DNA from: Petrosia ficiformis
Lineage: Eukaryota > Porifera > Demospongiae > Haplosclerida > Petrosiidae
DNA: 64,000 nt
Assembly (NCBI GenBank): GCA_947044365.1
Contig: OX345636.1
Location: forward strand, 15,115,115 to 15,179,114
Direction of reading: 5' to 3'
Part shown: positions 1 to 64,000 of the stretch, in pieces
How the letters are laid out: the number at the start of each line of letters is the position of its first letter
How positions within the stretch are numbered: the stretch's first letter is position 1
Notes under the pieces: generated by a model
Database searches by the model: none
Seen by the model: the letters and a program-made list of their open reading frames with translations, nothing else
What the model was told of the DNA's origin: nothing
Made by a program: the position numbers and the translations under genes

Positions 1-640
1 ATAGCTGAAAATACATTTACAAAATGTATAAAAGAACTGTTAAGAATGGAAAAAAACTATAACAACATGATGAAGTCAGTAATAATTATTGGTCACTACA
101 AAGCAATTATAGGGATACTTTATTTCTAAATAATTTTTATATTTTATACATGTACATGTATAGTTTCATGCCTTCAGTAATATCATGTCTTATTTTTATG
201 AATATACATGTACATATATTTACAAGTTTGTACATGTGTACATGTATATAAGCTTTATACTGTATATACATGTACATGTAGTACAGTACAGTAGTTGATT
301 TTGAGCTATTACATGTATGTGTATTTAATATTTACATTTACAAATTTATATATGTACATGTATGTATGTTTATATTTGCATGTGTGTGTAGTACACTGTA
401 TGATATACTGATTACAAGTGTGTGTACGTGTACATGTACATGTACAGTACAGTACAGTACAGTACTTGACCTTTCAATAATATGTTGTGCTAATAAGTCC
501 TATATACATGTATATATTATAATTATACTGAATATAGGACCCTCATTTTGTGTCCTCAGACTCGGGCTATATTACATACTCGGACACAAAACTCAGGTCC
601 TATATTTTATATATACGACCTATTAGCATACTATATATAT
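1..640. other. AT-rich intergenic DNA with TACATGTA palindromes
   Basis: No supported gene. The stretch is rich in TACATGTACATGTA-type palindromes. Positions 19-44 match, in inverse orientation, the right arm of a hairpin at 32,398-32,472. Positions about 160-330 and 366-410 resemble 62,190-62,330 and 62,750-62,790, so this is the left edge of a recurring intergenic unit that precedes the duplicated NLR block. Confidence 0.6.
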
Positions 641-873
641 ACAAGTTACATTATCTAGTAAGAGAAATTCCCCTGTGTGAACCCTGTATAGTTAGTTATA
701 CATGTAGGTCAAACAAATTATATTATTCCTAATCCTGTACAGGAAAAAAATGTAATTTTTTGTACTAATGTGCTCATAACCTCATATAATGTAGAAACAT
801 GTCATTGAGCTATAATAATTATTATACATGATGTTATCGGAGATGTAGAAAGAAAGAAAGAAAGAAAGAAATA

Positions 874-945
874 CACCTGAGGCAATGGGAAAATGAAAAT
901 GAGAGTTGCCTCAGGTGGGATTCGAACCCACGACACTCTGTAACA
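874..945 (-). other. tRNA-like 3' half (T-arm) with adjacent perfect hairpin
   Basis: Read on the minus strand, 915-931 forms a canonical tRNA T-arm (GTGGGTTCGAATCCCAC), followed by a sequence resembling an acceptor 3' strand. No D-arm, anticodon arm or matching 5' acceptor strand precedes it, so it is not a complete tRNA gene. The bases after it form a perfect 12-bp inverted repeat, CACCTGAGGCAA (874-885) with TTGCCTCAGGTG (906-917). A tRNA relic or a piece of a tRNA-derived SINE is the likeliest origin. Confidence 0.45.
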
Positions 946-3007
946 AGTATATGTATAGTAAATGAATCTACAAAGGTCTCGTAGTACTTCAAATGAATGT
1001 AAGTTGTAGACTGGAGTTTGCTATCATTGTAGTATACATGTAGCTATATCCTTTGATTGGGATCAACTCACAAGAATGTGTATATAGTCCTCCTGCATTA
1101 ATTTTACGTTACCGACCTATTATAATTAACATTCCAGTGGAACTGTTTTAATTTGTGAACAGTTCTTCACCTTTTAAATGTATGTACATGTACATGTAGT
1201 GAGATTACAAGTGTGTGTACATGATGTGATTATGTTCTAACCCAAACTTGCTGTTTGGAGTTTAGTATAGGATTGGGTTTCACATAGTCAGATCATAGTC
1301 ATGTACTGAAACTAGCCAGACCCATCCTAGACCCTCACTTGTAGTGGGATTGGTCTGGTGGTATGTGAGAGGAGGCTTTGTACGGTGAATTGGTCATATG
1401 CAAATCTTGTCACTCCATTTTCTTCATGAACTGTCAAATTTATTTGCACTAGTTAGACCTAGTCTCACACCCCAGTCCCTTTACTCCTAGTGGATGAAGG
1501 GTCTGGTTTAATACTTTAGAGCAACTTGTACTTTACTCAGAATATATTGTAGTACAATCAGATTTATACTTGTGAAATAGTTGTTATAACTATGCATGTT
1601 GAAGTGTATAGCCTGGCCCCAGGCAAAAGTTGTTGCCATGGAAATCATGTGATTGAATGTATGTTCATGCATTCCACTTGTATAAAGAAATAGACCAGAC
1701 AGACCCTTCCTCTGCTGTAGCAAAGGGTATAACCAATGAGACTAGTGAATCATTCTAAACAATAACCACACTCACCATACAGGAACAGTGGAGCACCACC
1801 ACCCTGAATAATAATAATAATAATAAAGTCTAATAGATAAATAAACCAGGTAAAGACCATTATAATGATGGTTCTGTACATCATTCAGTAGCGTTGTAAA
1901 ATTATTATACTAATAATTATCATGATTATTATCAATTTTAATAACTATAATAATTATAATTATTACACCTTCTTCTTCCTCCCTTACTAGTTATAATCAC
2001 AAGAGGGAGTCTGTATTCAAGAAATTTAACAAAACAAGTTCTTTTTTTTGATATTATATTAACAAACAATTTGAATCATGAAAATTAATAATAATAATTC
2101 ATTAATAATTATTCAAGTGATCACATTAGAGTCCAGTTTCAATTTGTCTTTGTTTCTTGTGAAGTGCTACATGAAATGTAATTAAATTTTAGTACACATT
2201 TTTGTACATGAACCATGTTAATTATTTAAAAACATGTTATGGTAATAAGATGAAGTCTACCACTTCCTGTAGTACATATATAGTTCCGCATAGCCAGACC
2301 CAATCCTCTGCTGTGTGATGGGAAGGAAGGGTCTAGTGGACTTACTGTACATCAGTAAGCGACAAGTGGACAATCTGTAATGATATTCGTAAATCTCCAA
2401 TAATATATTACACACACACACACACACACATGTGGTCTATGAATAATATTATCATTAGCAGTTATACTTATATGACCAATCCCACTACTAGTGAGGGTCT
2501 GGGATGGGTATGTGTTAACCTCACCTACTTATGTTTTCACTGTGATTCAAAAACACTTGACGAAATGATGTCAGTAAGTCCACCAGACCCTTCCTGTCGC
2601 ACAGCAGAGGGTGGAGTCTGGCTACGCGAGACAATCTCATATACTAATACACTATATATGTGTGTATCGATCATTGTTAAAAATGGGGTACTCATACATG
2701 TTTGCAAGCCAGGTTGTCATGGAAACTTTTGTTCTTTCACAAACTAAAGTGAAAATATCACTCCTAATGAATGATTTACTTTATATTACAAATTAAATGA
2801 ACCACTTCCACATAAGAACAGCTCTTTGTATTTTGCTTTATAGTGGTGTAAGTACTTATGTATGGTTATATAGAAGTGGTTTGTTTAATTTTGGGTCCTA
2901 TGTTAACCTCCCAACCTAAGTTGTTCACATACATTTTGGATTATGACGTCACTACTTCCTATATCTTCTTTCATTTTTATTGAAAATGTCTTTTTATGGC
3001 CTGTAGA

Positions 3008-3190
3008 GCTATCCCTAAAATTGCTTTCACAGGGTCACATATAATATATATAATTATACATAATATATATTATATGTTTGTGGCCACTTATGTAAGTATG
3101 CATTGTATATGTAGTTAAGGAAGTTGTGTCATTTCGGGGGGCTCAATCAATTAATGGGTGTGGCATGTAATAGACTCAAGCTACACACCA
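3008..3190. repeat. Interspersed repeat of about 170 bp
   Basis: The landmarks, in order, are CTATCCCTAAAATTGCTTT, a TATA-rich spacer, CACTTATGTAAGTATG, GGAAGTTGTGTCATTTCG and CAATTAATGGGTGTGG. Related copies lie at about 28,775-28,925, 29,850-30,005, 32,190-32,340 and 35,820-35,990. An inverted copy lies at 46,755-46,905. I saw no coding potential and no clear terminal repeats. Confidence 0.7.
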
Positions 3191-3432
3191 GCTGGAAAGA
3201 TGTATGAAAAACTGAAAGTAAATTGTTCTATATAGCAGAGAAACAGTATAAAGATGATGCTAGATGTGTACATGTGCAAGCACTTTTGATACGACCGGCT
3301 GTATGTGGGCATCATTTCTACAAGAATGTATGAATGCCGACCCTAGGAAATGAACTGGAGTGCAGAAGAGGAGACAATTTTGATCGATATGCTGTAGCTG
3401 TGATAAGGAGAGGTGTTGTTGTAGGCATTTAC

Positions 3433-3571
3433 CTCGACTTCCGCTAACCTCTACGTTATGGCACTGATGGACCTTCTTGTTGACTTCCTTGAGCTCCTTT
3501 GCAGATAGAAGAGTACAGTCGTTCTCATCAGGCAGTATTGCTTCTCTCGCTCTTTTGAAGTACTTCAACAT
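3433..3571 (-). CDS. Short conserved exon of unknown gene, copy 1
   Basis: This is a possible first exon encoding about 46 residues, starting MLKYFKRAREAILPDE and containing LLSAKELKEVNKKV. It ends at a GTAAAT donor (3,427-3,432) in phase 1. The same exon occurs in the second duplicated block at 36,363-36,489 with conserved start and reading frame. The opening resembles, from memory, the leader of zinc-finger or hAT-related proteins that are repeated in sponge genomes, but the match is too short to name. I found no following exon, so both copies may be relics carried along with the NLR duplication. An in-frame ATG four codons upstream (3,583) is an alternative start. Confidence 0.4.
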
Positions 3572-4128
3572 GGTGATGATCACATGTTGTTTTGTACTGT
3601 ATTTTTAATTTTACGAATTTAATATTGACAAATTTAAGTTTACACCACCAAACTGCCAAAGGTTTTTCTCCGCCAATATTTCCGGCTATAAAGTACAATA
3701 CAATACAAAACATGTACATGTCTATTCATGTAACAGTACATGTAAAATACAACATGTACATGTACTTTAGATATACAATATTATCTTTTGTATGACTATT
3801 ACCATACCTGAAATATTCAATGAAGAAAGTAGTTATGACCAGATCAGTCTGTCCAGATGTATGCTTTCAAAACTGTATAGAGACAAATGATACAGGAAAT
3901 ATATAATAGAAATGTATCACATTATGATAAACAAAATTAATGATTTAATTTCTATTTCCTTATCATACATGTATATCACTTTATGTTTATACTGATGTGT
4001 TACAAGATCATATTGACTATATTGTATTATTAAAGTTATGATTAAATCTCTCCTAGTACAGATATAGGATTCCAGTTTAAAACTAAACTATCTATCAACT
4101 TTTATACTTAAAGTTAGGATACATACAT

Positions 4129-7100
4129 TCAGTTATATAACAACTTACATTCATCCTCACTCTTGTACATCACTCTGTCTACAGGATAGGAATATAATGA
4201 GAGGTATTCTTGATATCTGTCTGATAGTACAAGTTTAATATTATTCTTCATTACAGCACCAGCTAATACTTTAGCACCATCTTGTCCCATTGTACCATTT
4301 TCATCAAATATTCTTATCTCTTCCAAATTGTTATTAACAAGTGAATCAGCAAGGTATTTAGCTGTTTGAAGATCAATATTTTGATAAATAGTCACATATT
4401 TTATTGTATGGTTCAGTCTGAGAAGATCATTTAACACACGATAGTCTGTAACATTATCATATAAGATTAATGATTGTACTGAACTATTATATGAGAGTCC
4501 TGTTATAAGTGTTTCAGTTACACCATACCCTTGAATATGCCAAAGTGTTAATTTTGTAACACCTGTATTGTATTGTAACCCTTCAGCTACTACTTCAGCT
4601 ACTTCCATAGATTTAATACAGTGAAACAGTTTGATTTTTCTCAAAGTTGAATTCTCAATTAGAACTTTTTTTAGTGCCATAGCCTCTTCCTTCTCCATTT
4701 CCAGACTATTCAACTCCAATGAAGTTAATGTTGTATTGTTTCGTAGTCTTTGCACAAGGGTTCCCACCCCTTCAATACTCTCCAGTGCCAATTTCGTAAT
4801 ACCTGTATTGTATTGTAACCCTTCAGCTACTACTTTAGCTACTTCAATAGATTTAATACATTTATACAGTTCGATTTCTCTTAAAGTTGTATTCTCAATT
4901 AGAACTTGTTTTAGTGACATGGCTTCTTCCTTCTCCATTTCCAGACTATTCAACTCCAATGAAGTTAATGTTGTATTGTTTCGTAGTCTTTGCACAAGGG
5001 TTCCCACCCATTCAATACCACACAGTACCAATTTCGTAACACCTGTACTGTATTGTAACCCTTCAGCTACTACTTTAGCTGCTTCAATAGATGTAATACA
5101 TTCATTTAGTTTGATTTCTCTCAATGTTGTATTCTCAATTAGAACTTGTTTTAGTGACATAGCCTCTTCCTTATCCATTTCCAGATACTTCAACTCCAAT
5201 GAAGTTAATGTTCTATTACTTTGTAGTTTTTGCACAAGGGTTCCCACCCCTTCACTACCCCACAGTACCAATTTCGTAATACCTGTATTGTATTGTAACC
5301 CTTCAGCTACTACTTCAGCTACTTCCATAGATTTAATACATTCATTTAGTTTGATTTCTCTCAATGTTGTATTCTCAATTAGAACTTGTTTTAGTGACAT
5401 AGCCCCTTCCTTATCCATTTTGAGAGCATACAACTTCAATGAAGTTAATGTTGTATTATTTCGTAGTCTTTGCACAAGGGTTCCCACCCCTTCACTACCC
5501 CACAGTACCAATTTCGTAACACCTGTATTGTATTGTAACCCTTCAGCTACTACTTCAGCTACTTCCATAGATTTAATACATTCAAACAGTTCGATTTCTT
5601 TCAAAGTTGTATTCTCAATTAGAACTTGTTTTAGTGACATAGCCCCTTCCTTATCCATTTCTAGATTACGCAAATTCAATGAAGTTAAAGAAGAATTAGT
5701 ACTTATAATTTCTAATCCCAACAATTGAAAGTTATTCAGTGATAATGTTTTTAGACTCTTACTTTGTTGTATTCCTTCAAATAACTCTTTTCTGATATTA
5801 AAAGAAATAGAATGCTCTTCATTTGGAGGACAGTTAGAGCATTGTAAGTTACCTTTCAATGTCAAACCTGTGAGGTTTATATTTTCAATAAGGAAATGCT
5901 TCAATGCTATGGAGCCTTCATTGTTCATCATGATATTACATAACTTTAATAAAACTATTGACTTATTTTGTGATAGTCCTTCTGGTGATAGGTTCATCAA
6001 AGCACAGTTACTCAAGATCAGTGATTTTAATGTTGTTGTTTGTCTTAGTCCATTACTTACTATATGACTTGAATCATCTATAACAATACTTGTAAGATCT
6101 AATGTTTCTAAACAGGTCATCAGATGAAGTGAAGAAAAAAGTGGAGCACAATTTAGTTTCTTATCGGAACCATCAAGTTGAAATCTTTTTAGTTTAGGAC
6201 AATATTTGTATAGTTGGGAAAGTTCATCACAACAGATATAATTATCAGCATGTGATTTGGAATGAGTAAAGTTGCTATGAGAGTAAGAAAAAAATAAAGA
6301 AAGGTCAGAGAGTGCTTTTGTGTGTTTTTCGAGTTGAAATAGCATTTGAAAACATTTAGAGTAGTCAGTAACTTCCCTAATTGTTAAACCATTAATCATT
6401 CCTCCCATACTACTACTAGATGTACTACTGATCATTGATTGTAATAAATGATTGCTAAGATCAGCAATCTTCCACATTGCTGTGGAGGAACTATGAGATA
6501 TACAATATCCAGTGATGTAACCTTGAAGTTTGGATTTAATGTCAACTTGATACTGGTCCTCTTTTAATACTGTTGAAATATATTCTGGATTTTGTGATTC
6601 AAACAGTAAATAAAGAACATTATGATTTACAGAAGAAAGTTTCATGCCAACAAAAATGTTTTCAAGTGGTGTTCCTACAACTCCTGTTAATCCTCCATAG
6701 AAGTGTAACACTGGCCAGTGAATATTAGAATATTCCTGTCTATATTTATCTTCAGCCCAAAAATGTCCAGAAATATAATCTTTTACTGGTAATGCACCTG
6801 TTTCTTTAAAAAGAGGAGAAACATCCTCAGATGAAAATTTTGACCAGTGGAGAGCAGCAAGATACTCTTGAAGTGTCAAGTGAAGGAAACTGTATGAAAC
6901 AGATTTAGACTTACGAGATTCATTGTCATTTACCCTCTGCATAAGACCCAGTGTGTTATGTGTAAGATTATCAAATACATATTCTTGCTCTCCAATACCT
7001 ATCGCAGCTAATTCAGCAAGTCTCATTAGATCATCAAACACATCTTGTGGTAAGTCTGTTAGTTCTTGAACACAGAGTTCATGTGGTCCATACACAGGAT

Positions 7101-8396
7101 GATCATCAAGATATCGTTCTAGTAGTGAGTGAATGAAACAAGTGTAGAGTTGTGTGATGGTTTTTGGTGCAAACTCTTTCTTTCCTTTCCTCCAATATGT
7201 CTGGTACAAGTCAGTCACTAATGCACAATGAAGAGGAATATACATGGCTTTATATATGAATGGATGAGATGATATATATGACTGGAAATCTATCAACACG
7301 TCTGGAGTATCACAAAATTTACACTTAACATATCCATCAATGTCATTATCACTAAATCCAACCACTTCAATATGTTCATGAAGCTGTTCCCTGAACCCTA
7401 TAGGAAGCTCTCGAGTAGCTAAAGGACGACTGGTTACAAGTAAAGTAGCACTTGGTAATAGTCTTCTGACTAGTAATCGTTGAAAAACTGATGTTCTTTT
7501 TTTCTGTTTTTTTGAAAGCTCATCATATCCATCAAATATTATCATAACACCATTTCCACATGTCCTCTTTATGTAGCCTAACTCACTCCCAAACTGTTTG
7601 TCAGGATCAAGAAGCTCTTCTAAATTACTTGCTTCTCTTGCATCCACATCACGAAGTTGTATCAATACTACAACATCCCATTGTTGTAGTAGTCTATTTT
7701 CTCCCCATCCCTTACAAAGTTCCCATACTAATGTTGTCTTCCCTACACCAGGATCTCCTTCTATAAGTACGTTACGAGGAAGTTTTTCCCCTTCCTTTAC
7801 TCCAGCTATTTGTTCAATACCTAAAGGTACTCTTTGCTGTACATATCTTATCACATTTCCATGAAGCTTATCTGTCATTCCTTCTACTCTCTCTTCCTTA
7901 TTTTTTCTTTGTTTGTGTACAAGTTCTAAATTTATAAACTTTTTGATTGATGGATTTGGTCCCTTGAAATAGGTAGGAAATTCTGTTGTTTGATAACGGG
8001 CCCTCTGGTAGTTTCTATATAATCTTATCTCATGAGGATCAGAGATCATGTGTGTTCTGTACATAACAGTGGATGATTGTGGAGGAGTTGGTTGACCATT
8101 AGTGGATTTAATAGAAGAGCATTCACTAACATTTTCTATCATAGTAGAACTTGAAATACTGTCAGGAATTGATTGATGTTGTGGAAGTGTAGAGATATTT
8201 GTAGTAGCAGATGATGATTGTGTTTGCTGATCTGTTCTTGGTCGTTTTTGAGGATATGATTGAAGATCACTTTCTTCATCGCAACATCGTTTGGTTAAAG
8301 AGGAAGCTGAAGGTGACATTTGTTCATTTGTCTTCAGTTTCTTACGAGGTGGTTGAGAATTACTCTGGCCATCACTATAATCTGAACTTGTAACAT
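4129..8396 (-). CDS. NLR-A, NACHT-LRR exon (last exon)
   Basis: This large exon encodes the sensor part of an NLR-type cytoplasmic innate-immune receptor. It opens at a splice acceptor (AG at 8,397-8,398) in phase 1, so the codon G|AT gives Asp, and runs 1,421 codons to a stop at 4,129. Numbered from the first Met (8,319), a Ser/Thr/Gln-rich linker covers about residues 1-90. The NACHT NTPase follows, with Walker A GDPGVGKTT at about 188-196, Walker B IIFDGYDEL at about 260-268 and a sensor-like TLLVTSRP near 293-300. The helical NACHT-associated region extends to about 650. LRRs fill about 700-1,290, and the core is five tandem 80-residue cassettes (240 bp each, about 4,540-5,700). The frame is intact. 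Upstream exons at 12,510-14,719 very probably belong to the same gene. The exon alone looks full length for the family. Confidence 0.92.
4540..5700 (-). repeat. Array of five 240-bp LRR cassettes in NLR-A
   Basis: The landmark CCTGTATTGTATTGTAACCC recurs at 4,562, 4,802, 5,042, 5,282 and 5,522, an exact 240-bp (80-residue) period. Each unit encodes about three LRRs with the core VLIENTTLREI / VAEGLQYNTGVTKL / LVQRLRNNTTLTSL. Divergence is concentrated in a few residues per LRR. The paralogue NLR-B has four units, so the array changes length by whole in-frame cassettes. Confidence 0.9.
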
Positions 8397-9009
8397 CTAT
8401 AATTATGTATTATAATTATGTTATCTTAAGACTATGAAACTAATAATTATTATATTATTGTACATGTCACAATACTACAAAGCATTGCTGTAGTGAGTCA
8501 AACTGAGGGAATGATGTGTTTCATTCTCATGAAATGAATCTGAAAGGGTTTACTAAAAGTTTTGCACACTACAACAAATAATGTACACCGACCCCTTAAA
8601 TATGAGGACACCAACTATTGGACAAGCAGACCAGCTATAGTGTGTTTTGTATAATTACATTTATTACACATTTATGATGTTGTTTACTTTCTTTGTTGTG
8701 TATGCAGACAGCAGTCTTTTATTACTTATGTATTAAACTTATTGACTTTTATGAATTATAGTTATTGTTGTTTTGTGTAGCCCTGGCCCTGTGTTTGATT
8801 TTTGTAATTGGTCTTATTGTAGTCATCACTGTTGTGTAATGAATAGAAGAGTCTAATTTCCTGTGTCTGTGACTCTGTGTAATGTCCTTCTTGTTGAAGG
8901 TGTATAAATATGATTTACATGTTGTTATTAGTACACTTATGATCAATCCTAAAATTCTGCCGAGTTACAACTTACATGTACATGTACATTCTTTTGGGTT
9001 ATTAATTAA

Positions 9010-9806
9010 CCCTCAGAGGACTGATGTCACATATATGTGACATTTGACCCCTATGCAGTTCGGAGTGTGTTCCTAGCATTACAAAGCACTCCAAATCAGA
9101 GTTTTTGATAACTTTTGAAGCTTGGGCCAAATTGGCTCAAAAATGTTTAGTGTGTGCGCCATTGAGAATATATCCTGAGCCAATTAACTAAGAGTTAATG
9201 CTGTTAGTGACAATATAATCATAATTAACTGCGCCACTGGCCCAAAAAGAGAACTGTGCAGTGCCAAATAAGAAGCTCTATGGGCCATATGAGCTTATCA
9301 AAAACACTGCTCTAAATGCTTGTAATTGGTGTCAGGGACAAGCCCATGGCTAAAATGTTGATGGTTTTTTGGCTACCCTTTGGCCTAAATAATGATTACG
9401 GGGGAATTTTAAAGGGGGGGTGTCCCCCCATTCATGGGGGTTGGAAGGGGGCTGTGCCCCCTTGCCACCCACAAAATTTGTGGTTTCAGTGACTCTGGTA
9501 GGTACCTGAGGCACTTCCCTTGCTGTAAAACCCGAAATCGTGGGTGTAGCTGGTGCCAACATGCAGTGGCATCATTTTGTTAGCCCCAGTTCCAGTCAAA
9601 AGAGGGAGAGCACTGCATTTGATTTAATCCTACAAAGTGCTTGGGCACTTTTGAGTCCCGGTAAGCAAGTTGGTAGAAGTGGTACTCCATGTCGGAAAAG
9701 GAGTCAAGTTTGGGGTAGAGAAAGTGAACAGTGGCCAAAATATATGCAATAGAGACAATGTTGGAAATGGGAAGAATTTTGAAAAGCAAGCCCAGTCCTC
9801 TAAGGG
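9010..9806. mobile_element. piggyBac-type MITE, copy A
   Basis: The element is bounded by TTAA at 9,006-9,009 and 9,807-9,810. It begins CCCTCAGAGGACTG and ends with the inverse, CAGTCCTCTAAGGG. TTAA duplications and CCC...GGG ends are characteristic of the piggyBac superfamily. Just inside the left end is the perfect 20-bp palindrome ATGTCACATATATGTGACAT. It has no transposase. Two relatives are at 16,049-16,364 and, inverted, 11,494-12,065. Copy A is longer partly because a hAT-like MITE sits inside it. Confidence 0.88.
9097..9309 (+). mobile_element. hAT-like MITE (CAGAGTTTTTG family), nested copy 1
   Basis: The ends are CAGAGTTTTTGATAA and its near-inverse TTATCAAAAACACTG. The flanks are an 8-bp target duplication with one mismatch (CTCCAAAT / CTCTAAAT), the size typical of hAT insertions. 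It interrupts the piggyBac-type copy A. Copy B at 16,049-16,364 reads straight through the equivalent point (CTTCAAATGTAATTG), giving a natural empty site. Sister copies are at 61,662-61,885 and 63,369-63,591. Confidence 0.9.
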
Positions 9807-11493
9807 TTAAAATTAAAACAATTGTGTACAGGCTAAGCCCCGCATTAACAGAGATGAGTTACCTGCAATATATACAATTAGCCTCTATTTGGGTGTCTAA
9901 CCACAACAATGCACAAAATGTTCCACATGAAAGTGCTTTCTCCCAACCAAAAGCTCTAGATAGAACCCTGACTTAGTCTTTTGGTTATTAACTGATGTTA
10001 GCCCATTACCTAAGCCTAGGCTAGTTTTGGAAAAGGAGGAATCGAGCCTCAAGCATAGTAGTCACACCTTTCTCATTGAGCAGCTAGTGCTGCAGTAGCA
10101 AATGGGATAAAGGAATCAATTATCGATCGACTCACCCGACTTATCCCACCTACCCACCCTCCTCATCAATCAAGCTAGCTAACCCTTTCACAGAAGTGAT
10201 CCATCTGGACAAATCACTACAGGTTTGCAATTACTGGAACCAGGGAGCCTGCATGATGCTAGGAACATGTACATGTACATGTAGGTATAAACACCTGTAT
10301 GCCCAAGAATGTGCACATACCTAAATGGATTCGGTCTTCTAGTGGTAACCTCTTTAATACGAGGACACCAACTATTGGACCAACAGCAGACCAGCTATAG
10401 GTCTTATTTGAGTTTTGTATTATTACATCAGTTTTATTACAACATTGTACTTATGATGTTATATACATTCTTTGTTGTATATGCAGGTAGCTGTTTATTA
10501 TCCTTTATGTTATGTACTCTTTTGGGTTATTAAAAGTAGAATTTGCATACACGCTAAGCCTCACATTATTCCTCATGTTAGTGCTAAAACAACTACTGCT
10601 ACTTGGTATTTGAATACTCACTTTCCTGAATATTCGAATATTCGCTTCCTTACTCATCATGAATAGTTTGAATTGCTTCTTGTAAAGTATTAAGTATTAG
10701 CTCACCATTTTGCTGTAAGTACATGTAGAAGAAACCTCTCTGCCGCCATTTAATTTCCTTAGTAATGTTGCGTCTGCGCATGCGCAAACATTAAACAAAT
10801 AATCGAATACCTAAACAAATTGATTTTCTCTGTTTCGGGATTCTGAAGTAAGAAATTTAAAAAAGCTCTCCATCAACCTGTAAGTAATTCCAAATATTTC
10901 TAGTCTTGTATCTCAAGAAAGATGTTCAAAGGTTACTGGAAAGTTTGTCATTGATATACCAGAAGATATAGAACCACCGAACATGAAATTCATATAATCA
11001 AGCATCTCTTGAAGATTGTAAGTGTGTCCAAAATGATAGTTACATATTTTTAATTTTTATATTTTCAAGATATTATTATAAATAAAAGTATGAATAATTA
11101 ATTAATAGGGGTTCACCTGCCACCAGGTGTTCCACTGCACATAGCCGTACAAGGGTAGCCTGTTCAAAGTGACCATGGGGTAGTGGCACATTGCATATTA
11201 CCACACCATTAAGTTCTTTACAAAAGAAATTTATACATCCACCAATAATTACTAAAATCATGATTAGAACACTGTGTCCCACTATTGAACTATATGAGTA
11301 TGCATGCGCAAATACATGTAGTAAATGAATATAAGGACACTACAAAAAACATTCAAATACCAAAATAATGAGCAAATATCCAAATGGATAGAATACTGTA
11401 TATGTTGCTGCCCTACAATTAAGAGGAAGGGAGTACATGTACATGACAATGACCACACCCACAATAACAATTATAATTATTTTAATCTTTTAA

Positions 11494-12065
11494 CCATTAG
11501 AGAACTGAACTTGTTTTTCAAAATTCTTCCAATTTTCAACACTGGTGACTCTGCTGCAGATATCTTGGTCTCCGTTCACTTTCTGTACCCCAAACTTGGC
11601 TTTTTAACCGACATGGAATACTACTTATAGTAACTTCCTTACTGGGACTTGAAAGTCTCCAAGCGCTTCGTAGGACTGATTCAAATGCAGTGTTCTCCCT
11701 CTTTTGACTGCAACTGGGGCAAACAAAACGACACCATTGCATTTTGGCACCAGCTACACTCACGATATTGGGTTTTACAGCAAGAAAAATGTATCAGCTA
11801 TCCACCAGATTGCGTATGGAAGGCCACTGAATTCCCAAATTGCATGGCCAGCTAGAGGCGTTTCAAACCCCCATTCATGGTAGGACAGGCCTATCACACT
11901 CCCCCCATAGTCTATATTTAAGGCAAAGGGTGGCCAAAAACCATCAACCTTTTTAGCCATTTTTATCCTTGACACAAATTACAAACACTTGGACTGCTTC
12001 ATAACACTAGGAACACACTCCCAACTGCTACTTACTACATATATGTGACATCAGTCCTCTAAGTG
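11494..12065. mobile_element. piggyBac-type MITE, copy C (inverted)
   Basis: The element lies between TTAA at 11,490-11,493 and 12,066-12,069. Its ends, CCATTAGAGAACTG and CAGTCCTCTAAGTG, are slightly decayed versions of the copy A ends. The palindromic subterminal ACATATATGTGACAT lies next to the right end, so it is inverted relative to A and B. Its interior is related to copy A (for example 11,520-11,600 is the inverse of about 9,690-9,780). Confidence 0.85.
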
Positions 12066-12509
12066 TTAACTTAACAATGGAAACACTTTTTGAAAATGTT
12101 GTGCGTAGGAACTTTATGAGCAATGGTTACCTAAAGAGAAGCCCAAATCCACAGCTACATGTAGATAATGTCCATATTTTGGATAGTCTTTTGCTTGTTG
12201 AAGTTGAAAGAAAAGATTTGAGTTCAATGCTCACCTTGAATGTGTACCTGTAGTTACATGTAAGCTTGGGCAGTCTCACACAATCGTCAATTATGGTCAA
12301 TATAATTAATATTACAGTTAGGGGTGTGGTTACACACTTTTACATTTCACTATGGAATGATTGCAGTTGAGTATAAGCAATATGACAACACAAAGTGAAA
12401 CATACCCAACTGTGTACAAGTTAATGTCACTACGATCTGCTTTTTGAAATCAGGCTAATACACAACAGGTTAATTAACAGGTTAATACTTTACACACATG
12501 TACACTTAC

Positions 12510-12767
12510 ATGGATAGTCCCTAGTAATTTCACTTGCAAGTCCCTCCTTACATACTAAAGGACTACGTAAAGCTGTAACTAAGATGACCCAAGATGCTCG
12601 GCCTGTGTCTATCCAGTGTGAAAGCATGTTACGAAGACAATCCAGGTGCTTAGAATAGTCTGTTTTAATCCTCACAATGATATCATTTGTTAAACCAAGC
12701 TCAATGCCCAGGGTAGACCAATCATTGATAGTATGTGTGGCTCTCATAACTGATGCAATATCTTTCT
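12510..12767 (-). CDS. NLR-A, Death-domain exon
   Basis: This is an 86-codon exon between a CAG acceptor (12,768-12,770) and a GTAAGT donor (12,504-12,509), phase 1 at both ends. The product has the Death-domain pattern: NDWSTLGIELGL, an Ile-rich helix (NDIIVRIKTDY), CLRNMLSHWIDTG, ASWVILVTALRS and a final helix GLASEITRDY. Death domains recruit partners through homotypic contacts. The exon lies on the same strand upstream of the NACHT exon, and its donor phase matches that exon's acceptor phase, so it should supply the second N-terminal module of NLR-A. The family call is confident. The splice link to the NACHT exon is inferred across about 4.1 kb of mobile DNA. Confidence 0.82.
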
Positions 12768-13656
12768 CTGTATAAATATGAAAGAATACTAAAATTAACA
12801 TTTAAAAATTAATTTATGTTTACATACATGTACTATAATATGGAGATACATGTACATGTACATGTAAATAAAAATGTATTTGATACTTCTGATGAGCACC
12901 ATCAAATACATTGTACATGTTTATCTCATAGGGTCCTTGCACTATTTATACTATTGTGTGTACAAATAATAATTATTGAAGATTATGTGTTAGTGGTATA
13001 TGACTGGTACTGGTTACAAGTAGAAACAAAATTTCTAATAGTGCACTGCTAAATGGTCTGATGTGATCATAAACGAGTTTCTCCAGGATTTTAGATATTC
13101 AACAAAACAGAGAATAGCTATTGGTTTATAAGTAAATGATATAAACAGTCCAGTTAAACTACACACATATGTACACACTATACATCACAGAATAGTCATA
13201 AACCTTGATAATACACAGTGTCTAATGGGATAGCTCATAGCAATAGTTATAATTTTTAGGATTCCACTAATAACTAATATTTCTCATACGGATACTGATG
13301 ATTACCAATTAACAATTTATAATGGCATTATAGATTTCTATATACATAAAAATTTCATGGCTAACAAAATTAATTATGTGAAAATGTGGAAATTTAGAGA
13401 CAGTTTCAGCACAGAAAGAACACACTACTTGCTAGTATATGTACATGTAGCAAAAAACATTTTCTTGACCATGACTGTTCTAAGTCTTGACCACACCCAA
13501 CTTAAATTAATAGCCATGTTGATCAGTATCGGTTATTCATGCACTATTGATGTAGAGACAGTAGAAAAGTATAATTATTGGCACCGATCTGATACATGTA
13601 CATGTATCTGTGGAACCCTAATAATTTATGTTATGTGATAAGTATTAGAAGATTAC

Positions 13657-13686
13657 CTGTCAATGGTCGATCATCTACCATCATAT
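13657..13686 (-). CDS. NLR-A, 30-bp linker exon (predicted)
   Basis: This microexon encodes about ten residues (xMMVDDRPLT). It lies between a CAG acceptor (13,687-13,689, preceded by GAATTCCA) and a GTAATC donor (13,651-13,656), phase 1 on both sides. It fits exactly in frame between the two Death-type exons. Its short length means chance occurrence is possible; support comes from position, phase and splice sites only. Confidence 0.5.
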
Positions 13687-14026
13687 CTGTGGAATTCAAG
13701 AGTTTCATTATACTAGTATAATACAATAATAATTAAAATAACAGATACATGTATCTTATTTTCTGAAATTAAATATATTTTCAGTCATACACAATGTGTA
13801 TGTGACGCGAACATTATAATAAACTACATGTACAGTACATATTACATGGATATGCATTGACCATGTGGAAAGCGACCACGATTATAGATAGTACTTTGGA
13901 CAACAAAATTAACTTCAATAAACAATTATTGGATGTATTATAAGTAGACATTTGTAAAGCTTGAATGGTTAATTTGGAATTGATCTACAGCTAAGAACAT
14001 GTATATACTAATCAAGACATACTTAC

Positions 14027-14311
14027 CTAATTTTTTCCTCATTTCATCTGCAGTATCTATCTCTCCACACCTGTATATCATTGGTACTAATTCTTTCCAT
14101 GATGCTTCTGATGTGTTTTTAATCCACCATTCCAATGCTATTTCTAATGCATATTCATATGCTTTATCTTCCTCTATTATACATGTAGCTCTCATCTTTT
14201 CCATCATTTTCTCTTGCGGAACATTCAAGATACTAGTTAACAAACTCCACTTGCTCTTAAAATTAAACCCACATTCACGAAGCAGTGCTACTGCATTGCT
14301 AGGAGTAAAAT
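14027..14311 (-). CDS. NLR-A, first Death-type exon
   Basis: This is a 95-codon exon with a TATAG acceptor (AG at 14,312-14,313) and a GTAAGT donor (14,021-14,026), phase 1 at both ends. The product begins (D)FTPSNAVALLRECGF and continues through KWSLLTSILNVPQEKM, EYALEIALEWWIKN, ASWKELVPMIYRCG and ADEMRKKLG. The Trp/Leu spacing, the ALEWWIKNTSEASWKEL core and the terminal amphipathic helix indicate a Death-fold domain, although divergent. It follows the 2A-like exon after a short intron of about 128 bp, and precedes the linker and second Death exon. Tandem Death-type domains would give NLR-A two homotypic interaction surfaces. Confidence 0.75.
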
Positions 14312-14439
14312 CTATAATATTTATAAGAAATAATTATTAATTATCATGATTATCAATTAATAACTATTACAACAATATACTCTGCATTGCTTTGTTATTT
14401 ATGTGTTAAGGTACATACATGTATGATGTAATCACTAAC

Positions 14440-14719
14440 CCACAGGTCCTGGATTTTTCTCCACATCACCAGAAAGTATGAGTTGTATAAATATACACAC
14501 AGTGAGTGTGTATAACAATACACTAGTATGACTGAGTAATGAGTAACATGATTGAAATGTATTAGTTTCATAAAGACAGTCTTTGGTCCAATGTGGTTGT
14601 GTTTGTTGGTTATAACAACTACTTTTTCTCTTGAAAGGTTTCAGACGGCAACACCACATTCCAATACAAACTCTCCATTGTGTAAGATCAATCATTATGA
14701 ATTCTGTAGTAGAAAACAT
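14440..14719 (-). CDS. NLR-A, N-terminal exon with hydrophobic segment and 2A-like motif
   Basis: An in-frame stop precedes the first ATG (14,719). The 93-codon frame ends at a GTTAGT donor (14,434-14,439) in phase 1, matching the next exon. Residues about 66-82 form a strongly hydrophobic, signal-like segment (SVLLYTLTVCIFIQLIL). It runs directly into SGDVEKNPGP at residues 83-92, which fits the D-V/I-E-x-N-P-G-P consensus of ribosome-skipping 2A peptides perfectly. Cleavage-like skipping would fall between G91 and P92, separating the leader from a Death-Death-NACHT-LRR protein. An alternative start is ATG 14,695, used if a TTTTCTACTACAG acceptor (AG at 14,704-14,705) joins a 5' leader exon. 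2A-like leaders are known on some invertebrate NLRs (sea urchin). Activity here is unproven. Confidence 0.78.
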
Positions 14720-15626
14720 TTTTATACTGATACACAATTATGAGATTAAAGGTAATTATTGCAGCTCATGAGATAAACACAGCTGGATGCATAGCAGAGT
14801 TTTATATTTGAGATTTCTAATAATTAATTTACTTAATTACAGCTCAACACATATGTGGTACTTTAATTGAATGATAACCACACCATAAGAAAAGTCTGGG
14901 AATGATGTGATACAAACAGGATAGAAGAGTATTGTACTTTAAATTGAAACAGTGGAGTAGAAATGAATACGGGATTGTGAGAGGGAGTGACCAACTATAT
15001 TCCGTACGACAAAAGCTAAAAGGTAATTTCATATTGTTATGCTTGAAAACCAGGTATTTTGACTTAAATATGAAGTACCAATTACATGCCACAGTTTGTA
15101 ATTTCATTAAAATGTGGTAACCTCTATGTTAATGATGTACGTACATGTATATGTTCATGTACATGGATAATTATTATGACAAGGTACTCTTTGTAGTTCC
15201 AAATACAAATTTGTGATTATGTCTTTGCTTAAGATTGGGGGCTGGCCCCACTGTTCCTACTCCCCTGTGAAATAACTCTTCTGAGTTGAAGATCAAGTGA
15301 CAAGAATGGCATCTAATGAATATTCATACTACACTAAACATAATTATTACTACATTGTGTCATATGAATATTAATAAGGTATTGCACTCATCAGTTAATC
15401 TGGTAAAAGATGATAAGACTTACAAAACCATACATGTACTACAGAACTATGTATGATGTCCTTTCAGGTTTTAGACAGGGCAATTATTCCTGAAAGGTCA
15501 TCATGCAGTTGTAATAGAAAACAAATTCTATTAATATATCAATTACTATTTATAGAACAGGAGGTTTTGATAAGAAACACAATTATATCTGGAATCCACT
15601 ACATGGAATCATCTTAATTATTACAA

Positions 15627-15803
15627 TACATGTAATAGTCTGCTGTAATAGAAGTACATGTAACTAGATGTTTAGTAGTAATTAGGACAGATGATGAAAA
15701 GTTCCCTAATACATGTAATAGTCTGCTGTAATAGAAGTACATGTAACTAGATGTTTAGTAGTAATTAGGACAGATGATGAAAAGTTCCCTAATACATGTA
15801 ATC
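15627..15803. repeat. 83-bp tandem duplication
   Basis: Two near-identical 83-bp units (landmark GTCTGCTGTAATAGAAG at 15,638 and 15,721) are followed by the first bases of a third. They are AT-rich and non-coding. Confidence 0.9.
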
Positions 15804-16048
15804 TAACAATAGCTGAAAATCACAACCATAAATTATCATAAGTAATATAATATAAAATTTAAGCACGTGATTTTAAAAGGTTAGTTCAAGACAAGTGTAT
15901 AATGGGATGTTTATCATAATCAAACACTATAATTATAATATGTGAAGTAGTTTTCCTGCAAAATAATGTTGATGAAATGCTTACCTCTAATTACTCACCA
16001 TTCCACCACTTTGTACAGCAGGTAAGTACATGTATGTACGAAGCTTAA

Positions 16049-16364
16049 CCCTTAGAGCACTGATGTCACATATATGTGACATTTGACCACTACACGGTTT
16101 GGAGTGTGTTCCTAGCATTACAAAGAACTTCAAATGTAATTGTTGTCTGGTATAAGCCCATGAAAATGGCTAAAAATATTGATGGTTTTTTGGCAGCCCT
16201 TAGGCTTAAATAGCAAATACAGGAGGAATTTTAAAGGAGGTGCAGCACCCTCGCCACCAACGCAATTAGGGCTTTCAGTGACCCTGCCGACAAAAATATA
16301 TGAAGCAAAGAGGCCAGTGTTGGAAATAGGAAACAATATAGAAACAAGCTCAGTCCTCTAAGGG
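16049..16364. mobile_element. piggyBac-type MITE, copy B
   Basis: The element is flanked by TTAA at 16,045-16,048 and 16,365-16,368. It begins CCCTTAGAGCACTG and ends CAGTCCTCTAAGGG. The 20-bp palindrome ATGTCACATATATGTGACAT lies just inside the left end. It is shorter than copy A, lacks the nested hAT-like insertion, and so serves as an empty-site control. Confidence 0.88.
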
Positions 16365-17264
16365 TTAATAATAGCGATACCAAATTTCATTTAATTCCTG
16401 TACAAAATGGTATAATGGAAATGTAATCAGAATCATAGTGTCTCGTTTCAAACATTAGGTCACATATGATTATTGATATACAGAGTACATGTACATTTTA
16501 ATTATAAACTTAATTGGATCAATTTTTGAATCAATTTACAAATGACATATGCTAAAGCCAAACTGAAAACATTATGACACAATGTGATATTAAGAAACTG
16601 TATTACATGTATGTTCATGCAAAATGTCTATTCTCATGGCAATGGTGTTTCCGCAATGAATTATATTTATCTTGAGGAAATGCCAAACAATGACACTATC
16701 ACTTGAAGTATACAAAGAAAGATAAACACTTAGTGGGGATAGACTCAAGTTAAAGTTCAATTTGAACTGTTGTAATCCTTATATAGCCCTCTATAATGGA
16801 TTATTAACCCTCACCAAATAAACGGAGGATTATGGTATTTGTATTCCTGCATTTGCCAAAAGGTTTTAGAACCCTTAACACCATAAACAAAGTACTGCCA
16901 GCTTTTAGGCAAGACAATAAGGAAGGGATTGTAGTAACCATGACTCACAGTTGTCAATCTTGGTATGACTTGTGCTAGTTACAGATTGCTACTTCAAATC
17001 TACTGAAATTGAAGTAGCACTAACACAGCACTGTTCTTGTGTACCAAATATTGCAGTTCTCAGACTCTATCTACTATGTTTGTGCACATTTTATTTTCCT
17101 CAATGCTGATTTCTTTTTCTTGCCAAGTAAAATATTGACTAGTACATGTCATAATAAAGCATATAGAAACTATACAATGTAGTGAATGTACATGTACATG
17201 TATATACATGTAGCCTAGTATTAGCCTGTTAGGTACATTATGTGAAGCATCATTATCAGATATC

Positions 17265-17570
17265 ATTCCAGAGTAATTAGCATACACAACACTTTGTACA
17301 AATAATATTTGTTGTACTCCACAGATATTTGAGTATAAAGTAAAATAACTCATGTTGTATATAATTACTATGGGATTTAAAGTACATTATTATGGCATGT
17401 ACTTTATATACTAGTCAGTATAGTTCAAAAGAAATACTCGTCAACATTACCTAATAAGAACACAAATTAGTATATTGATTCAGGAGACATTATATCAGTA
17501 ATATAAAAATAAGTCATTAATGTTTCAGTGTCTAACAGGTGAGTAATAAATTCTAGGACTGACATACCCT
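17265..17570 (-). promoter_or_regulatory. Candidate NLR-A 5' flank, paralogous to 45,518-45,790
   Basis: This segment is related to DNA about 350 bp upstream of the NLR-B CARD exon. Shared landmarks in order are CAGAGTAATTAG, ACTATGGGATTT, TTATGGCATGTAC, ATACTCGTCAACATT (ACTCGTAAACATT in the other copy) and a CAGGAG motif. Conservation upstream of both genes, although the first coding exons differ, suggests a shared promoter or untranslated leader. No TATA box or initiator is assigned. Confidence 0.45.
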
Positions 17571-18796
17571 ATCATAAGAACAGTTAATTAACACATTTAA
17601 ATAAGTAATATTAATTTTCATCACACAGATGAAGTTAAAATTTTCATTTTGGATTGAATAATTAATAAACTAAACTAAATGACACGATTACTTCTGTTAG
17701 GCCATACCTATTTGATTATTTGTTGATGGAGTCCTGACTACCAACTTTTATTTGCAAATAATATTATTATATATTTGACTACATACATTAATGAGTGTAC
17801 AATATTGTTCTAGTGAAGGATACATTCAAAAGCTTGTTATCAGAAATACACAAGAGGTTTGAATTATAACATTGCTTTTAAAATAATAGAAATGAACTAA
17901 AATTGATTCAATGTAGATCTAATTTTTTTCAATGATGGCTATTCAGTCAGCAAACATTCATAGGCTAATCAATGAATCACATGATAAATACAAGCTAATT
18001 TAATTTATCATGTGTATTACTACACTAATAAACATAAACTTACATGAATGAGTCCTGCGTATCCAGTACAGTGATCGTGATTCGTGAAATGAAGCTTATA
18101 TAAGATAATGAAATACGTACCTATCTACTTCCTGAGATTTACTGAGATTTACTGAGATAGGCCATGAGGAATGAAGGTCTGTATGGAGGTGTATTAAAGG
18201 ACTTGGAGTCTTGGACAGTTAGTAATGAAGCAGTAGCCATCAATTAAGTGAGTGTGTGTGTGATTAGTAATAGTTACTATTTGTAATGTATTGTAGACAG
18301 AATGACATAAATTTGTCACTATGCTAGTTTCATGATGAGAGAGTCTATCTGATTCAATATATTATTACCAGAACCTTCACTAGGGATTATATACTACTTG
18401 AAATGAACAAACTATCATTTATAAGAAATTCATGTTCTAATCAATATTCCTAACATTACTTCAAAAGGATGCTTGTCATTTGTCATACTATTTTCATTTG
18501 ATATATTAGAAATATGATCACAAATGTGTTTACGTTATGGAATTTGGTCACATGACTACAATATGTATTTTTTTCCATTATTTCATGTACGTATATAAAT
18601 GCATTAGTGTATCCAGATCCTCTCACTAAAGGAGTGGTTGAACCATGTTACTGAACAATGGTTTACCCAATCAAATTACACAGAAAGAAAATATTTTCAT
18701 TCCCCATTAGAAATGGTTGCTTAGTTAGATCATTGAAGTGTAGGTGTATGAAAATGAAAAGCAGTGTTTCATGTCTGATAATTAACAATGATGTAT

Positions 18797-19163
18797 AAAG
18801 TCTTGAGGTATATTGACTTGTGGCTATCATCTATATAGCAATTTGATAGTGGTATTCAATCAATAATGATGTATTTGGTGCATTGTCTATATATGGATAA
18901 AGTCTTGAGGTATATTGACTTGTGGCTATCATCTATATAGCAATTTGATAGTGGTATTCAATCAATAATGATGTATTTGGTGCATTGTCTATATATGGAT
19001 AAAGTCTTGAGGTATATTGACTTGTGGCTATCATCTATATAGCAATTTGATAGTGGTATTCAATCAATAATGATGTATTTGGTGCATTGTCTATATATAG
19101 ATAAAGTTTTGAGGTATATTGACTTGTGGCTTTCATTTATATAGCAATTTGATAGTGGTATTC
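18797..19163. repeat. 102-bp tandem repeat, about 3.6 units
   Basis: The landmark AAAGTCTTGAGGTATATTG recurs at 18,797, 18,899, 19,001 and (slightly changed) 19,103, exactly 102 bp apart. The units are nearly identical and non-coding. Confidence 0.95.
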
Positions 19164-19503
19164 CTCAACTATTATCATTCATTCAACATCATGTAATGAC
19201 AAAACATCATCATTACACATGTATAACTATAATAATTGTAATAATTGTAGTCTATAAGAATTTTATGATTATTGCCATTCCAACGAGAGCCGTCGGGACG
19301 GGACCCTCGCCTACGTGGCAAGGTAATACAAACTATAATTTCGAAATATAATATGCCAAAAGATTATAATTATCATTGCTCGTTTGTATGGTCATATAAT
19401 AATGAGAATGTTTACTTCAGATTGTTTAGTTTGTGTATAAAACATATTAAGTTATAAAACCGTACTGGCATGTTAGTTTTTATAATAATATTATAATAGA
19501 TAT

Positions 19504-19545
<42 letters not shown>

Positions 19546-19546
19546 T

Positions 19547-19584
<38 letters not shown>

Positions 19585-19929
19585 AACTAACATGTCACTA
19601 CTTATTACGATTATACTAGTCTCTTCCTTGTCTATACTATAAGTCTTACATTTTAGTCTCTGTATTATCTGAAAGAAGAAAGAAAGATCCTCAATTCGTC
19701 TTGTGAAATATTCCACAAAGACAGCATAGACAGGTCCTCAAAACTGCTGACGTTCGAGTAACGTGCACAGCACATGACTTTGAAAAATTGAAATAGGCGG
19801 AGTTTGAAAGTAATGGAGAATGCTTGGAGCCAGTACTCGATGTTGTAGCAACCACTACCCAAATTCTGTTTGCTTTTATGTAGTGCTTTGCTAGCGATAG
19901 TCATGATACAGGAGTAGTTATGTTTTGAT

Positions 19930-20205
19930 GTGTTCAGATGCCTCCACGAGTCTTCTCAAGTCTGGAAACAGTAACCGTGAGTTATAAACATTGTGATAAC
20001 TTTATAAACGAAAGGTTTAAGAAGAATTCCTACGTTATTTTTTTTCCTTGTATAATTTGAAGTCTACCAGTACCCCTTTTGAAATGTCAATGTTTTTATT
20101 TTTCCAGAAAAATTGCTAACACACACACACACACACAGACACACAGACAAAACGATTACCGTACCCTTCCGCCTACGCTACGCGGCGAGGGTAATTATAT
20201 TTTTT
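19930..20205. repeat. Interspersed repeat related to 32,550-32,790
   Basis: It shares the order TTATAAACATTGTGATAACTTT / AAACGAAAGG, TCCTTGTAT, GACAAAACGATTACCGTACCC and CGCCTACG...GCGAGGGTAATT with 32,550-32,790. The terminal GC-rich inverted motif stands out in the AT-rich context. The family is not identified. Confidence 0.6.
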
Positions 20206-20481
20206 AGCAAACATTTATAATAATAATAATAATAATAAACTATGTTGTAATTTAAAGTTTTAAACATTCCAGGAGAATAATTGATATAATTTCATGATAA
20301 GCAGACCAGATCCTCCTTCTGGTCTCATCATGCCAGTGGTCATGTGACCACATTTCATTGTTTTTTTAAAATAAATTGCTTTAAATTTCAATCACGTTTA
20401 GCACTATTGATTAAACAGATTGTATTACAGTTTGTTCATTTCAGGTGATGATGATTTTGTTAACACAAAGTACATGTACAC

Positions 20482-20768
20482 TAGTGTTGTTTTAGTATGA
20501 CAATAATGACAACTTTTAGTTATAGTTATAGTATGCCTAGTTTATCACAATTTTAGTTATAGTTATAGTTAATTAACTAAAATTTTTAGGCTTATTAAAA
20601 GAGCTTTAGTTTTAGTTAACTATAACTAAAAGTGCCCATTATTTGCCATTTCCTATTTTAGTTAGTTATAGTTATACAGTTGACTTGTAATTTAGTTTAG
20701 TTAACTAAAATTCACAGTGCCTTACTAAAAGGGGTTATATATAGTTTTAGTTAACTAAAACAACACTA
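20482..20768. mobile_element. hAT-like MITE with TAGTGTTGTTTTAGT ends
   Basis: The terminal inverted repeats TAGTGTTGTTTTAGT and ACTAAAACAACACTA bound 287 bp. The flanks ATGTACAC / ATGTACAT are an 8-bp duplication with one mismatch, although this motif is common locally. The interior is almost wholly built from TTTTAGTTATAG-type runs and their inverses, so a transcript would fold strongly. A right-end fragment of the same family lies at about 56,222-56,312. Confidence 0.72.
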
Positions 20769-21493
20769 ATGTACATGTATACTGTATGTGTATGCATAGA
20801 GCCACCACAAAAACTGAATATTATAATAATTATTTTGTTTCAACACTTCTGTATATTCTATCTTTATTCTTTCAGCTGATGGGTTTTCTATTGATATACA
20901 TACATGTACATGTATGTGTGTGCTTCTTGATGGTTGATCATTAGAAAAGGATCATCAACTATTGCAATATATTACAAGTATGAATCTTTCCCGTTCATTC
21001 ATCTATCCATCAATCCTTTCACAATTAATCTACATGTACATGTAGCAGAGGTGGAATAACAGTCAGATGATTTCTGACCATTTAGCCTGTTTATATGAGC
21101 AAATCTCAATTTGCTTGGACATTTTGTCCTTGCGTAAAATAAATACATGTATGACAAAAAGAGTGAAATTTAAAGGATGCTCTCACAGGAATAGTAAACA
21201 ATCTGTGGCACTTATAAATATATGTAACTACATTCTTGCCCCACAATTCAATATTAAAATATGATTGGTTGATGTTATCATGTGACTGGAGTAATTAATA
21301 TACATGTGGATAGCTCTGCTCAAAATTTGAAAGTGTCTGATCAAAATCACTTTGTTTAGACATGTTGTCCTAGCAAGTTTATAGTCTTATTTCCACCTCT
21401 GTGTACTACATATACATTCATATAATGTATAAATATAAGTACATGTACTTATAGAATAATATTTTATCTTGTGTTTTGATATATTCTTCACAG

Positions 21494-21565
21494 ATCTCAT
21501 TGGTTTGATATTCCAGTCTCTAGAGAGGAATCTTTACAAAGAGATGAGACCTCCAAACTATCATG
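21494..21565 (+). other. Isolated exon-like segment
   Basis: Bounded by a TTCTTCACAG acceptor and a GTAAGAT donor, it has one open frame beginning (x)LIGLIFQSLERNLYKEM and ending RPPNYH. No partner exon or family was recognised. It could be a real exon of an unknown plus-strand gene, or chance. Confidence 0.3.
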
Positions 21566-22640
21566 TAAGATAAAATTACAATACATTGTCTGTTTATTCT
21601 AATCATGTGATGAATGTAATGACATTAGAACATGTATTCATGTATATATAGCCACATTTGAATGGTACAGTACAAGTCAAAAAAAAAGTTGGCGTAGCGG
21701 AAAAGTAGTACGTCGGGAATACGTTTACGTATCACAGCGTAGTTATCACTTACAGTTTCTTAACCCGGGGGCTTTTGAAAAAAGTAATCAACTAATTTTA
21801 ATAATAATTCCAACCACACCTACCATGGATGTAAATTAATAAATTATACTGATTGCAAGGTGTGGCTCAGCATCTCATTAAAATCAAAACCTTCTTGGCA
21901 ACTGAATACAGGCAATTTGCAACTTTATCCAACTACTGGAGCAATCTAACAGTCAACTCAACCTTGCTTACCAATTACTGCAAGCACAGCATCTACTCAA
22001 GTCTGCAAGCGACGCTATTTGTCACTTATTCTCCTAACATCGCTTTCTCTCTCGCTAGAACCAGCTAGAAACCAAGTCTATACATCACACAATACATAAC
22101 ATCCCGTTCTACTCTCCTTTCACTTTTTTATTTATTTATTTATTTATTTTTTAAGTACTGTAAGCTAACTTCAAAGTAACATCAAAGGGCGGACACTTGA
22201 ATCAAAGCACCGCTAGACCACATCCAACGAAGCGTGGGCGTTTTGAACAATAGAATGGCGACATGCCGCCACCACATTGGTATACTCTTGTAATCTACAG
22301 TAATTTGGGGTGTGGTACATCCAAGACCCAGTCATTGCAGTGAAATTTAGCAATGTAATAAGTAGGTGTGGTACTTCCTATCTGACAGGATGTTGTAAAA
22401 TTACAACACTAAAAAACTGAAAGTGTTATGTGGCATAAAATATTTGCAGTGGAGTTGGTGAAATCTCTTGTGATCTGGTGGTTCTCTGAAGAACCAGGAG
22501 TGGTATACAACCACAAATTAAAAGAAAAATGACACCAACAACAGATGAAAACACAAAAACAATGACAATGAGAACATAAACTGGGATTAGACACTGAAAT
22601 GTCATCAGATTAAAGTAACATCATTTGACAAGTAAGGGAA

Positions 22641-24204
22641 TTACTTCCCCTTGTGGTAGTTGTAAAAGCATGGGGTTTTGCAGAGACGAACTTGGCATTT
22701 CCCACATGCCAATGTAGTGTGGTGTATCTTCCTCTTCTTCTGTGAACAATGGCAACACTTACCACGTTTCATCTTCACCTCTGATACCTTCACCAAACGA
22801 CAGCACTCTGTATTCGTACCCTCTGAGTCGTGGAATGATGGTCTCCTACGTTTACGACAACTGTACCCTTTCAACAACAAGTGAACTAGTTCCAATCGAA
22901 ATGCTAGCAGATCCTTTACGTCTTTTTGTGGAAGCCCTACCTTCTTACAATTATGCTGGTATAGTATGTGCGCATTGTTGATCGCAAACTCAAAAAGGTG
23001 AAAAAAGATCCGCATCCATGGTCGTTTACACTTATGATCAAAAGCATAGTACTTGTGCAACTGATCAGTTTTATCAACTGCCCCCATAAACTTGTTGTAT
23101 GCAGGCAGTAATGGGGGAACTGATTGAGCTACAAGTACTCCTGATTTTTGCCCTACTTGTCCCCTGTAAACCTTACCCTTCATGGATTGTGGGAAAACAT
23201 TCGTAACAAAGCTGACAACCTTGCGATCGTGGAAAACAAAATAGTTATTCCCACCTGATGAGCAAGAGTTATACGAACCCTTTGGAGGAGTAATAGACTT
23301 TAGATCAATGGGAAATCCTTTCGCATTTTGGTGCCTTCAGTATATATTTTATGCACAGCTAATGCATCTACAAGTGGTCTGCTGGTGAAGTAGCGATCCA
23401 TGTATACAACATGGTTTCATCCGCGTACAGGTCAAGCAAAAGGTCACAGACCACTTTTGATATAGTTCCAGCATCTGGGTCGTCCTTCTGTGTAGCTGAC
23501 TTTCCAGAATATACCTGGAAATTACATAGATAGCCACAACACGAACAGGAACAACACCAGACTTTGAAACCACGTTTCACTGGTTTGCTAGGCATGAAAA
23601 CTTTGCCTTTTGCCCGACCTCTACATTTAATCATGGCTTCATCAACAGCAAGCTCTTGCGAAGGATTGTAATGCTTAGCAAATGTTCCAGTCAAGCATTT
23701 AATTAACGGTCTAACCTTGTACAACCGGTCGCTATGGTCTGCTTCTTCATTGTCCACGAGATGCATGTTACACCACAAGTCCCAGAATCTAGTGAGAGGC
23801 ATGTGCTTTTGGAGCGCTGGTAGTCCCAGATATTCGTCGGTATTCCAATAATTGCAGATGCGAGGGAGACGATGAAAACCCATAAAAATAATGACGCCGA
23901 GGAAACTCCATATTTCGTTGCTAGAGGTATCGGACCAGTCTGACCTTGCCTTTTGTGCAGCATAGCGATTAGTCTCTGTAGCAATCAGCTCACAAAGAGC
24001 TGAGGGCCACAGCAGCTTCAAAAAATCCAGAGCACTGTTGTCTTTGGGGTCAGTGTCGTCTGTAGGACCTTCCATACCCGTAAATTCTCGGTACATTCCA
24101 GAGTACAGCGATTGGAGAAGGCCGTGAGCTTTAGCCTCACGTTTACGATCAGAAGATATAGAAATTGGTCCTTCGAACTCAGAAGAAAACAAACCTGTAG
24201 ACAT
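22641..24204 (-). pseudogene. piggyBac-type transposase, frameshifted relic
   Basis: This is a DDE_Tnp_1_7-type (PGBD4-like) transposase split by two frameshifts, near 23,400 and 23,300. The first part (23,368-24,204) starts MSTGLFSSEFEGP and contains RFWDLWCNMHL and LAVDEAMIKCRGR, which holds the first catalytic Asp. In the shifted frame VVYMDRYFTSRPLV supplies the second Asp region. The last part (22,641-23,183) has YNKFMGAVDKTDQLHKYY with the third Asp, and ends in a Cys/His-rich finger (CCHCSQKK...CGKCQVRLC...CFYNYHKG). All three catalytic blocks are still readable, so loss of function is fairly recent. TTAA-bounded ends of this element were not found, and the MITE ends elsewhere in the window do not occur beside it. 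Confidence 0.88.
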
Positions 24205-24294
24205 GAAAAATTACATAATGATTTAATGCACTTATAGAGTATCAATAAAAATAATTTATTATCAGCACAATTATATGCAAGATACTACACCAAA

Positions 24295-24735
24295 TTAATT
24301 AATATGTTATGAATATTCATGACATTGTGGTCAAAATCATGAATATTCATGAATTTGTGGTTGGTGGGTGGGGTATACTCCACCCTCTGTCTATGAATAT
24401 TGTTAAATCTCAGTGAATTTACATGTCAAATTTGAGCTCCAATTTAATTAATAAGCTCATGAATATTCATGACATTGTGGTCAAAATCATGAATATTCAT
24501 GAGTTTGTGGTTGGTGGGTGGGGTATACTCCACCCTCTGTCTATGAATATTGTTAAATCTCAGTGAATTTACATGTCAAATTTGAGCTCCAATTTAATTA
24601 ATAAGCTCATGAATATTCATGAGATTGTGGTCAAAATCATGATTATTCATGACTTTGTGGTTGTTGGGTGGGGTATACTCCACCCTCTGTCTATGAATAT
24701 TGTTAAATCTCAGTAAATTTACATGTCAAATTTGG
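24295..24735. repeat. 150-bp tandem repeat, three units
   Basis: GAATATTCATGACATTGTGG and close variants recur at 24,311, 24,461 and 24,611, exactly 150 bp apart. Each unit carries two ATGAATATTCAT palindromes or near-copies and the inverted motif GGGTATACTCCACCC. It sits between the two transposase relics and is non-coding. Confidence 0.95.
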
Positions 24736-24840
24736 GTACCAAACGTATCAACAGTCTGAAGGTAACAGAACTTCGTGAAAATATAAATGCATTAAATAGC
24801 TGTGATAGTTAAAAACTATTCGTTCAAATTAGGGGGGGGT

Positions 24841-27219
24841 GGGGCTAACCAGTAATCTTGCAAAATACCCAATTACTGTTAAAATATATAAGAAAGATTT
24901 ATTTGCAAAATACACATCTCCTCAACCAATAAACAACTGAACAACTAAATGCAATCTCAACAAATTTAGTGTCCAAATAGTAACAAAACTTATACTAGTC
25001 ACCACAGTCACAATAAGGGCATAGCCACGTATCATCAGGAATATTTGCCAGTCCAACACATTCATAATGGTACCATCTTGGGCAAGCATCACTACCCCAT
25101 CCAAAGCTCATCATCATCTTGGTATTTGACATGGCATTCCTTACAAATATTTTCATTGTCATCTTCTGAACAACTGCTGCTAGACACTAAAGATTCTTTT
25201 TTTTCCTTTGTTTTGGACCTATTTTTGGACTTCTTTTGGGCCACTTTACCTGTACACTTTTTTCTTTGACTGATTTTCTTCTTCTGTCTCTTCTTAGTTT
25301 CTTCTTTTTTTTCTTCAATTAGCTTCTTCTTTGTTTCTTCTTCTTCTAAAAGTCTCTCAAATACGTCATCTAGTGTGAGTGCTTCACCGTAAAACCTAGG
25401 CTTTACTTTACATCGGTCAGTAGGGTGTGATTGCTTCTCTCTGTTCTTTTTCAAAAGCTGAGAAAAGTAGCATCTTAATTCCAAACGAATTGGAGTTACA
25501 GATTTATTGACAGTACATGTTCCAACCAAGTTAACTGACATAGCTGACTGTTCAGAGTCTTCAGGTGCACAAGTAGGTTGTGGCTCAGAAGGTTTACTGT
25601 TAAAAGGAAGAGATTTTGTTAATTGACTAGAATGAATTGCCTCCCTTTTAAGAGGGTAAAGTCCAGCTTTTCTGAAGCCATTCTTAATGTGATGGGGAAG
25701 AAATGACTGGTCCCATAATTGGGCAACAAGACTTGGGAATTCCTGCTTTGTTATGGTGGCTGCACAAGATTCAATTTGGTGTCTCTTTAAGATTGTACGC
25801 CAAGCTGATTTCATAGGACCAAAAACCCCCACATCAAGGGGCTGGATAAGATGTGTTGTGTGCGGAGGGAGACACACTAAATGAATATTACTAGTTCGGG
25901 CCAATTTGATTAAATTTATACTCATATGCGAGTGATGACCATCAAAGAACAGAATACAGGTGCTGTTGCTGTTAAATGCTTCACAGCTGGTAGGAACATC
26001 TTTTCAAACCATTGGAAAAAATTTGCAGATTCCATCCATCCGCTGTCAGATACCGAATACATACATCCAGCTGGCCCATTCTGTATCCACCTATTCCATA
26101 GGTTCTTTCCCTTATAAAGTATATGTGGCGGTAAACGAGTGCCATCTGCACAACAAGCCCCTAGAATTGTGATGTACTCCCTACCACTACCGCCAACTGT
26201 TTCCTGAACATTTCGGTCTCCACGTTTTGCTATTATCTTCATGCTGGTTGAGGATGTACAAAATCCACTTTCATCACAATTCCACATATGCTGCTGGAGG
26301 TCAACATCCTGTAAGCTAGTTCCCTCTAATAATTTGTTGATTTTCTGAAACCATTCATCTAGTACTTGGCAGGAAGACCCTGATGCACGATGAGTTGGAA
26401 GGTGCTGGGGTTTCCTTATGCTGAGTTTTGACTCCCACCGTTTCATGAACAGTCTCCACCAATCTTTTCCTGGAATTCCATCTCCAAAAGGATTGGGACG
26501 GCATGGTTGATCACTTAAATAATCTCGTATAACTACTCCTACTAGTTCCTTCGTTGAACCAAAACCAATTTCTTGTAAGACTTGTAAGATCAATACTATT
26601 TCCTCTTCTTCTCGTGGACTGAGGACTGTAGGGTGACCAGATCCAATTCTAATCTCGGAGTTTTTCAAATGGGTAGAAAGTGTGGACCTGGGGATGTTAA
26701 ACTTTCTAGAAGCAACTAATATTTTCATTTCCTTGTCTTTCACTGCTTTTAAGGCTGCCTTCAGGTCCTCTTTACTATAAGTAGGACTAGTTTTACGTTT
26801 GTACGTCCTCACCATCGATCTGCACTTCAATAACTGCCACGTGTTGATAGCTCACGTGATATAGATCTAACTTTGGGTGGAGCTCAGGTCCGCAGCACAT
26901 GTCCACGGCTATCGAATAGCTGTAATAGCTTTACATTTTTATGTAACCAATTGTACAGCTTTTAAGGATATAATTTTGGTCAAAACATTCAAACTGAAGT
27001 GAAATGTAAATTTTCCTGCAAGAGTTAATGCTCATTTTTGCACATAGTTGGCTCGTGTGGGTAGTAGATATATTATAGTTGCAAATGCATTTGCTTACAA
27101 AATCACAAAGGAGTGAACTAACCTGTTATGCAAATAAATATTAGCTAACTCTCTTCTATTGATACGATGGCAGCAACAAACATTTTTTACTCGAATTACC
27201 CCACCGTCAGGTTAGCCCC
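24841..27219. mobile_element. Possible full extent of the Tigger-type element
   Basis: GGGGCTAACC (24,841-24,850) and its exact inverse GGTTAGCCCC (27,210-27,219) bracket the transposase relic at a plausible distance, about 2.4 kb. The surrounding bases are only loosely similar, and no TA target duplication could be fixed, so these are tentative ends. Confidence 0.35.
24995..26815 (-). pseudogene. pogo/Tigger-type transposase with C-terminal PHD-like finger, frameshifted
   Basis: A DDE_1-superfamily transposase. The start is taken as MVRTYKRKTSPTYSKED (26,815); an upstream ATG at 26,830 is possible. An HTH of the psq/CENP-B type covers about residues 1-55 (NIPRSTLSTHLK). Catalytic blocks are WNCDESGF (first Asp), FFDGHHSHM (second) and HTTHLIQPLDVGVFGP (third). 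A one-base shift near 25,950 splits the frame just before the second block. The tail is Lys/Ser-rich and ends in a PHD-like zinc finger: CKECHVKYQDDDELW, then, after a second shift near 25,095, ACPRWYHYEC and WLCPYCDCGD to a stop at 24,995. The Cys expected at the second shift is missing. A chromatin-reading finger on a Tigger-type enzyme is unusual but has been seen in invertebrates. Confidence 0.85.
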
Positions 27220-28225
27220 GCCTTACCTTATGCTAATTACCCAAGCGCCACCTTAACATATTTAATACCAGTTTAACCAAAACCTGTTATTATTTATAGG
27301 CTGCAGTGCATTTGATTGTAGTATAGGGTGTATAGCTGTATCCTTTGATTGGGATGAACTCACACCTCGAATGTGTAGTCTTGTATAGCCAGACACTCAC
27401 GGAAAAGGAGGAGGAACTGGAGATACTAGCAGGGCTGCATTTAGAGGGTGAAAGTGGGAGGGTTGAGGGGGGAATTTGCCCCACTTGTTAAAATGTTTCT
27501 ATTTTGCAATGCTTATGCACATGTATAGGAGGTTTCACCCCCTATATTTTGCCAAACACCTGTATTGCCTCCCCTTTAGTATAACATAATTTCTGTGTTA
27601 GCCAATTACCGCATTCATTTTACTTTACCTGGATGTATACTGTATTTAGCATTCCAATGTATGATCCAACTTTTCTGAAAGGGTCTCACTACACCAGACT
27701 GGTATGTATGCTTAACAACACTAGTAAACTACCTATGATCAACGACACACCCACTTATATTAACATTCTTGTCAGGTGATCTTTTGATTGGATTGTAAAG
27801 TCCTTACAGTTATAGATCAGGGCTGGGTGATAGTGAAATATTTTACTATCATGATAGTTAGTAATTACTTTAACGATAGTGATGGATCAAAAATAGTAAC
27901 ATAATTATAACGACACAATTCCTTTCAATTTGTTAGTTTGTTGGAATAGGAGTATGGGATTCAAGGGACACCTTTTTTGATTTCTGTTTACTATTGCTAC
28001 TGAGTAGTATCAGAGAGTATGGTAGTACTGTCTACATGTATGTAGGGATGGCCCGGAAAAAAAGTGTACGGTTGTTATGTGGAAGTGGTATTTCATTTTG
28101 TTGCCAAAGCCATCTTGTTCCTGTGCTTTTTCGGTTTTGATATAATATTATATCCCTACATACTCTTTCTTTTTTTAAAATGTTTTTTATTATTCTTGTA
28201 ATATATATTAATACATACATTATAC
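26831..28225. other. Non-coding DNA between transposon relic and repeat cluster
   Basis: No gene supported. Positions 27,300-27,420 are a diverged fragment of the segmental unit (TATCCTTTGATTGGGATGAACTC, compare 1,050 and 34,060). At about 27,817 there is a lone transposon-like end (CAGGGCTGGGTGATAGTG) with no partner found. Confidence 0.5.
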
Positions 28226-28329
28226 AATGAGATTAATTGCAAGTGTGTGCACTATAGTACAGTATAGTACAGTATATATGTACATGTATATTGCACACAC
28301 TAAACTAACTTGAATGGGAGTGTATTTAG

Positions 28330-29310
28330 TAAGGGAAATCCCCCTGTATGAAACCTGTATAGTTATAATCATAATTAGGTCAAACTACTGCATTCCTAAT
28401 TTCTATGTGTTCATATAATATATAACATGTCATTGGACTATATTACAGTATTGATAAACCATAATGTACCTGTGATTCAACTACCTTAATTACTATTATA
28501 ATTACATCAAGCTGAATTTTGGATTTAGCACATATTAAGTTTAGTGAATATCTGAGCCATGACTAATAATAATGATCACATACATGTGCACATCAAATAT
28601 ATTTGTTTAGCAATTATGATGTTAGTCACTAAAAATGCTAAAATTAGTACGTGCAATTAAATATAGGCTTAAGATATAATCATATTTACATGTATCTTTA
28701 AATGTGTAATTATTTTTAAATATATTTGAAGGTTTGTATTACTTGTCTTGGTATCAATTATAGTGCCGTGCCATCCCTATAATTACTTTCCATGGGGTTG
28801 AAACTATATAATTATATATATATTTATAATTTATATTTGTGTCACTTACGTGAGTATGTGTAGTGAATGAAGTTGTATAATTTCGATGGGCTTGGTTAAT
28901 TAATGGGTGTGGTACATAAAAGAATGCTACAGACTAGCAGGAAGAATGTAAAACTATAACTAATAATAATAATTGTATATAGCAGGGAAACAGTATAAAG
29001 ATGATGCAGGAATTTTTAACAAGTACGTAGTTGAGTTTCAGACATGAGGAAGTCATTATTTATAACGTTGAAGGAGTACAATGTACTTCAGTTTCTGTCC
29101 ACTTAGAATGCAGTCACACTTACTTCCAGTTTCAAGTACACAGTGAGGTAGAGACACTAGTGCTATAGTCTGCTATTAGATACATGTACATAGTCATTAC
29201 AAAATAAATCAATTATAAGGATACTCTTTTCTCAATATATCTTCTTGTGATTATCATATCAGATGTGTAATTATGATTATACATGTAAATATACGGGGGA
29301 ATTTCCCTTA
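28330..29310. mobile_element. 985-bp element with terminal inverted repeats, tandem copy 1
   Basis: It starts AAGGGAAATCCCCCTGTAT and ends ATACGGGGGAATTTCCCTT, a near-perfect inverted pair. It has no open frame. A second copy, together with about 80 bp of left flank, follows at 29,422-30,422. Left-end fragments of the same family occur near 658, 33,770 and 63,024. Superfamily unassigned; no clear target duplication. Confidence 0.7.
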
Positions 29311-29421
29311 AGTGTGTGCACATGTATATTTACATGTTTGTGTATATAGTACAGTATAGTACAGTATATATGTACATGTATATTGCACACACTAAACTAA
29401 CTTGAATGGGAGCGTATTTAG

Positions 29422-30422
29422 TAAGGGAAATCCCCCTGTATGAAACCTGTATAGTTATAATCATAATTAGGTCAAAAAACTGCATTCCTAATTTCTATGT
29501 TTCATAAAAACATGTCATTGGACTATATTACAGTATTGATAAAGCATAATGTATCTGTGATTCAACTACCTTAATTACTATTATAATTACATCAAGCTGA
29601 ATTTTGAATTTAGCACATATTAATTTTAGTGAATATCTGAGCCATGATCGACTAATAATAATGATCACATACATGTGTACAATTTTTAGCAGTTATGATG
29701 TTAGTCACTATAGATGCTAAAATTAGTAAGTGCAATTAAAAATAGGCTTAAGATATAATCATATTTACATGTATCTTTAAATGTGTAATTATTTTTAGAT
29801 ATATTTGAAGGTTTGTATTACTTGTCTTGGTATCAATTATAGGGCCATCCCTATAATTGCTTTCCACGGGGTTGAATATATATATATATATTTTTTATTA
29901 TAATTTATGTTTGTGTCACTTGTGAGTATGTGTATTATATGTAGTCAATGAAGTTGTATAATTTCGAGGGGCTTGGTTAAATAATGGGTGTGGTACATAA
30001 AAGAATGGGCGCTCAAGCTACAGAGCAGCAGGAAGAATGTAAAACTACAACTAATACTAATAATAATAATTGTATATAGCAGAGAAACAGTATAAAGATG
30101 AAGCAGGTATCTTTAACAAATACAAGTTGTTGAATTTCAGACATGAGGAAGTCATTATTTAGAACCTTGGAGGAGTACAATGTACTTCAGTTTCTGTGCA
30201 CTTAGAATGCAGTTACACTTACTTCCAGTTGTCAAGTACACAGAGAGGTAGAGACACTAGTGCTATCAGCAATGATTGATAACATGTACATGTACATACA
30301 TTGTAGTCATCACAAAATAAATCAATTATAAGGATACTCTTTTCTCAATATATCTTCTTGTGATTATCATATCAGATGTGTAATTATGATTATACATGTA
30401 ATATACAGGGGAATTTCCCTTA
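29422..30422. mobile_element. 985-bp element with terminal inverted repeats, tandem copy 2
   Basis: It starts GTAAGGGAAATCCCCCTGTA and ends TACAGGGGAATTTCCCTTAC. It is a close copy of 28,330-29,310 in the same orientation, with small indels. The preceding bases (ATTGCACACACTAAACTAAC) are also duplicated, pointing to tandem duplication rather than an independent insertion. Confidence 0.7.
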
Positions 30423-30461
30423 CTGCCTTCGTAACTTGAATATAATTTTTATAGTCAAATA

Positions 30462-31400
30462 TACATGTACTACTGTTAGTGTAGTGTGTACATTATACTG
30501 TACATGTACTATACTGTACTATATACACAGATATATTTGAAGGTTTGTATACATGTACATGTAGTACTGTACTATTTTTAGTGTAGTGTGTACATTATAC
30601 TGTACATGTACTATACTGTACTATATACACAGATATATTTGAAGGTTTGTATACTTGTACATGTAGTCATGTAGTACTGTACTACTGTTAGTGTAGTGTG
30701 TACATTATACTGTACATGTACTATACTGTACTATATACATAGATACATGTATATTTGAAGGTTTGTATACATGTACATGTAGTACTGTACTATTTTTAGT
30801 GTAGTGTGTACATTATACTGTACATGTACTATACTGTACTATATACACAGATATATTTGAAGGTTTGTATACTTGTACATGTAGTACTGTACTACTGTTA
30901 GTGTAGTGTGTACATTATACTGTACATGTACTATACTGTACTATATACACAGATACATGTACATTTTGAGGTTTGTATACATGTACATGTAGTACTGTAC
31001 TATTGTTAGTATAGTGTGTACATTATATTGTACATGTACTATACTGTACTATATACACAGATACATGTATATTTGAAGGTTTGTATACATGTACATGTAG
31101 TACTGTACTACTGTTAGTGTAGTGTATACATTATACTGTACATGTACTATACTGTACTATATACACAGATACATGTATATTTGAAGGTTTGTATACATGT
31201 ACATGTATTACTGTACTACTGTTAGTGTAGTGTGTACATTATACTGTACATGTACTATACTGTACTATATACACAGATACATGTATATTTGAAGGTTTGT
31301 ATACATGTACATGTAGTACTGTACTACTGTTAGTGTAGTGTGTACATTATACTGTACATGTACTATACTGTACTATATACACAGATATATTTGAAGATTT
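30462..31400. repeat. About 108-bp palindrome-rich tandem array, nine units
   Basis: CATTATACTGTACATGTAC recurs at 30,491, 30,593, 30,703, 30,811, 30,913, 31,021 (one change), 31,129, 31,237 and 31,345. Spacing is 102, 108 or 110 bp because of indels such as ATGTAT. Each unit contains several short palindromes (TACATGTACATGTA, AGTACTGTACT), so single strands could fold extensively. Confidence 0.95.
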
Positions 31401-31856
31401 GTATACTTGTTTTGGTATCAGAAAGTGTTTTCATGATAACAGAATGTAAATAGAAAGTGATTGATATAATTATATAGTTATGTATAGTGATAATATTACA
31501 TTATAATATGTAGCCGCTACATGTATATCCTATCATATGTACATGTATACCCTACTAGTACACATGATACATACAAGTACTATAATTAATATTCTGTTAT
31601 TAGTCTTAGTACCCTTTTGATTCAATACAAGTTCATCAGATGTTAAATTTAATAGGTTTTATCAAATGACCTACGAGACTAGGTTTGTCCCCAGACCCTT
31701 CTGTGATGAATTGTGTCTGATTTTACATACATGTACGAGACTATATTGTTGTGATACAAGTGACATAATGATTAATACAAATGAATTTGTGACCAGATCA
31801 GTTGTAAGAGTGTCTTTATCATACATGTATAATTATAACTATATTCTTTGTTTATA

Positions 31857-31992
31857 GGACACTGTAGCTCATTCCATGGAGTATATACATGAGCTGGGTG
31901 ATATTAGAAATTTGATATCAGGTATATATCATCACATGGATGTCATCAAGCAACATGTGGAATATATGGTCACACTAACAAATGTTTGGTAG
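31857..31992 (+). other. Exon-like segment with in-frame stop
   Basis: After a TTTGTTTATAG acceptor, a frame reads DTVAHSMEYIHELGDIRNL and continues about 25 more residues to TAG at 31,990-31,992. It could be a terminal exon of an unidentified plus-strand gene. A GTATAT donor inside is an alternative end. No family recognised. Confidence 0.3.
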
Positions 31993-32397
31993 GTTAATGA
32001 CCAATGTTAACAAAATGCATTGTATAGTGAGAAAACATTATTTCTATGATTGGTTTGTGTTGACTATCAATCATTCCTGATATCTACTAGTGACCTTACT
32101 GTGTACTATGAATACTAACTTACTAAAATGAATAATAATTCATGATGACTTTATCATGCCTAATACTCAATAACACTTGCTATCACTTGCAGGTCCATCC
32201 TATGATTGCTTTTCCACATGATGGGTGTGAACTATGTCACATATGTGTTGTATATGTAGTTACATCATTCCAAGGGCTTGGTTATTAATTAATTGACATG
32301 ACATGATAATGAATACATGTTCTAGCTACATGTTGTATAACAAACCCATGCAGTATGATGATCAGCTTATGGACACTGCAATTGATACCTGAAATAT

Positions 32398-32472
32398 AAA
32401 ATGTATAAAAGAATTGTTAAGAATGGAAAAAACTATAATAATTTTGTTCTTAACAGTTCTTTTATACATTTT
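32398..32472. repeat. 26-bp inverted repeat (hairpin)
   Basis: The arms AAAATGTATAAAAGAATTG... (32,398-32,423) and ...CAGTTCTTTTATACATTTT (32,447-32,472) pair with one mismatch around a 23-base loop. The same arm sequence opens the window (19-44). Confidence 0.85.
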
Positions 32473-33740
32473 GTAAATGTATTTTCAGCTGTGATTTGAC
32501 AGTGATAGGCTTCAAGCAAGATGAGGTGTGTTTCAGTGAATTCTTTTTTTACCAGACGTCATTTGAAAGTTGTTAAATGGCTACCACAAGTTACAAAAAT
32601 TGTCATAACTTTGAAACAGAAAGGTTTTAGTAAAAACCTATTGTTACTTTTCATCCTTGTATGATTTCACGTCTGCTTGTAGTATTGTAGTATTTTAAAA
32701 TTCTCAATGTTCATAGGTTTGCTAGAATTTTGCCGACAGATAAAACAATTAGAGTAACCCTCCGCTCTGCCTACGCGGGCTAGGGTTAATTACTTAATAA
32801 TCACTGTACTGTATGGTGACTTTCTATTGACATATAGTGTACATACACACAACCTTACAAGCTCTGTAATATCCACATACACATGAATAGAGAAAGCTAC
32901 ATTATGTAAATACTTGAAAGGTCAAATACTGTACTGTACTGTACTGTACATGTACACACACTTATAATCAATATTATAGTATATTACACAGTGTACTACA
33001 CACACATGCATATAAACATACATACATGTACATGTTCACACACTTACAAGTACATGTATATACAAGTATTGTATAATTATTTGTAAATGTACACATGTAA
33101 ATAATTAATACACATACATGTACATGTAATAGCTCAATTAACTGCTGTACTGTACCATATACATGTACATGTATAGTACCTGACTTTATTAAGTTTATAT
33201 GTACATGTACAAATTTGTAAATATACATATGTGTATAAAAATAAGACATGATGTACAGCTGGAAGTCAATGAAATTTGGTATCCAGGAAGGGGTATTATT
33301 AAGCTTGTTGGATACCAAATTTCATTTACTCTCTGTACAAATGGCCGAATGACAAGCAATTGAATGTGAGCGTTTGATCATAACAATTTTGCGGGAAAAG
33401 GTCACTTTTCAAAAATGAGGTCAATTCTTATTACAGTCAAATATTGTCTCCTTGTCAGTAACTGAATCATTCTCAAGTTGTTTCCCAAATCACACTTGTG
33501 GCGAGGGTTCTGCACTGCAAGTGCATTCATTTTATTTCTGCACTGCAGTAGTTCAACAGTAGTTCAAAAGTAGTTTTAACAGTAATTGGTATACTTGTGA
33601 ATTCAATGCCACAAGAGTAATTACTATACTACATGTATACTGACAGTAAAACTAAAGTTACTGTATGGTGTCTTTTTATTATTGACATGTACTGTACATG
33701 TATGATGTACGTACTAGTAGTATACTACATTGTATATACT
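32473..33740. other. Intergenic DNA, no gene seen
   Basis: It contains a relative of the 19,930-20,205 repeat (32,550-32,790), many TACATGTA motifs and AT-rich filler up to the start of the second duplicated block. Confidence 0.5.
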
Positions 33741-34934
33741 AGTTAATTATCTTGAAAGGGAGTATATTCAGTAAGGGAAATTCCCCTGTGTGACACGTGT
33801 ATAGTTATACATGTTGGTCAAACGAATTGTATTATTCCTAACCTTGTACAAGAAAAACATTATATACCCCACCTTCTAAATTGCTATATATGCTCATATG
33901 ATGTAGAAACATGTCATTGAGCTATATACATAATACTGTACATGTATATAATAATTAGTAAGTGAATCTACAAAGATCTAGTACATGTAGTTTTTCAAAT
34001 GAATGTAAGTTATAGACTGTGGTTCCCTATCATTGTAGTTAATATACATGTAGCTATATCCTTTGATTGGGATAAACTCACAAGAATGTGTATATAGTGT
34101 ATGTAACCAGTCCCTCACAGAAAGGGTGGAGACACTAGCATGCCAAATCAGTTCTAATGCATAATTTGTGTCTTGTTCAATTCCTACATTAATTTTACAT
34201 TACCCACCTACTATATTTAACATTCCAGTGGAATACTTCACCTTTCAAATGTATGTACATGTACATGTATTACACTGTATGTATGTACATGTATGTATTG
34301 TACAGTGAGATTACAAGTGTGTGTACATGTGATTATGTTCTAACCCAAACTTGCTGTTTGGAGTTTATGATTGGGTTTCACATAATCAGATCATAGTCAT
34401 GTGCTGGGTCTAGCCAGACCCATCCCAGACCCTCACTAGTAGTGGGATTGGTCTGGTGGTATGTAAGAGGAGATTAAACAAACTTTATACGGTCAATTGA
34501 TCATAATTATGTGTAATTAGCATTACAAGAATGCAAACCTTGTCACTCCATCTTCATGAACTATGTAAAATTTATTTGCGCTAGTTAAACCTAATCCCAC
34601 AGGCCAGCCCCTTCACTCCTAGTGGATGGATGAAGGGTCTGGTTTATTACTTTAGAGCAACTGGTACTTTACTCAGAATATAATTGTAGTACAAACAGAT
34701 TTATACTAGTGAAACAGTTATGCATGTTGAAGTGTGTAGCCTGGCCCCAGGCAAAAGTTGTTGCCATGGAAATCGTGTGATTGAATGTGCCATTTTATGT
34801 GTTTATGCATTCCACTCCCTCTAAATAGACCAGACAGACCTTTCCTCTGCTGGATCAAAGGGTATAGCCAATGAGACTATTGAATCATTCTAATAACCAC
34901 TTTCACTATACAAAAAACAGTGGATCACCACCAT

Positions 34935-34969
<35 letters not shown>

Positions 34970-36362
34970 TAAACCAGGTAAAGGCATTATAATGATGGTT
35001 CTGTACATCATTCAGTAGCGTTGTAAAATTATTATACTAATAATTATCATGATTATTATCAATTTTAATAACTATAATAATTATAATTATTACACATTCT
35101 TCTTCCTCCCTTACTAGTTATAATCACAAGAGGGAGTCTGTATTCAAGAGAGAAACACGTTCTTTTTTGATATTATATTAACAAACAATTTGAATCATGA
35201 AAATTAATAATAATAATTCATTAATAATTATTCAAGTGATCACATTGGAGTCCAGTTTCAATTTGTCTTTGTTTCTTGTGGAGTGCTACATGAAATGTAA
35301 TTAAATTTAATTAAATTTTAGTATACATTTTTGTACATGAACCATGTTAATTATTTAAAAGCGTGTTATGGTAATAAGATGAGTCTACCACTTCCTGTAG
35401 TCATTATAGTTCCACATAGCTAGACCCAATCCTCTGCTGTGTGATGGTAAGGGTCTAGTGGACTTACTACACATCAGTTCAAGTGTTTTCTCCAAATTTC
35501 AGTGAGCGATAAGTGGGTTACAAACTGGTAATGATATTCGTAAACCTCCAATAATATATTACACACACACACACACACATGTGGTCTATGAATAATATTA
35601 TCATTAGCAGTTATACTTATATGACCAATCCCACTACTAGTGAGGGTCTGGGATATTGTGAACATATATATTTAGTGGTAACCTCACCTACTTATGTTTT
35701 GACTGTGATTCAAAAACACCTGATGAAATGATGTCAGTAAGTCCACCGGACCCTTCCTGTCGCACAGCAGAGGGTTGGGTCTGGCTACGCGAGACAACCT
35801 CATATACTAATACACTGTATGTGTGTGTGGGTTACATATAATATATAGATATATAATTATACATAATATATATTATATGTTTGTGGCCACTTATGTAATT
35901 ATGCATTGTAAATGTAGTTAAGGAAGTTGTGTCATTTCGGGGGGTTCAATCAATTAATGGGTGTGGCATGTAATAGACTCAAGCTACACACCAGCGGGAA
36001 GATTTATAAAAAACTGAATGTAAACTGTTGTATATAGCATAAAAAGATGATGCTAGAATCAACAAGTAAGTATAATAAGTTGTTCAGTTCCAGACATGAG
36101 GAAGTAATCACTTAGAATTAAATGTTTACAGAGTTAATTTTGACGAATTATTATTAAAGTTTATGTGTGGGTGGGGTTATTGAACACGTGTACATATACA
36201 AGCACTTTCGATACGACCGGCTGTATGTGTGTACGTGGCCATCATTTCTACAAACATGTATGAATGCCGACCCTAGGGAATGAACTGGAGTGCAGAAGAG
36301 GAGACAATTTTGATTGATATGCTGTAGCTGTGATAAGGAGGGGTGTTGTTGTTGGCATCTAC

Positions 36363-36489
36363 CTCGACTTCCGTTAACCTCTATGTTATGGCACTGCTGG
36401 ACCTTCTTGAGCTCCTTTGCAGATAGAAGAGTATAGTCGTTCCCATCATTCAGTATTGTTTCACTCGCTCTTTTGAAGTACTTCAACAT
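36363..36489 (-). CDS. Short conserved exon of unknown gene, copy 2
   Basis: Counterpart of 3,433-3,571. It starts MLKYFKRASETILNDG, contains LLSAKELKKV and ends at a GTAGAT donor in phase 1. It is four residues shorter than copy 1 because of an in-frame deletion. Preservation of frame and start in both duplicates is mild evidence that it was coding when the block duplicated. Confidence 0.38.
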
Positions 36490-37038
36490 GGTGACGATCG
36501 CATGTGGTTTTTACCATATTTTTAATTTTACGGATTAAATATTGACAAATTTAAGCTTACACCACCAAACCGCCAAAGGTTTTTCTCCGCCAATATTTTC
36601 CGGCTATAAAGTACAATACAATACAAAACATGTACATGTCTATACATGTAACAGTACATGTAAAATACAACATGTACATGTACTTTAGATATACTATTAC
36701 CATACCTTAATTATTCAATGAAGAAAGTACACATGTAGTTATGAACAGATCAGTCTGTCTGGATGTATGCTTTCAAAACTGTATAGAGACAAATGATACA
36801 GGAAATATATAACAGAAATGTATCACATTATGATAAACAAAATTAATGATTTGATTTCTATTTCATTATCATATATCAGAAGATCTCACTTTATGTTTAT
36901 ACTGATGTGTTACAAGATCATATTGACTATATTGTATTATTTAAAGTTATGATTAAATCTCTCCTAGTACAAATATAGGATTCCAGTTTAAACTAAACTA
37001 TCTATCAACTCTTATACTTAAAGTTATGATACATACAT

Positions 37039-40000
37039 TCAGTTATATAACAACTTACATTCATCCTCACTCTTGTACATCACTCTGTCTACAGGATAGG
37101 AATACAATGAGAGGTATTCTTGATATCTGTCTGATAGTACTAGTTTAATAGTATTCTTCATTACAGCATCAGCTAATACTTTAGTGCCATCTTGACCCAT
37201 TCTACCTTCCTTGTCAAATATTCTTATCTCTTCTAAATTGTTATTACCAAGTGAATCAGCAATGTATTTAACTGTTTGAAGATCAATATCTTGATAAATA
37301 GTCACATATTTTATTGTTTGGTTCTGTGCGAGAAGATCATTTAACACACGACAGTCTGTGTCATTATCACATAAGATTAATAATTGTACTGAACTATTAT
37401 ATGATAGTCCTTTTTATAAGTGTTTCAGTTACACCATCCACTTGAATAAGAATAAGTGTTAATTTCGTAATACCAGTATTGTATTGTAACCCTTCAGCTA
37501 CTACTTCAGCTACTTCCATAGATTTAATACAGTGAAACAGTTTGATTTCTCTCAAAGTTGTATTCTCAATTAGAAATTGTTTTAGTGCCATAGCCTCTTC
37601 CTTATCCATTTCCAGATACTTCAACTTCAATGAAGTTAATGTTGTATTGTTTCGTAGTCTTTGCACAAGTGCTCCAACCCCTTTAATACCCCCTAGTACC
37701 AATTTCGTAACACCTGTATTGTATTGTAACCCTTCAGCTACTACTTCAGCTACTTCAATAGATTTAATACATATTAACAGTTCAATTTCTTTCAAAGTTT
37801 TATTCTCAATTAGCATGTGTTTTAGTGACATAGCCTCTTCCGTATTCATTTCTAAACTACTCAACACCAATGAAGTTAATGTTGTATTATTTCGTAGTCT
37901 TTGCACAAGTGCTCCAACCCCTTTAATACCCCCTAGTACCAATTTTGTAACACCTGTATTGTATTGTAACCCTTCAGCTACTACTTCAGCTACTTCCATA
38001 GATTTAATACATTTAAACAGTTCGATTTTTTTCAAAGTTGTATTATCAATTAGCACTTGTTTTAGTGACATGGCTTCTTCCTTCTTCATTTCCAGACTAT
38101 TCAACTCCAATGAAGTTAATGTTGTATTGTTTCGTAGTCTTTGCACAAGGGTTTCAACCCATTTAATACGACACAGTACCAATTTCGTAATACCTGTATT
38201 GTATTGTAACCCTTCAGCTACTACTTCAGCTACTTCCATAGATTTAATACATTCAATCAGTTTGATTTCTCTCAAAGTTGTATTCTCAATTAGCACTTGT
38301 TTTAGTGACATAGCCCCTTCCTTATCTATTTCAAGATTATGCAAATCCAATGAAGTTAAAGAAGAATTAGTACTTATCATTTCTAATCCCAACAATAATT
38401 GAAAGTTATCCAGTGATAATGTTTTTAGACTCTTACTTTGTTGTATTCCTTCAAATAACTCTTTTCTGATATTAAAAGAAATAGAATGCTCTTCATTTGG
38501 AGGACAGTTAGAGCATTGTAAGTTACCTTTCAATGTCAAACCTGTGAGGTTTATATTTTCAATAAGGAAATGCTTCAATGCTATGGAGCCTTCATTGTTC
38601 ATCATGATATTACATAACTCTAATAAAACTATTGACTTATTTTGTGATAGTCCTTCTGGTGATAAGTTCATCAAATCACAGTTTCTCAAGGTCAGTGATT
38701 TTAATGTTGTTGTTTGTCTTAGTCCATTACTTACTATATGACTTGAATCATCTATAACAATACTTGTAAGATCTAATGTTTCTAAACAGGTCATCAGATG
38801 AAGTGAAGAAAAAAGTGGAGCACAATTTAGTTTCTTATCGGAACCATCATGTTGAAATCTTTTTAGTTTAGGACAATATTTGTATAGTTGGGAAAGTTCA
38901 TCACAACAGATATAATTATCATCATGTGATTTTGAATGAGTAAAGTTGCTATGAGAGTAAGAAAAAAATAAAGAAAGGTCAGAGAGTGCTTTTGTGTGTT
39001 TTTCGAGTTGAAATAGCATTTGAAAACATTTAGAGTAGTCAGTAACTTCCCTAATTGTTAAACCATTAATCATTCCTCCCATACTACTACTAGATGTACT
39101 ACTGATCATTGATTGTAATAAATGATTGCTAAGATCAGCAATCTTCCACATTGCTGTGGAGGAACTATGAGATATACAATATCCAGTGATGTAACCTTGA
39201 AGTTTGGATCTAATGTCAACTTGATACTGGTCCTCTTTTAATACTGTTGAAATATAATCTGGATTTTGTGATTCAAACAGTAAATAAAGAACATTATGAT
39301 TTACAGAAGAAAGTTTCATGCCAACAAAAATGTTTTCAAGTGGTGTTCCTACAACTCCTGTTAATCCTCCATAGAAGTGTAACACTGGCCAGTGAATATT
39401 AGAATATTCCTGTCTATATTTATCTTCAGCCCAAAAATATCCAGAAATATATTCTTTCACTGGTAATGCACCTGTTTCTGTAAAAAGAGGAGACACTTCC
39501 TCAGATGAAAGTTTAGACCAGTAGAGAGCAGCAAGATACTCTTGAAGCGTCAAATGAAGGAAACTGTATGAAACAGATTTAGCCTTACGAGATTCACTGT
39601 CATTTACCCTCTGCATAAGACCCAGTGTGTTATGCGTAAGATTATCAAATACATATTCTTGCTCTCCAATACCTTTCGCTGCTAGTTCAGCAAGTTTCAT
39701 TAGATCATCATACACATCTTGTGGTAAGTCTGTTAGTTCTTGAACACAGAGTTTATGTGGTCCATACACAGGATGATCATCAAGATATCGTTCTAGTAGT
39801 GAGTGAATGAAACAAGTGTAAAGTTGTGTGATGGTTTTTGGTGCAAACTCTTTCTTTCCTTTCCTCCAATATGTCTGGTACAAGTCAGTCACTAATGCAC
39901 AATGAAGAGGAATATACATGGCTTTATATATGAATGGATGAGATGATATATATGACTGGAAATCTATCAACATGTCTGGAGTATTACAAAATTTACACTT

Positions 40001-40899
40001 AACATATTCATCAATGTCATTATCACTAAACCCAACCACTTCAATATGTTCATGAAGCTGTTCCCTGAACTCCATAGGAAGTTCTTGTGTAGCTAAAGGA
40101 CGACTGGTTACAAGTAAAGTAGCACCTGGTAATAGTCTTCTGACTAGTAATCGTTGAAAAACTGATGTTCGTTGTTTCTGCTTTTCTGAAAGCTCATCAT
40201 ATCCATCAAATATTATCATAACACCATTTCCACATGTCCTCTTTATATAGTCTATCTCACTCCCAAACTGTTTATCAGGATCAAGAAGCTCTTCTAAATT
40301 ACTTGCTTCTCTTGCATCCACATCACGAAGTTGTATCAATACTACAACATCCCATTGTTTTAGTAGTCTATTTTCTTCCCATCCCTTACACAGTTCCCAT
40401 GCTAGTGTTGTCTTCCCTACACCAGGATCTCCTTCAATAAGTATCTTACGAGGAAGTTTTTCACTCCCCTTCACTTCAGCTATTTGTTCAATACCTAAAG
40501 GTTCTCTATGCTGTACAAACTGTTCTACATTTCCATATAGCTTTTTCATCATTCCTTCTTCTCTCTCTTCTTTATTTTCTCTCCGTTTGTGTACAAGTTT
40601 TAAATTTATAAACTTTCTGATTGATGGATTTGGTCCCTTGAAATAAGTAGGAAATTCTGTTGTTTGATAACGAGTCCTCTGGTAGTTTCTATATAATCTT
40701 ATCTCATGAGGATCTGAGATCATGTGTGTTCTGTACATAACAGTGGATGATTGTGGAGGAGTTGGTTGAGCATATGACTGAAGATCGCTCTCTTTGTCAT
40801 GACATGATATCATTCGAGAGGAAGATGATATTTGTTCATGTGTCTGTAGTTTCTTATGAGGTGGTTGAGGATTACTACTAGACTCGAAAGTTGTAACAT
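37039..40899 (-). pseudogene. NLR-B, NACHT-LRR exon with one frameshift
   Basis: This is the paralogue of the NLR-A main exon, with the same acceptor (AG at 40,900-40,901) and phase. Walker A GDPGVGKTTLAWELCKGW, Walker B IIFDGYDELS and LLVTSRPLA are intact. The N-terminal linker is about 57 residues shorter (SYAQPTPPQSS). LRRs include four 80-residue cassettes (about 37,440-38,340), one fewer than NLR-A. One extra base in a T run at about 37,411-37,415 (NLR-A has CCTGTTATAAG, here CCTTTTTATAAG) stops the long frame at 37,397. The rest of the C-terminus, to the stop at 37,039, continues intact in the next frame. The total length is otherwise a whole number of codons, so this single base is the only lesion. 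It could be a recent mutation, a truncated but working allele, or an assembly error. The upstream CARD exon probably belongs to it. Confidence 0.88.
37440..38340 (-). repeat. Array of four 240-bp LRR cassettes in NLR-B
   Basis: The landmark GTATTGTATTGTAACCC recurs at about 37,475, 37,715, 37,955 and 38,195, an exact 240-bp period. Two central units share long identical blocks (VLGGIKGVGALVQRLRNNTT twice), so exchange within the array is recent. Confidence 0.9.
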
Positions 40900-42518
40900 C
40901 TATAATAATTATGTAATATTAATTATTGTGAGTCTGAATGAGAAAATGAATTTTTTAAACTTTAATCAGATGTGTACACTGATAAACGTACTTAAAAAAA
41001 TTACTTTTATATATAATATAAATTACAACAGCAATGGAACAAATGTAACAATAACAATTAAACCATTAATAATAATTATTAGCGTTGCACCAATATGCCA
41101 CATTTTTCATAAACTAAGTACATGTACATGTATAATTATATACTGCTGGACAGTACATGTACATGTACAATGTACATGTATTAGTATTAAAAATGAATAT
41201 CATGTTTATAACTGATAATCTCGGTATTTTTACTGTAATTGTTTCTGAAAGTATAATCATATAAAAATGAAGAGCATACATATACATAGAAATTGTTATG
41301 AACCAACGTAACATGTACTGTACATGTAATTTTTGTAATAATTTATGTAAATATTGGCAAGTTGAGAGATAAACTGGTTTGCTGGAATCTAATTTTACTC
41401 TGACAGTTATTAGCCCATAACTCTGTCCTGGCAGGGAAGTGTCAGTCCTTTACCATGATGACCTTTAAGCAATTATAAGTGATGTTTTGCATCACTGCAT
41501 GGCATAATTACAATGGTAGCGTTTAGTGCAGCCATTTCAGATACACATGTACATGTAGTTTACTAATTTAAGATGGAAGAAGGGCTCAAGGAAAATCTTT
41601 TGAAAGGACTGGATGAATTTGATCGAGACAAGGATTAGAATGAAACAGAAGAGCTTTGTGGCTCTTATAGGCTATTTTGTATCAAGAACAGTGAATCAGT
41701 AGACATTTCTGACAACAAAGGGACCTCATTAGTTCCAGGTACTAGTACTACATGGTTTACAATACATGTTGACGACAGTCTAATCTGTATAATGATATCA
41801 GCAAGGATACCTAGAAATACTCTTAAAATCACTAAATAATTGGGGGATCCATGTATTTTAAGCTTGGCGTTTTGGGTGAGATACAATATCCAGGGTATAT
41901 TTCAGGGGGTAATTTCCTGATTTACTCTTATATGTAAAATTTAACTACAAAAATCACAATTTTAGCTGGGTGTGGCCAAACAAAAGCATCCACATCACCA
42001 AGTGGATCTACAGCACAAATGTCTACTATACTTCAAGAAAGTAGATGTTTCGATTTTATGAAAGTGCAAAGTTGATTTTGGGTCCCATCTGTAATAATTT
42101 AACCATGAAATGGTGACTGATGCCTAATTCATGAAACATTTCCCACTCAAAATATACCCATTATATGGTATTGGTAAAAAAGCTGTTGACACGACTGAGG
42201 ACGAACTGAAGATGAAATGAATGGCTATATTTCTCATTTTGTTCATGAGGCAGTCAAGCAAGATGGCAGTAGTCTCTTAATTACATGTATCTCTACAGCG
42301 ACATCTGAAAGAATCTAGTCATCCTGACAACTGAGGCTGATGTGGTTTAATAATGAGCATTCTTCTATATACATGTATTACATGTACATGTATATTTAAC
42401 GTAAGTCTCTGGATGCATGAATGAAGCAACTTACTTTGGAAGGTTATGGAACAAATAGAATTTTAACTTCCACAAATACATACTAGGGTATGGGCAGTAT
42501 ATCAAACATTATGGGCAG

Positions 42519-42835
42519 TAGGGATGGGCAATATTTTGATTATTGAGATACTTATGATTAAAATTTCCTGTGATAATCATATCGTCTAAAGACTCTAAAT
42601 ATTGCCATATCATGGTTACAAAAACAATGATTATTATGCCATTATAACTTCAGGTTTTCAGTACTATCACATCTAAATCAGTTTTTCAACACTGTTTACT
42701 CAACAAATAAAAGGTGTCAATTTCATTGTTGAATGAAATACGTACATGTATGTAAGGTAGCCAATAATCGCAATGATCGTGATACTTGCACAGACAATAA
42801 TCATTGACTCATATTTTCATAATCGCCCATCCCTA
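42519..42835. mobile_element. hAT-like MITE with TAGGGATGGGC ends
   Basis: The ends TAGGGATGGGCAAT and ATCGCCCATCCCTA are inverted repeats. They are flanked by a perfect 8-bp duplication, ATGGGCAG (42,511-42,518 and 42,836-42,843). The element is 317 bp, non-coding, and lies in the inferred NLR-B intron. Confidence 0.9.
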
Positions 42836-44234
42836 ATGGGCAGTACATATCATGGTAATGACCCATGCACCATGGTACATGTACATGTATAATGAATAAT
42901 ACCAGTATATTCACTAATGTATGTGTCTTGCCAGGAAACTGATGCTGTGTTTTCTTTAATTTGTAATGTCATAGAGTTTGTTTATCATGTTTTTTTATAG
43001 TAATTTCAACAAACCGCTAATGATGAGTATACTTGTCATAATGAATGAAAAGATTCTTTCGAAAAAAACGCTTTCACTTTTTTCAGACAACGTTTTGCAC
43101 ACAATACATTTGCTATAAGATAGTGTACATATCAAAAATAGATAGCTAATCAATCCAAAATTATAAGTGATGGAAGACGCTAAGTATGGGCATTGTCACC
43201 GACTCAGACTAGTGCATGACTACTCCACTTTCCAGCACTCACCTTGGTAGTTTCTTGGGTCTAAGGAGGCATGATTTGGTACATGTATGTGTGACTTTCT
43301 TAGAAGGTCTTCTCTCCAACTAACTAGATTAAAAGCCCCTGCTACATGTATATAAAATGTGGAAGTTATATAGGAGAGTAAAGAGGTGGGAGTTGCCTGT
43401 AGGACTACTAAACTTTCAAGTGCTCATCTTACTCCCTTTCTGTTGATAGCGAAGCATAAATTTTACTCTTCTTTCCAGCAAAGTACATGTATAAGTTAAA
43501 ATTTTGTAGCTTATAAAACATGAGAGCTTTTAAAAATTAACAATTAAAACTGTACTGCCTACACCTACATTTGTAAATAATTTAGGAATGAAAACAAACA
43601 TGCCCAGTTAATTATAGGGTTTAAAGGGTTACATGTATATCAAAAAACACGGTTAATCATATAAGTAAGTACCACACACACACATATATATATATAAAAC
43701 TGTATCTTTACAAAAAGGCAGCAGAAATAGTGATTTACATGTAGCTCAGTCCTTTTTATTTAATCGCAAAAATAGTTGTCAGTGGAACTCGTCTCAAGCC
43801 ACCGAACATTCTCTAACAAGCTAAAGGTAACTGGGAAAGTTACTTGATTTTTTTCTTATTAATGTTTATGCCTTCTCAGGCATGACCAGTTGTTGATACA
43901 ACTTACAGAGGCAGACCACATCTGAAAACAGAAAGGGGGTGTTTGAATATGATAATTGGGCCAAGTCACATCTCTGTCACACCCAAAGTAAAGCCAGACC
44001 TTGAAATAAGTGAGTCTCTCATTGTGTGGTACATGTACATGTAGAAGCTCCAGTAGCTTTGTTTGTTTTGTTTTGTTTCATATATTTGGAAAATCGCACA
44101 AAGAATTTAGGTAAGCAAATTCATAATCAGTTCTCAAATTAAATTTTCCAAACCTTTGGGGGCAATAAACTATTTCTGCCCCAAGTAACAGAAGTTTGCC
44201 ACCTACATGTATAACTTACAATGTACATGTACAA

Positions 44235-44625
44235 CAGTGCTCTCCACAAAGCAGGGAAGCAGGGCGCTGTGCCCCGCTATTTTTCCAAACGCCCTGCTAT
44301 GCACCCTGCTTTAAAAATCATTAAATTTAATGATTTTAGTTACATGTATATACTCCTACTGGGTGTGTTCATTGACCAGGTGTGTGTATTAATGTGCTAA
44401 AAGAAGATTACAAGCGTTTAGATGTTTGCAAGTTGGAAGATGAAGACAGTAATGATATATAGACTATAATATGAGAATGATTGTTCTATTGCCTTTAGGT
44501 TACATATTGTGTAAGTATGTGTGGCATAATCATTCATTACAATCTGTACATTTATCACGTTTTTCTCATAAATCTGCTTACTATCTGGACCAGCCTGCTA
44601 TTTTTTTTTCTTGTGGAGAGCACTG
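44235..44625. mobile_element. hAT-like MITE with CAGTGCTCTCCACAA ends
   Basis: The 15-bp ends CAGTGCTCTCCACAA and TTGTGGAGAGCACTG are exact inverses. They are flanked by ATGTACAA / ATTTACAA, an 8-bp duplication with one mismatch. The element is 391 bp, non-coding, and lies just 3' of the CARD exon in the inferred NLR-B intron. Confidence 0.9.
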
Positions 44626-44845
44626 ATTTACAAACATGTATAGTTTAAGCTATGTAAAATAAGTTAATTTATACATATAGCTCCATGTACATGTAGGGTT
44701 GTAAAAAAAACATTATGTACATTGTATAATATTTTATAACACTAGTCTTTCTACTTCCCTTAGTTTAAACTAATAGACATGAAAGAAAATGCCAAGTAGG
44801 CTACATTGATATCATCATCTTGCTGCTTCCAAAACATATGTTTAC

Positions 44846-45170
44846 CTTTATAACTTGATATGAGTTGTTCTGCTAGTGCTTCTCCGATAACTTTACCACC
44901 TACTTCTCTGAGAATTAATATAAACTTATCAAATACTCTTCCATCTTGTTTTACTGAAGCTCTAAGTGACTTTAGTAGAAGTCCAATACGTTGTGTAGCA
45001 GTCATTCCTGTGAATTGATCAGTTACTGTCCAATACACATCTTCGGGAATGATCTCAGCTGAATCAAGGCTACTAGCTAAAATAAAGGGATCTATACCAG
45101 ACTGTAGAATCTTGTTAGTGTTTCGGCGAAGAGCTGAGTGAGCTCTATTAGGATCAGTTGGTTCTGCCAT
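44846..45170 (-). CDS. NLR-B, CARD exon (first coding exon)
   Basis: This exon encodes 108 residues from ATG 45,170 (MAEPTDPNRAHSALRR) to a GTAAAC donor (44,841-44,845) in phase 1, which matches the NACHT exon acceptor. The fold pattern fits a CARD: HSALRRNTNKILQSGID, ILASSLDSAEIIPEDVY, TATQRIGLLLKSLRAS, FDKFILILREVGG and ALAEQLISSYKG. CARDs recruit caspases or adaptors through homotypic binding. A TATTTTAACAG acceptor (AG at 45,178-45,179) six bases upstream of the ATG suggests a separate untranslated leader exon. It is intact, in contrast to the frameshifted NLR-B main exon. The link to NLR-B is inferred from strand, order and phase. Confidence 0.82.
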
Positions 45171-45517
45171 TGTAACCTGTTAAAATACAAGTAATAATGA
45201 CTAAAAATATATTTCTGGAACATAACTATTCAAATTTTATTGATAACTAATAATTCATGATCTTGTGAATACAAGAAGTACAACAAGTAACATACACCAT
45301 GTACTCTACAAGTTTCAATGTAATTTTATTTTCCTACATGTAAATGTTGATTTTTTTTCTGTTAATACATGTACATGTATTTACAAGTACATGTACATGT
45401 ACTGGTGGATCTATAATGTGTGGTACATGTTGTATATATATAAAGCATAGTATACTGTGGTGTATTATTATCATTCCCATTCTAGTTCCTATGAAAACAA
45501 CAGATGTTACTTACTCA

Positions 45518-45790
45518 TTTCAGAGTAATTAGTATGTACATGAATTTGTACTAATAACATCCATTGTGATAAATTAACTATGGGATTTTCTATTCTTTTA
45601 TTATGGCATGTACATTGTACTTTATATATTAGCTAATCTAGTCTAGATCAATATCAAAGAATTAAAATTCTACTCGTAAACATTATACCTAGCAAGAAAA
45701 AGATCAGTAATTGATTGATATAGTCTCAGGAGCATAATATTAATATTGTAACCATACAAGGTTAAAATAACTCATTAATTTTTATAGTGT
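45518..45790 (-). promoter_or_regulatory. Candidate NLR-B promoter or leader, paralogous to 17,265-17,570
   Basis: It is similar to the segment upstream of NLR-A (landmarks given there). On the minus strand a GTAAGT donor-like site lies at 45,509-45,514 (exon end near 45,515) and could join to the acceptor at 45,178. The donor is not conserved in the NLR-A counterpart. Confidence 0.45.
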
Positions 45791-47870
45791 ATTACAATAT
45801 ACATGTACATGTAATTATTTGTCCATAGTAATTGTGAAGAGGCAGTTTCTTCATGTAATCATTGGGTACTACAGCATAAATTATAAATATGATACTGCCC
45901 AGAATAATTTTACAATTATAATAAAGGTGTGATCTAGTAAACCTTATTTTATTGGAAATACTGGACAAGAGAGTCGCTAAGAGCTCGATAAGGGTGTAGC
46001 TAAACTGCTTCAAACATGGATAATGATGACAATGCTGATGACATTTGACAGCAGAACAGCATCATGAATACCCAATTGTGATTATGTAATTGCTATCTTC
46101 AGAAGAACAAAACAGCAAAACCTGGTAACCACAGGGGTTAATAAACATCCAGCTGTTTATTACATGGTTAGGTACCAAGTGGCTAGCACAAGACAACTAA
46201 CTATGTAATGAGGCTGATTTTGTACCTTACTTTGTATATTATAATAATTATATATAATTATTATAATATAAATATATATAACTATATACTACTGAAATGC
46301 AAAGCATTGTAGGGGTGAGCTTGAGGATGTTTTACTGTGTGCCTGAAATATATAGCACATGGGTAATTGGGTATATGCTTCGAAAATGCTTGAACCAGCT
46401 CCACAACACATTGTTACCAACAAGAATTATACCTGAGAAGGATTCCAACCAGGGTACCCCTGCTTGAAACAAACAGCGAATTGAATACAAACAAGTATAT
46501 ATAGAGAAAAAAAGTATCCCTATGATTGCTTTATGGTGTCCAGCGTTCAGTAATCATGGCTGACTTTATCATGCCTGAAACACAACAGCCTATTATAGTT
46601 ATTATTTTGATCATCTACTCTCTTTACGTTTTAAAGAATCTTGTATAACTTTACGAATATAATTATTTCAGGTAGAATAGTTAGCTAGTAGTTCCAGTTT
46701 CTAATTCTATGTAAGCTACAAGCAACTTTTTTCTGCTGAGTTTGAGCGCGCATTCTATTCCGCGCCACGCCCATTAATTGACCAAGCCCCCAGGAATGAC
46801 GCAATTTCCTTAACTACGTATACAATGCATACTCGCGAAGTGGACACAAAAAAAAATACGTATGTAGTTCGAACCCATGGGAAAGCAATCATAGGGATGG
46901 CCCTAAAAAAACAATAACTGAATGGATTCAGACCAAGTTAAAACCATCAGCTCTATAAACAATTGTGTACATTCATTCAGTGAAAACAAAACAAAGGATA
47001 ACTGAGTGGGACCAATTAAGACCCTTATCTCTATACTAGGGTTCAGTTGACTATATATACTAAATACATGTACAATGTATAAATGTGGTTTGGTCACATT
47101 TAGGTACATGTACAATGTATATAAAAATTGCACAGATGACCAAAAGACTTGTGTGTATAGAGATGGAGGAATGATATTAATAAATTCATGTTGAATTACT
47201 TAGTAACACATCCCTGCTACAATTTAAGTAGTATTTCTTATAAATACATGTGTATTTTGGTCTCCTTAGAGACCTCCAAAAATTGTAAAGCTGACGATAT
47301 TTCACGTCACCTCTACGGATAATTGGGGTAAGTTTTCAATTAGCAATAACCACACCTCGGTTCAACCTCATTGGTTATGGTACTGCCACTGCGCAAAGCT
47401 GATTTTGGAGCTTATCAAATTCTGTTTATGTAGTCAAGCATGTGCTCATTCTCTTGTGGGTTTGCAGAGTGTAGTAATGAATATAATTATTTGTAATTAA
47501 CAGTTACAGATTTGTTTTATGATGATGATTCATTGGGCAATAAGTAGCTGTAAAAAATGGTAGAATACACACACATACATATACATGTATGTGTGTGTAC
47601 ACTACCATTTTGACCACACCCAGGTATTTAATTGAAGGCCAGGCGTTTATTGTAAATGCAACATGTATTATATAGGTGTTTAATCAAAAAAGGTGTTTAT
47701 ATGAGGATATACGGTACATGTATGGATCTCAAAGGTTTTGGTTCACCTGAGCTCAACTACAAGTGCAATGTGGTGGTAAGGTGGGAGAAGGGCCTGGGAA
47801 AGTGTCTGGTGAACTACCTATTTACTGGTTATAGCAGATGTGGTAATTAAAATGACATGTTGAGACCCAC
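45791..47870. other. Non-coding DNA
   Basis: No gene supported apart from a weak exon-like segment at 47,270-47,328. It contains the inverted copy of the 170-bp interspersed repeat (46,755-46,905) and AT-rich filler. Confidence 0.5.
47270..47328 (+). other. Isolated exon-like segment
   Basis: Between a GGTCTCCTTAG acceptor and a GTAAGT donor, one frame reads RPPKIVKLTIFHVTSTDNW. It looks coding, but no partner exon or family was identified. Confidence 0.25.
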
Positions 47871-48760
47871 AAGCATAAGCTCTAGTAACAATACACATAC
47901 TTACACTCTTTAACCATAAGCTTTAGTAGATAGACTAACAATACGCATACTTACACTCTTTAACCATAAGCTCCAGTAGATAGACTAACAATACACATAC
48001 ACATACTTATACTCTTTAACCATAAGCTCTAGTAGATAGACTAACAATACACATACTTACACTCTTTAGCCATAAGCTCTAGTAGATAGACTAACAATAC
48101 ACATACTTATACTCTTTAACCATAAGCTCTAGTAGATAGACTAACAATACACATACTTATACTCTTTAACCATAAGCTCTAGTAGATAGACTAACAATAC
48201 ACATACTTACACTCTTTAGCCATAAGCTCTAGTAGATAGACTAACAATACACATACTTATACTCTTTAACCATAAGCTCTAGTAGATAGACTAACAATAC
48301 ACATACTTATACTCTTTAACCATAAGCTCTAGTAGATACACTAACAATACACTATTTAGCCATAAGCTCTAGTAGATAGACTAACAATACACATACTTAC
48401 ACTCTTTAACCATAAGCTCTAGTAGATAGACTAACAATACACATACTTACACTCTTTAGCCATAAGCTCTAGTAGATAGACTAACAATACACATGCTTAA
48501 ACTCTTTAACCATAAGCTCTAGTAGATAGACTAACAATACACATACTTATACTCTTTAACCATAAGCTCTAGTAGATAGACTAACAATACACATACTTAC
48601 ACTCTTAAACCATAAGCTCTAGTAGATAGACTAACAATACACATACTTATACTCTTTAACCATAAGCTCTAGTAGATAGACTAACAATACACATACTTAT
48701 ACTTTTTAACCATAAGCTCTAGTAGATAGACTAACAATACACATACTTACACTCTTTGCT
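47871..48760. repeat. 50-bp satellite-like array, about 17 units
   Basis: The unit begins CATAAGCTCTAGTAGATAGA and ends TACTCTTTAAC (or TTAGC). It recurs every 50 bp from about 47,917, with one unit shortened near 48,330-48,360. Variants alternate (TTATACTC / TTACACTC), suggesting higher-order duplication of pairs or triplets. There is no spacer between units. Confidence 0.95.
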
Positions 48761-50676
48761 AATATTTTCTTACAAGACATTTTGATGGTTTTTTACTACT
48801 TCAGGTCTGTGCTGTAAGTATGTGCAATTACTCGTTCATGACATTTATTGGTACTGCAAATGTATAGAAATCACTATTGATGAAATCTTCAACCAGACAG
48901 GACCTTTGTTAGTCTGGTGTCCTTCACTTAGAGAAGTAAGGGTTTGGTACTGTAAAAAGCCTACCCAGTAGTACTAGCAACATATAAAGGAACATACACA
49001 CATGCATGTTAGCTACACTAGTGATGTTTGTACAATAAGTATACACAACACAACAGTAGGCTCCTAAAAGTAAAGTTAGCAATTACAAGAAAGAAATGTT
49101 ATTAATACTCAAATCATACTTTCACAAATTATATTGAAATGAAACGATGATGTCACAATGATTCTTATAAACTTACTCCAAAGACTTGTGCTTGTAGTCG
49201 GCTTTCGAGGTATGAATTGGAAGACGAAAGTCACAAATCTGTTCTTGAATACTCACTAAGACACTAACTCCAGACAGCCACACCCGCGCCGTAGGGCGTG
49301 CCGGTATGGGGATGAGACTTGGTGCATGTACCTGTGCGTGTGACTACAGTCAAGTAGACTAGTGACTTGTCTGCCAATGTCGAAAAGAACAAATGACTAC
49401 CTCTGATTAATATGGCCAGAAACTATCGTCCTAGTATTTGAACAGCAGCACTCCAGGCCCAGGATAGGGAGAAAGATAATGAAATGACATCCTTTGGAAT
49501 CCTTGGGGAGCCGACAAGAGAATAGGTTTCTTGTAAAGAATGTTTTTGCACAGGTAATTATTTAGTTAATCAAGAATTTGGCTCAATGTCGCCTGATATA
49601 CACTAAGTACATATACATATATAAATTATACATGTACTGTGTGTAGTCAATTAATAATACTGGTAACAATTGACTAACCAGGCCAGCCTATTCGTTTAAT
49701 ATGGCGCTATAGAAGTTATCTCAGCTGTATTTACTGAAAAGAATCAAAAGTTGTCTGGAAAACAATTATATTTGCAACATAATTATCATTATTTTTAATC
49801 CTGTAAGTATATAATTATTTTAATTTTATTATATACAATATTTTGAGAAGTAATTAAGAAATAAGTTCAAAATCTCAAGGTAGGCTAAAGCCTACCCTAG
49901 CCTACTACTAGTTACGCCCTTGCCTACAACATCTCAGCTACAAGCTTTCTGGGGTCTCAGAAGCCAGCAGAAGCAACCTCAGAGGACCTAAATTTTGGGA
50001 GCATACTCCAGACATTTCAAATTCAAATTAGATGGGCTAGGGCTTCAGCTTGAGCTTGACAAAATTTGACGGGCTTGAGCTTGTGCTGAAGCTCTTTTAT
50101 AAAGGGCTTGACCCAACCCTACCCACAAGCAGTGTGATTTGCATGATCGATTCTTTCCCCTCCCCAAACAAAATCCTGTAGGAAAGCCTTATATGTATGT
50201 ATGAATTTACGCAATAGCTATTTTAATTAAGTGTCTACATAAATTACATGCAGAACCACTGGTGTACCCAGCCTTGAGAGCTATATGTAGGATTAGTAAG
50301 TAGATTAAAGATATTTGATCCTCAAGGATCAAATATCGTGTGTATCTGTGCCTGAAATGACGTCCAGCAATTGGCCAGATATTTGCCTCTGTCTGGACGA
50401 AATTGCATTTGACTGGACAAATTGTCTGATTAGTTATAAGAAGAATACAGAACATAAGTACAGTAATGTAAACTATAGTCAAGAGCAGTCATGGCCTAGT
50501 GGATATCTCATAAACTTAAGTAGGTTCGTGAGACGTGCTATTTTTTCCGGACAGAATTCGCAACTTACTGGTCAAATATTGTTTTGTCCAGGTGTTTCTG
50601 CTTGTCACTTTAAAAAACTATTTTGAGCACTGAGTGTGTGTATATGTACACATGTATATGATATTTCTAATTACAT
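48761..50676. other. Non-coding DNA
   Basis: I see no supported gene, transposon ends or arrays here. The stretch is less rich in TACATGTA than its surroundings. Confidence 0.45.
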
Positions 50677-52493
50677 TTTAGGATCCACAGTTAACTAACT
50701 AGTTGCATCGTACATTGCTGAGAGTTCTTGATAATGACATGTTACCTGTGTATCTTGATGTACTGCAAGTTCTTAAATCAAAGGTACTTAAAATTATTAC
50801 ATAACATGTAAGTGAGAATCAGAATGAGAGAATATTATATATGTGGATGTGAAGAAAGTAGAATGGAGCGAAGAAAGAACAATAAACTGATTGGATAGAC
50901 AGACAGATAGAGGGAGACAAGAAAACACAAAAACAGGAAGAGACAAAAAGAGAGACAGACAGACAGACACAGAGAGAGATGGACAGACAGACACTATCAT
51001 TTTTGTGTTTTTGTTGAACTCGAACATTGTCATTCTTTCACTTGATCTTTGTTGTGGATTGTAGTACATATAATTATAATTCTTGGTTGACAGGATTAAT
51101 ATTTGCAAAAAGATATATTATTAAAAATTACTGCATGTGACATTTCAACCTTTTGGGACTTCTTTTGAAGAAGCCCCGAATGGTGAAACATCGTGTGCAG
51201 TTTTGTCTTATTTCCTTGAGTGACAGACAGAGAGACAAAGAAATAAAGATAGACAAAGAGAGAGATGACTAGAGACAAAGATAGTGACAGACAGAGACAA
51301 AGAAATAGAGATAGACAAAGAGAGAGATGACTAGAGACAAAGATAGTGACAGACAGAGACAAAGAAATAGAGATAGACAAAGAGAGAGATGACTAGAGAC
51401 AAAGATAGTGACAGACTGAAATAGACAAACAACAATAACAGAGAGAGCCGTCAGAGTAATTTATATCTGTAGTGTCCTTCGTTGATTAAACAAATGGTAC
51501 ACAGAGGGCCTCCTTGAGAGGGTACCAATGAAGCTATTAAAAAGACCTTGGAGTACTGTCGTAAGTCTTGCACCAATGGATAAACAGGTAAATAATATTA
51601 AATATTGTTTAATAACGTAATATCACATTTATTTAGCTGCATACTCAGACATTATTTAAACACATTGCTGACCACATTGCTGACTAAGTCAAGCTCATCT
51701 CACAGCATTCTTCTAGTACATGTACATGTAGTTTGGTGTCTATAGTTCATCAGATCCGTCATGCATAGTATTGGAAAACGTGTTTTAAAAAGAGACCTCA
51801 AAATTTTGATTAATTTTGTTTTTTCAAGTTTTATATATAATAATATTTTAGATTAGTATTCTGACCTTTAAAGGGAATAAAGGTCTGGGTTAACACCTTG
51901 CTTATCACTTTGTAAAAGCTCTTATTTCATGGGTGTGGAAATATTGAGAAAACTGCAGGACCATTCTATTTATTTCCAGCATTGCCATCAAAATCTCATG
52001 AATATCATTATGTGGTTCATTTAGGGTAGGGTTGCGGTTCTCTTGTTGTTGGAGGAGTTCAATCAGTATCAAAGTGATCTTATTCTTTGATAGCAATTTT
52101 AAACATCACTCGACCATTCAGCCCATTTTCACCACTCTTTATTGTCTTGCTCCTGGTATACTTACAATGTATATACAGTTCAGTTTCAATTTACCAAACA
52201 TTCACCAGACAGTGTCCCTGTATGACTGACTGCCTGTTTCTATGCCAATATTTTAATCACTTAATTTTTTTCAGGTTCATTTTGATTCAGCTTTTCTGTT
52301 TGTGACAATCCCTCATATCACTTGCCTCTTAGTCCCCGGGGAAGAACATGGCACCTTTAGCAGACACAATTTAGTGCAATTGTTAAAGTATTCCTGGTTG
52401 TCCCTCCAGACTATTTGAGAGAAAGTGGACATGATGTATTGCTAAAGGAATCATTGGAGACAATATTTCAATGTACCATGACAAGAGTATTAG
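50677..52493 (+). pseudogene. Decayed multi-exon gene of unknown identity
   Basis: Three exon-like segments in order on the plus strand look once-coding. At about 50,682-50,782, after ACATTTTAG, the text reads DPQLTN, a stop, then LHRTLLRVLDNDMLPVYLDV to LKSK before GTACTT. At about 51,494-51,590 it reads KWYTEGLLERVPMKLLKRPW then STVVSLAPMDKQ before GTAAAT, with a stop shortly upstream. At about 52,275-52,495, after TTTTTTTCAG, a stop-interrupted frame reads AIVKVFLVVPPDYLRESGHD then LLKESLETIFQCTMTRVLE before GTGTGTG. Helical, Leu-rich text suggests a repeat or scaffold protein, but I do not recognise the family. Stops in each segment imply loss of function. Confidence 0.4.
51190..51415. 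repeat. 62-bp purine-rich tandem repeat
   Basis: GATGACTAGAGACAAAG recurs at 51,264, 51,326 and 51,388, exactly 62 bp apart, within a GACAGA/GACAAAGA-rich tract. Confidence 0.92.
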
Positions 52494-52554
52494 AGGTGTG
52501 TGGGTCAGTATGTGATGTGTATATAATGACGTCATGAGCGCTCATGACATAATT

Positions 52555-52881
52555 TAAGGTTGTACCTATACCATTTAGCCCATCCAATCTGATACTGATA
52601 CTTAAATTTTGTGTATCTGCTGATCCAGATACTGATATCGTTGCTACCATACCCATAAAAATTAATAATTAAAATCATGTGTTCCCGATATAACGTCAGT
52701 GTTTCTGATGAAAGCAAAGCAGTTTGTAGTGTTTTCAAAGTGAAAATTTTTATAGAGGCGAACAAAGCACAAAGAAAGTATAAAAATATACATGTAAATA
52801 ATTACCACCGATTCTACCTATACCAGAATGTTGAGTATAGGCACCTATAGCAGTACCAATGCCAGTATAGGTACAACCTTA
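52555..52881. mobile_element. hAT-like MITE with TAAGGTTGTACCTATAC ends
   Basis: The ends TAAGGTTGTACCTATAC and GTATAGGTACAACCTTA are exact inverses. They are flanked by a perfect 8-bp duplication, ACATAATT (52,547-52,554 and 52,882-52,889). The element is 327 bp with no coding capacity. It lies just downstream of the decayed gene. Confidence 0.92.
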
Positions 52882-53122
52882 ACATAATTATGCCAGGGTT
52901 TCATTTAAGGGGGGGTGGACAGGGCCCCATCCTTGCTAGAGTCTTGTATTCTTTCAGTTTCGATTTGTGTTCTGTTGTACATGCACACATACATACATAA
53001 CCTGTTATACATCATAGGTACATGTACCTGCCTGTTGTACATCATAGGTACCTGCCTGTTGTACATGCATCATAGGTACCTACATACATCGTATGTATGT
53101 ATGTATGTATATATGTATGTAC

Positions 53123-53453
53123 TGGTGCTGGGACTTAATAATCGAAATATAGATAATCGTTATCAATATAGCACATTTAGTGATAATCGATATTGTGACC
53201 AGATATCGATTTGTACTTATGCGCATGTGCATTCAGTACAAGGCATTCTTTTTTTTTAAAAAACATCCTAGTAACTTAACTTACAAGTGGTTTTGTATTT
53301 GGTACATGATACGCAAATTATCTATTTTCATGTTAATTAGTGGGAGGTCTTTCCTGTCAAGTTATTAATTACTTCCTCTGATATAATTGATAATCAATCG
53401 ATATTGGGTGCACTTATAATCGATATTGGTGTCTCTACCAATTCCCAGCAATA
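53123..53453. mobile_element. Probable hAT-like MITE with TGCTGGGA ends
   Basis: The ends TGGTGCTGGGA and TCCCAGCAATA pair in 9 of 11 positions. GTATGTAC flanks both sides (53,115-53,122 and 53,454-53,461), but it lies in TATG-rich DNA, so the duplication is less decisive. The interior has repeated ATAATCGATAT motifs. Confidence 0.62.
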
Positions 53454-53514
53454 GTATGTACGTATGTATGTAATAGGTAGGTAGGTATTGTGTTTATAGT
53501 AGCTACATATGATG

Positions 53515-53882
53515 TATGAATTACTTGATGAACTACTTGATGAACTGATTGATGAACTACTTGATGAACTACTTGATGAACTACTTGATGAACTGATTGA
53601 TGAACTACTTGATGAACTAATTGATGAACTGATTGATGAACTACTTGATGAACTACTTGATGAACTACTTGATGAACTGATTGATGAACTGATTGATGAA
53701 CTACTTGATGAACTACTTGATGAACTGATTGATGAACTACTTGATGAACTAATTGATGAACTGATTGATGAACTACTTGATGAACTACTTGATGAACTAA
53801 TTGATGAACTGATTGATGAACTACTTGATGAACTACTTGATGAACTAATTGATGAACTGATTGATGAACTACTTGATGAACA
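53515..53882. repeat. 12-bp coding-like minisatellite, about 31 units
   Basis: Alternating units GAACTACTTGAT, GAACTGATTGAT and GAACTAATTGAT fill this block. Because 12 is a multiple of three, frames stay open: plus-strand text is (L/I)DEL repeated, and minus-strand frames read VHQ or SSS-type repeats. Units occur in a higher-order pattern of three variants. I treat it as a minisatellite rather than a gene. Confidence 0.95.
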
Positions 53883-54290
53883 TACATACATACAACAATG
53901 ATGTCTAATACATACATACATACATTTAAGGCAAATGATGTCTAATACATACATACATACATTACATACATACATAAGCAAATGATGTCTAATACATACA
54001 TACATACATAAGCAAATGATGTCTAATACATAGTTACATACCATACACACATACATACATATGTACATACATTTAAGGCAAGAGCAAATGATGTCTAATA
54101 CATACATACATACATTACATACATTTAAGGCAAATGATGTCTATTACATACCATACATACATACATACATACATACATACCATACATACATACGTAGTAC
54201 ATGCATACATACCATACATACATACATACATACATACATACATACCATACATACATACATACATACATACATACATACACACACACATGG
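53883..54290. repeat. CATA microsatellite with interspersed 24-bp motif
   Basis: Long (CATA)n runs are interrupted at least five times by GCAAATGATGTCTAATACAT or a close variant. This looks like a decayed compound array, followed by a short CA run. Confidence 0.92.
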
Positions 54291-54377
54291 CATGTTCAGT
54301 CTGTCTGCATTAGAGTCCAACTTCATCTTCTTTTTGAAGAGTGACATCCTGGAGATATCATGCTTGTCACCTAAATA
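54291..54377 (-). other. Exon-like segment
   Basis: After an ATATTTAG acceptor (minus strand), one frame reads GDKHDISRMSLFKKKMKLDS then NADRLNMPC and runs into the microsatellite. It could be an exon eroded by microsatellite growth, or chance. No family recognised. Confidence 0.25.
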
Positions 54378-55084
54378 TATTGTAACAATTCTTATAATAG
54401 CTGAACTGTTGAACTGAAACATTAACCAGCTTATATAGGTAACACTTGGGAGACATATTGACTCATACACAACAAAAAACTTGAGACATATTGATTGATA
54501 TATAACATAGAATAATAAAAGTCCTTACAATTAAAATACACATGTATGGGAGTTCCCCAAATGGCTTAGATAATATTCAGTTTACTTTCTACAACAATAA
54601 CGTACTACATGAGGAAAATGTTCTGCACTGTAGAGAGTGTTATTATTTCAAATGCAGTAAGATTCTGAGTTTATAAACTGTGCTGCTAATTGAATATTGT
54701 TATTAACACATTCAGGAGTTTAGCTAAAGCACTGTGGCCCACCATCCCCTTTCTTGTTCAAAATTCAAATGACATAATTACTAAAATTTATTAAACTCTT
54801 GGTGTTGTCAGATTCTGCTTCTTTGGAGCTGTAGCTAGAAATGTGGTATTAATTATAAAAATGTCATACTATTTTTTGTCATTATTATTAAACTCATGAT
54901 TGTGAATATTCAAAGTATAATAATGTGCATGATTTGTATAAATAAGTGTTTTTAACCATTAGTGATATTTTGGTTTAAAAAAATGAACAGAAATAATAAT
55001 AATAATATTAGTATTTAGTATAACATGGATTTACCATCTTTAAAGATATACGTAGACTATGTACAATGTAACATATTATATGTA

Positions 55085-55471
55085 TTATTTTGTAACAAAT
55101 AACGAGTTTTTCTTGTTTCTTTGGCTTTCCTGTTTTGCATCTACCATATATGAATCTTTATCAACTGCATTTTGATGATTGTGGGCCGCCACCACAATGG
55201 CAACACATTGACTGTCCCAGTTAAACAAGTGGTATCTACATGTATTACATGAGATTACCAGTTCTCTGTCTTGTCCAGTATATTCTTCTCCCTGAATCAG
55301 TTTTGTTGATTGATTTCTGATTCCTTGATTTCTGATTCCTTGATTTTCTCTCCATATTAGCCAATATATTACAGAAACTACTACTAACACACAGATAGAA
55401 AGCAAGCACTGTATTATCCACATATCTGGAAGTGTTGGAGGCATTTCTTTTGTATGTTTACAACCAGATAT
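55085..55471 (-). CDS. Terminal exon of a single-pass membrane protein (unknown)
   Basis: After a strong polypyrimidine acceptor (CTTTTTTTCTTTGTAG), a phase-0 frame reads ISGCKHTKEMPPTLPDM. It then has one membrane helix (IIQCLLSICVLVVVSVIYWL) followed by a basic stop-transfer (WRENQ) and a cytoplasmic tail of about 90 residues ending at the stop at 55,085. The tail has a short duplication (NQGIRNQGIRNQ) and a CNTCRYHLFNWDSQC cluster. An internal ATG at 55,444 gives a 119-residue product. Upstream extracellular exons were not found before the retroelement, so it may be partial. A receptor tail is plausible, but the family is unknown. Confidence 0.42.
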   Translation of the reverse strand: MSGCKHTKEMPPTLPDMWIIQCLLSICVLVVVSVIYWLIWRENQGIRNQGIRNQSTKLIQGEEYTGQDRELVISCNTCRYHLFNWDSQCVAIVVAAHNHQNAVDKDSYMVDAKQESQRNKKNSLFVTK

Positions 55472-55479
55472 CTACAAAG

Positions 55480-56505
55480 AAAAAAAGAGAATAAAATACA
55501 CTTTGTTACTATTACTGTAAATAAAATTTCAGTGTTTAGTTTTCAAATGTTGCTACTTGTTGTGCAAACTACTGCAGAATATCTTGTTCTGATGCTGTGT
55601 ATTACTAACTGAGGTAATATCTTTCACTTGACAAAAGTGACAAAGCTCTTCCATATTGCACCTCTTTTGTCTTCCTTCGTCTGCTCTTATGTTTCTCAGC
55701 ATGTATAGTGGTTATAATTTGTACTTAACTACTTGAGATCTATTAAATGCAGCCGCACTAAATAAATTGCTTTTCTATACTGGCTATACTGTAGTCATAG
55801 CAACAACCAGCAGCCTTTCCAATTCCCACAAATTTTACTGATAGCTATGGCCATTGCTCAGTCCCATAATTGTTATGTAACTTCTCTTACCATGCAGTAT
55901 CTTTATTTTTTGTAGTTGGCACTATTTGAACATACAATATTGAAAAATAAACTCACTATTGTTCCTGACACTTGGATCTTGATGGATGAATATTTGCGCA
56001 CAAGTGACTGTTTATAATTATAATAATTATTATTAATTAACAATATTCACATATTGGCAAGCTGTCAAATTCATTTGGTCTTTCAACTTACCTTACTACA
56101 GAATTATTCTGTAATTTATGGCTTTCATAGAAGCCATTGTTGTCTGAGTTAGACAACTAAATCTGTAGATGTATGTCTGTATGTATGTATATGACTATGT
56201 ATGTATGTAAGTACCCAATTTTCAGGTATAGTTTAGATAACTAAAAGTCACAATGCCTTACCAAAAGGAAAGGGGTGTTATAGTTATCATTAGATAACTG
56301 AATCAACACTAGTGACAATAGGCAACATGTTCTTTCTAATAAACTGCAATAGCCATTAGTTGTAAATCTCTTTAGGATACTGGACTATAGATAACATTTG
56401 TGTTAAGGTTTATATAAGGGTTTTATGCTTGTACCATGTCTTAATCTTGTTGTAATTTATGTACATGTTCCCATAATTGTATTGCTAATACTCAAACTAA
56501 ATGTC
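55480..56505. other. Non-coding DNA
   Basis: No gene supported. Positions 56,222-56,312 are a fragment of the TAGTGTTGTTTTAGT MITE family. Confidence 0.45.
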
Positions 56506-56612
56506 TCAAAGGAAAAGTTATAAATGTCTACATACAACTTGATACAAGTGCTTCAAAATATCATTCATGTTCGCCTTGACCTCATCAGTCACACCCTTGG
56601 CATGGAGTATGT
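56506..56612. repeat. 107-bp direct repeat, left copy
   Basis: Base-for-base identical to 59,883-59,989 (starts TCAAAGGAAAAG, ends GGCATGGAGTATGT). Both copies are followed by AATCTATTATTATT, here after an extra GTTCTTAGT. Identity suggests it arose with a recent retroelement insertion as an unusually long target duplication. It contains an ATG with a 29-codon open stretch and a GTATGT donor-like end, so the target may have been an exon. Confidence 0.92.
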
Positions 56613-56625
56613 GTTCTTAGTAATC

Positions 56626-56662
<37 letters not shown>

Positions 56663-59600
56663 GTTATTATTATTTTTTAATAATAATAATAATGATAATA
56701 CTAACGATAATATTATAAGAACAATTAGAATAGAATAATAATAATAATAATAATAATAAAGTAATATTATTCTAAAACATAATAATTAGGAAGAACTGAA
56801 ATAAAAATAAAATTTACCAGGTTAGATTGTCAGTTAAGGTAAGATAAATGGCTTTCGGCCACCTGAAGGTCGAAAGCAGAGTTGAGAATTGGGTTAGTTC
56901 TTGATGAACGTACTCCTCTAATGCACATTATAGCTGCTCTCAACAGAGCGAAACTGAGACGACATCTCAAGAGACCCATTGTAACGGAAAGAGACTTGTC
57001 GTGTTTTTTTCCGATAGTTTCTCAGCTAGGTGCCTATAGAAAGAATATGTGATCTTGGACATGCCCCCTGTTGCTGAGAAGATGAGTGGGACAAAAGAGG
57101 AGTGTTCAATATCAATTATACGTTGTTCATAAAGACGTCGTTTATCGTTTTCCTGTCGGCGATATGTTTTTATTAGTGAAGTCTCCATATTAGTTTTAGC
57201 AAAGGGGTTAAACATTCTCACGTCGAAATATGTTTTTTCAAAACGACCACCCCACACTCCATTGGCAGCTATATCTAAACGTGCATTAGGCTCTCTGTTT
57301 GCAGTTTGAAGAGCTAATTGTTCGCCGGTGAGAGGTTGAAGGTGAGGTTCGATCTCCACATTTGAACAGACCTCAGATAAGAGAGAGGCGGTGATGTCTC
57401 TAATTTTGTTATGGCAAATTGAAGGGAAACCACCTTTGGGGCAAGAGAGAGTGTGTTCTACCGAGAAAGGTTGCCCGCAGGTACAGGTGGAAGGACTATC
57501 CAGAATGGTCCATCCATATCGGAGGTGAATGGCATCTCTGAATGCAGATTTGTGAAGATGGAAACTGTGAGATTTTAGAGGCAAAGCTGACAGCCAATTG
57601 GAGGCCCCTTTCTCCATACTCAAGTTTAGGCTATGCTGGGACATGGGATCAAGCTGAGCATTCAAATCTGTGGCAAAATTGGCTAAAGTCAGTAAGCGCT
57701 CTGAGGTAATAGTAGATTTGATCTCTTGTTGTTTAGCTGAGACTCCGATAGGATCAAAGCTTTTAAAATCAGAGAAATAATGATCAATGAGAGGAGAGCA
57801 GATGTGTTGAGAGATCTGATACAAACTAGGGAGGTATAGAGCTGGATTAATGAGGTTTAGACCCCCTAGTCTAAATGGGAGAGATAGAAGATTGCGAGTG
57901 GCATCGTTAAGGTGTTTAGTGCCCGTTAGAACAGGGACAAGTTTGTCACGGATAAGGGTTTCCAATTGTTGAAACGGGTTGGTCTCTGTTGCTAAAGATG
58001 TTATATCAGTGACCCTAGAGAAATGGTTCCAACTAGCAGAAATATCATGAGTGAAGGCTGCAAAGGCAGCATGGGGTTCAGACTCAGCCACTTCAACTAG
58101 ATTGATAACTTCCTCTGACCACAACTGAACTTTCTGAAAAATGGTGTCTCTAATAAATGATTCTGAGCTGATGGCACCTCCAAGATATTGAACTCCATCG
58201 GAGACTATCTTTATTTTAGTATCAGCAAAGACCATTTCTGAGCGAGGTAGAGAGCTGGGTTTAACAACCAGGTGAGTCTTCTTGCTGTTCGGGAAATACC
58301 CAAACTTGGGGCCGAGCCTACACAGCTCATCCCACCAGGCTCTCAGATTTTCTAAATTACCACCTGCAGTGGAATCATCCGCATACCAAATTTGTTGGGT
58401 GTTGTAAGACTCAAGATGTTTAATCAGGGGCTGGATTCCGATTGCGTACATAGCCATTCCCAGTGGGTTTCCTTGCGTAGTCCCTTCTTTAGAGGTGAGA
58501 GTTTCTCCATTAACAAATAATGAGACTGGGTCCCTGTAAGTATTTATTAAGATTGGGGCAAGAGCTGGACATATATTTGGGAGATTGATTAGAGTAGTTG
58601 CACGATTCAGACTATTAAAAGCATTGGTGGCATCCACAAATAGAGAGGCTTCGTTGATTTCAAATACCGTGGACATACAATGTACAGCTGCTTCACACCC
58701 TCCATTCAACCCTGCGCAAAACGGACGGCCAGCCACAGATTCCATAACATCCAATTTCACAATCTTCATTACTGCCTTTCCTATTATCCTACGGCAAACC
58801 TCTACCACCCCAATAGGTCTCACTCCGGGGAGTTTGTCCAGGGGGATTAGGCGACATGGATTAAATGCAGAGAGACAAGATGGATCTACATAGTTGGAAC
58901 ATATTCTGCATCCAAATGAGGCTAGGGATCTACAGAGAGTGACAGAGTTCTTTCCATAGCAGGTACACCAACCTTTGTCAGAACCCTCAGTAATGACATC
59001 TGAAAGATTGAGCACTCCTCCACCTCCAGTTGTGGATAGGCAGCGAATTGCGTCCTTTACTTTTCCTTTTGTCATAAATTGAGTAAACCTTCTAGAACGA
59101 TTGTTTTTCCGAGTGTTTTTCCGAGTATTATGTTGATTAAGTGGTAGATGACGTTGGATGCAGTTTCCTTCCTTGAGTAGTTCACGGATCCCGTCAGCAG
59201 TACCCCACAGGGGCAGCTGGCGTTCCAAGCAGTCGATGTGCTCTCTTGGCTTCGATTTATAATGTGGTCTTTGGAGAATAAGAGATGGAAAGAGCATGGC
59301 AGACATAATGGCAGAGTCCTCTTGAGCTGATTCCAGTGCATAAATGTCAAAAAATTTAGCCAGTTTCATGACAAATTGAGCAGCTACATTCCCCATGGGA
59401 AGAGGAAAGAGATTAGACTTCCAATGGACAACCTGATCATAGGCAGACTTTATTACTAGCCTATAGTCGTTATCTGGTGGAGAATGTGCATGGCAAAATG
59501 AAGGGAGATTCTGAGTAAGTTCATGCGTGGTAGCATCAAAATGGCCGTGGCCTCCATCCACGACTTGTTGAGGCGAGTGTTGAAGAGAAGAAAGAGTGGT

Positions 59601-59882
59601 GATAGAGTCCTCTTGAGTGGCTGTAGACACACGAGAAGAGTCCAAATGGTTGGCCGATTGAGAGGTGGTATTCGTCTGTAGATCTACTACATTCTCACAA
59701 CGACCCACTCGAGAGGGTAGACAATTTCGGCATTTCTCGTTTTTCATAATGCAAGAACACCTCACACACTTCCCTGTATTACAGCAGAGGCAACAGCGAG
59801 TTGAAACAACACATTCTTGAGAGTTCTTATCCAAATACTCGAAGCCGTCCTTCTTAGCTTTCTTAGTCGCCATTTTACTTTA
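56613..59882 (-). mobile_element. LINE-like retroelement insertion
   Basis: This is the unit between the 107-bp direct repeats. On the minus strand it has a 9-base 5' leader, one long ORF, a 3' UTR of a few hundred bases and an (AAT)n-type tail (about 56,625-56,760). The right and left boundaries are set by the repeats, but the exact 3' end is blurred by the microsatellite. No LTRs are seen. Confidence 0.75.
56967..59873 (-). CDS. Reverse transcriptase of LINE-like element, intact 968-aa ORF
   Basis: An uninterrupted ORF. The N-terminus (about 21-60) is a Cys-rich, probably zinc-binding motif (CCLCCNTGKCVRCSC...CRNC). The RT core spans about 340-560, with motif A LFVDATNAFNSLNR (catalytic Asp near 414), motif B EGTTQGNPLGMAMYA, catalytic motif C WYADD at 496-500, and a D region GPKFGYFPNSKKTHLVV. 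Near the C-terminus a CCHC finger (CTCGQPFSVEHTLSC, 797-811) precedes RLDIAANGVWGG...YFDVRMFNP (865-890), which resembles a PD-(D/E)XK restriction-like nuclease core. No apurinic-type endonuclease domain is present. The arrangement suggests a LINE with a restriction-like endonuclease, but the clade is not assigned. The intact frame and identical flanking repeats indicate a young insertion. Confidence 0.88.
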   Translation of the reverse strand: MATKKAKKDGFEYLDKNSQECVVSTRCCLCCNTGKCVRCSCIMKNEKCRNCLPSRVGRCENVVDLQTNTTSQSANHLDSSRVSTATQEDSITTLSSLQHSPQQVVDGGHGHFDATTHELTQNLPSFCHAHSPPDNDYRLVIKSAYDQVVHWKSNLFPLPMGNVAAQFVMKLAKFFDIYALESAQEDSAIMSAMLFPSLILQRPHYKSKPREHIDCLERQLPLWGTADGIRELLKEGNCIQRHLPLNQHNTRKNTRKNNRSRRFTQFMTKGKVKDAIRCLSTTGGGGVLNLSDVITEGSDKGWCTCYGKNSVTLCRSLASFGCRICSNYVDPSCLSAFNPCRLIPLDKLPGVRPIGVVEVCRRIIGKAVMKIVKLDVMESVAGRPFCAGLNGGCEAAVHCMSTVFEINEASLFVDATNAFNSLNRATTLINLPNICPALAPILINTYRDPVSLFVNGETLTSKEGTTQGNPLGMAMYAIGIQPLIKHLESYNTQQIWYADDSTAGGNLENLRAWWDELCRLGPKFGYFPNSKKTHLVVKPSSLPRSEMVFADTKIKIVSDGVQYLGGAISSESFIRDTIFQKVQLWSEEVINLVEVAESEPHAAFAAFTHDISASWNHFSRVTDITSLATETNPFQQLETLIRDKLVPVLTGTKHLNDATRNLLSLPFRLGGLNLINPALYLPSLYQISQHICSPLIDHYFSDFKSFDPIGVSAKQQEIKSTITSERLLTLANFATDLNAQLDPMSQHSLNLSMEKGASNWLSALPLKSHSFHLHKSAFRDAIHLRYGWTILDSPSTCTCGQPFSVEHTLSCPKGGFPSICHNKIRDITASLLSEVCSNVEIEPHLQPLTGEQLALQTANREPNARLDIAANGVWGGRFEKTYFDVRMFNPFAKTNMETSLIKTYRRQENDKRRLYEQRIIDIEHSSFVPLIFSATGGMSKITYSFYRHLAEKLSEKNTTSLFPLQWVS

Positions 59883-59989
59883 TCAAAGGAAAAGTTATAA
59901 ATGTCTACATACAACTTGATACAAGTGCTTCAAAATATCATTCATGTTCGCCTTGACCTCATCAGTCACACCCTTGGCATGGAGTATGT
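59883..59989. repeat. 107-bp direct repeat, right copy
   Basis: Identical to 56,506-56,612. It begins 9 bases beyond the reverse transcriptase start codon, so the element has almost no 5' UTR. It continues directly into AATCTATTATTATT without the extra bases of the left copy. Confidence 0.92.
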
Positions 59990-61098
59990 AATCTATTATT
60001 ATTATTATTATTATTATTGTTGTTATTATTGTTATTTTGTTTTTATAGGCATATTTTTAGTGATAGTCTTTTTGATAATCTCAGATGCATTTCAAGTTAG
60101 TCTTCAATTGGTAAGTAACTAAATTAACTAACACGATTCCAAGAAGTGTTTGTAAACTTTGTGTATATTCAGTTCATTTTGTTGAATGACTAATTACTTA
60201 AAATGAATGTTATTAGTCAGAGGGAGCAGTCATGTGTTGTATATGTTTGCTGACAATGTCAACAATGAATTTGCTTATGAGTTATGGTTTTCAATTACAC
60301 ATGTTAGCCATGTTCTTTATACATTTTGTCTTTCCTAGATTATTTGCAGCTGTATAATAATGGTAATAAGTTATTATACAATTGCTAATTGGTAATTATC
60401 TTGCGTTCCAAACATTGCTTTTGAATAGCACAAGTACAGAACATTGGTTACCATGATATGTGACCATAGATCCAAAAATCAGTCATTTGGCAAATAATAA
60501 TAATTCGTCAAATGCTTATATTTAAATGCTTGTCAGCCTTTTTGCACAGGAAACTACCTGAATTTGTAACTAGGTGGAGCAAAAGTTGCTCTTCCTGGAC
60601 ACCAAAGGTAGTTGGCTACCTGTACAAAATGGCTGAATAATGAGCATTTGAATTAAGTGTTCGACAAAACCATTATTTACCAAATAACTGATTTTCACAT
60701 CCACGGTCATATATGTATTGTAAGCTTCAATCTATGTACTGAAGAGTTTGTAACAACAATAAATAAATTACATAAATTAATAGATCTGTAATAAACTAGC
60801 TTGTCAGAGAATACAGTTGTACTCCCTACGTAGAGACGCATCCTCCCACCTAAAATGGCCACAACTAGAACATCATTCCATCATAAAATTTGTAATGAAA
60901 ATTGATTAGCCCCACCCTTTATGAAACATTAATGTTCTGTACTTGCTGTCTAATTTTATTCACAAAAAATTTCACATAAGGAATTTTACTTGGGTAGTGC
61001 TGGGGAGTCATTCAAGCGGCTGTTGAAAAGGTAATACACTCTCCCATCATACACACCTGTACAATAGTATTATCACAGGTACCTAAACTGTAATAGAA
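59990..61098. other. Non-coding DNA
   Basis: No supported gene. A weak exon-like stretch at about 60,045-60,112 (TTTTTATAG acceptor, hydrophobic IFLVIVFLIISDAFQVSLQL, then GTAAGT) could follow the 107-bp exon-like repeat, but the frames could not be reconciled. Confidence 0.4.
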
Positions 61099-61400
61099 GT
61101 GTGTGGATGCTCCTCATGGCTTTGCAGCTCATAAGCTCCTTGGACCAAGTAGTTGTCCTAAAGTCTGTGGATATTCCTCATGGCTTTGCAGCTCATAAGC
61201 TTCTTGGACCAAGTAGTTGTCCTAAAGTCTGTGGATGCTCCTCATGGCTTTGCAGCTCATAAGTTCCTTGGACCAAGTAGTTGTTCTAAAGTCTGTGGAT
61301 ATTCTTCATGGCTTTGCAGCTCATAAGCTTCTTGGATCAAGTAGTTGTCCTGAAGTCTGTGGATATTCCTCATGGCTTTGCAGCTCATAAGCTCCTTAAA
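61099..61400. repeat. 64-bp tandem repeat, about 4.7 units
   Basis: GTCTGTGGAT recurs at 61,163, 61,227, 61,291 and 61,355, exactly 64 bp apart, with TTTGCAGCTCATAAG in each unit. A partial first unit begins near 61,099. Confidence 0.95.
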
Positions 61401-61661
61401 AAGTATAAGTACTTATACAGCTGAATGAATACTATTAGTACTCACTATGACTACTGTGTTCTTTAATATGTATCACATATTTTTGTATCACTATGAATAC
61501 ATACATACATATCTATATTTTACATACATACATGCACATATGTATTTATTCATAGTATGTGAAAACATACTAATGTGTATGATGTGTATGTATGCATTTT
61601 TGACTACTGTGTTCTATATTTTGTATCACATATTTTTGTATCACGATGAATTCATACCTAC

Positions 61662-61885
61662 CAGAGTTTTTGATGAGTTTTGAAGCATGGGCCAAATTGG
61701 CTCAGCAATGGTTAGTGTGTGCACCTTTGGGAATACATCTTGAGCCAATTAACAAAGCGTTAATGCTGTTAGTGACAATATAATCATAATTAATTGTGCC
61801 GCTGGCCCAATGAAAGAACTATGCAGGGCCAAATAAAAAGCTCTTTGTGCCAATGGTGTGCCATATAAGCTTATCAAAAACACTG
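61662..61885 (+). mobile_element. hAT-like MITE (CAGAGTTTTTG family), copy 2
   Basis: The ends are CAGAGTTTTTGATGA and TTATCAAAAACACTG, flanked by ATACCTAC / ATACATAC, an 8-bp duplication with one mismatch. The interior matches the nested copy at 9,097-9,309. A CATA microsatellite adjoins its right side. Confidence 0.9.
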
Positions 61886-61904
61886 ATACATACACATCAA
61901 TATT

Positions 61905-61936
<32 letters not shown>

Positions 61937-63368
61937 CATACATACATACATACATTGTATCACATATTTTTGTATCACTATGAATACATACACACATATC
62001 TATATTTTACATACATACATACATGCACATATGTATTTATTCATAGTATGTAAAAACATACTAATGTGTATGATGTGTATGATGTGTATGTATGTATTTA
62101 TGACTACTGTGTTCTATATTTTGTATCACATATTTTAACATAATAATTTTAACAATTTTTACATTAGTCGCAAAAATTGTTAAGCAATTAGAAGTAGACT
62201 TAAGATACATGTACATGTAGTTGCATGCCTTTGGTAATATCATATTTTGTATTTATGAATATACAATATATTATACATGTACATGTACATGTGTATGTAC
62301 ATATACATGTGTATATAAAGCCAGGTACTATATATGGTACAGTACTTAGTTAATTGAGCCATTATGTCCATTAAGTATACATTATAACACACCTACAAGT
62401 GCTATCTCAGATTTATAGTCACCAAGCATGAGGGTGTATGCCCGACGGCAAGGTGATTATAAATCTGATATAGCATGAGTACTGTAGGTGTGTTATAATT
62501 AATATATTTCCTAAAATACACAACCTTTGTTGATGTCTGTTGCTTCTCCTACCTTTTTGTCTGCACTTTGGAAAAGATAAGTGTTGTTTTCTTGTAGTCT
62601 ATTTTGACGGCAGGTTTTATATCTGACTACAGGGTGCTATATCTGATTTATAAATCTGTGGTTTACTTTGATGTTTCACCATATCAGCATATATTAATAT
62701 AATTATGTGTACAATATACTTGACCTTTCAAGTGAGTGAACATGTTTGTATGTATATTTGCATGTGTGTGTAGTACACTGTGTAGTATAGTACAATATTA
62801 ATTTTGACATTATCAAGTGTATGTGTATCAGTACAATACAATACAGTACTTGACCTTTCAAGTGCATGTGTATCTATTTACATGTATACTGTATATTATA
62901 GTATAGTACAGAGCTTGTAAGGTTGTATGTATAAACATGTATGATGTACACACACTAACAGTACTATACTTGAATTATTATATATATATACATGTAGAGT
63001 TATCTTGAATGGGAGTGTATTTAGTAAGAGAATTTCCCCTGTATGAAACCTGTATATGTATATACACAATGTACTTGTATTTGTATTACACTGTATAGCA
63101 CATACATGTACATTACACAGTGAGATCACAAGTGTGTGTGTAAATGTGATTGGTCCAACCCAAATTTGCTTTTTGGAGTTTAGAATTGGGTCACCACATA
63201 TGTTTATAATAGGGGTGCAGGGACTTTCCCCTCCCTTTGCTGGAGTTTTGCCACTTCTTGTAATTAGTTTGCCAATATACACACTATAATAACCCTGTAT
63301 GTCACCCCACCCCAAAGCCTTTCAAATTCTCATTTTGCACCCCATCAAAGAATGTTTTAAATGAAAGC
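61886..63368. repeat. Fragment of the segmental unit's left edge (third copy)
   Basis: Within this stretch, 62,190-62,330, 62,750-62,790, 63,001-63,055 (GAATGGGAGTGTATTTAGT, then AATTTCCCCTGTATGAAACC) and 63,118-63,195 (GAGATCACAAGTGTGTGTG, then TTTGCTTTTTGGAGTTTAG) match, in order, sequences that precede the two NLR blocks (about 160-1,290 and 33,740-34,390). No gene lies here. Confidence 0.7.
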
Positions 63369-63591
63369 CAGTGTTTTTGATAAGCTGATATGGCATACCA
63401 TTGGCCCAAAGAGCTTCTTATTTGGCACTGTACAGTTCTCTCTTTGGGTCAGTGGCACAGTTCATTAAGATTATATTGTCACTAACAGCATTAACTCTTA
63501 GTTAATGGGCTCAAGATGTATTCTCAATGGCGCACACACTAAACATTTTTGAGCCATTGTGGCCATGCTTCAATACTTAACAAAAACTCTG
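63369..63591 (-). mobile_element. hAT-like MITE (CAGAGTTTTTG family), copy 3, inverted
   Basis: It reads CAGTGTTTTTGATAAGC at the left and ends AACAAAAACTCTG. The flanks ATGAAAGC / ACGAAAGC are an 8-bp duplication with one mismatch. The interior is the inverse of copies 1 and 2. Confidence 0.9.
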
Positions 63592-64000
63592 ACGAAAGCC
63601 AATAATTATACATATACATGTGTATAACTTATGCATGTATAATATTTATATACACTGTATTTATAGTATACATGTACTTATCATGATGTTCAGTACATAT
63701 AATTAGACCATCATAATGTATTATAAATTATTAATGATCAAATGATCTACATGTATGCCCAATCACATTTCCCCAAAAAATAGTGATGTCACTGTACTTT
63801 ATTAGAAAATTACTACATGTACACACACAAGTATTCTATAAGCAACACTTTATTATTATTAATACAATACCTGATATTATGTACTTCAAATGTACAATAT
63901 ACACAGTATTACATCTTAGTACTACGTTATCACGCACAAATATAAGGGAATTCACACATTACTATGATTACAATACAAAGTATTACTATAGTACCACTTA
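63592..64000. other. AT-rich DNA at window end, no gene seen
   Basis: Short AT-rich stretch with TACATGTA motifs and no supported frame. It may belong to a third NLR unit continuing beyond the edge. Confidence 0.4.

Follow-up and report, generated by a model that had tools for sequence, protein, structure and literature searches.

The window analysed here, a 64-kb stretch of contig 1 of the 191.2-Mb assembly of the sponge Petrosia ficiformis, carries an NLR gene whose first coding exon most likely encodes an 84-residue leader, and this predicted leader most likely ends in an active StopGo/2A signal. Comparison across the genome showed that the predicted leader is one member of a standard cassette, consisting of an N-terminal QWRxxIGxW motif, a variable middle, a hydrophobic segment, the sequence DVExNPGP and a phase-1 donor, and at roughly a hundred genomic sites this cassette stands just ahead of Death-like and NACHT exons. 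The original prediction of a 2A-type leader on an NLR has strong support in the sequence and extends to a whole family in this sponge genome. The parts of the window gene are the following (slashes within sequences mark predicted splice sites):

14440..14703, minus strand: leader exon, likely internal, with an acceptor-like CAG ending at 14704, coding from the ATG at 14695, and a phase-1 donor GG/GTTAGT
14654..14695, minus strand: conserved motif with which the leader begins (residues 1-14, MIDLTQWRVCIGMW), from dN/dS and the QWRxxIGx[FW] counts in the genome
14525..14653, minus strand: residues 15-57, variable middle of the leader, from dN/dS and gaps
14468..14524, minus strand: residues 58-76 (SVLLYTLTVCIFIQLILSG), hydrophobic segment, putative signal or tail anchor, from hydropathy
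14444..14467, minus strand: residues 77-84, StopGo/2A core DVEKNPGP, with skipping expected between Gly83 and Pro84 (14447/14446)
14312..14439, minus strand: intron 1, 128 nt, predicted from splice signals
14027..14311, minus strand: Death-like exon, phase 1-1, from homology to the corresponding exons of leader types B and C
13657..13686, minus strand: small exon (DMMVDDRPLT), phase 1-1, predicted from splice signals
12510..12767, minus strand: Death domain exon, the fourth coding exon (Pfam Death, 2.4e-5)
4129..8396, minus strand: NACHT exon, the fifth coding exon (Pfam NACHT, 1.7e-21), with LRR-like repeats recognised by eye

The predicted product of the leader exon (14703-14440, minus strand) starts with MIDLTQWRVCIGMW and ends with LLYTLTVCIFIQLILSGDVEKNPGPV, giving the 84-residue leader and then Val. 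The acceptor-like sequence CTACTACAG lies directly before 14703, the exon ends in CCTGTGG/GTTAGT at 14440, and the second coding exon begins at 14311 (TTATAG/ATTTTACT), with a GAT codon spanning the joint. A similar acceptor is found ahead of most type-A leaders, among which a GGTTAGT-type donor is also recurrent. The in-phase joint of the leader exon to a Death-like exon is thus as had been proposed, a phase-1 joint at 14440/14311 drawn from splice signals. The start at 14719 is one part of the original prediction that we do not retain: an in-frame upstream ATG is present there, but it lies before the likely splice acceptor, and the NLR-type leaders listed start at the second ATG, with MIDL or one of a few variants such as MSDL and MIGI. 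When the five coding exons (14695-14440, 14311-14027, 13686-13657, 12767-12510 and 8396-4129) are joined, every joint is in phase 1 and the product is 1698 residues long, with no inner stops.

Of the domain order Death-Death-NACHT-LRR, as first read, Pfam recognised Death in the fourth exon only and NACHT in the fifth, and the gene has the NACHT with a Death-type N-terminus by which NLR family membership is judged. The exon right after the leader yielded no Pfam Death match of its own; we call it Death-like from its homology, at about 30-44%, with the equivalent exons of the other leader types, and those of types B and C fell just short of the Pfam Death cut-off, with 3.3e-4 and 3.9e-4 (21.2 and 20.9 bits against 22.6). 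LRR-like repeats are visible by eye, and Pfam listed no LRR family for the NACHT exon; the leader itself had no Pfam match. A second NLR lies in the window at 39920-40876 (minus strand), its NACHT (39920-40459) being 91% identical to the first, and no leader or Death match was found for it within the window.

A codon-level search for D[V/I]ExNPGP gave a single hit in the window against 0 in 100 shuffles, and 205 hits in the whole genome against 0 for a reversed-pattern control, which rules out a chance motif. Searching the genome with the leader protein gave 131 matching places, from which 116 NLR-type copies were kept, the 15 left out being a fragment listed in duplicate and short matches that were partial or came from mobile elements. 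The sequence analysis covered 110 of the 116 leaders; 107 were parsed (69-97 residues long) and three, each with a stop inside, were left unparsed. Leaders were assigned to NACHT genes by proximity, with a set of 163 NACHT matches listed (two listings united, fragments included, one broken copy counted by its first fragment), and a set of 131 Death places was likewise compiled from two listings (two split copies merged, one short fragment left out).

Among the NACHT matches listed, a same-strand NACHT lies no more than 10 kb downstream of at least 94 of the 116 leaders and no more than 10 kb upstream of 13. Over the same distance the listing shows an opposite-strand NACHT downstream of none of the 116 and upstream of one, and 22 leaders have no listed NACHT within 10 kb. 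Taken from the receptor side, 98 of the 163 NACHT matches listed have a leader within 10 kb upstream and 65 have none, and for 59 there is no leader within 25 kb. A Death-like exon follows within 300 nt downstream in 88 of the 116 leaders. This agreement of strand, side and spacing rules out that leaders are strewn about the genome regardless of NLRs. Four type-A leaders at 53.8-54.7 Mb of contig C1 (L038, L039, L040 and L047) have a Death-like exon close by and no NACHT within 16.5 kb among the matches listed.

The tight spacing of the Death-like exon behind the leaders also speaks against an artefact of the gene model, in which the leader exon would not be joined to the NLR. The splice joint was inferred from sequence, which leaves room for such an error, but we hold it to be very improbable. 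In types A, B and C, wherever the joint can be drawn, the donor is in phase 1 and lies a few residues past NPGP, the Death-like exon contributes to the post-skip product from its 3rd to 5th residue onwards, and the donors are recurrent. Moreover, leader and NACHT of the paralogue L063 lie in a single unspliced frame of 702 aa, and a leader-NACHT fusion is thereby shown independently of any splice model. The L063 leader continues in frame into another N-terminal stretch and then into NACHT; no Death-like exon was found within 2 kb of L063 or of further contig 3 leaders of type C.

The 107 parsed leaders comprise 56 of type A, 20 of type B, 29 of type C and two of type D. When the nearest NACHT within 16.5 kb was taken from the matches listed and classed by its identity to two reference NACHTs, type A was found with two NACHT classes (45 and 7 leaders), type B with the same two classes (15 and 1) and type C with a third class (28), and 11 leaders had none. 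The only B case with a window-type NACHT (L149, G000:C1:54873600-54878900) has a B leader and a B-type Death-like exon, an apparent chimera whose mixed pairing we take as a sign of domain shuffling.

The StopGo core (D/G/C/N)(V/I)ExNPGP is present in the window leader and exact in 106 of the 107 parsed leaders, the exception ending in NPGL. The hexapeptide upstream of the core ends in (A/S/C)G before D in 106 of 107 and is mostly L-rich: LLILSG was found 55 times, LLLLCG 19 times and QLILSG, the hexapeptide of the window leader, 18 times, and 97 of the 107 fit [LQ]L[LI]L[SC]G. By-eye comparison with the motif descriptions in excerpts of PMC12846837 places them with the L-rich motifs 2 and 6, in which (A/S/C)G likewise precedes D; skipping was supported by an example of motif 6 assayed in reticulocyte lysate, and the same excerpts describe StopGo as rare in cellular genes. 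Since both the core and the hexapeptides belong to a class with an example of skipping, efficient skipping would be expected, and the unskipped form may be minor.

Along the leader, conservation is found in the N-terminal QWRxxIGxW motif and in the 2A core, with a more variable middle, as seen from dN/dS given as pooled Nei-Gojobori ratios within types, in which the pairs of a type are not independent. For types A, B and C respectively, the ratio is 0.32, 0.17 and 0.05 over the N-terminal 14 residues; 0.81, 0.44 and 1.15 over the middle, where gaps amount to 28%, 13% and 1%; 0.44, 0.55 and 0.22 over the hydrophobic part; and 0.24, 0.23 and 0 over the 2A core. In type B the middle (0.44) evolves no faster than the hydrophobic part (0.55), and synonymous changes are too scarce in the type C core (pS 0.012) for its ratio of 0 to carry much information. 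For the window leader and five relatives, pN/pS is 0.16 at the N-terminus, 0.60 in the middle and 0.45 over the last 32 residues. In the genome, the QWRxxIGx[FW] codon pattern occurs 199 times against four in the reversed control. Because the N-terminal motif is conserved even though skipping would detach it from the receptor, the leader peptide, or the unskipped form, would appear to have a job; alternatively, this conservation could stem from a function in translation or within the unskipped protein.

Similar leaders are found outside NLRs. At G000:C2:14082300-14089264 (L144-L146), a Helitron with Helitron_like_N (3.7e-34), OTU, PIF1 (1.4e-20) and endonuclease domains in one frame of 2246 aa opens with an F-form QWR...2A leader, MVSIEQWRAAIGGF...LLLSGDVETNPGP; domains give the Helitron identity for this one element, and the other F-form copies are labelled from their leaders alone. 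Neither this leader nor the conserved N-terminal motif figured in the original prediction. The sequence downstream of L010, which has no QWR motif, is by eye common with that of the L144 Helitron. Tested against the F-form leaders, the profile of the NLR leaders scored 8.7e-9 at best (L002 type) and 1.8e-6 for the domain-checked Helitron leader, but LINE-like frames that lack the motif also score 0.002, so the 2A end contributes part of these full-length scores. A profile of the first 20 residues gave 0.0014 for the L002 type and 0.66 for the domain-checked Helitron leader, whose N-terminal likeness therefore rests on the common QWRxxIG motif. In a tree built from 33 leaders (L021, six of mobile-element type and 26 drawn from the 107 parsed), the mobile-element leaders grouped together (82/93) beside types C and D, with only four of the 30 branches well supported and a long-branch warning. 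Two LINE-like frames recognised by eye (L017 and L023) have the 2A core followed by a Zn-finger-like stretch and no QWR motif. Finally, a D-type leader (L150, G000:C2:12195640-12199140) stands ahead of a 937-aa ankyrin-repeat frame, with a possible phase-1 joint by eye, and such leaders are therefore perhaps not restricted to NLRs.

This likeness to the leaders of mobile elements in the same genome leads us to consider whether the 2A of the NLR leaders could be inactive, an inherited and perhaps mobile-element-derived segment that would mainly give a membrane-anchored NLR. NLRs with transmembrane domains have indeed been reported in a sponge, in excerpts of PMC12909245 that credit the first such report to A. 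queenslandica. We nevertheless consider an inactive 2A improbable, given a core that is exact in all but one of the parsed leaders while the middle varies. Furthermore, on contigs C1 and C2 a 2A lies within 400 nt of the motif in 23 of 25 copies of the W form, typical of NLRs, against 30 of 50 of the F form, typical of mobile elements (Fisher p = 0.006, related copies not being independent), and it is thus the NLR-type leaders that keep the 2A more often.

The hydrophobic stretch running straight into DVEKNPGP on a spliced-in exon is present as described (14524-14468 and 14467-14444). Judged with simple hydropathy scales, residues 58-76 have the highest 19-residue hydropathy in the 1698-aa predicted protein, and hydropathy reaches 1.6 in 105 of the 107 parsed leaders. 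The signal-like segment originally placed at the N-terminus is accordingly the strongest hydrophobic segment of the predicted protein, but it is not N-terminal, and its position is more suggestive of an internal signal anchor or of a tail anchor. A classical N-terminal signal peptide is, from this position, not favoured.

We find it reasonably probable that the 84-residue leader, through an active StopGo, releases a small tail-anchor-like peptide and a cytosolic NLR started by Pro. The ribosome would usually skip the Gly83-Pro84 bond, and the NLR, its first residue now a Pro that borders the first Death-like domain, would remain in the cytosol. The ribosome exit tunnel takes up about 30-40 residues; the leader would be released with its hydrophobic stretch still inside the tunnel, and so would leave with a membrane segment near its C-terminus, as a small protein resembling a tail-anchored one, with the conserved motif in the cytosol. 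This leader peptide would be made about 1:1 with the receptor and would itself be a functional product. Where skipping fails, the hydrophobic segment would serve as an internal signal anchor and bring the NLR onto the secretory route.

The original prediction had put that last outcome at the centre, with partial or regulated skipping dividing each NLR between the cytosol and the membrane or secretory route. The hydrophobic segment, as the best membrane segment of the predicted protein and a moderately conserved one (see the ratios above), would suit such dual targeting, and in the related layout of sea urchin NLRs a skipping-dead P3A mutant leader routed a reporter mainly to the Golgi (excerpts of PMC4981915). 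We still regard a switch of this kind as unlikely: efficient skipping is expected from the class to which the hexapeptides and core belong, so that the fused form may be rare, the conservation of the segment is also explained by its being the upstream part of the 2A, and regulation has no sign in the present sequence data.

The release of a leader peptide invites a broader and more tentative proposal, which we put forward as possible though somewhat doubtful: the leader may be a conserved tail-anchored QWRxxIGxW micro-protein made about 1:1 with each receptor by skipping, and carried on a portable phase-1 exon cassette common to Helitrons and to innate receptors (NLRs and ankyrin-repeat proteins), which would make it a recoding module exchanged between mobile elements and the immune repertoire. 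The Helitron link would supply a possible carrier for the spread of the leader, and the conserved motif in the very piece that skipping discards makes the leader peptide a candidate new component of invertebrate immunity. It may be of relevance, too, for the membrane-spanning NLRs that have been described from sponges. About a hundred StopGo-type copies stand beside innate receptor genes in one animal genome, in a phylum far from sea urchins, and this points either to an ancient trait of animal NLRs or to its having been gained repeatedly. Our literature search returned no paper on Helitrons together with 2A-like sequences, and no report of a 2A on sponge NLRs among the matches listed; Rao et al. 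2025 (Cell Rep 44:115822), Yuen et al. 2014 and Odon et al. 2013 are possible prior sources.

Three known systems invite comparison. Odon et al. 2013 reportedly dealt with 2A-like sequences of non-LTR retrotransposons, in which the 2A core is likewise near the N-terminus of mobile-element frames, and P. ficiformis has LINE-like copies by eye; the domain-checked element with a QWR leader in this genome is, in contrast, a Helitron. The viral StopGo/2A sequences of the L-rich class (LLLLSG-like, motifs 2 and 6 in excerpts of PMC12846837) share with the sponge leaders an L-rich hexapeptide ending in (A/S/C)G, followed by D(V/I)ExNPGP, but act within viral polyproteins, whereas in the sponge the 2A lies near the N-terminus of cellular genes.

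The closest parallel is in sea urchins, from which N-terminal 2A sequences on NLRs are already known. According to excerpts of Roulston et al. 2016 (PMC4981915), SpNLR2A leaders occur on about 35% (85 of 241) of the NLRs of Strongylocentrotus purpuratus, and such a leader was skipped at about 80% in vitro, by the authors' qualitative estimate. In those excerpts, as in the sponge, the copies are many and a hydrophobic tract runs into D(V/I)ExNPGP; in the sea urchin the 2A-like sequences are carried by Death-NACHT-LRR proteins, at their N-terminus or close to it, and the window gene likewise has its 2A near the N-terminus of a Death-NACHT protein. They differ in that 14 of the sea urchin leaders are 26 residues long and at the very N-terminus, the others lying within the N-terminal region, and the short form counts as a predicted co-translational signal sequence, whereas the window leader has 84 aa, with its hydrophobic part at residues 58-76. 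As far as the excerpts describe SpNLR2A, the sponge leaders are further set apart by the conserved QWRxxIGxW motif, the variable middle, the internal hydrophobic segment and a usually separate phase-1 exon, and by the similar leaders on a Helitron and before an ankyrin-repeat frame. What is new here is therefore the sponge host, a long leader on an exon of its own with two conserved ends, the Helitron and ankyrin leaders, and the pattern of selection.
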